From the NCBI GenBank assembly GCA_036925085.1, contig JAUPFP010000010.1, positions 3,324,474 through 3,388,473 of the forward strand: a stretch of DNA of 64,000 bases. Reading direction: 5' to 3'. Position numbers and translations under genes: made by a program. The first letter of the stretch is position 1; every line of letters begins with the position of its first letter. This document shows, piece after piece, positions 1-64,000 of this stretch. The notes beneath the pieces were generated by a model. That model was given only the letters and a program-made list of their open reading frames with translations, was not told the origin of the DNA and searched no databases. This stretch comes from Brachycybe producta (lineage: Eukaryota; Arthropoda; Diplopoda; Playtdesmida; Andrognathidae).

Positions 1-7807
<7,807 letters not shown>

Positions 7808-8639
7808 GGCACAACAACAACAACACCAATGATGATGATTTCAATTTTAAACCTCTTTCTTTGCGTAGAAAAATTCGAATTTCTTCCCTAAACGTAACAG
7901 AATGAAAGAAAAAATGGATCAAAATTATTTGCGATCGTTTTTACGTGTATGTTTTTTTTTTTGGTTGAAGTTCATGTTGTTTTTGTCCATGTGTTTTTTT
8001 CTAATCTTCAGATGAAATATTGCTGCTGTTTTGATTGGACTTCGAAATATTACGTCACACGTCAACAAAAACAACAACAACAACACTTCCGTGTTAATAT
8101 GTTTATAAATAGGCACAGAAAAATGCCAACTGATTGGTTAACAAGAACATAAAGGATTGATCATGCCGGTGTAAGAAAAAAAAATTGGGGGTATTCCTTC
8201 TTGTTGACATCGTCGTCGTGTGACGTCGTCTAATGAATCCAATCAACAGAAAAACGACCACGAAAACGTTTACATAAATGAAAACACAACAACAGGAACA
8301 ATTTCTCCCTTCCCCCCCCCCCCTTGTTATTCTAATTTGTGCGACCATTTCTGTCGGTTTCGACGTCACTCGATGACGCAATTGAGGAACAGCTGATTTA
8401 ATATATACATATACGGAACTCAATAAAAAGAAATCAATCGAAAGGATTGAATGAATGAATGAATAAAACAGACAGGTTGGTTTCGGAAGCAAAACAGAAC
8501 CAGAAAACGAGAGACGTAGGTGATTACGTCAATTGAAACGAGAGAGAGAGAGAAAGAGAAACAATAGAAATCTCTCGTTCACAACCTCACAACATATAAT
8601 GAATGATTAATTGTTTATTAGAGAGATGATGGAGAGAGC
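7808..8639. other. AKT 5' untranslated/upstream region
   Basis: Upstream of the AKT ATG on the minus strand. It contains CAA and GAT trinucleotide runs next to the ATG, AT-rich DNA and an (AATG)n stretch near 8448-8463. I see no convincing TATA box, splice acceptor for a non-coding exon, or second gene, although a promoter is expected here or further upstream. Confidence 0.4.
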
Positions 8640-8994
8640 GAGAAAAAGGGAAATAAAGAGAGAAAAAAAGGAAAAGAAAGAGAGAAAAAAAGGAAAAGAA
8701 AGAGAGAAAAAAAGGAAAAGAAAGAGAGAAAAAAAGGAAAAGAAAGAGAGAAAAAAAGGAAAAGAAAGAGAGAAAAAAAGGAAAAGAAAGAGAGAAAAAA
8801 AGGAAAAGAAAGAGAGAAAAAAAGGAAAAGAAAGAGAGAAAAAAAGGAAAAGAAAGAGAAAAAAAGGAAAAGAAAGAGAGAAAAAAAGGAAAAGAAAGAG
8901 AGAAAAAAAGGAAAAGAAAGAGAGAAAAAAAGGGAATGAAAGAGAGAAAAAAAGGGAATGAAAGAGAGAAAAAAAGGGAATGAAAGAGAGAAAA
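8640..8994. repeat. 22-bp homopurine satellite abutting the assembly gap
   Basis: Roughly 15 copies of a 22-bp unit (GAGAGAAAAAAAGGAAAAGA plus AA). From about 8656 to 8935 the plus strand is purines only; later units carry GGGAATG. Such tracts can form intramolecular triplex DNA, and the array runs straight into the gap, so its true length is unknown. Confidence 0.85.
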
Positions 8995-9094
8995 NNNNNN
9001 NNNNNNNNNNNNNNNNNNNNNNNNNNNNNNNNNNNNNNNNNNNNNNNNNNNNNNNNNNNNNNNNNNNNNNNNNNNNNNNNNNNNNNNNNNNNNN
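8995..9094. other. Assembly gap of 100 N
   Basis: One hundred N characters in a row, a conventional placeholder length. The array breaks at this point, so the gap is most likely collapsed homopurine satellite. Unique-looking DNA (CTTTTTCTGTTTG) resumes at 9095. Confidence 0.99.
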
Positions 9095-9278
9095 CTTTTT
9101 CTGTTTGTTTTTTTCTTCCGCATTTTGTTTGTTGTTGTTGTTGTTGTTACCGTCATGCTCTGGCTGGCTAACTATAACCTTAAGGCCCTTGGGCACATAG
9201 ACCACTTTTTCACTGCAAAATGTCGCAGGTGACTGGGGCTATGACACTTGCAAAGTATTTTCTAAGAAAAGAAGAAAA

Positions 9279-10740
9279 AACAAGGGATTCAAGGAACCCT
9301 ATAGACCTCCATTGCTTTAATATATGCTTTCATATATCAAATAACCAACTTTTTTTCATTGTTACATGTGTGCGCATGCATATGCACATTTACACACGTG
9401 TGCGCATGTGTACGCACAGGTACAAACGTGCGCGCATGTGTACGCACAGGTACAAACGTGCGCGCATGTGTACGCACAGGTACAAACGTGCGCGCATGTG
9501 TACGCACAGGTACAAACGTGCGCGCATGTGTACGCACAGGTACAAACGTGCGCACATGTGTACGCACAGGTACAAACGTGCGCACATGTGTACGCACAGG
9601 TACAAACGTGCGCACATGTGTATGCACAGGTACAAACGTGCGCACATGTGTATGCACAGGTACAAACGTGCGCGCATGTGTACGTGCAGGTACACACGTG
9701 CGCGCAAGTGTACGTGCAGGTACACACGTGCGCGCAAGTGTACGCGCACGTGCACACGTGCGCGCGTGTACGCGCACGTGCACACGTGCGCGCATGTGTA
9801 CGCACACGTGCACACGTGCGCGCATGTGTACGCACACGTGCACACTTGCGCGCATGTGTACGCACACGTGCACACTTGCGCGCATGTGTACGCACACGTG
9901 CACACTTGCGCGCATGTGTACGCACACGTGCACACTTGCGCGCATGTGTACGCACACGTGCACACTTGCGCGCATGTGTACGCACACGTGCACACTTGCG
10001 CGCATGTGTACGCACACGTGCACACTTGCGCGCATGTGTATGCACACGTGCACACTTGCGCGCATGTGTACGCACACGTGCACACTTGCGCGCATGTGTA
10101 CGCACACGTGCACACTTGCGCGCATGTGTACGCACACGTACACACTTGCGCGCATGTGTACGCACACGTACACACTTGCGCGCATGTGTACGCACACGTA
10201 CACACTTGCGCGCATGTGTACACACACGTACACACTTGCACGCATGTGTACGCACACGTACACACTTGTGCACATGTGTACGCACACGTACATACGTGTG
10301 CGCATGTGTACGCACATTTACACACGTGTGCGCATGTGTATATAGATAAACACACATGTATGTACTCATGTACATGACATAGTTACATGTGATGCGCATG
10401 CTTCATTTGTAATAATATGGGGTTTAAAATGTAAATACATCACATGTATTCTAATATACAAAAATAATAACAGAACATAAAAAAGAACACCCCTCCTAAA
10501 TAATAGAAAAGTCCCCCCCCCCTTTCGAATGCTACAACTGGAAAGAGGAAGAATCTCGATTTTTTGAAAAAAAAATTACGATTTTGAAAAATCGAAATTT
10601 CATATATCAAATCGCGTCAGAATGTGTACATCATTTTAGGTCTGATGACATTTTATTGTAGCGCAAGCCCCGTTTTTGAGTTGTTTGACCCACAAAAAAT
10701 TATGCCCAAAAACTCAAAATTTGTTTCTAAAAACTTCATA
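9279..10740 (+). repeat. Macro-element tandem copy 1 with long 30-bp minisatellite
   Basis: Begins AACAAGGGATTCAAGGAACC, then a flank (CTATAGACCTCCATTGC to CTTTTTTTCATTG), then about 33 units of a 30-bp minisatellite at 9360-10345. A 395-bp tail follows, including ACATGTGATGCGCATGC and CTACAACTGGAAAGAGGAAG. Units drift along the array: ...CACAGGTACAAACGTG early, CACGTGCACACTTGCGCG in the middle, CACATTTACACACGTG at both edges. All six frames stay open for over 320 codons, but this follows from the base pattern and is not evidence of a gene. Confidence 0.85.
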
Positions 10741-11474
10741 AAACAAGGGATTCAAGGAACCCTATAGACCTCCATTGCTTTAATATATGCTTTCATATAT
10801 CAAATAACCAACTTTTTTTCATTGTGCGCATGTGTACGCACATGTACACACTTGTGCGCATGTGTACGCACATGTACACACGTGTGCGCATGTGTACGCA
10901 CATGTACACATGTGTGCGCATGTGTACGCACATGTACACATGTGTGCGCATGTGTACGCACATGTACACACGTGTGTGCATGTGTACGCACATGTACACA
11001 CGTGTGCGCATGTGTACGCACATGTACACACGTGTGCGCATATGTATATAGATAATCACACATGTATGTACTCATGTACATGACATAGTTACATGTGATG
11101 CGCATGCGTCATTCATTTGTAATAATATGGGTTTAAAATGAAAATACATCACATGTATTCTAATATACAAAAATAATAACAGAACATAAAAAGGAACACC
11201 CCTCCTAAATAATAGAAAAGTCCCCCCTTTCGAATGCTACAACTGGAAAGAGGAAGAATCTCGATTTTTTGAAAAAAAAATTACGTTTTTAAAAAATCGA
11301 AATTTTATATATCGAATCGCTCTAAAATTCCAATTTTTTTCCAGTTTCATCGTCAGAATGTTTACATCACTTTAAGTCTGATGACATTTTATTGTAGGTG
11401 GCCCCGTTTTCGAGTTGTTCGACCCACTAAAAATTATGACCAAAAACTCAAAATTTGTTTCTAAAAACTTCATA
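10741..11474 (+). repeat. Macro-element tandem copy 2 (734 bp)
   Basis: Same order as the preceding copy: AACAAGGGATTC flank, a minisatellite of about 7 units (10824-11041), then the tail with ACATGTGATGCGCATGCGTC. Its minisatellite is purer than that of copy 1 and alternates purine and pyrimidine without a break. The tail has a segment (CTCTAAAATTCC...CAGTTTCATCG) absent from copy 1 but present in copy 3. Confidence 0.88.
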
Positions 11475-12238
11475 AAACAAGGGATTCAAGGAACCCTATA
11501 GACCTCCATTGCTTTAATATATGCTTTCATATATCAAATAACCAACTTTTTTTCATTGTGCGCATGTGTACGCACATGTACACACTTGTGCGCATGTGTA
11601 CGCACATGTACACACGTGTGCGCATGTGTACGCACATGTACACACGTGTGCGCATGTGTACGCACATGTACACACGTGTGCGCATGTGTACGCACATGTA
11701 CACACGTGTGCGCATGTGTACGCACATGTACACACGTGTGCGCATGTGTACGCACATGTACACACGTGTGCACATGTGTACGCACATGTACACACGTGTG
11801 CGCATATGTATATAGATAATCACACATGTATGTACTCATGTACATGACATAGTTACATGTGATGCGCATGCGTCATTCATTTGTAATAATATGGGTTTAA
11901 AATGAAAATACATCACATGTATTCTAATATACAAAAATAATAACAGAACATAAAAAGGAACACCCCTCCTAAATAATAGAAAAGTCCCCCCTTTCGAATG
12001 CTACAACTGGAAAGAGGAAGAATCTCGATTTTTTGAAAAAAAAATTACGTTTTTAAAAAATCGAAATTTTATATATCGAATCGCTCTAAAATTCCAATTT
12101 TTTTCCAGTTTCATCGTCAGAATGTTTACATCACTTTAAGTCTGATGACATTTTATTGTAGGTGGCCCCGTTTTCGAGTTGTTCGACCCACTAAAAATTA
12201 TGACCAAAAACTCAAAATTTGTTTCTAAAAAATTCATA
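11475..12238 (+). repeat. Macro-element tandem copy 3 (764 bp)
   Basis: Almost identical to 10741-11474 in flank and tail, but longer by 30 bp, exactly one minisatellite unit (about 8 units, 11558-11805). Near-identity shows a very recent tandem duplication or an assembly artefact. Confidence 0.88.
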
Positions 12239-12450
12239 AAAAAATAACCCCTGGGTAAAATTTTCTAATTTTTTGTCAGGAGCTTCATATTGACCCACGG
12301 AATCAAATAAAAAATACTGCATGTCTTTATCTCATTCCGTTCTTGAGTTGTTCGAGGAACTAAATCGGGTTCCGGACACACACACACACACACACACATC
12401 CTTTTTTGCCCCTTTTCTTGCATGATCCTATATACCGCCAAAAACCGCCG
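12239..12450 (+). repeat. Family D segment (macro-element distal part)
   Basis: Continues from the tail of copy 3: TAACCCCTGGGTAAAATTTT, CTGCATGTCTTTATCTCATT, an (AC)n run at about 12376-12398, then TTGCCCCTTTTCTTGCATGA and TCCTATATACC. The same series recurs at 22120-22290 and inverted at 22300-22520, showing the macro-element extends beyond the tandem unit. Confidence 0.75.
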
Positions 12451-12563
12451 GACTTTTTGCACACGAGCTGCGTTTAAACAACTTTCCAACTTCTGAAGCC
12501 GAAAACTGGTCGATCCTCACCTCCAACGACATCTTTTTTTTTCTTTGTACAAGAACCACTTTC

Positions 12564-12748
12564 ACAGGCATTTAGAAATCGGGACGAACTTCAGTTGGCT
12601 CCGCCCTTTTTATGACGACCGGCAATTTCTAATTGGTTTGTTGTGTGGAGCATGTGACATCAGACTACATAACCAACCAATTAGAAGTTGCATTAGTCAT
12701 AAAAAGGGCGGAGCCAACTGAAGTTTGTCACGATATCTAAATGCCTGT
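12564..12748. mobile_element. Family A palindromic MITE, copy 2 (9-bp target duplication)
   Basis: 185 bp, ends ACAGGCATTTAGAAATCGGG and ATGCCTGT, flanked by exact ACCACTTTC duplications (12555-12563 and 12749-12757). It lacks about 20 bases of the central region found in other copies. Confidence 0.88.
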
Positions 12749-12777
12749 ACCACTTTCCAACCATCCGTCAGAGACTA

Positions 12778-12885
12778 GCATTAGTCCAGTGGTATTTTCA
12801 TTGAGCATGCGCATTGCCATCTATCGTTTTATATAGGAAAGTGATGGCAAGTGAAAACTACGGTGCCCCTTATAGGACATGGAAA
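12778..12885. mobile_element. Family E palindromic MITE, partial copy
   Basis: Matches the arm of the element at 22876-23089: GCATGCGCATTGCCATCT, TATCGTTTTATATAGGAAAG. Only one arm and part of the centre are present. It lies directly before the 21-bp satellite. Confidence 0.55.
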
Positions 12886-12914
12886 AAAATAAACTGAAAG
12901 AATGCTGCTCCAAT

Positions 12915-13980
12915 ATGTTGACATAGTATCTCAATATTTTGAATTAGTATCAAATATAGAGATAGTAACTCAATATACTGAGATAGTATCTCAATATATG
13001 GACTTAGTATCTCAATATTTTGACTTGCTATCTCAATATTTTGACTTAGTATACCAATATTTTGACTTAGTATACCAATATTTTGACTTAGTATACCAAT
13101 ATTTTGACTTAGTATACCAATATTTTGACTTAGTATACCAATATTTTGACTTAGTATACCAATATTTTGACTTAGTATACCAATATTTTGACTTACTATA
13201 CCAATATTTTGACTTACTATACCAATATTTTGACTTAGTATACCAATATTTTGACTTAGTATACCAATATTTTGACTTAGTATACCAATATTTTGACTTA
13301 ATATACCAATATTTTGACTTACTATACCAATATTTTGACTTACTATACCAATATTTTGACTTAGTATACCAATATTTTGACTTAGTATACCAATATTTTG
13401 ACTTAGTATACCAATATTTTGACTTACTATACCAATATTTTGACTTAGTATACCAATATTTTGACTTAGTATACCAATATTTTGACTTAGTATACCAATA
13501 TTTTGACTTAGTATACCAATATTTTGACTTAGTATACCAATATTTTGACTTACTATACCAATATTTTGACTTACTATACCAATATTTTGACTTACTATAC
13601 CAATATTTTGACTTAGTATACCAATATTTTGACTTAGTATACCAATATTTTGACTTAGTATACCAATATTTTGACTTAATATACCAATATTTTGACTTAA
13701 TATACCAATATTTTGACTTAGTATACCAATATTTTGACTTAGTATACCAATATTTTGACTTAGTATACCAATATTTTGACTTAGTATACCAATATTTTGA
13801 CTTAGTATACCAATATTTTGACTTAGTATACCAATATTTTGACTTAGTATACCAATATTTTGACTTAGTATACCAATATTTTGACTTAGTATATCAATAT
13901 TTTGACTTAGTATATCAATATTTTGACTACGTATATCAATATTTTGACTTAGTATATCAATATTTTGACTTAATCAATAA
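12915..13980 (+). repeat. 21-bp satellite, about 50 units, reading as an open frame
   Basis: Tandem 21-bp unit (TTGACTTAGTATACCAATAT plus T), degenerate at both ends (TCTCAA variants left, TATATCAA right). The period is a multiple of three and lacks stops in one frame, so 12902-14041 reads as a 379-residue chain of LVYQYFD heptads. Nearly all variation is a single site (GTA/CTA/ATA) that changes the amino acid, and there are no silent changes elsewhere, so DNA-level homogenisation explains it better than a protein. I do not call a gene. Confidence 0.9.
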
Positions 13981-14534
13981 AGTCAATACAATGCGTTTCA
14001 CATATAGACGCACCCCAAAAATTGGTTATATCTTTAGTTAAACTTGATGGATTCTCCTGAAATTTTCAACATAAAGAGACCATCTTATATTATAAACTTT
14101 CTGCTAGGTAGAAATTTTTCTTAAAAAGGTTAAAATTAAAAAAATTAAAAACTGGAAAATGACCGTTTCATAATTATAGACGCACTAATGAACTTTCACT
14201 TTTATTAATTATTGTGACAAAATAACATTCTGAACACAACAGTACTATTAAAATTAACTATCCTGATGTTTTAGAACTTAAAACATCCTTTTCTACATAC
14301 TTTAAACTAGATTTATAAACACATTTACAGAAATTCTGCCCCGAAGCAGCTAAAATGGCACTTTTCAGCTTTGATATTGTAGCATAAACATGGCAATCTG
14401 CTTAATTACCACATACAATGATGTCCCAAAAGTTTTCTACAGGATTTATGTGCAGGGGATACGCTGGCCATTCGAGTGGTGATATTTTGGTTCCATAAAA
14501 ATTCCCTTCGTTAGGTTATTGAAAGAAACGGGGG
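13981..14534 (-). mobile_element. Degenerate Tc1-like transposase relic
   Basis: On the minus strand around 14400-14560 the translation gives FQQENAPVSF and then, after a break, LEWPAYPLHINPVENFWDII, matching the second and third catalytic motifs of Tc1 transposases (QQDNAPxH and WPAxSPDLNPIENxW). The second D is replaced by E, SPD is lost, and frameshifts separate the motifs. Sequence such as TATAGACGCACCCCAAAA near 13993 recurs as ATTATAGACGCACTAATG near 14176. Confidence 0.65.
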
Positions 14535-14998
14535 CATTTTCTTGCTGGAATACTAAGCTAATGCTATGGAATCGATGTTTTATGGCAGTAGATACCCTCA
14601 TAACATTGTCTAATAATCACTGATATTTGCTTTGGTTGAAATAAAAGCAAAACTCCTCATTTCAAAGGTGCTAAACATTTCGCATATTGTCAGGCTCCCA
14701 CCACCAGTGAAAAAAGTTCAACCTCGGTGATTCGGATGGTTTTATTCTTTTCTTCATATTCTCACATCCAGAAGGATGTGAGGAAAAAATCACAATATTT
14801 TTCTGAAGAAAATTTCGGCAGTGGGGGAGCCTAATAATAAGGAAAACGTTTAGTGCCTTTGGAACGAGCAGCTTAGTTTTTGAAAAGCAGGCTCAGCCTT
14901 TATTTCAACCAAAACAAATATCAGACATTGTTACAAGGGTTACAAGGGTGCCATAAAACATTGATTCCATAGCATTAGCTTAGTATTCCAGCAAGGAG
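14535..14998. repeat. Inverted duplication of Tc1-like sequence
   Basis: The stretch 14535-14660 (CTTGCTGGAATACTAAGCTA, ATGCTATGGAAT, ATTTGCTTTGGTTGAAATAA) returns as its reverse complement at 14890-14998. Shorter complementary blocks lie between (AGGCTCCCACCACCAGTG vs CAGTGGGGGAGCCT). The centre of symmetry is near 14773 at CACATCCAGAAGGATGTG. The arms have diverged. Confidence 0.7.
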
Positions 14999-15064
14999 TG
15001 ACGTGGAGACAGGCAATTAGAAAACGAAATGAACAGAAGCTGGCTCCGCCCTTTTTATGACGAA

Positions 15065-16417
15065 CCGTGAGTTAGCACCCTTTTTAAACATTTAATAACT
15101 CGGTCAAAAATCATCTGATTATTATGAAATTTGGCACAACTGTAGATGAGAATGCCTTTTAGAATTTAAATAAGTGTGCCTTTAATTTCTCACCACAGAG
15201 TTTTTTTGGTCTGCAGAGGGCGCTGTAGCACAGCGGTGCGATTACCAATTGGTTCGTCTGCTAGCTTGAAAATGCCGTTCACTGAAAAAGACAAAATTGC
15301 CACCAAATTTCTTCATGAAAACAAAAATTATGGTGCTAAACGAATTCTTAAAAAATTTCCAAACAAAGGATGGAGTTTACGCGGACTGAAGGCAGTGTTC
15401 TGCATCGGAAAGGCAGTGGGGGAAACCGGACTGTGCACATTGACGATAACATCAACGCCGTTAATGAGCTCATTTTGAGTCAAGAAGAACAACCGCAAAC
15501 ACATCGCTCCCAACGTGAAATTGCTCGTCCGACAGGTGTTTCGCAAAGTTCTGTGTCCAGAATAATCAAAAAGGAACTCAACTTAAAATGTTTCAAAAAA
15601 CATTGGGCAACGGAATTAACTGAAAGTATCAAAGTCTCTCGTCTTTCACGTTGCAAACAACTTTTGCATCGTTTCCCACAACACAAAGTGAGCTTCATAT
15701 TTTTCACAGATGAAAAAGTTTTCACTGTTGCTCGACCCACCAATAAGCAGAACGATTGTTTACGCACCAGCTACCGCTAGAAAGAATGACATACCCGCTG
15801 AACGATTGCTGCGAATGCAACCAAAGTTCAGCAAATCAGTAATGGTGTCGGTGGGAGTGTCATTGTTGGGTGCCACAGGAATTCATTTTGTTGAACCAGG
15901 AGTCAAAATTAATAGCAAATACTACCGCAACGAACTTCTGAAAAACTGTCTGCTTCCTGACATGAAGGAAATGTCAGAATTCTTCATTTTCCAGCAGTAT
16001 GGAGCACCTGCTCACACTGCCAAGGATAGAGTTGTGTTTCTCACCCAGGAAACACCCGAATTCATCGAACCGACTTTGTGGCCACCCAATAGTCCCGACC
16101 TCAACCCCGTGGACTATGGCATTTGGGGCGTCATGCAAGAAAAGGTTTACCGAAGCAAAATGAACAAAATGAAAAATCGGATAACGCAGGCTTGGAGTGA
16201 GCTAGACCAAAGCATCATAAACGCTGCAGTGCAAAAGTGGCGGATCCGACTAAACACGTGTGTTGCAGCTGGCGGTGGACATTTTGAACACAAATTGAAA
16301 TAGGCAAAATGTTAGTTAACATTTCATCTACAGTTGTGCCAAATTTCATAATAATCGGATGATTTTTGACCGAGTTAATAAATTTTTAAAAAGGGTGCCA
16401 TATTCACTGACTCACGG
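15065..16417 (+). mobile_element. Mariner-like transposon with long terminal inverted repeats
   Basis: Inverted repeats of about 85 bp begin CCGTGAGTTAGCACCCTTTT and end ACTCACGG; shared inner stretches are AACTCGGTCAAAAATCAT and ATTATGAAATTTGGCACAAC. Length is 1353 bp and it encloses the transposase relic at 15271-16303. It is nested in a family A MITE and is therefore younger than that MITE. Confidence 0.88.
15271..16303 (+). pseudogene. Mariner-like transposase, two frameshifts
   Basis: Starts MPFTEKDKIATKF with an N-terminal helix-turn-helix region, then a second HTH (SQREIARPTGVSQSSVSRII), then the DDE catalytic domain. A frameshift lies near 15395-15410 (after GLKAV) and another near 15725 (in FFTDEKVF). 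The first catalytic D is kept (FTDEK) and the third is kept (WPPNSPDLNPVDYGIW). The second motif reads FQQYGAPAHTA with Y where D is expected. The frame then runs to the stop at 16303. It cannot make an active enzyme as written; two frameshifts and a lost catalytic residue point to decay, not a sequencing error. Confidence 0.88.
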
Positions 16418-16601
16418 TGTAGACTGACGTCACATACATGCTCCGTCCCTTTTCAACGTCGAAAAAACACAACAAACCAATTAGAAGTTGCCGTTCGTCA
16501 TAAAAAGGGCGGAGCCAACCGTCTGTTCATCTCGTTTTCTAATTGCCTGTCATGGTGAGAGGAATGTATTGTTTAGAGATCGAAAAAAACCATTCCAAAC
16601 C

Positions 16602-16808
16602 ACAGGCCTTTAGAAATCAGGACGAACACAAGTTGGCTCCGCCCCTTTTATGACGACTCTCAACTTCTAATTGGTTGGTTATGTAGTCTGGCGTCACATG
16701 CTCCGCCCTTTTCAACGACGAAAAAACACAACAAACCAAGTAGAAGTTGCCGGTCGTCATAAAACGGGCGGAGCCAACTTGTGTTCGTCCCGATTTCAAA
16801 AGGCCTGT
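16602..16808. mobile_element. Family A palindromic MITE, copy 4 (9-bp target duplication)
   Basis: 207 bp, starts ACAGGCCTTTAGAAATCAGG, ends AAAAGGCCTGT, flanked by exact TTCCAAACC duplications (16593-16601 and 16809-16817). The central region TTCAACGACGAAAAAACACA marks the palindrome centre. Confidence 0.9.
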
Positions 16809-16817
16809 TTCCAAACC

Positions 16818-17248
16818 TATCCTGAAAATAGATTAAAACCTGTAGAACACACCTAAGGAACACACCCAATTTCTCTTTAAAGACGGAAGATGTTCCTGAA
16901 GAACGAAAAGTAGGTCATAGGTCAATGACCTTTAACAAGGATCGAACAAATTAGAATAATTCAAAAGGATGTAAAATAATTTAAATAAACCAAACTTTTG
17001 ACTATTGCAACTTAAGGACCTTAATACCTGGACGTAACATTCAATAAGCGATTGCAACTCCAAAACACTTTCAAGCCACACTTTCAAGAGAATTATAAAG
17101 GAATCAAGGCTATGTTTTTGGACACGTGAACTTTCAATTAACATTGCGCCTATGGTCTCATTACAGCCCGGGCACGCGAAGGATTAAAAAGGATAAACAG
17201 ATGAACATTTGGGGTAACTCTAAAAGCCGAAACTGGATGCTTATAGAA
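16818..17248. other. Intergenic DNA, nothing recognised
   Basis: AT-rich, with no coding signature. The open frame on the minus strand at 16932-17144 has no family resemblance that I can see. Confidence 0.4.
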
Positions 17249-17454
17249 ACATTCAATTAGAAATCGGGACGAACAGAAGTTGGATCCGCCCTTTTTATGA
17301 CGACCGGGAACTTCTAATTAGTTGGTTATGTAGTTTGACGTCACATGCTCCGCCCTTTTCAACGACGAACCATACAACAAACCAATTAGATGTTGCCGTT
17401 CATCAAAAAAAGTTTCGAGCCAACTTCTGTTTGTCCCGATTTCTAATTGCCTGT
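17249..17454. mobile_element. Family A palindromic MITE, copy 5 (decayed end)
   Basis: The left end reads ACATTCAATTAGAAATCGGG instead of ACAGGCAATT; the right end is intact (TTTCTAATTGCCTGT). Target duplication is no longer recognisable. The interior keeps TGACGTCACATGCTCCGCCC. Confidence 0.8.
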
Positions 17455-17899
17455 TAATAAAATACCTTCATTTGAGGTGCTTGAAACTAATTTCACGTGA
17501 ACTGAAAAGCTGAGCTGTTTTGTTGGAGCTGAAGGTGGCTTAGTAGAGGAACAATAGCTAAAACACATGTTCATTTTCAGCTATACAGCTTCAATACAAG
17601 AATTTCATCTTCAGCTCACTAGTAAATAATGCGCCTTAAAGGTACATTTCGTTGCGTACTGAAGACAAACATTTTGTAGCTGAAGATGAAAAGTAGTGTC
17701 ATGGTGGGCCATAGATGGCTATGGTATATTTGACGCTAAATATCTTCACCTAGAAAATATTCATCTTCAGCATGCCGGTAAATCCACCTTTATGTGGCGA
17801 TCTCACTGGCCTATTTGTTTTACAGCAAGATTTCCCTGCAAGATAATTGCTTTGGTAGGCTTACATTGCACTATCATATGTAAAGTTTATTGCTAAGGC

Positions 17900-18545
17900 T
17901 GCAACCCCTTTTATTACACTGGCAATACTTAAGCCGCTAATAAGACTAGCAACTTTTGATGCAAGAAAACCTGCAATGTGACATGCAACTTCAATGTTTA
18001 TAGTGTGATATGACATGCAACTTGATAAAACTAGTTTTAACTAAGCAAGTTCAACAAGTTCAACTTGGAGAGACTTTTTCAAGTAAACTTTCTGACAAAC
18101 AACCAATCAGGCCGTTTGCCGGAAATGACATATGAAACATTAAACGAATTCCCGGTTTCATGACTTCCGGTTTATGAACTTCCTGTTAATTGATCACAAT
18201 ATGGACACAAACCAAGGGGGCAGTGCATTGAAGAAAATCATGTACGATTTTCACAGCAGAATCGCGTGGATGGAAAGTCATTTTACTTTTTAGCTGCATT
18301 TTACTGGACATCCAGAATAGAATTGAAATTTTTAAAATTCAGTTAAAACGCGGATTAAAAGTAAAATGGCTTCTGATACCGTACGAGATTCCCCCCGAGT
18401 GTCGGCCCCTTGACATAAACGAAGTTTTATAAAATTGATTGCAACTAGGTTGCATAGTGTGATACAGAAGTTTATTACAAAGTTCTTGTTGAAAGTCACA
18501 TCACAAGTTGCTAGTGTAATTAGGGCTTTATATGCAACTTTAGAG
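17900..18545. mobile_element. Family J foldback-type repeat, copy 1
   Basis: Shares long blocks with 60841-61503 and 55152-55462: TTTTACTTTTTAGCTGCATT, CGCGGATTAAAAGTAAAATG, GTTGCATAGTGTGATA. Ends are related inverted repeats: AAGCCGCTAATAAGACTAGC on the left and GTTGCTAGTGTAATTAGGGC on the right. About 650 bp. Non-coding, class uncertain; no clear target duplication. Confidence 0.65.
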
Positions 18546-18607
18546 TTTTATTTATTGCATAAGCGCGCATGCGAATTTTAGCTGTTATTTGAAGTGAAAC
18601 AACAACA

Positions 18608-18800
18608 ACCAACACTGCACGGGGACCGAACTCTTGACCAAGTTTGACCCAACATAACTATGGGCTAAGAACCTAACCACTACACCAGCAACACAAGAGT
18701 GGATTAGCTGTTGTTTTATCTTACTTTTTAGACCTTTTTTTATAAAAGCAAATATCACAAAAAAACATATTTTTGGTTAATTTTCTTGTTTTTTGATGAA
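18608..18800 (-). mobile_element. tRNA-derived SINE or tRNA pseudogene, copy 2
   Basis: Minus strand from about 18706: GCTGGTGTAGTGGTTAGG is an A-box/D-arm pattern, and GAGTTCGGTCCCCGTGCAG near 18615-18635 is a B-box/T-arm pattern, about 80 nt in total. The anticodon arm is not well paired, so a working tRNA is unlikely. The neighbouring 18710-18790 also matches copy 1 at 7085-7150, supporting a dispersed SINE family. Confidence 0.55.
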
Positions 18801-18946
18801 AATGACTGAATTTAATGAAACTTTAAAGTGTTATAGAAATAGAAGATTAAAAGAATTTGAAAAAAATCGTAACAATTGGTCAGCTTAAACCTGCCACAAA
18901 AATGCAATTTTTAAAGCCTATATATATTAAAACGAAATTATCTTTA

Positions 18947-19693
18947 AGAGACACAAAATTACTTCGAAAAATCTCTGCAAAGAGCACTAGCATCGTTTAT
19001 CTATTGAGCCCATAGACCCAATGTTAAAAAAAAAATGTTAATTTTTAAAATACACAGTAGCGGCAATATGTTTATTTCTCATATTTAAAGTTGTCCAATA
19101 TTAAGTTTTCAAAGTGCAATGTGCACCTTAAATATATGCTGATCGAATGATAGAATGACAAAAAATTGGTAAGTGCGGTTCTATTTTTAAAAACTATTTC
19201 AAAATTGCGAATTTCTAACTTTAATGTTAAATAAACTCCATAAGAAAAAAACTTCCATTAAAATGTTCGTAAAAATACCTAAAAATAATTTTTAAAAATA
19301 CCACAATTAAACCACAGTGAAGCCAACACATTGGCGCACGTGCTGATTTTTTTCTGCTTTTTTAAAATTACTTTTAGGTATTTTTACGAACATTTTAATG
19401 GATGTTTCTTTCTTATGGAGTTTATTTAACATTAAAGTTAGAAATTCGCGATTTTGAAATAGTTTTTAAAAATAGAACCGCACTTACCAATTTTTTGTCA
19501 TTCTATCATTCGATCAGCATATATTTAAGATGCACATTGCACTTTGAAAACTTAATAACGGACAACTTTAAATAGGAAAAATAAACATATTGCCTCGACT
19601 ATGTGTATTTTAAAAATTAACATTTTTTCTTTAACATCGGGTCTACGGGCTCAATAGAAAAACGATGCTAGCGCTATTTTGCCGTGTAGCCTC
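18947..19693. mobile_element. Family F foldback element, copy 1, TTAA target duplication
   Basis: 747-bp palindrome flanked on both sides by TTAA (18943-18946, 19694-19697). Left end GAGACACAAAATTACTTCG, right end ATTTTGCCGTGTAGCCTC. Arms share GTTGTCCAATATTAAG, GTGCAATGTGCACCTTAAAT and GTAAGTGCGGTTCTATTTTT. The centre is near 19320. TTAA targeting is characteristic of piggyBac-type elements; there is no transposase. Confidence 0.85.
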
Positions 19694-20211
19694 TTAACCC
19701 AACATTGAAACTGCCTTTAAAATTTTACTTTTAAAGACAGTAAAAAAACATGAAAATTACCAAAAGCTACGATCAAATTAGCAATATTTACAACAAAATA
19801 TACAGCTGTGTGTGTCCTTGAATAGATATTTCAAATTTAAAATGTGATAATTAAGGCACAAAATATATTTAGGCCTACGCAAATGAAAACTCCGAAAGGT
19901 GCAAATTGTTTTTTTAGAAGTTGTGCGCGTTTCTTGCAAATTCAAAATAAAACAATAAAAATGCAAAATATGCAAACAAAATAAATTGTTAATTTCATGT
20001 AAATAAAAATGTTGGCCTTTATTACATAGGAGAAGCAAAATTAATTAAAAGTGTGAAGCAATTAATAGCCACAATTATTACAAGCAATAGAAAAAAAAAT
20101 GCGAAATCAATACAATTCTAAGCTCGTATTTAAGAAGCCTCTTTTTGAGGTATTTTTTATACTGACCAAAACAATAAATTGCGCACGTTACGCACTTATA
20201 TTTTATATTAA

Positions 20212-20403
20212 GGTGACTTTATAGATATTTATTTTGTTTTTGTCCCCACAGGTGGCGCGCTTGCATGGCTATACTGTTCTATAAGAAGTCTCTTCAAGTC
20301 ACACGTGGTTTTCAGCAAATTTATACTTTTGAAACGAACGTTTTTCAGGTGAAACATTACGAAAAAAAACGGACCTTATTATTTCCAATAAGCGCCTCCA
20401 GTG
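20212..20403. mobile_element. Family G element, 5' piece
   Basis: Starts at TTAA (20208-20211) followed by GGTGACTTTATAGATATTTA, as in the complete copy at 40274-40808. The stretch TATTTCCAATAAGCGCCT meets a family A MITE at 20404. The other end was not found. Confidence 0.5.
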
Positions 20404-20607
20404 ACAGGCAATTAGAAAACAGAATAAACAGACGTTGGCTCCGCCCTTTTCATGACGACCAGGAACTTCTAATTTGGGTTGTTGTGTGGTTCGACGCCGA
20501 AAAGGACATCAGTGACATCAGACTAGATAACCAACCAATTAGAAGTTGCCGGTCGTCATAAAAAGGGCGGAGCCAACTTCTGTATGTCCCGATTTATAAT
20601 AACCTGT
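20404..20607. mobile_element. Family A palindromic MITE, copy 6
   Basis: Starts ACAGGCAATTAGAAAACAG, ends TTTATAATAACCTGT. The arms carry TTGGCTCCGCCCTTTTCATG and its complement. Flanking 9-mers do not match, so the duplication has been lost or one end has been rearranged. Confidence 0.82.
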
Positions 20608-20992
20608 GTGAAATCGTGATAATGCATTTTATGCACACAATTCTTCGCGAGTTTTTTTTTTGTTGTTGCAAGAAATTGTGCGAAATTTACAGTAATATTT
20701 GACACATTTCTTGCCCTAAATATATTTCTCAGAAAGTTCCCTATAGCCAGTGTGAATGATTCATTTCTTCTTCTAGTTTCTAAACATTCATGTTCTCCTT
20801 GAAACTTGTTTACCAAAAACAAACTAACAAGAAAAAACAGTACAATCCAGAATTATGGCGCGATGTTTTCATGTAAAAGTTGGCTGAAATGCAATTAAAA
20901 GATGCAATTTATTCCTAGTAAGCAACCATATATTAATCTAAAACAAAATCAAATAATACTTTACTGTAACGTTATTACTGTAACTTTATTGT

Positions 20993-21200
20993 CTGCGCAT
21001 GTGTACGCACATGTACACACGTGCGCACATGTGTACGCACATGCACGCACGTGTGCACATGTGTACGCACATGCACGCACGTGTATGCACGTGTGCACCT
21101 GTGTATGCACGTGTGCACATGTGTACGCACATGCACGCACGTGTATGCACGTGTGCACATGTGTACGCACATGTACACACGTGTGCGCATGTGTATGTAC
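20993..21200. repeat. Alternating purine-pyrimidine minisatellite, left arm
   Basis: Irregular units of GCGCATGTGTACGCACATGT, CACGCACGTGTGCACATGTG and CACGTGTATGCACGTGTGCA. Purine and pyrimidine alternate almost without exception over about 200 bases, as in the arrays at 10824 and 11558. Confidence 0.82.
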
Positions 21201-21330
21201 ATATATGTATGTGTTCATACGTATGTATTCACGTACATGACAGTTACATGTGAGGCACATGCGTTATTCATTTGTAATAATATGGTTTAAAATGAGAATA
21301 CGTCACATGTATTTTAATATACAAAAACTA

Positions 21331-21865
21331 GTGGGGTAACCCATCACATGACGGGAGCAAAATTCACAGGCAATTGTGCCCAGCATTAGAATTTCTTTTC
21401 CTCCGCCCTTTTATGACGTCAGACCAAGTAACAAACCAATTAGAAAAGAATAAAGGTGCTGAGCAAAAGAAATTCTAATGCTGGGCACAATTGCCTGTGA
21501 TAAACTGTAGTTTAATTTTGCTACTCTTATCCCCTCCCCTTTTTATATTTGAAAGAAAAAGGAGTTTTTCATTTTCTCTGGTGTGCGCATGCGCGTCGTT
21601 TGTTTCTTTTTTACTCCTTTCATTTCAATTTCAGCCACCCCCTCAAACTTTTTTCAACCCTCCACGTTTCTCTCTCTCCCCTTCTACACTTTCCAACCTT
21701 TTCCCCTCTCCAATTAAATATCATGGGGTTGTTGGATAAAAAGGGTGCACCTTGAGAAAAAAAAGCTGTTCATTTCTTCATTTATTTAAATTTATATAAA
21801 TTCCGACGTGCTTCAAGGGTTTTGTACAGTGTTACTCCACACACGCAAACACACATACACAGACA
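21331..21865 (+). mobile_element. Dispersed repeat family C, copy 2
   Basis: Begins ACTAGTGGGGTAACCCATCA, carries a family B MITE (21366-21498), then a pyrimidine-rich stretch (TTTCTCTCTCTCCCCTTCTA), AATTTATATAAATTCCGACG and GGTTTTGTACAGTG. It is inserted in the left arm of the macro-element palindrome. Confidence 0.65.
21366..21498. mobile_element. Palindromic MITE family B, copy 2
   Basis: Ends ACAGGCAATTGTGCCCAGCA and GCTGGGCACAATTGCCTGT; the interior has CCGCCCTTTTATGACGTCAG. The first ten bases are the same as family A, suggesting a common transposase. One arm is shortened relative to copy 1. Confidence 0.72.
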
Positions 21866-22875
21866 TGGGATATTATATATATAATATATAAAAAATTATA
21901 ACATAACATAGGAAAAACACCCCTACTAAATAATATAAAAGTCCACCTTTCATATACTACAACTGGAAAGAGGAAGAATCTCAATTTTTTAAAAAAAAAT
22001 TACAATTTTGAAAAATCGAAATTTCATATATCACTCTAGGTGGCCCCGTTTTCGAGATGTTCGACCCACAAAAAATTATGACCAAAAACTCAAATTTTGT
22101 TTCTAACAAAATCATAAAAAAACAACCCCGGGGTAACATTTTCTAATTGTTTGCCAGGAACATCATATTGACCCACTGAATCAAATAAAAAATACTGCAT
22201 GTCTTTATCTCATTCCGTTCTTGAGTTGTTCGACACACAAACTCGGGGTTCCGGACATACGGACATACAGACATCCTTTTTTGACCTCCAATGCTCTTTA
22301 GAGCAATGGAAGTATATAGGATCATGCAAGAAAACGGGCAAAAAAGGATGTCTGTATGTCTGTGTGTCTGTGTCCAGAACCCCGATTTTATGGGTCGAAC
22401 TCAAGAACAGAATGAGGATAAAGACATGCAGTATTTTTTATTTGATTCAGTGGTTCAATTTCATGCTCCTGACAAACAATCAGAAAATTTTACCCAAGGG
22501 TTATTTTTTTATGAATTTTTTAGAAACAAATTTTGAGCTTTTGGTCATAATTGTTTGTGGGTCGAACAACTCGAAACCGGTGCCACCTACAACAAAATGT
22601 CATCAGATCTAAAATGATGTACACATGCTGACGATGAAACCGGAACAAAATTTAAATTTTTAGCGCGATTTGATATATAAAATTTCGATTTTTTAAAAAC
22701 GTAATTTTTAAAAAAAATCGAGATTCTTCCTCTTTCCAGTTGTAGCATTCGAAAGGGGGACTATTCCTATTATTTAGGAGGGGTGTTCTTTCTATGTTAT
22801 GTTATTATTTTTGTATATTAGAATACATGTGACGTATTTTCATTTTAAACCATATTATTAACTAGCAGTTAGTTT

Positions 22876-23089
22876 GTTTGCCCATTAGAATTAGCACAGC
22901 GCATGCGCATTACCATCTTGTCGTTTTATATAGGTAAGTGATTGCAGATTTGCGTTAGCAGCGCCATCTATTGATCACCAATGAAAACTGCCAATGAGAC
23001 GTTCACTATAGGTTAGGTTAGGTTAGTTTTCCTATATAAAACGATAAGATGGTAATGCGCATGCGCTCTGCTAATTCTAATGGGCAAAC
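22876..23089. mobile_element. Palindromic MITE family E
   Basis: 214 bp. Left end GTTTGCCCATTAGAATTAGC, right end GCTAATTCTAATGGGCAAAC; the arms share GCGCATGCGCATTACCATCT. The centre holds GGTTAGGTTAGGTTAG at about 23010-23026, three TTAGG-like units. It is inserted in the right arm of the macro-element palindrome. Confidence 0.78.
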
Positions 23090-23159
23090 GCTAGTATATT
23101 ATTATAAATGAATGACACATACGCATCACATGTAACTATGTCATGTACGTGAGTACATA

Positions 23160-23425
23160 CACGTGTGTTTATCTATATACACATGCACGCACTTGTGTAC
23201 ATGGGCGTACACATACGCGCACGTGTGTACATGGGCGTACACATACGCGCACGTGTGTACATGTGCGTACACATGCGCGCACGTGTGTACATGTGCGTAC
23301 ACATGCGCGCACGTGTGTACATGTGCGTACACATGCGCGCACGTGTGTACATGTGCGTACACATACGCGCACGTGTGTACATGTGCGTACACATACGCGC
23401 ACGTGTGTACATGTGCGTACACATG
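23160..23425. repeat. 30-bp alternating purine-pyrimidine minisatellite, right arm
   Basis: About 8 units of 30 bp with GTACATGTGCGTACACATGC and GCGCACGTGT; the first units have ATGGGCGTAC. Alternation is nearly complete, and it is in inverted orientation relative to 10824-11041. Confidence 0.85.
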
Positions 23426-23557
23426 TAATATTGAAAGAAAGTTGGTTATTTGATATATGAAAGCATATATTAAAGCAATGGAGGTCTATAAGGGTTCCTT
23501 GAATCCCTTGTTGCCCCTTTTCTTGCATTATCCTATATACATAAAAAAAAACATTAA

Positions 23558-24320
23558 GAAGCTACATCACAAAATTACTTCGAAAAATCTCCGCAAAGAG
23601 CGCTAGCATCGTTTTTCTATTGAGCCCATTGTTAATTTAAAAAATACACAGTGACGGCAAATGTTTCTTTTTCATATTTAAAGTTGTCCAATATTAAGTA
23701 TTCAAAGTGCAATGTGCACCTTAAATATATGCTGATCGAGTGATAGAATGACAAAAAATTGGTAAGTACGCGGTTATATTTTTAAAAACTATTTCAAAAT
23801 CGCGAATTTCCTAACTCTTATGTTAAACTCCATTGAGTACGCCCAAATAAGAAAAATGCTCTTAAAATACGTAAAAATAAATTTATATAAAAAAAAACAG
23901 AATCAGCACGTGCGCCAAATTATTGGCTTCACGGTGGTTTAATTGTGGTTTTTTTTAAATTATTTTTAAGTATTTTTACTAACATTTTAATGGATGTTTT
24001 TACTTACAAGCGCGTCCTCAATAGAGTTTAACATAAGAATTAGAAATTCGCGATTTTTAAATAGGTTTTTTAAAAATAGAACCGCACTTACCAATGTTTT
24101 TGTCCTTCTATCACTCGATCAGCACATATTTGAGGTGCACATTGCACTTTGAATACTTAATATTGGACAACTTTAAATATGAAAAATAAACATATTGCCG
24201 CCATTGCTTATTTTAAAAATTAACATTTTTTCTTTAACATTGGATCTATGGGCTCAATAGAAAAACGATGCTAGCGCTCTTTGCGGAGATTTTTCGAAAT
24301 AATTTTGTGACGTAACCCTC
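23558..24320. mobile_element. Family F foldback element, copy 2, TTAA target duplication
   Basis: 763 bp between TTAA at 23554-23557 and 24321-24324. Left end GAAGCTACATCACAAAATTA, right end AATTTTGTGACGTAACCCTC. Arms match copy 1 (CGCAAAGAGCGCTAGCATCG, GTTGTCCAATATTAAG). It lies directly next to the macro-element end. Confidence 0.85.
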
Positions 24321-24324
24321 TTAA

Positions 24325-25223
24325 GCTAATATTTATATATAACTTTAAATGACATTATTTTGATTTTGTCATTTTGGTATTTTTGTTGTTTCAGGCTTTT
24401 TTTAAAAAAACAAAAAACCAAGCTTATTATTATCGAAATGGTGATTTTGCACACTGACTGAAAATAACAGACTTTGTGGAAATAATATATACGGAAACAT
24501 TAAAATGTATTATTGCCTATAAATGAAAGGAACCGCAAAGGAAGTAAAAGAAAGAAAAAATGTTTTTGTTTCCTGTTTGTGGAAGACGATGATGATGATG
24601 ACAAATCAGAAGAAGAAAATCCAGAAGAATAACAACAACAACAAGAAGAATAACAACAACAACAAGAAGAAGAAAGAAGAAAAAACAACGAGAACAGAAG
24701 ATTCACAGGCGCAATTAAAAAAGAAAAAGCCCAATCATTAGATTTAATAAAGACAAAAATGAATGAAAAATTGTCATCAGACTCAAAACAATGCAGCTAT
24801 AATAGAATGAATGAATGAATGAAAAAAACAAGAACGATCCGTGGTGGTCGCGACTGGAGAAAGAAAGGGAGGGAGGGAGAGAGACAGACAGACAGAGAGA
24901 GAGAACGAGAAAACAGGAGGAGGAGGAGAAAAGCATTTTGTTTTTATCAATGAAGAACCTTCGATAGTGATGGTCCCTCACCAATTCACTCCAAACCCTC
25001 CCTCGTACTCCTCCCCCACCCCCTTCGTCGCTATTCCAAATAAAACAAAACAAAAAAACAACCGAAACGTTTAGAAAAATAGGTGAGATTTTATCATTTT
25101 TATAACAAAAAAAAACTATCGTAAATAATCAAACAAACAAGACAAGAAAAAAAGAAGAAAAACGGCGACGGGCGACAAATAACACTGAATTTAATACAAC
25201 GTGTTAAATAACTCCCTCTATCT

Positions 25224-25254
<31 letters not shown>

Positions 25255-26102
25255 ACCCTCTCACCCTGCGCCTCTCACTCTTTCCCTCACTCCATCTATC
25301 TCTCTCTCCGTCTCTATTGCTTAATTTGAATATGTGTGCGTCTGTATCAAGGCAAGGATAGCAATTATTATATAAAAAAATGTGAATACATCGTTGGTTG
25401 GTTGAAGGAGGCAAAAAAGGGAAGAAAAAAATGAGAAGGAGTTCAACAAACCAAAAAAAAAAACACCTAAGCTGTAGATTAGAAAACGACTTTCATTCAA
25501 ACTCCGTCAGTACTTACACAAAAAAAGGCCTTAATACACACTCTTATTGCGATTCCGATGAATAAAACACGTACAAAACTACCCAATTTAACCCCGTTTT
25601 CAATCGCATAACAAAAAAAAATAACCCAACACTTCTTTTTATCAAATACAAAGTGCGACGACGACGATGACCGAAACGGCGGCGGCGGCCAGCTAACAAT
25701 TTCTCTCTTATCTTTTTATCGAATGAGCAACGACGACGAGCAAAAATAAAAGTGCTGCCACCTATAATAATACATAAAGAGCGCTTTAACTAACCGACCT
25801 GAAACCGCAGACAAAGTGTAGGTTATTTTTATTTTTTATCGAAGGGCATTAGTTGACTAAAGGGCAACAAAAGTTTGAAGCAGTTGGGTGTAGCCATAAA
25901 AGACGAAGCGGGGAGCGGAGAAGGGGGGGAGAATTGGTGTCCTAAAATGGCGTCAATATTTAAAGCAGTTCAAAGTAAAAGCCATATTAGTATACCCAAA
26001 CGTGACCTTTTATACGAATCATCGTGAATTAAACGTCACGTCTTATCTTACCTTAAACTGCAAACCAAATTGCTGATCGCCGATTCGTCATAAAAGAGAG
26101 TA
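24325..26102. other. Low-complexity intergenic DNA upstream of NEK2
   Basis: Contains AAC/AAG runs (24625-24690), (GGGA)/(GACA) and GGA runs (24870-24930), (CT)n at about 25226-25255, GACGACGAC and CGGCGGCGG near 25660-25690. I found no protein family in either strand. It may hold distal regulatory DNA. Confidence 0.4.
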
Positions 26103-26149
26103 GACTCAGTCGTAGCCTCCTTATCTATATAAGGAGGCTATGACTCAGT
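26103..26149 (+). promoter_or_regulatory. TATA box within a palindrome bounded by 8-bp repeats, probable NEK2 promoter
   Basis: TATATAAG at 26126-26133 is a canonical TATA element about 385 bases before the NEK2 ATG. It lies in the right half of a 31-base palindrome (26111-26141, GTAGCCTCCTTAT / ATAAGGAGGCTA), flanked by direct GACTCAGT repeats (26103-26110, 26142-26149). A donor GTAAGT follows at 26237 and an acceptor-like CCACAG ends at 26480, so a 5' untranslated exon of about 26157-26236 is plausible. Transcription start is inferred, not seen. Confidence 0.5.
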
Positions 26150-26515
26150 AGAGAAGCCGGAGGCGTGGAATTCAAATCTGAGTTTCAACGTCTGAATCTG
26201 AACGCACGACGACAAGCAAAAGAAGACACAAAAGTTGTAAGTTTGGAAATTCTATTGATTAGCAGCCGCTTAACCACTTATGTAGAAAGACTATTCAGCG
26301 TTTTCGTCTTATATTTTGCGCTTTCGGCGCAACTTATATAACTCCACAAGCATGGCATATGCCTTAGAGGCTAGCTGCCCGAAGTGGGACGTAGTGACTG
26401 CTAATCGAAAGACTGAATACCCTTTAAGTTTTCATAGGACTCACAAGTTTCTTATTATGTTTGTCTATTGACGGCCACAGTCGCACCGTAGACTTTGATT
26501 TTGAGAAGTAAGAAG

Positions 26516-29500
26516 ATGACAAAACTGGACGACTACGAAGTCATCGGACACATCGGTTGCGGCTCATTTGGTGTTTGCAAGAAGATCCGCCGTAAAACGG
26601 ACGGTCGAATCCTCGTATGGAAAGAGCTTCACTACGGAGCGATGTCTGAAGGAGAGAAGCAGATGTTAGTGTTCGAAGTGAACCTCTTAAGGGAACTGCG
26701 ACATCCCCACATTGTCCGCTACTATGGGCACATTCTCGATCGATCCACCGCTACCCTCTACATCATCATGGAATATTGTCAAGGGGGAGACTTAGGAGCC
26801 CTCGTCAAACAGTGCAAACAGGAAAGGTATTACAAGTGTCGTGCAAGTGTATCTAGCGTCTTTACCTCTTGACGTTGCGTTGTTGTTCACAGGAGATATT
26901 TGGAAGAGGAATTCATCTGGCAGGTCGTATGGCAATTAGCGCTCGCTCTTCGAGAGTGCCACGGACGAAAGAAAGACCGGAAGGCGATCTTACATCGAGA
27001 TCTGAAACCGGCAAATGTATTCCTGGATGTGTTTCACAACGTTAAACTTGGTGACTTCGGTGTCGCTCGCGTCCTGTCCAACGAGTCGTCTTTCGCAAAG
27101 ACGTTCGTCGGAACTCCTAGCTACATGTCGCCCGTCAGCACAAACAACAACTGCAGTGCAACATCCATCAAAGATTACAACTGTTTCTCTTTTTACATTA
27201 TTACAGGAACAGATGATGAAGAAAGGTTACAACGAGAAGTCGGACGTCTGGTCGCTCGGTTGCCTTGTCCATGAGTTATGTTCCCTGGTTCCTCCTTTTA
27301 CAGCACCGACTCAAGCGCAGTTGGCCGACAAGATAAAGGAAGGGAAAGTGCAACGTATACCTTCAATATACACCGATGATTTGCATAGTTTAACGAGTAG
27401 AATGCTAACGGTCGAGGTGATAACTGATCTAAACGTTTGTATCGAATAAGAAACCTGGGCCGCACACATTTTCGATTCGCTCTTTCATTTGTGTTTGACG
27501 TGACATCGGTTCAGGATTTTTATGTTCCTCAACAAAAACGATGTGAACGCCTTGTTTGAAGACGAACGTTAGGAAAGTATTTCGAGATTTATTTGGAACT
27601 ACGAGAGAAAAGGAACAGTGGAACTGTTGAGTCTTGTAGACGCTGTGGGTTGTTGGGCTCCTTTTTTTTTCACGATTTTGTTTTCATTAAATTAATAAGA
27701 AAATTAACAGTAACGACATTCTGGGGGCCCCTAAAATTGGTTGCCTTAGTGGCGCGCGCGCGCGCCTAGTACGCCTAGGCCGAAAATCGCCACTGCAAAA
27801 GAAAGTGCAATACAGGGTTTTTCGATGATATCTTTGAAAATATATTTTCTATTAGAGTTACGAAACAATTTTTTACCCTTTCGTTGGTCGAAAAACTTCG
27901 TCTTTTTCAAATTGTCATTTAAAGTTCATTTTAAAAAAATATTATTGATTTACTTTGTTCACTCTTAGTTTAATGTAAATCTAGAAATTCTTTTAAACAT
28001 TACTTCAACATGCGTTCCCGTCGTTTTTCCTTTACCATAATTAATCAAACAATTTCCCTGTTTTAAGAACGAATTGCGACCGTCCATCGACATGATCTTG
28101 CATCACCCTCGACTGATGTTACTTCAGTGCCGAGAACGAAGCGTTGCTCATCGGCACAAACTTCATTCGAAAGAGAGAGAGAGAGACGGAAGTGGTGGAC
28201 AGAGTGGAGGCGACGACACCCGACCTCTTCAAAAACAGAGCAATGTGCGCGCGAACTGTTCAGACATCGAACGCAGGGAGAAATTGGTTGCCGAACGTGA
28301 AAGAGCACTGAACGACCGAGAAGAAGAACTAAACAGTCGAGTTTCAAAAATCGGAAAGCTCGTCACGAGACCGAAACTTAATTTTTCGTTTTTTTCTATA
28401 GGGAGAGAAAATTGGATACAGATCCAAGAGGATCTACTTAAGGAAAAAATAAACAGGTCTTGTTATTTATTGCACGGTAAAATGGAAAACGTGTTCGTTA
28501 GGTGGCTTTATAAGATGTTTCTGGGAGTAAAAAAAACGTCAATTTAAACTTTTTTTCAGGAGCAACATTACGATAAAATTCAAATTGTTTTCGAAACTAA
28601 AATTACAGATGTCCGATTCCAATTCGATTAATCGAGTTTCCTCGATGTCAGCATGACGTCACGTGGATTAAATAGAAAAGTTCCGATAACTTTCTCTTAA
28701 ATCCGCAACACCATGCCCTTCTTACAAAATACAATCGTTGAAGCGATAGAGAAATTGTATATCCTTTATATATGTTAGCATTATCACTAACTGTTCTAGT
28801 TTCTAAAACACTTAATTTCTTCGTAATGTTTCTCCCCGAAAAACGTTCGCTTGAAAAATGTAATTTTTCTCAAAACGGGTGGAAGGGGGGGGGGGAGAGA
28901 TCTCCTATAGAATATAATAGCCATGCAGGCGCACCATCTGATCGGACGAAACAAATTAATATCTAATCAACCACCTTAAGTGATTGAGCTACCCTTCCAG
29001 ATTCTAAAACACATCCCAGTTTCTCTTCAATTAGTGCTTTGAAAGACAGAATAATCAGAGTTCGAGAGAGAGATTTACAATTTCAAACCACCTTAAATCG
29101 GAAAAAATGTCTTGTTTTTCAGTATGTCCAAGTTTGAGAAGTTGTTCAAAGAACTCGGAATTGGTGTTGAGGAAAGAAACGTGCCACTTCAAGGTCAGAG
29201 AGAAATCTCAAATTTGGCGGTGTCGGAAAAAATTATTCACGTTTCTTCTTAAATTTAACCTCTACAAATTTTCTTTACAGAAATGGTTGCATGATGTTTT
29301 TGTCTCACTTTCACTCTCTCTCTCTCTGTTTCGCTTGGTGGTGACGGTTATAAAGTCACTTCAGTTTGTGTTTATTGACGACGTCTTATTACAGGAGGAA
29401 AGACAACGAAATCTCGATCCATGAGAAAAGGATCGTTACGATCGATACCGAATAAAAAGTTGGCCAGGCCTAAAAGAGTTACATTCGGAAACAATGACGA

Positions 29501-29726
29501 CGACGTATCGGTGCGCGAAGCAGAAACGTCGATGGACGATATCAAAATGGTGAAATACGAAAAAGAACGTGACCAGAAGGAGAACATTCACGTTCGATCT
29601 CCTCTCGAAACGAGTTTCAATACTCGTATGGGTACAATCCGAACACGGCTGAAAGCAGCTCAACGGAGAGCGCTTCATTTACGGGTCGCCGAAATGCAAA
29701 CGAGGATGCAGTCCATCATTTTATGA
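26516..29726 (+). CDS. NEK2: NEK2, NIMA-related mitotic kinase
   Basis: Centrosomal serine/threonine kinase that promotes centrosome separation at mitotic entry. Exons: 26516-26826, 26893-27133, 27207-27416, 28068-28335, 28402-28456, 29123-29193, 29395-29726; phases join correctly and give 495 residues (human about 445). Kinase domain is residues 7-265: GCGSFG at 14-19, catalytic K36 in VWKEL, HRDLKPANVFL from 138, DFG at 158-160, SPEQM at the end of the activation loop. A charged coiled-coil follows from about 310 (REKLVAERERALNDREEELN). The C-terminal part has RVTF at 413-416, a PP1-docking pattern like KVHF of human NEK2, a KEN box at 447-449 (DQKENI), and RTRLKAAQRRAL resembling the conserved NEK2 end. 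The start is the first ATG in frame after a stop. The 3' limit of exon 4 is the least certain junction. The vertebrate MR end is absent (ends SIIL). Confidence 0.94.
28975..29097. mobile_element. Family H repeat fragment in NEK2 intron
   Basis: Begins near CCACCTTAAGTGATTGAGCT and ends TTTCAAACCACCTTAA, with GAAAGACAGAATAATCAGAG inside. The same words recur at 33905-34010, 40925-40998 and 61525-61590. TTAA occurs at both edges. Confidence 0.55.
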
Positions 29727-29849
29727 TTGAATCATTGAACCCACATCATGTTGTTTTTTTTTTTAAATTGTCATTTACTTCTTTAATGTTTATCATCGCC
29801 GGTGAAATGTTCCATTTATACGATTCTTTATGTTTTTTTGTTGTTTCTC

Positions 29850-29867
29850 TTTATTAATTGTAATAAA
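29850..29867. terminator. Back-to-back poly(A) signals of NEK2 and NDUFB1
   Basis: AATAAA on the plus strand at 29862-29867 lies 136 bases after the NEK2 stop. TTTATT at 29850-29855 is AATAAA on the minus strand, 107 bases beyond the NDUFB1 stop. The two convergent transcripts would overlap in their 3' ends. Confidence 0.65.
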
Positions 29868-29961
29868 CTAATAATTAGTTAAAACTACATAAGTTTCTTC
29901 GAAGATGTATCGAAATAACAAAACACATTGTAATCGAATTGCGGAAGTTTTGACTAACCTA

Positions 29962-30195
29962 TCAAGGCCAAGGTGGTCTTTCGCCGGGCATCATCTCTCT
30001 TCTGAAAAGTTTGCTCTTTCCGCAAAAGGAAGTCAATTTGTGTCTCTCCTTCTCGTCATAGTATCTGCCAATACCCGCTCCGATTAACGGGATGATGATG
30101 ACCCAAACTCTACGAACCCTCGGAGACAATTGTTGACGATATTCCTTATGGAAAAGATAAAAATGCCATTGGTAAACATACAAAATGTTGGACAT
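29962..30195 (-). CDS. NDUFB1: NDUFB1-like subunit of respiratory complex I
   Basis: Small single-pass accessory subunit of NADH:ubiquinone oxidoreductase in the mitochondrial inner membrane. The conserved body is VRRVWVIIIPLIGAGIGRYY, then DEKERHKLTSFCGKSKLFRR and EMMPGERPPWP, matching the NDUFB1 pattern: a short hydrophobic helix, D-K-x-x-ER-LT-F-KS-LF-RE. As drawn from the ATG at 30193-30195 it has 77 residues; family members have about 55-60. The sequence TTTTTATCTTTTCCATAAG before 30144 could be a splice acceptor, in which case the exon starts at 30144 and the true N-terminus lies upstream. Stop is at 29962-29964. It converges on NEK2. Confidence 0.8.
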   Translation of the reverse strand: MSNILYVYQWHFYLFHKEYRQQLSPRVRRVWVIIIPLIGAGIGRYYDEKERHKLTSFCGKSKLFRREMMPGERPPWP

Positions 30196-30374
30196 TTTTC
30201 GATTAGGAGCCGATTAAAGTCTCTGTACAGCTTTTCGCGTGATTTCGCGCCTTCAGCACAACCGCCTTAGCTTGGTTTTCACTGCTCCTAATCGAAAGAA
30301 GGTACAATCCGTACATCAGCTTCCCAAATTCTTGGATCTTTTTTATTCGAAAGCCTGAATTCTGATGTATACAA

Positions 30375-30640
30375 GCACACGTGTGTACCTCCCCTGACGT
30401 GCCGAGATATACGCATCTGAATATTGTGGAAAAGGGGTATTTAGAAGCGCACGTGAGCATAACGGGAACTGGCACACAGTATTTCTGGAGCACCAATGAA
30501 AACGTATTTAAAGAAGAATTGTACAACCCCATGAAACACGGCTTGATTGCAGGTACGTTTACGTCTTGCAATACACATACGCAATGCTAAATGCCCCTTT
30601 CCGACAACACTGAAACGCGTGTACCTTGGAAAATGGTGAA
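30375..30640. repeat. Imperfect palindrome (MITE-like)
   Basis: GATATACGCATCTGAATATT, GGAAAAGGGGTATTTAGAAG at 30410-30450 returns inverted at 30550-30640 (CAATGCTAAATGCCCCTTTC, CGCGTGTACCTTGG). The centre is about 30515. No clear target duplication. The open frame across it (30381-30590) is a product of this repeat. Confidence 0.55.
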
Positions 30641-30656
30641 AGTATGCAAGTGTTAA

Positions 30657-31150
30657 GTGGCTACATGGCAAAATTACTTCGAAAAATCTCCGCAAAGAGC
30701 GCTATGATCGTTTTTCTATTGAGCCCATAGACAAAATGTTAAAGAAAAAAATGTTAATTTTTAAAATACACAGTCACGGCAATATGTTTATTTTTCATAT
30801 ATTAAAGTTGTCCAATATTAAGTTTTCTACGTGCAATGTGCACCTTAAATATATGCTGATCGAGTGATAGAATGACAAAAAATGGGTAAGTGCGGTTATA
30901 TTTAAAAAAAAAAACTTTTAAAATCGCGAATTTCTAACTCTTATATTAAACTCCATTGAGTATGCGCTCGTAAGCAAAAAAAAAAAGTCCATTAAAATGT
31001 TGCTAAAAATACCTAAAAAATAATTTAAAAAAAAAAAATTAAACCACAGTGTAGCCAACAGATTGGCGCACGTGCTGATTTTTTTGAGATTTTTTAAAAT
31101 TCGTTTTAGGTATTTTTACCAACATTTTAATTGATTTTTTTTTTTTTTCA
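30657..31150. mobile_element. Family F element, copy 3 (truncated)
   Basis: Starts GTGGCTACATGGCAAAATTA directly after TTAA (30653-30656). It keeps the left arm, the centre and the first part of the right arm (TTTTAGGTATTTTTACCAAC), then stops in a T-run. The right terminus and its TTAA are missing. Confidence 0.78.
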
Positions 31151-32484
31151 TACGCGGCCTTTCGAATAAAAAAAGGTCCCTGAAATGGGGAGACTAAAAT
31201 ACGATTTTATTAGATAAGAATACTTGAATCGAGGAAACGATCCTAAACATTATTGCTGATGGTGTTTACTACTGTGCTGTACTTTTAGCCAGTTGTGCTT
31301 TATACTTTCTCGTGTGAATATAATCAGCGCTAACGGCCCAAATTGTCAACGTCGGGAAGAGAATTGTCCACTTGTATCTCCAAAGAACGTGGAGTCCAGT
31401 TATGAATTTGGACGTGGTCTTTGCTTCGGCCATCCACTAATGAACGACACTAATTTAGTGACACCTTAGCCACAAAATAGCCACCAGTTAAGAACTAGAA
31501 ACATTATTAAATTAATAATGCAACCACGAAAATAATATCAAATATTAAATAACTTACCGAAAATACAAACGAAAAAATGACCTTTCCAACTTCCAAGTCG
31601 AATATCAATATATCAACCTAAAGCAGCGCCACCTCACGACTACTAAATGCCACAGTTTTGCCGTCCGAATGGTCTGCTCTAATCTGCTTGGGTGATAAAA
31701 TCAGAAAAACGGAGTCCGTTTTGGACAAGATCAGCTCTGTATCTGTATCCATTGGTATACTTGCCTAATCGCAAGTAGAAGCTTATGATGTCATACGGGG
31801 CGACGTAAAATTTAAGATGGTGTCTATTATTCAGATAGAAATGGAAAATACATAATATAAAACATTCTCAAACGTTTAAACCAAATTATGTTTTTTGCTT
31901 TTTTTTTGTTATAATTAGACAAAATCATATTTTTTTATAAACCCTCATGACGTCACAAGCTTCTCACCAGGAAGCACGTATACAAAACAATTGCTCTGAG
32001 ATACTTTGGAGCTACTCTTTTCAACCTTTCTAAAAGCAAGAGCAAAGCTTGTTGAACCTGCTCTCAAACATGGCAGCGCTCATAGTTTTACTCTAAATAA
32101 CAAGTTTGATCCATATAAATGATTAATTGTAGCTCGAAAATACAATGACAAAAAAGCAAAAGTCACGGTTTCCTTTCATTTTTTTTTTTTTAGGATCTTT
32201 CTGCCATATGACGTCACAAAATAGCGGAGCAGAACAGAGAGCTAAAGCAAAACCAAAGTAGGCAAAAATGGGCAGCACTAACGTTAGTAATAAATAGGCC
32301 TTTGCCTGGTGAGCACTCGTACGCAGATTGTGTTTCGTTGCTAAGCAACCGATTTCGTTGCTGTCTGGTGATTTAACGCTTGCTTGCTGACTGTGTGTGA
32401 ACTGTGACATTTTCAATCAAAAAGCAAAAAAAAAAAAAGACGAGAAGAAAAACGCAGACATTCAATAGGTGAGACACATATTAG
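31151..32484. other. Intergenic DNA upstream of APLF
   Basis: Unassigned AT-rich DNA. No protein family seen in either strand. The APLF promoter should lie in the last few hundred bases; no TATA box is obvious there. Confidence 0.4.
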
Positions 32485-35400
32485 ATGGAAGAAAAAGTAT
32501 TGGAAGAGGAAGAGGAGGCGGAAGAAAAAGAAAAGATGTTGATGGAGACAACGGTGAGGATGAAACCGGTGGACAGAGATGGACCAAGTGTTGAGATCTT
32601 CAAGGAGGCAACAAATGGGAAGGTGGTCATCGGAAGAGGAGAGTTTCTAAGGGTAATTTCATCGCTAATTTGGGTTTGCTATATATAGTAATTCGTTTTG
32701 TGTCATTCTAGTGCGCGGATAAAAAGGTGTCGAGGGTACACGCCGAACTGCAGCTCGAAACGGACGGATCATTTTACTTGGCACCCGTAAGAACGCTTTG
32801 GTATTCTTTCCATTAGCAGCCACGTATAGCTTTTAATCTAAGGTTGCACGAAATAAGGCGAAAAGCTACACAATCTCGTGCATAGAGGCTAAGCGCCTGC
32901 TTACAGAAAGAATAACCGAACGCTTTTTTTTAATAGTTTTCAACAACAGCTCTTAATAACAAAACTCGTGTTTTAATATTGTACAGTTGCACGTGAACCC
33001 GTGTTTCTTCTACAGTGGTGGGAACATGGAATCGAGGTTAGAAGTTCGTAAGGGACAAAGGCAGAAAATGGAGAACGGAGATCATTTCTCTCTGTTGCCG
33101 TACTCTTTCGTATATGCTGTCGTTCTCGAGATGAACGCCACAAACAATAACAACAACAACAAGTATTTTTCTCTGAAAAAGCTGTATCATTTCTGAACTT
33201 CCGATCAATTGACTTTTTCTCGATTTCAGTGCATTCCGTCAAGTGGAAAAAACGAACGAAATTGCGAAGAGAAATGGTGCAAATAAAACTGCGGAGGAGA
33301 TTGGTAAAATGATAACAAATGAAATCATAGATTAAGTTTCACTACGTTAAAATTTAGAAATCTCGTTTTTACAACCTTTAGAAACCTTGGTCGAGGCTGA
33401 AACGTTTGACAATAATGTTGAAAGAATGGACGATGTAACGTATTGTGATTTTATAACTCAACACCACTTGTTATAAATGTTGTCACCTGTACATTCTTGT
33501 GGTATTTGTAGAAATTCGATGTCCCATCAATAGTAAGAAAGAGAAGTCTTCCGTCTTGGCTACTCGGCGTTAGTTCCGAGAAGGATGCCAATATGGCTTC
33601 TGCCACAAAGAGTAATATTAGACGTATATATAACACGGTTTATGAACAAAAGCTGGTTTTCGATTTCTGATTATTCTGTCTTTAAGGAGCAAAATTAACT
33701 AGGAAGTGTTTTAGAAACAAGAATGGTAGATCAATCACTTAAAGGTATTTTCATGTTGATGTTTTTCAAAATAAACTTTTTATAGACAAAAATTTGTAAA
33801 ACAAAATGTTATTGTCAGTTGAAAAGATGGGTTATGTTCAGACACATACACAAAAAGCTTATTTTAAAAGGTATCAACGTGAAATTGCTTTTAAATGATT
33901 TAGCTACCCTTAAGTTTCTAGAGCACATTCAAAGTTTCTCTTTATTTTGTACCTAAAAGACAGAATAATCAGAGTTCGAGAGCCGTTTACACTTTAAAAC
34001 CACCTTAATAGTTGAAGATATCAATTAAAAATGTTACTATACCATTTAAAAGATAAAAAGACAGTGAAGAAGAATAAGACTGAAGAGCCGAGTACTTCGA
34101 AGGAGAACGGTAATGATGTTAGTGGAAAGGAAGGGACAGATGCATCATAATAAAAGTTGGAATGCTTCTTTATGTAACAGGCGACAAGACTGAAAAGAAG
34201 GCGACAGCTAATAAAGATATTTCATCGAGCGATGCCGATATTGAAGAAGAACTAGTGAGAAATTGAAAGTTTTTAATTTAACACGGTTGCTACTCAACGT
34301 CGAAACCTGGAAATGTCGGGCTAAATTCTTTTAACAGTTTTCTAACTGTTAAAAGAAAGCTGGGGAAAAAATCAAAGAATTTATTTTCTGAAATTCTAAT
34401 CCCAGTGATTCAGAAAACCTCCAAAGTTTAAAAAAAATCTAAATGTTTTAAAAGGGGTCCCAGGAGTCTTAAAAAGTTTAAGGTGGCTGAATAGATATTA
34501 ATTTCGTTTTTGTACCTCATCCCTTCCCCCCCCCCCCCGGATGGCGCGAAAAATCTACATGGTACAGAAAAATATTGAGGGTTCTTTTCAACTTGAAGAG
34601 TTCATTGGCTTCATAGATGGATTTCTACTGCGGATTGAGGTTCGAGATTAACATTACAAAAAAATTCTAAGTGTTTTACAAACTAGAATAATTTGTGATA
34701 AATGATAATATGCTAAAAGTTTTTTTATGACGATATTTTTAAAAAATAAATTTTTTATCACAGTTTGAAAAAGGCGAAAATACTTTTTTATGAAATGTTA
34801 ATTTAAAAAAATCTAAAAACGGTTCGTTTTCAGACTGCTATTAAGTGTTTATTTTTTAAGATATTGCCATGAAAAAACTTTTAACATAATCTTTTACCAT
34901 TCTAGTTTGGAAAACAATTTGAATTTTTTCATAATGTTATTTCTAAAAGAAGGTTACTCGACGTTTTTCCGTCCAAGAAGAACAGAAAGTCACAGAAGTT
35001 GCTTTTGAAAAAAAACCTGAAAAATATCCAACTTTCCTATGGAAAACGTGGCCATGGAATTTCAGAAATGAAAATCAATGGCATCCCTGCAGAATATTTG
35101 TTTTTGTCCAGGATAAAGCAACAAGTTCAAAGACAGTGACGGACGTCAAGGAGAAAAAGGAAGCGGCGGCTCACAAGGGTAAAAGATCGAACTGTAGGTT
35201 TGGCAACAACTGCTACAGGAAGAACAGTGCTCATTTCGAGGAGTTCAGCCACCCTGGTGACTCCGACTATGCATCAGAAGACGAGGATGAAGACGATCCT
35301 GATCCAGAAAACGATAATCGTCCGGAATGTGAATTTGGACTGAACTGTTACAGGTAGATTCTACGTGAAAAGGAGACAAAACATATAAAAATGTCGTCTC

Positions 35401-35748
35401 TTTAATGGTGGATAATAGAAAAAATCCTCAGCACCGATCCGCATACAAACATACGACACGACCGAGGCCTCAAAGAAGAGCAGCTAAGAATGCAAAAAGT
35501 AACAGCAATAGTAATTAATTATGTTGTAATTTGTTTGTTTTCACCATACGATGCAATTTGCAGAGAAAACATCAATGCGAGACGAAGGAAGCGACAATTC
35601 AGATAGTTTTGAAGACAGTTTCATCGACGACGATTCGGACGAATACAAACCGTCCAAGGACGATGCCGATTACTCGGGGGATGATGAAGATTTAAAAGCT
35701 TTGCGAAAAGAAGCAAAAGAATTCATGAATAGCAAGAAATTTCGTTAA
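32485..35748 (+). CDS. APLF: APLF, DNA end-joining scaffold and histone chaperone
   Basis: Links poly(ADP-ribose), Ku and XRCC4/XRCC1 at DNA breaks. Exons: 32485-32652, 32712-32786, 32987-33162, 33230-33303, 33382-33434, 33512-33611, 34053-34109, 34181-34254, 35112-35353, 35419-35498, 35564-35748, giving 427 residues (human 511). FHA domain is about 22-115: GR at 50-51, SRVH at 63-66, LHVNPCFF. IVRKRSLPSWLLG (189-201) matches the APLF Ku-binding motif RKRxLPxWM and sits at nearly the human position. Two PBZ zinc fingers follow: C287-C293-H300-H306 (CRFGNNCYRKNSAHF) and C332-C338-H345-H351 (CEFGLNCYRKNPQH). The acidic tail DDDSDEYKPSKDDADYSGDD is the histone-binding type. The start is the first in-frame ATG; an unusual glutamate-rich leader precedes the FHA domain. 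An intron splits the second finger after the second cysteine. Confidence 0.95.
32797..32932. mobile_element. Small palindromic element (family I) in APLF intron 2
   Basis: GGTATTCTTTCCATTAGCAG at the left and CTGCTTACAGAAAGAATAAC at the right are complementary ends; the arms include CTAAGGTTGCACG and CGTGCATAGAGG. A second copy is at 60308-60425. It fills most of this short intron. Confidence 0.65.
33695..34010. mobile_element. Family H foldback element in APLF intron 6
   Basis: Arms share GGTATTTTCATGTTGATG with inverted GGTATCAACGTGAAATTGC, and AAACTTTTTAT with AAAAGCTTATTTT. It ends ACACTTTAAAACCACCTTAA. The same family occurs at 36000-36260 and at 40165-40270 plus 40813-40998. Confidence 0.6.
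34492..34970. mobile_element. Family G element, truncated, in APLF intron 8
   Basis: Starts GGTGGCTGAATAGATATTAA after TTAA (34488-34491) and contains a C-run and GGATGGCGCG. Later blocks (GAAAACAATTTGAATTTTTT, GACGTTTTTCCGTCC) match the inverted arm of other copies. The far terminus is absent. Confidence 0.55.
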
Positions 35749-36529
35749 TCAATTCCATATATTATTTAATAACACTAAAAATGTCTATTGTAAAAGTCAT
35801 AATTAATTTTATTATATTTTTTATTATATTATATTCTTATGAAAACCCATAAAAAAGGTTATTTGTCAGGTTCACTTTATAAAAGTTAGGTAAAGTGGCC
35901 ATGTTTGTCTGTCACGTGACGGCCGATTACACGAGAACTCATGAGCGTGATTAAGAAAAAAAAACGTACTTTTTGTACGACATTTTGCACATAAAAGCAA
36001 CTTACCGGGCAAGTGTTTTAGAAACTAGAAGAGTGCATCCAATACATAAGTGCATTTTCATCTTATTATCTTTAAAAAAAATAAACTTTTTATGACGATC
36101 TGAATGATTTTCTTATTTTTGGTATAACTTTATATGGAAAAAAACCATAAATATAATTGGGTATTTAAAGTCGCAATAACAAGTTAATTAAATATTTAAA
36201 AAAAAAGCTCGAAAGGCTGAAAATCTTTCCAAGTGATTGATTGATTTACTCTTATAGTTTCTAAAACACTTAATAGGTTATAATCAGCTGTAACGTGACA
36301 AACACGGCCGCTTTTCCTAACCTGCAAAAAGTGAACTTAGTTATTTGTTGTATTGTCTAATTATGTTTTAAATTAATAAATCATGCAATAATGCGGAATG
36401 TGTATGTGTCACATTAATACAGTAAGACCTCAACTTATGCGGTTAATTCGTTCTAAACATTTCTTATGTAAGTGCAATGTATTTTTTATAAATTTACGTA
36501 GTCAATAAGTGACGTTGCTAGTGTAAGGA
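35749..36529. other. APLF 3' flank with family H copy
   Basis: AT-rich. An inverted pair at about 35870-35960 and 36280-36330 (CACGTGACGGCCGATTACAC vs GTAACGTGACAAACACGGCC) encloses a family H-like palindrome at 36000-36260. I do not see a canonical AATAAA close to the APLF stop. Confidence 0.4.
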
Positions 36530-36800
36530 GAAATACCGCAACTGCGTATCGTCCTTATTTTGCTCAAACTTATTGTACTACGTAGATCTTTATCCGTATC
36601 ACATCATGGGCCCGAGGACGCACCTTTAACTAAACATATTCATTCTTGTACTCTTGATGTTTCTGAGCAAGGATGAATAAAAGTGTTACAATGAGAAACT
36701 GCGTTGTCTTTATGTTCGGTAACTAACACTTCTCTACAGAGGCCGGAGACAGCATAGGGCCTAGGAGTCATACGGATCCTGAAGCAGCTACAGCATCTTC
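36530..36800 (+). mobile_element. LTR-retrotransposon-like fragment, copy 1
   Basis: Shares with 45560-45790 the ordered blocks ATCACATCATGGGC (TTGGC in the other), ACGCACCTTT, GAATAAAAGTGTTACAATGA, GAAACTGCGTTGTC, ATGTTCGG, then CATACGGATCC. A poly(A) signal followed by a short conserved stretch and a putative TGTT..AACA type boundary resembles an LTR R-U5 region and the DNA after it. No protease, RT or integrase is present. Identification as LTR is tentative. Confidence 0.4.
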
Positions 36801-37264
36801 ATTTGGGTAAACAACAGAGGAAGATGCATATCAGCGTCGACCAAGAAAGATGGCCACCATCCTTCTGCACAGATTTCACCCCCATGCAGGAGGATGATTG
36901 CAATCGATCTCCATCCGACTCTTTCTGCAGCTCGAATCTCCTCCGTGGGGGCACCACGCGATACAGAGAAGCAACGAGCTATAGAAAACAACAGCTTCAA
37001 GTTGGTAAAAATATAGAGTAGACGTCAAAAGCTCACATAAAAGGGACATAAGAAACACTACCAGTAGGGGCCTGTTTTACAGCTATTTGGAAGGAAAAGT
37101 CGTCTGCTAAAACCGTCTGCTCAAATCTAGCAGACGATTCACTGGCAGCGTGACCGGTAGTGTAAGGGAGAACTTTACAATCAGTCATATTTGTGTGCTC
37201 ATCTCAACAAGGTTTATCTAACAAAACTATAAGTTTAGTTAAAATGGTTAATTCCTTTATGTTG

Positions 37265-37440
37265 AAACCCATACTAGAATATTGTCATAAAATTAAAATA
37301 AAAATTGTAATAATTTTTTTTACAGTAAGAGTACTTTATAAAATACAGTAAAAATATTGTAAAATACAGTAAAAATACTGGGAAAAAAAATTTATTACAA
37401 TTTTTATTTTCATTTTATGACAATATTCTAGTTTGAGTAA
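37265..37440. repeat. AT-rich palindromic element
   Basis: The left arm ACTAGAATATTGTCATAAAA with ATAAAAATTGTAATAA returns inverted on the right (TTATTACAATTTTTATTTTC, ATGACAATATTCTAGT). Between them are ACAGTAAAAATATTGTAAAA repeats. Length about 170 bp. Confidence 0.7.
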
Positions 37441-37627
37441 TATACTAGGGATAAGTTGTATGCTTTATAGGGATTACTTCGATGTTGGCTTAGGCTTAAC
37501 TTGCATCTCTGCTTGCCATGTGCCAGACCGCCTGCTACTTGAATGAATAATCGTTTTCTTGATGTATGAAATTTGCTTCAAATGAGTGTTTTTAAAGAGC
37601 AAATAGTCACGTAAATGTTTGGTAATC

Positions 37628-40600
37628 ATGTTGAGAAAGTGCATGACTTTAGTTAACCATTGGCACGCGACAGTAGCTTCTGTTTCGGCTACAAACGCCT
37701 TTTTAGCTGCACAATGGAGAGTAAGTATTCATTAGTTTGTATAATCAGAGGCGTAGCTTAGAAGGGGAAGAGAGGTGGGCGCCAAAATGGGCATCTAAAT
37801 ACTCCTAAAATTGACCCAAAAAAAAACTAGCCATAACAACACTTTCAGTTTAATATATACAGTTTTTATAAGTGAGAAGGGGGGAGGGGGCGGGGCTTGT
37901 GGCTGCTAATAATATATGCTCCTCGTATGTGTGTGTGCTCAGGGTGTTTCCACCGTGAAGCGGTCAAAGCCGTTACCTGTAACCATCTCGATGCCGATAC
38001 GGATGCAGCAGAAGATTGAAAACCTTGGAAAGAAGATCCAAAGAGATGAGGAAACGAAGAAGAACCAACGTGAGAGACGAAAGGGTCGGAAGAAGCTTAT
38101 CACCTGCAAGAGGGAACAGTTTAATCACTACAAGGGAGAGACGTATGGAAAGTTCGAGCCGGTGGTTCTGACGTCGCAAGGATGGGCACACAAGAAATCG
38201 GCGGGAGATTTCTTCGTACTCAATCAGCACAGCGATGTACGTATACAATCACTTGTTGTAATTTTTGTATTTGAATTTGGTAAATTAGTCTGCTAGCAGC
38301 CCTGAAGGCCTATTTTAGAGGAACAACAATCCAAATGCAGCATGCAAAATGCATTTTCAAAATGTGATTTAAACCACTTGATTTAAATAAAACTATGATT
38401 GAAATGAGGGTGATCGTGATCGACGATTTAAATCAAGCAATTTAAATCGCGGTTTAAATCAAGCAATTTATATCGTGACTTAAATCAAGCAATTTAAATC
38501 GTGATTTGAATCGAGCAATTTAAATCGTGACTTACATCGAGCAATTTAAATCGCGACGTAAACCAAACAATTTAAATCGCGATTTAAATCAAAAGATTTA
38601 AAAAAGTCAGATTTGTTTACGTTTTTTTTTTTTAGAAAATCGAAGAAACATTGAGGAATTAACTGTATTATTTACTATTTATATTATTATGGTGCAAGAT
38701 CTGCAGGAGTTGAGCGAATATTTTCATGCTTATGTAGCTTAGCAAATAAATCTAAGGTTAAATTTGAAAATCACTGTGGTTTTTTTTTACACCCAGTTCT
38801 GCTCAAGCACTCGTAAAAGTCTTGTTAAGTCTCTCTTAAGTTCGTAAATAAGTGCACGATCAGGCCTGTGTGTGTGTTTGTGGCTATTTTCTAAAAAAAA
38901 ATTATAGTAATTTTCAAATTTATATTTAAGAAACAGACTGAATCGCAAATAATTAATACAGTAATTATGAATAATAAGATTCATGGGCCAAATGGGGGCC
39001 GAAAGAAAATATAATTTTTTTTTCCACTAAACTTTAAAAAAGTTTTTTCGGTTCTCTTTCTCAGTGTTTCTTTTTTTTAAATTTTTGTTTTGTTTTAAAA
39101 CGCCGATTTTTGGTTTTTGCTGTTTGTCGGTGTTTTTAAAAATACCATAAAACGATTAATAAATTTGCCCCTTTGCACAGAACCCTTCGAAGTTGGATGG
39201 GACGCAGCATTCTTTCGAAACGTTCGGTCTTCAAAACGAAATCATCGAACGTTTGAATCAAATGCAACTAAATGTTCCAACCGATATTCAGGTATATATC
39301 TCAATTATGAGTTGATCTGAGCTAGTTTCAAACTGTATATCACCTTATCGCTCTCGTTGTTAGGCTTTGGCTATTCCACACCTATTGAACGGTGCAAATG
39401 CAATATGTGCAGCCGAAACCGGGAGTGGAAAGACTCTCGCCTATCTGTTACCCATCATTCACCATGTTCTCGGACATAAGCAACACAGTCGCCGAGAAGG
39501 AATATTCTGCTCTCCGTTGGCATTGATATTGGTTCCTGGACGTGAACTGGCTCTTCAGATAAACGTATTAAATTGCACAATGTAAAAATTGTAGCATATT
39601 TACGGACCAAAAAAATACAGTCAAACCTCGATGAGTCGAAATCCTTCAAAACTGGAGGCGAATGTGATTTGGAAACTCATTTTGATTCTCTACTCCTTAA
39701 TTCGAACTGTTTATTTTTCCCCCTTGGCTTCGAGATATCGAGGTTTGACCGTAATATTATTTGGGTTCCAAGGTTTAACTGTCAAAAACTCGACAGTTAA
39801 AGCTTGGAACCCAAATAATATTATCGGTGCGATTGCGCTTACGTCCCCGTCTGTATAAAAACTCATACAGACGGGGGACGTAACCACTACCGCACCGAAA
39901 GTGTGCAATAAATCGAAAACCTATACACGCAAGGCTAAATTTTAGGAAACTGAATAAACGCAAAATTGGCTGTTATTCAGTTTCGCGTTTCATAGCAATA
40001 AAATAATGTCCAAAAAAAATTACCTCAAGCTCCTATTTTTTTTTTTTCCGAAATCAGAATGTTTTAACAGAGCTTACCGAGTCGCTTCCCGTCAAAACAG
40101 CTCTCTTCTTAGGCGGTCTCGGCACTAAGGTATAAATCAACAATTTAAAACATTTAAGATGCTTTATGGACGGCTGATTTTTGAACTCTTTGATTATTCT
40201 GTCTTTCAGTAGAGAGAAATTAAAAGAAACTTAAAAGTATTTTAGAAACTAGAAAGGTAGCTCAATCATCTAAGGTGGCTGAATATTTATTTTGCTTTTG
40301 ACCTTCCGGACGGTGCCACTGCAGTGGCTATAATGCTTTGCTGTAAAATTAGGACGCAAAAACGTCAAGTAAACGTTTTTAGAAATAACATTATGAAAAA
40401 ATTTAAATTGTTTTCAAAACTAGAATGTAAAAGATCATGCTAAAAGTTTTTTTCGTGACAATCTCTTAAAAAATAAATATGTTTTAGCAGTTTGAAATTG
40501 TTCCGTTGTTTGGATTTTCCGTTGACATTTCATGAAAAATTATTTTCGACTTTTTCAAACTGTCATAAAAAGTTTATTTTTAAAAAATATCATCTTTAAA

Positions 40601-43358
40601 AGACTTTCAGCATTATCATCCTTTATTCTAGTTTATAAAACACTTTGCATTTTTTCATAATGTTCCTCCTGAAAAACGCTTTGTTTGACAAATGCAAATT
40701 TTCTCAAAAACGCACGTGAGACAAAGAGAACTCCTATAAAACATGATAGCCACGCAGGCGCGACATGGGGGGGGGAGCGATAACAAAATAAATATGTATT
40801 CAGCCACCTTAAGGGTATTTTCATGTTGATATCTTACAAAATAAAACTTTTTATGGAAAAACTCGCATAAAAAGCATACTTTGTAGGATATTAACATGAA
40901 AATATACTTTAAAAACACATTCAAGTTTCTCTTCATTTTGCATCTGAAAGACAGAATAATCAAGAGTTCGAAAGGCTTTTACACTTTAAAACCAACTTAA
41001 CTTATAGCATCTCTAAATTATGTGAAAACTTTAAAGCAACTACTTCTGAATCCTCCGATACAAGAAGTGGACATTGTAGTTTCTTCGTTAGGAGTTTTCA
41101 GAAAATTGGTTTCATCTGGTGAGTTTGTGCGCGTTTAGTCTTACTTCGTGTCTCCTAATTGCGCGGTTTAAAAAAAAAACGTGTTTTACGATAGGTATTT
41201 ACGAAGTGAGGGACGTCCAACATGTCATAATCGACGAAGCCGATTCAATGTTCGACGACAGCTTCAACATGAATGTTGTCTCCTTTCTAAAGAAGTTTAA
41301 GGTATTTGTTAAAAATGTTTTGGTGCAAAATCAGTTAATTCTGCCATTAAATTATTTACTTTTATTTTTTACTTCAGTTCCACGATGTAAGTGCACCAGT
41401 AATGAGTTACGGGAAAGCCAACCCTCAGTTATGTCTGGTTGGAGCTACGTTTCCCAGGAGCTTAGATGCTATTCTCAGTGATGTCATAACTGTGAGATCT
41501 GACTTAAATAACTTGTGATAAAAAAAAATTGTGTTTTGAATGTTTCGTCTCTACCTCGTTATTCGTTTCGATCTCTACAGATGCAATCTTTAGTCAAAAT
41601 CAAAACGTCTCACGTTCATCGTCTCATGTCTCATGTGAAACAGACGTTTCTACGGCTACGAAAAGCACAAAAACCTGGTAAAAAAATGAAAAATATAAAT
41701 TTGTAAGATGACGGCAAGATCGATTTATTATTCAAATTAAAATAAACTTAAATTAAGCAAGTATTAAATGCAGTGAACGGTGAAAACAGTTTAAGATTCT
41801 TTATGAACAGTTGATTTTCGCCTTAAGAACACAACGAAACGAAATGTTCTGCAAAGCAAAGTGAAAGAAAGACCATAACGTTTCTTCGCTTCGCATCGTT
41901 CGCAACGTTTCGCAGACTATAACCATGTAGGATTCGTTTCAAACTTTTTTTTTTTTAGCTAAACTGTTGGAACTTGTAAAGGCTGACGTGCAAAATGGCA
42001 AGCAGGTTGTAGTATTTAGTAAAAACGCATCCACTTGTGACTATATTCAATTTTTACTTGTTGAAAACGGCATCAAATCAGTCAACTTCCATGGCACAAT
42101 GCGCGGCAAGGTCTCAAAACTATAAAAAAAAAACTTTAATTTCAAATTGTACAGTTTAATAATCATTTAATTATTTTTAACTGTAGTTCAGACATGGCAG
42201 ATTTGATATGTTTCAGCAGGGACTTGTGGATGTACTTTCATGTACCGATTTGGCTTCTAGAGGACTCGACATGAACAAGGTAAAGTTTCTATTTCAAAGG
42301 GAAAAAATTCGCTCATTTTGTAATTGTCTTTCATAACATTAAAAACATCAAAAAAAGGTTCACCATATTATTAACTACGATTTTCCTATGTTCGTTTCGG
42401 ACTACATCCATCGTGCTGGGAGAACTGGACGTATTGGAAGCAGTGGGGACACTGGTCACGTCACCAGTTTTATTGCCACTTTACGAGAGGTGGAACTGGT
42501 TAAAAAGATAGAGGTGAAACAACATCAGGATTTGATGTAAAATAAGTGTGTGTGTGTGTGTCCCAGCTGGAACGATTTTTTGAAGGGGAGCCATTCTAAG
42601 TGAGACGACACCAAGGGTTGGAGGTGGAGGCTAGCAGTGACGTGAAGGTACTGAAAAAAGAATAAACAAGCAAGCAGTTAACTAGCATAAAGAATACGTT
42701 GTGGTCAGGTTCAATAATTGCATATGCTTTTTGCTATTTAACCGGTCATTTGTTTATACTTTTTTTTTACTACATTCACGTCACTGCTAGCCTCCACCTC
42801 CAACCCTTGGTGTCCTCCCAGTAAGAACCGTCTCCAACCCCCCTACCGCAAAAAAATCGTTCCAGTTTATTTAAATAAAAATATTTTTAAATAAATATTC
42901 CAACAAAAAAATTGAATATTTATTTATTCATCTATTTTAAAAATTTCTGAAGTTTAAATTACTAAAAACAAGAAACAATCACAAGTCGCCTAATAAATAT
43001 TATTAATTATGGAGAATGTTGCAATTCGATAAAACTCTTTTATGACGTTTTTTTTTTTTCAGTAAAATTGACTTTCGGTCTCGTAATAAACTTACATAAT
43101 GAAAATTAAAATAAACAAGTTAAAAGTTCGAATTTCTATGAAAAACATTTAAAAATGAAACATTAATTTTTTTATTGAAAAAAAAAATCATGTGATTTAA
43201 ATTTGGTATTATTCAGCCCTAAATAACACATTGAATTTCTTGTTACATTTTTGTTTTATTGGTTTTCGATTGATTTCAAATAGATGGCGGCGAGGAGAGC
43301 TGAGGATTTGCCCAACGTCAATGCCAATATTACGAGACAGTTAAACAAACATCTTTAA
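37628..43358 (+). CDS. DDX28: DDX28, mitochondrial DEAD-box protein
   Basis: ATP-dependent RNA helicase family member; vertebrate DDX28 acts in mitochondrial RNA granules and large-subunit ribosome assembly. Exons: 37628-37720, 37943-38236, 39181-39291, 39364-39564, 40058-40129, 41037-41118, 41195-41301, 41378-41491, 41581-41677, 41959-42110, 42187-42279, 42358-42513, 43284-43358. All phases fit; 548 residues (human 540). The N-terminus [18 protein letters not shown] is basic, without acidic residues, like a mitochondrial presequence. Family marks: [41 protein letters not shown]. Motifs: AETGSGKT 183-190, GRELA, DEAD 298-301, GAT 342-344 in place of SAT (as in human DDX28), [16 protein letters not shown] 490-497. 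The TPG element is degenerate (SSLG). The acceptor at 41036 is the weakest junction. Start: the first ATG after an in-frame TAG at 37604. Poly(A) signal at 43429. Confidence 0.93.
38390..38605. repeat. Short AT-rich tandem repeat in DDX28 intron 2
   Basis: Units of about 24-26 bases: ATTTAAATCGCGATTTAAAT, CAAGCAATTTAAATCGTGAC. Each contains the palindromes ATTTAAAT and, in part, TCGCGA. Around nine imperfect units. Confidence 0.75.
39620..39970. repeat. Inverted repeats in DDX28 intron 4
   Basis: ATTATTTGGGTTCCAAGGTT (39756) and AACCCAAATAATATTATCGG (39808) are complementary around GTCAAAAACTCGACAGTTAA. ACGTCCCCGTCTGTATAAAA and CTCATACAGACGGGGGACGT form a second adjacent hairpin at about 39840-39883. 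GCGCTTA/GTAACC outer blocks continue the symmetry. This is probably a small foldback element. Confidence 0.6.
40274..40808. mobile_element. Family G foldback element, complete, TTAA-type site, nested in family H
   Basis: 535-bp palindrome from GGTGGCTGAATATTTATTTT to AATAAATATGTATTCAGCCACC. The right flank is TTAA (40809-40812); the left flank is CTAA (one change). Arms include GACGCAAAAACGTC, TTTATTCTAGTTTATAAAAC. The flanks on either side (ATCAATCATC and GGGTATTTTCATGTTGAT) are the two halves of a family H element, so H was present first. Lies in DDX28 intron 5. Confidence 0.82.
42565..42866. mobile_element. Palindromic MITE in DDX28 intron 12
   Basis: Left end CTGGAACGATTTTTTGAAGG, right end CAAAAAAATCGTTCCAG. 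The arms share ACACCAAGGGTTGGAGGTGG and GGCTAGCAGTGACGTGAA. About 300 bp; the centre is AT-rich. The left arm has lost some bases relative to the right. Confidence 0.78.
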
Positions 43359-43428
43359 AACGAAACTTCAATTTAATCACTTTTTGTATTATTCATTATG
43401 TAATATTATTATTGCCGAGTTTTTACTT

Positions 43429-43434
43429 AATAAA
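43429..43434 (+). terminator. DDX28 poly(A) signal
   Basis: AATAAA, 71 bases after the DDX28 stop at 43356-43358. It is the first canonical hexamer after the coding end. Confidence 0.65.
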
Positions 43435-43782
43435 TGACAAGTGTGCGAAAGCAGTGACTCAAATCGTTGAAATTTGAATTTCATTCTTTTGTTATCAAAT
43501 TTGACCCACAAGGTGGGCCATAAATCACGAACGGATTTAAAAATATATATATTTTTTTTGTTGTAATTTTTTTTTAAGTGTTTCTTTTGAATTTTGTAAT
43601 CAACAAGTGGGAAATTAATGATGGAAAAATTCACAACTGAACAAACAAACAAAACCCAGTTGAATTTCAAAATCAGAACTTGATTACTCTCGCATAGATT
43701 ACTGCCGTCACTTTAATCTCACGTTTGTGGTAGTGACTGTATGGCGTGTGTGTGTGTGTTTTCTTACGTCAGACGGAGTCAT

Positions 43783-44425
43783 CGGGCCTAAAGCTCCGTT
43801 CTCACAGTGACACTGTTGTCATCTTGCAGTAGTGTCATCGTGGGAACAATTTTTAGTGCCACCGTCACTGTGTCGTGGCAGTTGTATCGCCTATCAAAAT
43901 GTTTTGATAGGCGACACCGTGGCACTAGTGCTGTCACGACACTATCGTCAACTTCCCCCACACTCAAGCAACCACTAAAGTCTCGTTTTCACGATTTTCA
44001 CTATCATCGTGCAGACCACATGATAAGTCACTATCGCACTGTTGCGAGAGCACTATTATACTATCTCGTTTGACTAGATAGTTGATAGTACTATTGCGAT
44101 AGTAATAGTAACTATCATAATTTCTATCACCGTGCATAGAAAACTGTCGCAATGGTAATGGTTCTTGAATGAACACTTGTAGTGAATTATTCGCTTTGTA
44201 GGGAAATTTGGCTTCTGGAGGGAGATGCAACACTGTTGTCGACTCAACACACATTTCTTAACTGCTTGTGTGTGTTTTGTGCTGTCAAATATCACTGTCA
44301 TGGCAGGACTTATCACGTTACTTCAAGACATGTAGACAGTTGCTATCGTGAGAGTGAACTATCGCAACTTTCATGACAGCTACTCTCTCACGAAAGAACT
44401 ATCACCGTGAAAACAAGGCTTTACG
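43783..44425. mobile_element. Foldback element rich in CACTATCG words
   Basis: Left end AAAGCTCCGTTCTCACAGTG, right end ATCACCGTGAAAACAAGGCT. The interior repeats CACTATCG/CGATAGTG in both directions and includes a perfect stem CGCCTATCAAAATG / TTTTGATAGGCG at 43889-43914. A similar AAAG-C start is seen in families J and the 57444 element. Confidence 0.6.
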
Positions 44426-45559
44426 CAAGATAGTAGATCTAATTCTTAAGAAATACAAAAGTGTCGATACTGACGTCACAATGATTCTACAGTCTACGGC
44501 ACGAGATTATATAAAAAAAAAAACGAATGAAGAAACCCGGTAATTGCACTCCGAACTTTGTCACTTCAAGTTTTAAAAGAAGTTCTTCATTTTTTTCTAT
44601 TCTTGTTTCAATAGCCAATTCGTATTATTCTATTTCATCACACTTTAGAAATTGTTTTGGGGGTCAAAATAGAACAAAGAATTTTTTTTTTACCAATTGG
44701 AAAAAAAAAAAAATTGCCCTTGCGTTTAGTTTCACGTGGACATCACGCGTTATGGAAATTTTTCTGTGTAAAAAAATAACATAAATAAAAATTATAAAAT
44801 TGTCAATTGTTTTAGATGAGTGGAGTTTTTGAAAACAAGTGTTCATTATTCTGAACCGATAATAATTTTCAACTGAAATGAATTTTTAAAAAAAAATATT
44901 CTCTATATGATTCGATTTACTTTAAACTGAGAAATGTTGAAATAGTTTGAAATAAGGGGCTAACTAAAAAACACTTTTGAATTTTTGGGAATTTTGGACA
45001 GAAAAGAACTGACAATATGAGCTAAAAAAAAATGGAACCTCCATACTTACAACATGACTTTGGGATTTAGGATGTGTGGATTTCGATTTCAAGCTAAATG
45101 CAAATTTAATGATTTTATTTTAAATCATTAAATTCGCAATCAAAATAAATAAAAATTCAAAACTACTATTTGTTGAGCATAAAATCCAAATTTCAAAATC
45201 AATGCACAGCGGCCTCATTACAGAAAAAAAAGACCATAAATTTGTGACAAGTTGCAATAAATTCGCACATTCAGCTCCACATGACTTTCTAACAATCACA
45301 AAAGCAAATTTCCATAACAATATTATATGACCAAATACTGCCATATCTTATGATTTACATACTGGTATTTAGCAGTCATTAATATTATCCTTAGCTCATT
45401 TAGAAATGGCACCTGCCTATACTGTAAGGAACAACAAATTGCCATTGGTCACATGACAAGGACAGTCTTTGACCTTTGAAGATAAGGAGCACAAGTAATT
45501 AGCATAAAACGGCACAACTGCAACAATGATCACTCGATCTTTTTTGCTCAACTACGTCG
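44426..45559. other. Intergenic DNA, nothing recognised
   Basis: AT-rich. Includes an inverted pair TTTAATGATTTTATTTTAAA / TCATTAAATTCGCAAT near 45108-45140. No coding or RNA gene signature. Confidence 0.4.
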
Positions 45560-45790
45560 ATTCTAATTCCGTACCACATGATCACATCATTGGCACGTGG
45601 ACGCACCTTTGATTTGATTTAAACGCATCCATTCTTTTAATGTTCATGTTTCTGTGCAAGAAAGAATAAAGTGTTTATAATGAGAAACTGCGTTGTCTCT
45701 ATGTTCGGTGACTATCCCTTCTCTAGACATGCTGGAGACACCATAGGGCAAGAAAGCATACGGATCCCTTACGGAGCAACAAGTCTTCAA
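45560..45790 (+). mobile_element. LTR-retrotransposon-like fragment, copy 2
   Basis: Second copy of the sequence at 36530-36800: ATCACATCATTGGCACGTGG, ACGCACCTTT, GAATAAAGTGTTTATAATGA, GAAACTGCGTTGTCTCTATG, CATACGGATCC. Adjacent 45840-46210 holds repeats of GATTCGAGGGTTTCGAGAAC (two 40-bp copies near 46118-46190). Confidence 0.4.
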
Positions 45791-46261
45791 GAAGGAAAAT
45801 GAAATACAATTAATGGCGACCAGAAGTGGATGGTAACCATATCCTTCTGGATCTCCTTCCTCTCGAATCTTGAAAAATATTCCAGATTCGAAAACTCGAA
45901 TCTTGGCTCTTTTTTCGTCCTTTGGATCGTTCGAATCCTACTCAAATGACGTCCAATAGAAGCGTTCACTAACTTTCGGTGGCCGGACCCGGATCACCTT
46001 GTGGCGACCCTGAGCGCCACACTGTTATTTTTATTATTAATAATATAATATATTTAATATTATTTCATTTATTTGTATTTTCTTAATGAATAATACAGGA
46101 ATCTTATACATGTATGAAGGATTCGAGGGTTTCGAGAACCTTTTACGATTCGGATTCGAGGGTTTCGAGAACCTTTTACGATTCGGATTCGAGAAAATTT
46201 AGGATTCGTCCCACCTCTAGTATTCAAATTAACTCCAAAAAGGATTTCAAATTGGTGGACA

Positions 46262-46330
46262 ATATTCTAACAGTGGTCTGACAAGTATAAAATAACAGAC
46301 TTCTTTTAAAATAAAACAATTTTGGCCAGT
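46262..46330 (-). mobile_element. Minimal LINE reverse transcriptase fragment
   Basis: The minus-strand translation reads CFILKEVCYFILVRPLLEYC PPI, which matches the LVRP-x-LEY-C-x-P-x-W block found after the RT core of LINEs. Only about 25 codons are recognisable. Confidence 0.45.
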
Positions 46331-46440
46331 GGCGTAGCTAGGATTGGCTGAGCCCTCCCCCCCGCCGCGTAAAACTTTGCGCCCCCCCCCTTCCTCCGGG
46401 CCGCTTAAAACTTTGCGCCCCTTTACCTTCCCCTCCACTT

Positions 46441-46790
46441 ATCCCTCACACGGGTGCTATTTTGATGAATGGCAGAACAGTCGGAAGGTTAGGTTTAGTA
46501 AAATGAAGCTTGTTGCAGGGGGTCTGGGGGCACAGCCCCCCCTCCCATTTTTTAGAGTATTTAAATCAAATTTGTCAATTTTTCCGACCGTTCCTCCCAT
46601 TGAACAAATTAGAGAATAGTCGGAATAATGGACTAATTTGATTTAATAATTCTTAAAGAAAAGTCGGGGTCTGCGGCCCCCCCCCCAGACCCCCTGCAAC
46701 AACTTAATTTTACTAAACCAAACCTTCGGACTGTTCCTACTATTTTTCTGACTGTTCGGACCGTTTATCAAAATAGCACCCCTTAAAAAA
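46441..46790. mobile_element. Palindromic element with C/G-run loop arms
   Basis: GTGCTATTTTGATGAATGG, AGTCGGAAGGTTAGG and TTGCAGGGGGTCTGGGGG on the left return inverted on the right (CCCCAGACCCCCTGCAACAA, CCTTCGGACTGTTC, TATCAAAATAGCACC). Adjacent 46329-46440 (GGCGTAGCTAGGATTGGCTG) resembles 51359-51390. Confidence 0.7.
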
Positions 46791-47687
46791 ATGTCTATGC
46801 ACAATAAACGAAATGAAAGTCGATTTATTTTCGAAAATAACTGAATAAATTAAGCGAGTGATTCGGAATCCTTTCGGAATCCACTCCCCCCCCCCCCCCC
46901 CCCCCCCGCAGTTGCTGGTCTTGCGGTTCCCTAACTACGACCCTGACTTTGGTCCTCAAAGCAAGTGTTTCGTCAGGTAAAACGTTTAATTGTCCACGAT
47001 ATGCAGATTTTTTTTTTTGGACAAGTGTTGTTCTGTTGACCCAAGACCTATCTTATTAAACTAATTAATTGAAAATTTATTGATTAAGTGTAAATTAAGC
47101 TGCACAGACTCAACTATGCTGCTGGAGTCGAAAACGTCCTCATTGAGACGGGAAGTGTGTACTTTGGTATATGAGTAATCGACCAATGACCATCTGTAAG
47201 TTCCTCATAACAAAACAGATTAAAAAACGTGAAATTAAAATATGATTGATATCCGACCAATTAACTTTGGTTTTTTTTTTCTTTTTCTATTATTTTGATG
47301 ACGAGCCAAAAATCCTTGCAAATTATTTGTATGAAATTTGTTCTTGATCATTTCAACACACTTTTTTTTGGGGGGGATGAGGTGAAGGTAAAAGTTCGAT
47401 TCCAAAGCTCAGAATCAACACACATCGATATAAATATATTTATAATGATAATATATTATACATTATCATTGATTATCAATCAGTGATAACACGTGATTAC
47501 AAAAATTGCATAATTATTTGTAAACAATGATCTTACTTTTATAAAACTTAACAATTCACCTAACACCTTCTTTCTCTTCCCCATCACAATAAAAATTTAA
47601 ATTGGAATTGAGCCTCATCATGAGAAGAAGTTTGTGACGTCAGAAGGGTAAACAAAAAAATTTAGAATCGTGTCACTTAAAAGTGAA
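46791..47687. other. Intergenic DNA, nothing recognised
   Basis: Contains C-runs at 46887-46907 and G-run at 47368-47378. No coding or element signature that I can support. Confidence 0.35.
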
Positions 47688-47985
47688 TTCTTTAGGAGAG
47701 ACCGCGAACGATGACGGCGACCGGACTTGTTTCATTAAGTTTATATCTGAGCAGTGCCTCTGATGTGAACGTAACCGGCGACCCGAATGCGTGACCGGCG
47801 TCTCTATTCCGTGCATCAGCGACTATACTGCTCCCGAGAGTAGTCTGGTCGCGGTCATGGTGGTAGAAGACTCTCTCTCTTACCTTGGTCTTGTGACACA
47901 CAACAACGACCTGCCTGGAATCACAGAGGGGCGCGAACGCAACTAGGTCTATAGTCGCGAAAGACTGCAGTCGCGGTCGGTCCTA
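47688..47985. mobile_element. Short inverted-repeat element
   Basis: Left end TTCTTTAGGAGAGACCGCGA, right end AGTCGCGGTCGGTCCTAAAG with AATTG beyond. The GC content is higher than its surroundings and the interior has GGTCGCGGTCATGG. AATTCTTTAG before and CTAAAGAATT after complete the symmetry. Confidence 0.6.
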
Positions 47986-48289
47986 AAGAATTGAACTTTT
48001 ATGTCTGATAGAAAATGAATGACAGCAAACGTTTAAAACCTGCTGGTAGGCCTGTCCAACCCAAAACGTTCTGCGACTCTGCGAGCCACTTTGACGAGCT
48101 ACAATTGTCTGTGGTCCACACACAAAATATTTAAAACAATCTTTTAAAAATAAAACATTAATGCCTAAGATTTTATTTTTTCCACAAAACGTAGAACAAA
48201 ATATCTCAAATACTTTATCATATTTTGCGAATTCTAAGAAACAACAATCCAATTGCTACTGAAAGTTTTAAGAAATTCCTATCATGACT

Positions 48290-48720
48290 AATTTTGAAGA
48301 CTGAAGTTCTTTAACTTCTCTTTGCTGACGACACGTTAATTTACAGTGAGTTACAAAACACCCTCGATTGGAATCACTATGGGTAGACTTGAAGGCAATT
48401 TGAAAGTTGGTGTGTTTCATGGCAACTTCAGTTGAATCAAGGGAAATACAGTGTGATGAGGGTAACAACGGGGTAGAAATCCATTGGCTTCTTCTTCCTT
48501 ATGTTTTGAATAACATACTACATCAGAAAGTTAATTCTTATAAATACTTGGGGGTTACATTGACAAGGAATCTGTCTCAGAAGCAGCATATGTTGATAAT
48601 GTCACAAACAAGGCATTACAAATGCTTCGTTTTTGTCAACAATCATTGGGTACTTGCTCTGAGCAAGTTAAAATTGCGCTGATTCGACCTCGTCTTGAGT
48701 ATTGGCTGCAGTGTGGGGGC
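48290..48720 (+). mobile_element. LINE reverse transcriptase relic
   Basis: Successive fragments in changing frames fit one RT: LTSL-ADDT-LIYSEL-like near 48310-48350, WQLQLNQGKYSVMRV near 48415-48460, SYKYLGVTLTRNLS near 48536-48580, NKALQMLRF and LGTCSEQVKIALIRPRLEYG to about 48710. These are in the order of jockey/CR1-like LINEs. Many frameshifts; inactive. Confidence 0.75.
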
Positions 48721-48721
48721 G

Positions 48722-49365
48722 ACTGAATAAGCGCCAAATTGAACAAACGCCAAACTGAATAAGCGCCAAATGGAAGAAACGCCAAACTGAATAAAAGCCA
48801 AAAATTTGGCGGTTATTCAGTTTGGCGTTTGTTCCATTTGGCGCTTATTCAGTTTGGCGTTTGTTCCATTTGGCGCTTATTCAGTTTGGCGTTTGTTCCA
48901 TTTGGCGTTTATTCAGTTTGGCGGTTATTCAGGTTTTTTGTAAATTCTGATGGTCCAAAAGCTTTTATAGACGTCAGACTGTGCAGATTTACACCTAACC
49001 TAACCTAACCTAACCAAACCAAACCTAACCAAACCAAACCAAACCAAACCAAACCAAACCAAACCAAACCAAACCAAACCAAACCAAACCAAACCAAACC
49101 AAACCAAACCAAACCAAACCGAACCAAACCAAACCAAACCTAACCTAACCTCACATTTTGGCGGTTATTCAGTTTGGCACTTGTTCAGTTTGGCGTTAGT
49201 TCCATTTAGCGCTTATTCAGTTTGGCGTTTGTTCCATTTGGCTTTTATTTAGTTTGGCGTTTGTTCCATTTGGCGTTTATTCAGTTTGGCGTTAGTTCAG
49301 ATTGGCGTTTGTTCAATTTGGCGCTTATTCATTTTGGCGCTTGTTCAATTTGGCGCTTGATCAGC
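48722..49365. repeat. Inverted and tandem TTTGGCG repeat with telomere-like core (family K)
   Basis: Built of TTTGGCGTTTGTTCCATT and TTTGGCGCTTATTCAG blocks, first inverted (48723-48815: AATAAGCGCCAAA) then direct to 49365. At 48991-49151 lies a pentamer tract of ACCTA at both edges and ACCAA in the middle, about 32 units, resembling interstitial arthropod telomere repeat. The open frame 49222-49479 is repeat sequence. Confidence 0.85.
48991..49151. repeat. ACCTA/ACCAA pentamer tract
   Basis: Roughly 32 consecutive pentamers. ACCTA (TAGGT on the other strand, same as TTAGG register) at the ends, ACCAA through the middle, one ACCGA. A derived telomere-like tract is one reading; a simple repeat grown from GGTT words is another. 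Confidence 0.85.
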
Positions 49366-49825
49366 GCCACTGCAGTGTGTGTGTGTGTGTGGAATACCCA
49401 CTCTGTAACATTTAACTCATGCGGTGAAAATGGTCCAGTGTATGGATTATGTTTGCAGCAGATACAAGTTTACGGATAGTGTTACTGAAATGCTAGTGGG
49501 GCTTCATTGGGATAGTTTAAGAAATTAGTTTAAGTATGTTTAAGAAAATGTGTACATGGTCAATGTCCGAAACCACAGTATAGTGATATATGTAAATCAT
49601 TGTATTTGGGAAGGGGTGACCACTTGAGGAAAATTAGAGAGATTTTTCTAAGACTAATTCCTATTACTGGTCTTTTTTTTTCCAAGGGTTATACGACAAT
49701 AGAATGGTTCTTCCTAAACAGGCTATTGATGATGTTATTAATGAATTGTGGGTTTAAATTTTCATGACTGCATTTATATATTTTTGTTAATATTTGCAAT
49801 GCAGGTTTTTTTTGTAGTTATTATA

Positions 49826-50330
49826 CAGGGTGTCCATAAACACTTTGCCTGATTACAAAAATCCACTGTACACAAACTATGCAAAGTACAAGCAAACGGT
49901 TTTCATCTATTTGTTGCCACACTCATAAATTTTTCCTGTTCAATTTTCCAGGCGTCGTTGCAGGAAGAAGCGCAATGTGTTTTGTGGTTTCATGAAACGA
50001 AATCGACAACTACGGTTCAGCGAAACTTTAGAACGGAATATCGACGAGAACCACCGGATGTTAAAAGCATTAAACAGTGGTATCTGAATTTTAAAGAGAC
50101 TGATAGTGTTGGAGATTTGAAAAGAAGTGGGCGACCAACTGTGACTCAAGCCAATGTCGATGACCACAGCGCCGCCTGGACTGTTTACGTGCTGGAAAAC
50201 CGGGCAGGAAAAAAACTTAATGAGTGTGGCTACAAATAGGTGAAAAGCGTTTGCTTGTACTTTGCATAGTTTGTGTACAGTGGATTTTTATAATCAGGGA
50301 AAGACTTTATGGACACCCTGTATATTGCAT
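49826..50330 (+). mobile_element. Mariner-like deletion derivative with DUF4817-type N-terminus
   Basis: Inverted repeats of about 90 bp start CAGGGTGTCCATAAACACTT and end GACTTTATGGACACCCTG, flanked by TA (49824-49825, 50331-50332). The interior 49937-50239 encodes LQEEAQCVLWFHETKSTTTV, RNFRTEYRREPPDVKSIKQW and DLKRSGRPTV, the DNA-binding N-terminal module found in many arthropod mariner-type transposases. The catalytic domain is deleted, and the right inverted repeat closes the frame in YVLENRAGKKLNECGYK. Confidence 0.88.
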
Positions 50331-51399
50331 CTTGCAGCTCTTGGATCTTAAGGTCCCTCTGCCATAGGCCAACTGGCTGCTTGCAGAGTATTTTTTTTTT
50401 TGTAATTGTAATTGTAATTATAACAATGAAAAATATTGAGCATTGTTATTTCTAAATTGGTACTCAAAACAAGAATAATTTCAATTGGATGATAGGGAGA
50501 GTCCGGGGCCCGGGCTGCAAAAAATAACATGGCAGACCGTGGGTTAGCCAGGCCTGGTTTAAACAAAGGGTTCTTGAATTCGTTTGTCAGAGAAATTGAC
50601 AAACCTAAATTTTACGTCACAAACCTCATCTTACAGTGAGGAAAGATTAAAAGTGCTAAAATTCAATAACCAGCTGAATGTTTTTGTGCAGCAGTTCCCA
50701 GAACGTGGTATGAAAGGGAGGTTATTTTAGGTGGTACACTAATAAGTAATAAGCATTTTTATTTATGTACACATCAGAAAAAAATATGGAGTTTTAATTA
50801 AAAAAAAAGTTAAAAACTCTTCACTAGTGGCACTGCCGTCATTTTTGATCAGTAAAATTGGTAGATACTTGTTAGGGAGAGGTTATGTAACATAAGTATG
50901 ACAAAAAACTATTTATATTTGTGATTGATTTTTTCAGTTTGAAAAATAAAAAAATCAGATTAGTTTTATATAAATTACATTTTTTTTTTAAAAAAAAAGT
51001 TCTAAAACAATTTAAATTTTTTTAAAAAAAATTAATTTTAAAAGCAAATCAATTATTCAATCATGATTTATTTTAAAATTAAAATTACAATACGATTTGT
51101 TATAAAACTATTCAAATGTAAAAGGTTTCAATTTTGAATAACTTATTTACTCAATATTTAATTACATAATTTACGAAAAGAAACTTGAAAATTTCAAGTT
51201 TTGATCAATATTTAGCACAGAAATTGTCATTCTGAATACAATACACTTCGTCCTACTTCTAGAAACCGCTCCCGAGTTAACGAGGTGTTAACTATCAAAC
51301 AGCAATATTAATATGCAAATTACAGTAAAAAAATATAGATGAATGAATTTGTTTACAGTGGCGTAGCTAGGGTTGGTTGCACCCCTAGCCGCACCGCTG
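50331..51399. other. AT-rich intergenic DNA, nothing recognised
   Basis: Includes TAATTGTAATTG repeats at 50402-50425 and A/T runs near 50970-51030. No coding signature. Confidence 0.4.
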
Positions 51400-52940
51400 C
51401 TGCTTAAAACGGGACTGGCTCACTACAGCTAACTGGGTCACTACAGCTACCAGACTCACTACAGCTACCAAAAAAAATATATAGACCTTTTTTTCATCAA
51501 AAGGGTCACTACAGCTACCAAGGGTCACTACAGCTACCAAAAAATATAGGCCTTTTTATTTATCAATACGTTTAGTTTAGATTACATTCGGTTCAATTAG
51601 GTTTCATTATGTTCGATTAGGTTTCCTTATGTTCGGTAAGGTTCGGTTTGGTTTGGTTTGGATCGGTTAGGTTCGGTTAGGTTTGGTTAGGATCGGTTAG
51701 GTTCTGTTAGTATCGGTACTTTTTGGTTAGGATTGTTAAGGTCCGGTTAGGTAAGGCTCGGTTAGGTAAGGTTTCATTAGGTAAGGTTCGGTTAGGTTAG
51801 GGAGAAAGGGTTATTTTTTTAGCTGTAGTGACGAAAAAGTGATAAAAAAGGTCTACATTTTGTCCCCCTATTTTTTGGTAGCTGTAGTGACGGTTGGGGG
51901 TCACTACAGCTACCAAGGCTCACAAGCGCTACTAGGGGGAGAACAGCTACTTGGGTCAATACAGCTACCAAAAAAATTAATAGACCTTTTTGTTCATCAA
52001 AAGGGTCACTACAGCTACCAAAAAATAGGGGGACAAAATATAACCTTTTTTTATCACTTTCTCGTCACTACAGCTAAAAAAATAACCCTTTCTACCTAAC
52101 CTAAATTAACCTTACCTAATAAAACCTTACCGAACCTTACCTAACCGAACCTTAACAATCCTAACCAAAAAGTACCGATACTAACCGAACCTAACCGATC
52201 CTAACCAAACCTAACCGAACATAACCAATCCTAACCGAACCTAACCGAACCTTACCGATCCTAACCGAACCTTACCGAACATAATGAAACCTAATCGAAC
52301 ATAATGAAGCCTAACTGAACCGAATGTAATCTAAACTAAACGTTTTGATAAATAAAAAGGCCTATATTTTTTGGTAGCTGTAGTGACCCTTTTGATGAAA
52401 AAAAGGTCTATATATTTTTTTTGGTAGCTGTAGTGACCCTGGTAGCTGTAGTGAGCCTAGTAGCTGTAGTGACCCAGTTAGCTGTAGTGAGCCAGTCCCG
52501 TAGTGACCGTTTTGATGAACAAAAGGTCTATATATTTTTTTGGTAGCTGTAGTGACCCAAGTAGCGGTTCTCTCCCTAGTAGCGCTTGTGAGCCTTGTCC
52601 TAACCAAACCTAACCGAACCTTAGCAAACATAATGAAACCTAACTGAACCGAATGTAATCTAAACTAAACGTATTGATAAATAAAAAGGCCTATATTTTT
52701 TGGTAGCTGTAGTGACCCTTGGTAGCTGTAGTGACCCTTTTGATGAAAAAAGGTCTATATATTTTTTTTTGGTAGCTGTAGTGACCCTGGTAGCTGTAGT
52801 GAGCCTAGTAGCTGTAGTGACCCAGTTAGTTGTAGTGAGCTAGTCCCATATTTTTTTGGTAGCTGTAGTGACCCAAGTAGCTGTTCTCCCCCTGGTAGCG
52901 CTTGCGAGCCTTGGTAGCTGTAGTGACCCCCAACCTTCCC
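51400..52940. repeat. Nested inverted-repeat block on GGTAGCTGTAGTGAC (family L)
   Basis: About two dozen copies of GGTAGCTGTAGTGACCC or its complement, joined by shared spacers (TTTTTGATGAAAAAAGGTCT, ATTTTTTGGTAGC). Between them are tracts of GGTTAGG/GGTTCGG words (51580-51800) and their complement (52080-52330, again 52600-52680). Symmetry centres are near 51890 and around 52500. No coding region; the open frames are repeat sequence. Confidence 0.85.
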
Positions 52941-54242
52941 AAGTATGCCCCTGTTAGTGTCTTATTAAAAGATACCACACATTCTCAATTCATTGCACTT
53001 TTGTTTCAAGTCTACTGAGATGAACTGTTCTCGCGATATTTATCTTTAAAAATGTGTAATTTACATAGTTAGAATAGGCACATTTTTTTAAAAAAAAAAA
53101 AAGAACAAGAAGTCTCAAAAGTGGCACATATTAATGCCACAGTTGAGAAAAAAAAAGTGCGTTGGAGCCAGGTGATCGAGATCTTCTTTACTGTGTTTAG
53201 ATTCAAAACCTAGTATACTCTAATCAGAATCGAATATTGCAGTAGTAAATATGACATTCAAGCAATATTGAAACCACTACTGCGTTAACTTTAGACTGAC
53301 ACTTTCAATCTCATTTTCTGGAGATGTTGTTAAGCTATAGAGCGATTTGCTGAAAATAAACCACACCAATTCTTATCCCTTGTTCATTGCCATCTTTAAT
53401 TTGAATTTTAGTCGGTTTTTAGCAAAACATGCAAAACATGATGAATATATCCATCATGTTTTGCAAAACGAGTGAGCGCAGCAAGTGTGCAATATCGCGC
53501 ATTTAGCTTAATCCAGTATTGAATCCACCTCAGGAGGTGGACTAAGCTATTCCAGAATTGAATACTAGATATAGGTCTGGGTTCAGACACAAGTTTCTCA
53601 AGTTCTACACTTGTTTACTACCAAGTGATCTTTTGTAGTTTACAAGTAAATTCACTTGTAAACTTGTGAAAATTCACTTGTAACTACAAGTTGTAGTTTT
53701 GTGAAACGGGCCTCAGATATGATAAACATTGTGTGAAGGTGTTGAAGTTTTATTTGGAAAACTTGATTGCGTGCACCACACTGTATAACCACCAACCTGT
53801 GCAACTCGTGTGCACACGAAAACATTGTTTAATTTTTTCTATTTTCATAAGAAAAAGAAAAACAAAGATTTATTTTTGCGTGCAAAAATAGGTCGACCAC
53901 TATCACCACACACACACAGATATGGATCAATCATCAATGATAGAACTATTCGCACTTATTATGTAGGTTATTTTACATAAGAGCGGGTTTAATCCAACAC
54001 ATATCAACAGATGGCCCTCACATTATTTTATGTTGAGCCTACTAATAAACAACTAAGAAGGCCCCGGGGTTGGTTATCAATTATTTAAGAAATGATAATT
54101 CCACTGATCTGTCACAACGTGAAGGTTGTTATTGAATGAAAATGCCCTCATAATTTTAAACTCCATTCACAATTCATGTATACAACTTCAAATATATAGA
54201 AATTTAACTAGAAAGTCGAGTATAATTTCAAAATATAATAAA
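52941..54242. other. Intergenic DNA with small inverted repeats
   Basis: A hairpin at about 53420-53466 (AAAACATGATGAATATATCC / ATCATGTTTTGCAAAA) and an ACTTGTAGTTTACAAG-type inverted cluster at 53590-53720 (CACTTGTAAACTTGTGA) are visible. No gene recognised. Confidence 0.45.
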
Positions 54243-54579
54243 ACTAGTGGGGTAACCCGTCATAAATGACGGGAGCAAAATTCACAGGCAATTGTGCGCA
54301 TGCGCGTCGTTCTTTCCTTTTTTTACTCCTTTCATTTCAATTTAAGTCACCCCCTCCCACACTTTCCAACCTTTCCACCTCACCCCCTCCCACTTTTCTC
54401 TCTCTCTCCCCCTTCTACACTTTCCAACCTCTTCCCCTAACCCCCTCCCACTTTTCTCTCTCTCCCCCCTTCTACACTTTCCAAAGGAAGAGTTCAACAT
54501 ATAGTTGACGTTGAGAAAAAAAACGGTTCATTTATTCAAATTTATATAAATTCCGACGTGCTTCAATGGTTTTGTTACT

Positions 54580-54615
<36 letters not shown>

Positions 54616-54625
54616 CTGGGATTAT
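54243..54625 (+). mobile_element. Dispersed repeat family C, copy 3
   Basis: Begins ACTAGTGGGGTAACCCGTCA. The family B MITE is reduced to its first bases (ACAGGCAATTGTGC) by a deletion. Three copies of a CTTCTACACTTTCCAACC block, then AATTTATATAAATTCCGACG and an (AC)n run at about 54580-54612. Confidence 0.65.
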
Positions 54626-55151
54626 TATATATATAATTTTTATTTTTATTTTATTAAACGTTACTTTCGTTAAATTTGCAATTAGCAGTAAAATTTGATT
54701 ACATTGAAACTGCCACAAAAAAGTCAATGAAGTTTCCAACAAACTTATAAATTATGTTGCATGGATTACAGCCTTTTTTCGAATTTTAAAAATTCTTGAA
54801 TCTTTGTGCTTTTCCAAGGGTTTTGGGACTTCTGGGACCAGTTGTGGGCAGTCCTGGAGCATTTTTAGAGCTTTTAGAGCATTTAAATATTTTTCGACAG
54901 TAATATGATGATCCGGACACACATGACCGGGCTGAAACAGGCCCGGAAAGATGTCTGCCGCCGCTGTCACCCGATGGATGGAACTGCACCGTTAAATTCA
55001 ATACTTTTCTTCACACAATGCCGTGTCGTGACAGAACCGTGCCTTGGCCCTGCCACCGAGGCTGGGTGGGTATTGTCATGTTATTTTCCAGGTCACCTCT
55101 TGGATCACAAGAGGCTAAATATCATTGACTGCAAAACATTCAATCCAATAA
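54626..55151. other. Intergenic DNA, weak open frames
   Basis: Overlapping frames on both strands at 54750-55156 show no recognisable protein. The GC content (54830-55090) is higher than its surroundings, and it may be a fragment of an unrecognised repeat. Confidence 0.35.
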
Positions 55152-55462
55152 AATAAAGTCATTTTACTTTTTAGCTGCATTACATTATACTGGATATCCA
55201 GAAATTAGAATAGAATTGAAAATTTTAAAATTCAGTAAAACGCGGATTAAAAGTAAAATGGCTTCCGGAATACCGTACGAGATTCACCCGAATGTCGCGA
55301 CGCCCCTTGACATTAAACGAAGTTTTGAAAACTTGATTGGGAACTAGGTTGCATAGTGTGATATAGACGTTTATTACAAAGTTCTAGTTGCAAGTCACAT
55401 CAAGAGTTGCATTGCAAGTTGTATTGCATTGGAAGTTGCTAGTGTAATACCGGCTTAATAGA
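55152..55462. mobile_element. Family J repeat, partial copy
   Basis: Contains AAAGTCATTTTACTTTTTAG, CGCGGATTAAAAGTAAAATG and GTTGCATAGTGTGATA and ends GTTGCTAGTGTAATACCGGC. It corresponds to the right half of 60841-61503. Confidence 0.65.
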
Positions 55463-56425
55463 CGGGGGGGGAGGGGCTTTTAAAACTATAGTTTTAAAGG
55501 CCCCCCGGTCTCCTCCCCCCTTATACGGGGCCCTGGGCTACAGCCATATGCTAGCCCATGCCTTAAGATGGCACGGAGTATAGGAAAGGAAAGGAAGGAA
55601 AGAGTACCTTTAAATGAGGCTAATATCATTGAATGCAAAACATTCAATCCAATAAAATTGTATTCATAATGTGTGTGTAGTCACTCTGTAATGTATTTGC
55701 AATCGATCAATATGACAGTTCTAGGTTTATTTTTCTGATTCAACATTGTCTACGTCATTTAATAATGACGTCAATCTAACCTTCACTCACAAGTCGGAGT
55801 CAAGAAGGATATTTGGAAATGAACAAATTGTAAAAAAAAAAAAAAAAAAAAGGCGTTCTGAAAATGTAAGTTTCCTCTTGGCTTGCTACACGCACACACA
55901 CACACAAACCACACACCACACTCTCTTTCGTAGGATAGGATAATAAACTTATACATTTTATGCCAGCTGACGTTGTCACTCTCTATTTTGCCTCAAGTGT
56001 GTTCAGTCAGCCTCTTTTTTTTTGTTGTTTCTCTTTCATTTGTTATTGACTTTTCGAGTGTGTCTGCTGCTTACTCTGCTGCTTGCATTGCATTTGTGTT
56101 TATTTGCTAGCAACATTTGCAATCTACATTCAATTGGAAATTTTGCCTCACTCTCTCTCTCTCTCTGTTCTCTATTCCATTCTATTCTAATATTACTTGC
56201 CAACAACTTCAACAACACTCACTTGGCTTCATTCCACTCCTCTCTCTCTCTCACTCTCTCTCAGCCAACATCAAAAACAACAACAACTTTCTAACGCAAA
56301 CTGCAAGCAAAAAAAAATAGATAAACAACAATTAACAGTTTAACAAGTTTCTATATATTGTGGTTATTTTCTTGTCTCTCTTGTACATATTTTAATCACT
56401 TAGGAAACTCTCTTTTCTGTTGGTT

Positions 56426-56505
<80 letters not shown>

Positions 56506-56614
56506 ACTGTGCGTGCCTATGAGTAAGTGATTATTTTTTTCTTGAGATAAATAATATTTACCTGTTGTTTGTTACTGATTCGGTTCAACGAAAAAAAAAA
56601 AAAAAAAAAGAGAC
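55463..56614. other. Upstream/5' untranslated region of the acyl-CoA synthetase-like gene
   Basis: Contains an A-run at 55830-55849, several CT-rich stretches, and a long (TC)n tract at about 56428-56504, then an A-run just before the ATG. No TATA box is evident. The frames in it are not coding. Confidence 0.4.
56428..56504. repeat. (TC)n microsatellite
   Basis: About 38 uninterrupted CT dinucleotides, 110 bases before the start codon of the synthetase-like gene. GAGA-type tracts can be promoter elements in arthropods, but length polymorphism alone would also explain it. Confidence 0.95.
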
Positions 56615-56869
56615 ATGGCTTTTTCGTCCATTAAATTTCATCGTCATTTGCGTCCACTTGTCCGTCAATTGTCCACATCAAGAGTGACCAGTGTGTTTGT
56701 TCAATCGAGTCCGAGACGACAGACGTCCAGACCGACGCAAGAAGTTTACAGTCCAGAGGAACCAAGTCGAATTCTACGTTCACACTATCCAGATGTGGAA
56801 ATTCCTAAAGTTCCATTTGTTGACTTTGTTTTTCAAGGAGTGGATCGATTTGCTGATAAAACGGCACTA
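56615..56869 (+). CDS. 4-coumarate-CoA-ligase-like acyl-CoA synthetase, first coding exon
   Basis: 85 codons ending at the donor GTAAGA. Residues 1-50 are rich in R, S and H without acid residues until about residue 43 (MAFSSIKFHRHLRPLVRQLS), consistent with a mitochondrial or other targeting leader. Residues 52-85, SRILRSHYPDVEIPKVPFVD then FVFQGVDRFADKTAL, match the N-terminal signature of 4CL/luciferase-type AMP-forming enzymes (I-x-R-S-x-x-P-D-V-x-I-P, RFADKxAL). Such enzymes activate carboxylic acids to CoA thioesters via an adenylate. The ATP-binding and A8 motifs must be on later exons; I found none in 56870-64000, so a long intron or the window end intervenes. Confidence 0.75.
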
Positions 56870-57443
56870 GTAAGAAAAATTAATAATTAAATAATTAATT
56901 AAGTTTCATTATTTTTAAAGGGTAAAACTCATCAAGAACTCATGATTATTTTATGTCTATAAGATGTAAAAAGCGAAGAGAAATCTGAAAGGTTTGCTTT
57001 CAGGTGTTTCACGTTCAAATTTTCACCGTTTCAATTTCAACTTTTTTGGAAAATTTCAACTGGTGAAAAATAGAACATACACGTGGGCGGCGGGACCCAC
57101 CTATTATAGTGAATGGGCGGGGGGGGGGGGGGGGTTACGCGTGTTCCACATTTTAGCAGACAAACTGTATATATTTTTTTAGATTTCTGTCTATAAAAAA
57201 GCGCTACCCTTCTAGTTTCTAAAACATTTTCGAGTTTCTCTCAATTTTGCCCGTGAAAGCAACACAAACTGTACAAAACAAGATTGAAAAATAGGTTGAA
57301 ATATTTCGCCAAAACTTGTTTTAAAATTATTTAATCAAGTGATTGGTTTTTTTTATTATTTAAAATTATACTTGCAACACTGCAAGAGGAAGCATGTGAC
57401 GTCAGAAGAGGTTGACAGAAAATTTAGGCTTTTTTTTGTCGTT
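56870..57443. other. Intron of synthetase-like gene, family H words
   Basis: Contains TAAAAAAGCGCTACCCTTCT, AGTTTCTAAAACATTTTCGA, related to family H edges, and a G-run at 57119-57134. No exon recognised. Confidence 0.4.
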
Positions 57444-58098
57444 TAGGGCGAGCGCAGACGACAGACAGTCGATTAAGGATTAGATTGTAGTAAGGTCAGC
57501 GCACACGACCGACAGTCTGTAAAGATTTCTGAGGCCGACAAACCGCAAGCGCACACGACGACCGTCAGTTTGTCGGTGGTTGTGCATGTGCGTGGATGTC
57601 TGCCATCATGCGCGCGCACCGTCCAGAACCTATGTAAACACTATACATCGCCCGACTAGTTAGTTAATTCGTGTGCGCGTCTACGGCAGTTGTACAGGTG
57701 TTCCGTCCTACCGCCGACAATCGGGTCGGTGGGGAAAAATGGTATACGTCCCCAGCTTTTATGTCGGTCAGTCTATTTAATCGGCCGTGTGCGCTGCCCC
57801 GTAAGAAGCCATACTTTTCATTGTGACTGACTTAACTGTCTGGCATTGCCACAGGCAATTAGAAAAAGGGACGAACAGAAATTCTCTCCGCCCCTTTTTA
57901 TGACGAACGGCAACTTCTAATTGGTTTGTTGTGTGGTTCGACGTTGAAAAGTGCGGAGCATGTGACGGCAGACTACATAACCAACCAATTAGAAGTTGCC
58001 GGTCGTCATAAAAAGGGCGGAGCCAACTTCTGTTCATCCCGTTTTCTAATTGCCTGTGGCATTGCCTGCCACCGACTGTCGTCTGCGCTCGCCCTTAA
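57444..58098. mobile_element. Foldback element hosting a family A MITE
   Basis: Left end TTAGGGCGAGCGCAGACGAC, right end GTCGTCTGCGCTCGCCCTTA, with CAGACAGTCG / CGACTGTC inside. The interior repeats AGCGCACACGAC. The family A MITE at 57851-58057 sits near the right arm, duplicating GGCATTGCC of the host element. Confidence 0.72.
57851..58057. mobile_element. Family A palindromic MITE, copy 7 (9-bp target duplication)
   Basis: 207 bp, ACAGGCAATTAGAAAAAGGG to TTTTCTAATTGCCTGT, flanked by exact GGCATTGCC at 57842-57850 and 58058-58066. Confidence 0.9.
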
Positions 58099-59160
58099 GT
58101 CTGACCAAAAAAAAGGGTGTAATAATAAAAGAATGCAAGAACCCCTTTTTGTTGACTGTTGACAATGTTTGCTGTCAGCCCTTTTTTTTTCTCTCTCTCT
58201 CTCTCTATAAGACTAAATGACACAATCCTAAATTTTTTATCAACCCCTATGACGTCACCGAGCTGCGGCTCGTCATGTTGAGACTGTATTAAATAACAGT
58301 TTTTGTTCAGCTGTGTTTTCTGACTTTTAATAAGCACATTTTATAAATAAAATAATTATTTAATTTTAACAATAATTCTCTTTATGTGGGCATATATATA
58401 ATATTCCAATTTGCTAACATAAAACCACAAAGCTTAAAAAAAACACAATGGAGAGCTTTGACCTAAATTTACTTTCGAAGATTTTGAATTTCATTTCACT
58501 GCCAGTATGTAACACGAGAAACATATGGGTCACTTTTTTATACCAATTTCTCTATTTCAGCCTTCAAACTTTCAAAGCCTCATGGGCAAAAAGAAAGAGG
58601 GTGGGGGGGGGGGGAAGATTAGGGAAGGGAATAGGAGGAGGAGGAGGAGGAGTCGTAAAAAAATTAAATGAGAGAAAAAAAAATGTTAAGACAAATTTTA
58701 CAAAAAAAAAAAAAAAAAAAAAAAGTACAGTTACCGCACAACAGCCTGAAAGTTGTGACGTAAGAGGAATTTTCTAAAAGAAAAAAAAAATTACACAAGC
58801 TTAGCGTTGTGGTCAAGCCCCCTCCTCCTCCTCTGTGACGTCACAAGCTTTAAGTTACAGTCCGGTAACTATATAAACTTGCCATCCACATGATTGTGAA
58901 AACGTGAATAGAATTTAGAGAATTCTTGATAAGTCAGTCTGGCATTTTGAAAACAACATTTATAAGTAAAAAAAACTTATTAGAAGAATTCTAGTTCTTT
59001 TTGTTTGACAAAAACAAAACAAGTTGTGTTTCATAATAATATTTCTTTTTGTGTGTTACCTTCTAAAAGATAATTTTTTTATGACAGTTTTTTTAAATTG
59101 AAGAAATGTAGATTTTATCCAACTTGAAGTGAAAAACGAAAATGGAGAGAATTTGAAAAC
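58099..59160. other. Intron/intergenic DNA, nothing recognised
   Basis: G-run and GGA repeats at 58600-58650, an A-run at 58700-58723. The frame 58448-58777 is low complexity in its second half and shows no family. Confidence 0.35.
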
Positions 59161-59368
59161 ACAAGCAATTAGAAAACGGGATGAACAGAAGTTGGCTCCG
59201 TCCTTTTGATGACGACCGGCAACTTCTAATTGGTTGGTTATGTAGTCTGACGTCACATGCTCAGCCTTTGTCAACGTCGAACCACACAACCACAAACCAA
59301 TTAGAAGTTGTCGTTCGTCATAAAAAAGGGCGGAGCCAACTTCTGTTTGTCCCGATATCTAATTGCCT
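59161..59368. mobile_element. Family A palindromic MITE, copy 8
   Basis: Starts ACAAGCAATTAGAAAACGGG, ends TATCTAATTGCCTTT. Flanks TTTGAAAAC and TTTGAACCA share 7 of 9 positions, compatible with an eroded target duplication. One CACAAC insertion is in the centre. Confidence 0.83.
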
Positions 59369-60307
59369 TTGAACCATGGTCATCTTTACGTAGCAGTACT
59401 TTCTACCATAAAACCAACATGAACATATGCCAAAAAGGACAATTTTTGTTGAGTAGTAATTTTTGTACAAAACTTCGTTCACGATTATCTGATAAATCAG
59501 TAAATAAAAAATACTCTTGTTTTCCTAAATGGTTATTATCTACAAAAATTATAACTGCTTTAAAAAAAATAATAATAAATTTTGTTCGATATGAATGTTT
59601 TTATCAAAAATTTGAAAATTTAAGGGATAAAAAAATACAAAACCGAAAAACAGCGGGTAACCGCGGTTTTCAAAAATGAAACAACCCGAAAAAAACGCGG
59701 TTTCTCCTAACTTTACTAAAACACTTATTACTATAATTCTATATTACGTAATTTCGACTAATTTTTGCATATTTTGCAATGACTTTTTACATGCATTTTT
59801 CTATGTTACAACCCAACACAAAAGGGATTTACTATATAAGGTGAAACTATTTGACACAAATATGTCGCTAACATAGAAACATATAGGAAGTGTGATACAA
59901 ACTGGAATGCCAATTGAAATCATTCAAAAGAAACTTTTTTTTTATAACAGGTTTTTTATGAACAGCTGATTTCCGGAACTCTTCATTTTTTTCCGAAACA
60001 AAATTAAGAGAAACTAGAAAGTGATTTTAAAAACTAGAAGGGGTAACTCCTCAACCGCTTGTTTGTTAGTGTAACTTAATTTAACGGTCCCTTTCAACAT
60101 CGAGGTCATTGAAGGACATACAATACATGTCAAGTCACAAGTCCAATCAAACACCAGTTGACGAGCCAATTGCAATCAATTCACAGGTCATTCAGTCCAT
60201 GTATATGGTACAAGTCCAGTAATCAAGTCAGACCAACACTAATTACCAAAAATATCCAATGATTATGTCCAGGATTCGAGACCGTCAAGCTCAAATACAC
60301 TTAAGGG
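59369..60307. other. Intergenic/intronic DNA
   Basis: 59940-60060 holds words of family H (ATGAACAGCTGATTTCCGGA, AAACTAGAAGGGGTAACTC). The stretch 60100-60250 has several CAAGTC words without order. No gene recognised. Confidence 0.4.
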
Positions 60308-60425
60308 TAATTTCGGGTATTCTTTCGATTAGCAGCCACTATAGTCACCAACCTAAGGTTTTGGAGGTGTGTTAGACTATATAGGTCTCCTGCATAGAGG
60401 CTAAGCACCTGCTAATAGAATAACC
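60308..60425. mobile_element. Small palindromic element, family I, copy 2
   Basis: GGGTATTCTTTCGATTAGCA at the left and CACCTGCTAATAGAATAACC at the right, with CCTAAGGTTTTGG and CCTGCATAGAGG between, as at 32797-32932. Confidence 0.65.
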
Positions 60426-60840
60426 AATTGTCATATTTAGGGCTCGGATTTGTATGCAATCTAAAGCAAACTGTTTCTCAGTTTGTGGCCCATATGTGCC
60501 AATTGTGAAGTGATAATCATCATCAATGATTCATCATCATTAGAACAACTGCAATTATTGCTTTTTGTTATCAAAAAACCTAGTTAGAGAGACTAGATGT
60601 CTAATTATCAGTTGTCAACTCGAAAGTTTTAGCCTCTAACCAGTAGTTTTTGATTGAGAAAAAAAAATTGTTGGTTGATCTAATAAAGGCAGGATTGTTA
60701 CTTCTATAATTGGCACTTAGGCCACAGATTGAGAAACATTTGCTTGATATTTGCATAGAAATCCGAGCCCTATTTCAGCATTGATTTCTTTCAAAATAAC
60801 TTTTTCTAGATAAAAATTGAAAATATCCTACTAGTTTCTA
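60426..60840. repeat. Inverted pair around a hyphenated centre
   Basis: TAGGGCTCGGATTTGTATGC and AGCAAACTGTTTCTCAG with TGTGGCCCATATGTGCCAAT near 60438-60500 return inverted at 60707-60772 (AATTGGCACTTAGGCCACAG, TTGAGAAACATTTGCTTG, GAAATCCGAGCCCTA). This is a palindromic element of about 335 bp. Confidence 0.7.
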
Positions 60841-61503
60841 AAGCCCCTATTACACTAGCGACATCCAATGCAATGCAACTTGTGATGTGACTTGCAACTA
60901 GAACTTTGTAATAAACTTCTATATCACACTATGCAAACCTACATTAACTATTAGTCTATTACAAATCAAGTTTTCAAAACTTCGTTTATGTCAAGGGGCA
61001 GACATTCAGGTGAATCTCGTACCGTATCGGAAGCCATTTTACTTTTAATCCGCGTTTTACTGAATTTTAAAATTTCAATTCTATTCTGGATATCCAGTAA
61101 AATGCAGCTAAAAAGTAAAATGACTTTCCATCCACACGATTCTGCTGTAAATCTTAGTGAAAATCGTACATGATTTTCTTCAATGTCTGCCCTCTTGGTT
61201 TGTGTCCATATTGTAATAAACTAACAGGAAGTTTATAAACCTGAAGTCATGAAACCGGGAATTCGTTCAATGTTACCATATGTCATTTCTGGCAAACGGC
61301 CTGATTGGTTGTTTGTCAGAAAGTTTACATGAAAAGTCTGTCAGAAGTTGAACCTGTTCAACTCGGTGAGACTGAGTCTCACACTAATTAAAAACAAAGT
61401 TTTATCAAGTTGCATGTCACATCTGCACACTATAAACACTGAAGTTGCATGTCACATTGCACATTTTATTGCATCAAAAGTTGCTAGTGTCATACCGGCT
61501 TTA
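60841..61503. mobile_element. Family J foldback-type repeat, copy 2, inside a family H sequence
   Basis: Left AAGCCCCTATTACACTAGCG, right GTTGCTAGTGTCATACCGGC followed by TTTA. Interior as in 17900-18545, in opposite order. The flanks (ACTAGTTTCTAA and AGACATTTCAAGTTTCTCTT) read on as one family H sequence, showing insertion into it. Confidence 0.7.
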
Positions 61504-62535
61504 AAGACATTTCAAGTTTCTCTTCGTTTTGCGCACCTGAAAGACAACATAATAAAGAGTTCCAAAAGCACTTATATTTTAAAACCACCTTTAGATAAAA
61601 TTACTTGAATGTGTAACAACATTCCATGCATTGTTGTGTTGCATTTGCAATATTATTCATGCAAATTGATACCTGACAAAGTACACATTTTAACCGAATT
61701 AACCTTTTCAATTCAATTTTTCATTTGTTTTAGTAATTAGAAACTATTAAGACAATGTCACCCCCCCCCCCTCTCTCTCACACACTAATAACGACTTCAA
61801 TTACGAAACACAGTTAATTGTCAATTAAAAGTCCAAACTGCGTTTCGTTGTACATGTACACTGTAAAGTACATATTTTTTTTTGTTTGTTAAAAAAAAGT
61901 TCAAAGTTTTGTCAAAAGCAACCCAATTAATTGACCATTGATCATGAGACAGGACTTAGCATGTGTGTGTGCGCGCAAGTTAAGATAGTCATAAAAACAT
62001 ACGAGTGGCACCATCATAACTATAAACTAACCTCAAAATAACATACACATTGATAAGATTTTTTGTTTTCTGGCAACGTTTCACAAAACTTGCAAAAAAA
62101 AAAAAAATGTACAAATCACCTTTATTTTATTGTTGTTTATCCTGTATAAAGCTTGATTGATAATAATTAATTATGTCAAGTATGTACTTGGAAAGACCAG
62201 AATCAATCCTTCTATTCATTCTTAGAATTTTAACTAAAGTTGTTCAGGACAACTTTTTGTTGGATTTCATCCAAGAGGCTCGGCACTGAGCCACACACAC
62301 TCACTCTCCTCAACAAAAACAGATTCCTCCTCCTCCTCCTCATCTTTGGCCTTAAAATCTACTGTTGTATAACTTAGATAGATAATCATAAATGAACTAT
62401 GGAATGTAATCTTATAATATAACATCAGCATGTGACTATGCAATTTCAAACAAAATAACATTTACTTGAAAACTTTTACAGGAAAAAAGGCGGCTGTGAC
62501 CTCATGATAACGTCATAGAACTGGAATATTATGTT
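61504..62535. other. Family H tail, then unassigned DNA
   Basis: 61504-61595 continues family H to AAAACCACCTTTAG. Beyond that is AT-rich DNA with a C-run/CT-run at 61761-61780 and CTC repeats near 62325-62342. No gene recognised. Confidence 0.4.
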
Positions 62536-62714
62536 ACTGTCAAATCTGCGGAATCAGTCAATCTGCAAAACAATCAACCTGCTGGTGGATCTACAAAATT
62601 CAACACATTTTAGGTATTGAATTTTGAAGATTCACTATAGCAGGTTGATTGCCTAGGCAATATGCAGATTGCCTAATTCTGCAGATTGCCTAATTCTGCA
62701 GATTGACAGTAACT
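62536..62714. mobile_element. Palindromic MITE with CTGCAGATTG repeats
   Basis: TTACTGTCAAATCTGCGGAA at the left and TCTGCAGATTGACAGTAA at the right are complementary ends; CAACCTGCTG and CAGGTTG inside. The right arm has three tandem ATGCAGATTGCCTAATT-like units. Confidence 0.7.
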
Positions 62715-62734
62715 TACATATATTTTTTTCATGT

Positions 62735-63192
62735 GGCTCTATAGATATTTATTTTGCTAGTGTCCTCCCCCCCCCGCCTCCGGACGGCGCCACTGCAGTG
62801 GCTAATGCTATTTGCTTTCAAAGACGTTACTGTCAAATTTGGACACAAAAACGTCAAGCGAACGTTTTTTTTTTAGAAACAAAAATACGAAAAAATTCAA
62901 ATTATTTTCAAAACTTGAAAATGGCCCATTTCAAACTGTCATAAAAAGTTTATTTTGAAAGATACTAATCATTCAAAAACTTTTAGAACTATCATCAAAT
63001 ATTCTAGTTTCTAAAAAACACTTTGTATATTTTTGTAATGTTTCTCTTGAAAAACGTTTGCTTGGAAAATATAAATTTTCTTAAAACCGCGGGTGGGAGA
63101 TGAGACCTCCCTCTTATACATGTAGACAATAATAGCCAATCAGGCGCGCGCCATCCGTGGGGACGAAAACAAAATAAATATTTATTCAGCCA
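62735..63192. mobile_element. Family G foldback element, copy with altered ends
   Basis: GTGGCTCTATAGATATTTAT at the left and AATAAATATTTATTCAGCC at the right; the arms hold GACGGCGCCACTGCAGTGGC, GACACAAAAACGTCAAGCGA and their inverted partners. TTAA is not preserved at either edge. Confidence 0.7.
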
Positions 63193-63458
63193 ATAAATTT
63201 GTTTATGCAATTCTGAGGGACGGAACCGAAAATATATTTCGTGTTATCCGATTTTTCGTCGTAAAAAGTTTTTTTTATATGCTGGCGTTGCACGCTGCAG
63301 CTGATTAACTGTCGCTCTCCTGCAGGGATTTTCAAATTACCTATTAACACACTGGTTACCAAAACTAAATTCATTTGAAATCAAACCTTTCAAATAAAAA
63401 ACTATTACAATTCATTAACATACCTGTTGAGATCTTAATGAATATTGTATGTAACTAT

Positions 63459-63716
63459 GGTTGGCTTCACACAATCCCACTTTGTGGGACCACAAAAAGT
63501 GGTTGGCTTTACATATACAGTAGTAGGTGGCGTTCACACAAAAGCCACACCACCACCACCATTTTTCCTGTGCTACAATAACAAAAGAGTGGTTAAGCCA
63601 CCGCCTTTCTAGTCGGTGGTAATCAAGGTCATGCCAAGTGGCCCACAGCATGGCCATAGTTTTAAATGGCTTTCTTTACACGAGCCACACAGAGTGGTTC
63701 GTGTGGAGCCAGCCTA
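63459..63716. mobile_element. Foldback element with TGGCTTCACAC / GTGTGGAGCCA ends
   Basis: Left GGTTGGCTTCACACAATCCC, right GGTTCGTGTGGAGCCAGCC. The arms repeat CACTTTGTGGGACCAC, AGTGGTTGGCTTTAC and GAGTGGTTAAGCCACC. About 258 bp. The remaining 63717-64000 shows nothing I can name. Confidence 0.65.
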
Positions 63717-64000
63717 ATAGGCAGTACATTAACCAAGGTCACTCATTATTTTAATTTTATTGGTGGAGATTTATATTCAATCAAGGTCTTTCATCAATTT
63801 CAAAAATATTTTTTTTCAATACACTGAGCAGGTTGTTGCAAAGGAAAGGATGGAAATAAAAATATACATAAAAAAGTGGTTTCTTGTTTAAACACTGTTG
63901 GTAGACGCCTGGCTCAGCTGGCTGCCTATTTGAGTATTGTGTAATGACGTTTTTGTCTGCTGTATAGAGACTAGTAAATATTTCTCAACCTAAAAGAAGG

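Follow-up and report, generated by a model that had tools for sequence, protein, structure and literature searches.

Alternating purine–pyrimidine arrays at the centre of a dispersed DINE-1-like element family in Brachycybe producta

Introduction

Non-autonomous Helentrons, known as HINEs or DINE-1 elements, are non-coding elements that insert into T-rich sites. According to PMC4067079, they possess a terminal string of T and subterminal inverted repeats, the 5′ one being accompanied by an adjacent inverse copy, as well as a microsatellite, a 3′ palindrome and, optionally, tandem repeats. These features of insertion, termini, repeats, palindrome and absence of coding are common to the element considered here; however, unlike the elements described there, it has a central repeat that alternates purines and pyrimidines, and no named family was found to match its own. 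The Cg_HINE elements of the Pacific oyster, as presented in PMC7492417, are similar in that dispersed satellite-like arrays form the central repeats between two HINE modules, and in their T-rich sites and absence of target duplication. Their sequences differ from those of the present element, however, and the main text of that paper contains neither the word purine nor any occurrence of Z-DNA (0). Among the literature surveyed, mainly titles and the openings of abstracts, no work joining the central repeats of Helentrons with alternation or Z-DNA was found.

(CA)n microsatellites are strictly alternating and change their length in even steps. The arrays described here resemble them in both respects and have a similar modelled Z potential, but they consist of a 30-bp unit with 10-bp sub-repeats and are carried by a single element family.

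The arrays were described in an earlier note on the window, which is the whole 64,000-nucleotide stretch analysed (contig JAUPFP010000010.1, positions 3,324,474 to 3,388,473). That note missed their transposable-element setting: every array forms the centre of a copy from a single dispersed transposable element family. The element is best explained as an addition to the known HINE/DINE-1 class with an unusual, self-locking central repeat.

Structure and Copy Number of the Element

The sequence AACAAGGGATTCAAGGAACCCTATAGACCTCC precedes each of the three arrays at 9363–11814. With up to three mismatches, this left end occurs at 829 sites in the 295-Mb genome, whereas the reversed control gives 0. 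The sequence upstream of it differs among 51 left ends (40 regions and the window, with sites within about 2.3 kb merged as one region), with the exception of a few shared duplicated or repeated flanks, which indicates a sharp element end. On the far side of the array lies a conserved module of approximately 635 bp, followed by ACCTCCATTGCTCTTTAGAGCAATGGAGGTC and an A-run, past which the flanks differ again; the right end, which has a hairpin, is also sharp. A search with the hairpin pattern gave 445 forward and 450 reverse matches. As this pattern is only two bases away from being its own reverse complement, these are largely the same sites, about 450 in number. Viral contigs, searched for exact copies of a 32-base segment of the left end, gave 0 matches.

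Central arrays with both modules recognised were found in 40 of the 51 copies, and their length varies from 70 to 1890 bp; the 11 left ends without a tail anchor were left out of the array statistics, as were L001–L008. The regions L009–L048 correspond to the left-end sites listed for contig C1 and, as far as 6.04 Mb, for contig C2; they are not a random sample. A classical satellite was rejected, as the 40 arrays are dispersed, of the above lengths and located between two element modules, with the reservation that assembly gaps could hide long arrays. In the L017 region, two copies (from 1501 and from 3733) share the same 60 bp of upstream sequence, and their arrays measure 1128 and 1102 bp; this pair is a tandem segmental duplication that could serve to date changes in the arrays.

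When read on the Helentron strand, the element starts with TTTTGACCTCCATTGCTCTAAAGAGCAATGGAGGT, which comprises the subterminal repeat and its inverse, and continues with a (TG)n tract and the central array. After the array, GCAATGGAGGTC is located 25 nt from the end, GGGTTCCTTGAATCCC lies near the end, and the terminus is TTGTT. On the element as a whole, GACCTCCATTGC begins at position 5 of one end and its inverse lies 25 nt from the other, and there is a 13-bp hairpin with its own inverse. Subterminal inverted repeats are therefore present at both ends, with an inverse copy by the 5′ one. The short palindrome GGGTTCCTTGAATCCC near the 3′ end is predicted to form a weak hairpin (−2.6 kcal/mol). 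A (CA)n-type dinucleotide tract of at least 8 bp was found in 25 of 27 tails, so that the 5′ module has a microsatellite in addition to the central tandem repeats of the element.

Next to the AACAAGGG end, 43 of 51 copies have A as the first host base (background 0.32), which is T on the Helentron strand, and at the opposite end an A-run is present in 31 of 31 hairpin ends. One and the same tract of other copies has received four insertions. Insertion is thus into T-rich (TT) sites, and no target duplication was seen, with one or two bases ambiguous due to the A-tracts. Taken together, these ends fit a high-copy, non-coding DINE-1-like element (HINE), a putative non-autonomous Helentron. A canonical Helitron (5′ TC, 3′ CTRR, insertion between A and T) was rejected, since the ends are TTTTGACC and CCCTTGTT and the sites are A/A (T/T). 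The genome contains 19 Helitron_like_N matches; an autonomous Helentron partner with the ends of the element was not found at 10 Helitron_like_N loci, including 1.5 kb on either side.

Copies of the Element in the Window

The strand of the window copies was assigned by the Helentron convention. Three copies stand head to tail at 9279–12440, all on the minus strand. Copy A (9279–10741), with its AACAAGGG end on the left, consists of the left end, the array and the module; the array (9363–10344, about 32.6 units of 30 bp) is of an older type with at least one transversion fixed in the unit, and the module is cut at position 439 of 635. Copy B (10742–11475) has an array at 10823–11050 with the strict modal unit beyond its first unit, and its module is cut at the identical A-tract. 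Copy C (11476–12440; array at 11557–11814) has the longest module of the trio, which contains an (AC)n tract at 12376–12397 and ends inside the terminal hairpin. According to PMC7492417, inner copies of Helitrons in tandem are often truncated at the 3′ end. The likeness is partial, since here the cut module is the 5′ one by Helentron orientation. The truncation may be explained equally well by unequal exchange or by insertion at the A-tract.

Copy D (5136–6197, plus strand) is oriented in the opposite direction, with its array at about 5136–5580 and its AACAAGGG end at 6166–6197; its other module was looked for and not found. It is split by a nested 540-bp insertion at about 5614–6153, which has inverted ends (CAGGGTT...AACCCTG) and TA on both sides and looks Tc1/mariner-like; the same site is uninterrupted in other copies of the element. 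Copy E (20994–22310, minus strand, right end approximate) has an array at 20994–21214 and a module interrupted by other repeats, and no AACAAGGG end was found in it. It shares a hairpin, tail to tail, with copy F (22290–23512, plus strand, left limit approximate), whose array lies at 23178–23427 and whose AACAAGGG end (23480–23512) falls within an A/T tract that belongs to another copy.

Alternation and Open Reading Frames

The six window arrays of approximately 30-bp units alternate purines and pyrimidines at 92–99% of steps, as the earlier note had described, whereas the window-wide share of alternating steps is 0.476. The counts are 409 of 445 steps at 5135–5580, 905 of 985 at 9360–10345 (the highest of 500 mononucleotide shuffles reached 545), 215 of 217 at 10824–11041, 245 of 247 at 11558–11805, 204 of 207 at 20993–21200 and 255 of 265 at 23160–23425. 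The three longest runs without a break measure 228, 198 and 193 bp. The arrays at 10824–11041 and 11558–11805, considered strict in the note, each have one out-of-phase base in the first unit (CTTG, giving two breaks); beyond it, alternation is strict over 198 and 228 bp, respectively.

Each of the stop codons TAA, TAG and TGA contains two adjacent purines, and the argument that strict alternation excludes them is correct. At 9360–10345, where all six frames had been reported open for more than 320 codons, six ORFs, one per frame, indeed span the array from stop to stop with lengths of 326–397 codons. There are zero stop triplets within 9390–10318 on both strands, and the whole array contains 4, while the shuffles have 72 on average (minimum 51). 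However, alternation accounts for this only in part: the array is not strictly alternating (80 breaks), and its frames are open partly because the breaks (CTT, AGG, AAA) form no stops. At 5135–5580, breaks do create stops, and the plus frames are closed by them; the counts are 8, 2 and 5 for the plus frames, with 0, 0 and 1 for the minus frames.

A repeat protein encoded by one frame of the arrays would agree with the unit length of 30, a multiple of three, and with the openness of the 9360–10345 array. This openness is, however, a consequence of alternation and concerns all six frames. Deviations from the modal unit are distributed as 37/48/52 over unit positions modulo three (22 arrays, one of them, L066, mis-oriented), which is little bias; array shifts of 2, 8, 10, 20 and 28 bp alter the reading frame, and array length in the dispersed copies varies over the wide range given above. 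The coding reading, rejected on the open frames, the low bias and the frame-changing shifts, is extremely improbable, and the warning against calling proteins here was right.

The Repeat Unit and the Source of Alternation

In 319,047 bases, comprising the window and 50 loci chosen for the element or Rep genes rather than at random, 69 long alternating segments were detected; of these, 68 match the 30-bp unit, and the remaining segment is (TA)n. The unit has 10-bp sub-repeats and contains 3 CG and 2 TA steps. The modal unit TGTGCGCATGTGTACGCACATGTACACACG is identical in 18 of the 40 arrays, so the strictness of many copies is largely a matter of common descent. Among the 22 modal units that are not strict, 15 end in T, and this fixed transversion interrupts alternation twice in every unit. 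Over the 40 arrays, 924 of 18,404 steps are breaks, and the number of breaks per step increases with the divergence of the tails (Spearman rho 0.67 for the 27 tails aligned with one long match), a correlation confounded with subfamily. The ancestral alternating unit was perhaps a decayed (CA)n tract.

Substitutions in Arrays and Flanks

Adjacent units of the arrays differ by 641 transitions and 214 transversions, and the tails by 164 transitions and 240 transversions. The transition/transversion ratio predicted from the tail rates and the array composition is 0.91 (0.68–1.21), or 1.19 (0.81–1.81) with simple tracts masked, and the transition excess in the arrays is real. Nine other minisatellites in the window, taken as controls, together gave 60 transitions and 83 transversions, with wide variation between single arrays. 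The decay of CpG was rejected as the source of transitions, as the observed/expected CpG ratio of the window is 1.00. The CpG sites of the tails show 13 transitions and 6 transversions, and other C/G sites 44 and 40.

The set of young copies comprises arrays selected by the strict modal unit (14) or by close tails (7), with L022 and L066, which have the T variant, outside it; since it was partly chosen for the strict unit, it is biased toward few array transversions. L066, which in its correct orientation is a young array with the T-variant unit, was left out of the young-array, register-shift and private-transversion comparisons. The 21 young arrays contain 101 transitions and 12 transversions at 5160 interior sites, and 4782 masked tail sites from 14 of the young copies contain 18 and 20. 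Transitions in the arrays thus reach 5.2 times the tail rate (3.1–9.1) and transversions 0.56 times (CI 0.25–1.19, p = 0.11). The inherited T variant makes up 7 of the 12 array transversions. With this site left out, 5 private transversions in the arrays compare with 12 in the tails (ratio 0.39, 0.11–1.18, p = 0.09); dropping the site from the arrays only and comparing with all tail transversions gives 0.23 (p = 0.002), which is an unequal comparison. Odd phase shifts number 4 in 18,444 array bases, whereas 5 distinct odd indels occur in 9503 tail bases (0.22 vs. 0.53 per kb, p = 0.18). The array effect is mostly a gain of transitions, and a transversion deficit is possible but unproven. The check that the earlier note had proposed, whether copies prefer alternation, therefore gives a clear transition excess, while the deficits of transversions and odd indels are not significant like-for-like.

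One explanation of the gain is a mutational effect, in which damage to alternating or Z-prone DNA, or its repair, would produce extra transitions with no exchange among the units. The isolated variants speak for it, as they keep a transition excess of 164 to 95 against the predicted ratios given above. However, many transitions fall in displaced blocks, the CpG ratio of the window shows no depletion, and the ratio among isolated variants drops to 0.96–1.67, depending on the settings, once those that have an out-of-register template are removed. This is near or somewhat above the predicted 0.91, with an unexplained residue. We consider the mutational effect quite unlikely as the main cause.

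Register Shifts and the Parity Lock

In 47 arrays, 80 even and 4 odd register shifts were found, with 21 of the even ones coming from the two mutually duplicate copies of L017. Blocks displaced by 8, 10 or 20 bp occur in L010, L037 and L046, and each carries several transitions at once. The restriction to even shifts can be explained by the alternation itself: at an odd offset, every purine faces a pyrimidine and there are zero matches; at an even offset, purine faces purine and pyrimidine faces pyrimidine, so that residual differences read as transitions.

The reading that we prefer, with a probability of about 0.7, is that the alternation of the arrays in this DINE-1-like element comes from one ancestral unit and has been kept mainly by this parity lock. 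As its family suggests, the element would spread by a rolling-circle mechanism of transposition that relies on enzymes provided in trans, and the alternation would descend from a single ancestral alternating unit, consistent with the one unit family observed. Unequal exchange, conversion or slippage between units would then be possible only at even offsets, and such exchange would preserve the phase and leave differences of the transition type. Open frames and the Z-forming composition would be by-products. Several points weigh against this reading: the low transversion counts of the young arrays, the residual transition excess among isolated variants, the confounding of breaks and age by subfamily, and the failure to find an autonomous partner at the loci covered.

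Z-DNA Potential and Selection for Alternation

The pattern had also been described as classically Z-DNA-forming, which holds as to composition only. In a simple B–Z model, the arrays need a −sigma of 0.040–0.045, where (CA)n needs 0.048, (CG)n 0.037 and a shuffled array 0.056; by this estimate, the arrays are plausible Z-formers about on par with CA repeats.

Alternation might have been selected, if a flip to Z-DNA, a supercoil sink or a self-pairing strand aided transposition or set chromatin, and copies with a broken phase spread less. The strictest arrays belong to the youngest lineage, their transversions run at 0.39–0.56 of the flank rate and lower in the harshest comparison, odd shifts are rarer than in the tails, and the same simple model predicts a flip near −sigma 0.044. 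However, neither deficit is significant like-for-like, the array excess consists mostly of gained transitions, and older arrays with the unit-fixed transversion (the last-base T of 15 of 22 non-strict modal units) are still numerous. Special single-strand folding was rejected, as the array has no advantage over its dinucleotide shuffles, of which 49 of 200 equal it (z −0.75). Selection for alternation is unlikely, and passive upkeep by the parity lock is the better reading. It is quite doubtful, too, that strict alternation has favoured the youngest lineage, in which case hundreds of mobile Z-forming or supercoil-absorbing switches would aid transposition under a two- to four-fold constraint against phase breaks.

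The parity lock suggests a rule that a strictly alternating array locks itself, with homologous exchange at even offsets only, from which long open frames and a transition excess follow without selection. An apparent coding or Z-DNA puzzle is traced to a known class of mobile elements, and hundreds of copies of such an element can mislead Z-DNA surveys as well as gene finders. Arrays of different age, old and young, provide a natural series for testing whether Z-prone DNA is ever selected.

Other Features of the Window

Several other repeats were observed. Before the trio, a 22-bp purine-rich array (8635–9094) runs into a run of 100 N bases, probably an assembly gap. Just past the trio, a 21-bp minisatellite of 50.8 copies (12910–13972) has long open frames and is not alternating. 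An ORF at 15692–16303 has a weak match to DDE_3 (22.5 bits against a cut-off of 28.6) and is likely a transposase remnant. A 257-bp inverted repeat is located at 19042–19614, with arms that are 93% complementary and 59 bp apart. At 48722–49364, 16-bp minisatellites in opposite orientations (ACTGAATAAACGCCAA and TTTGGCGTTTATTCAG) surround a 5-bp ACCAA array. The region 51414–52929 contains arrays of a TTAGG-like motif, which we take to be the arthropod-type telomere motif, in opposite orientations (51607–51801 and 52094–52321); they are flanked by inverted GTAGCTGTAGTGACCC repeats in a foldback-like arrangement.
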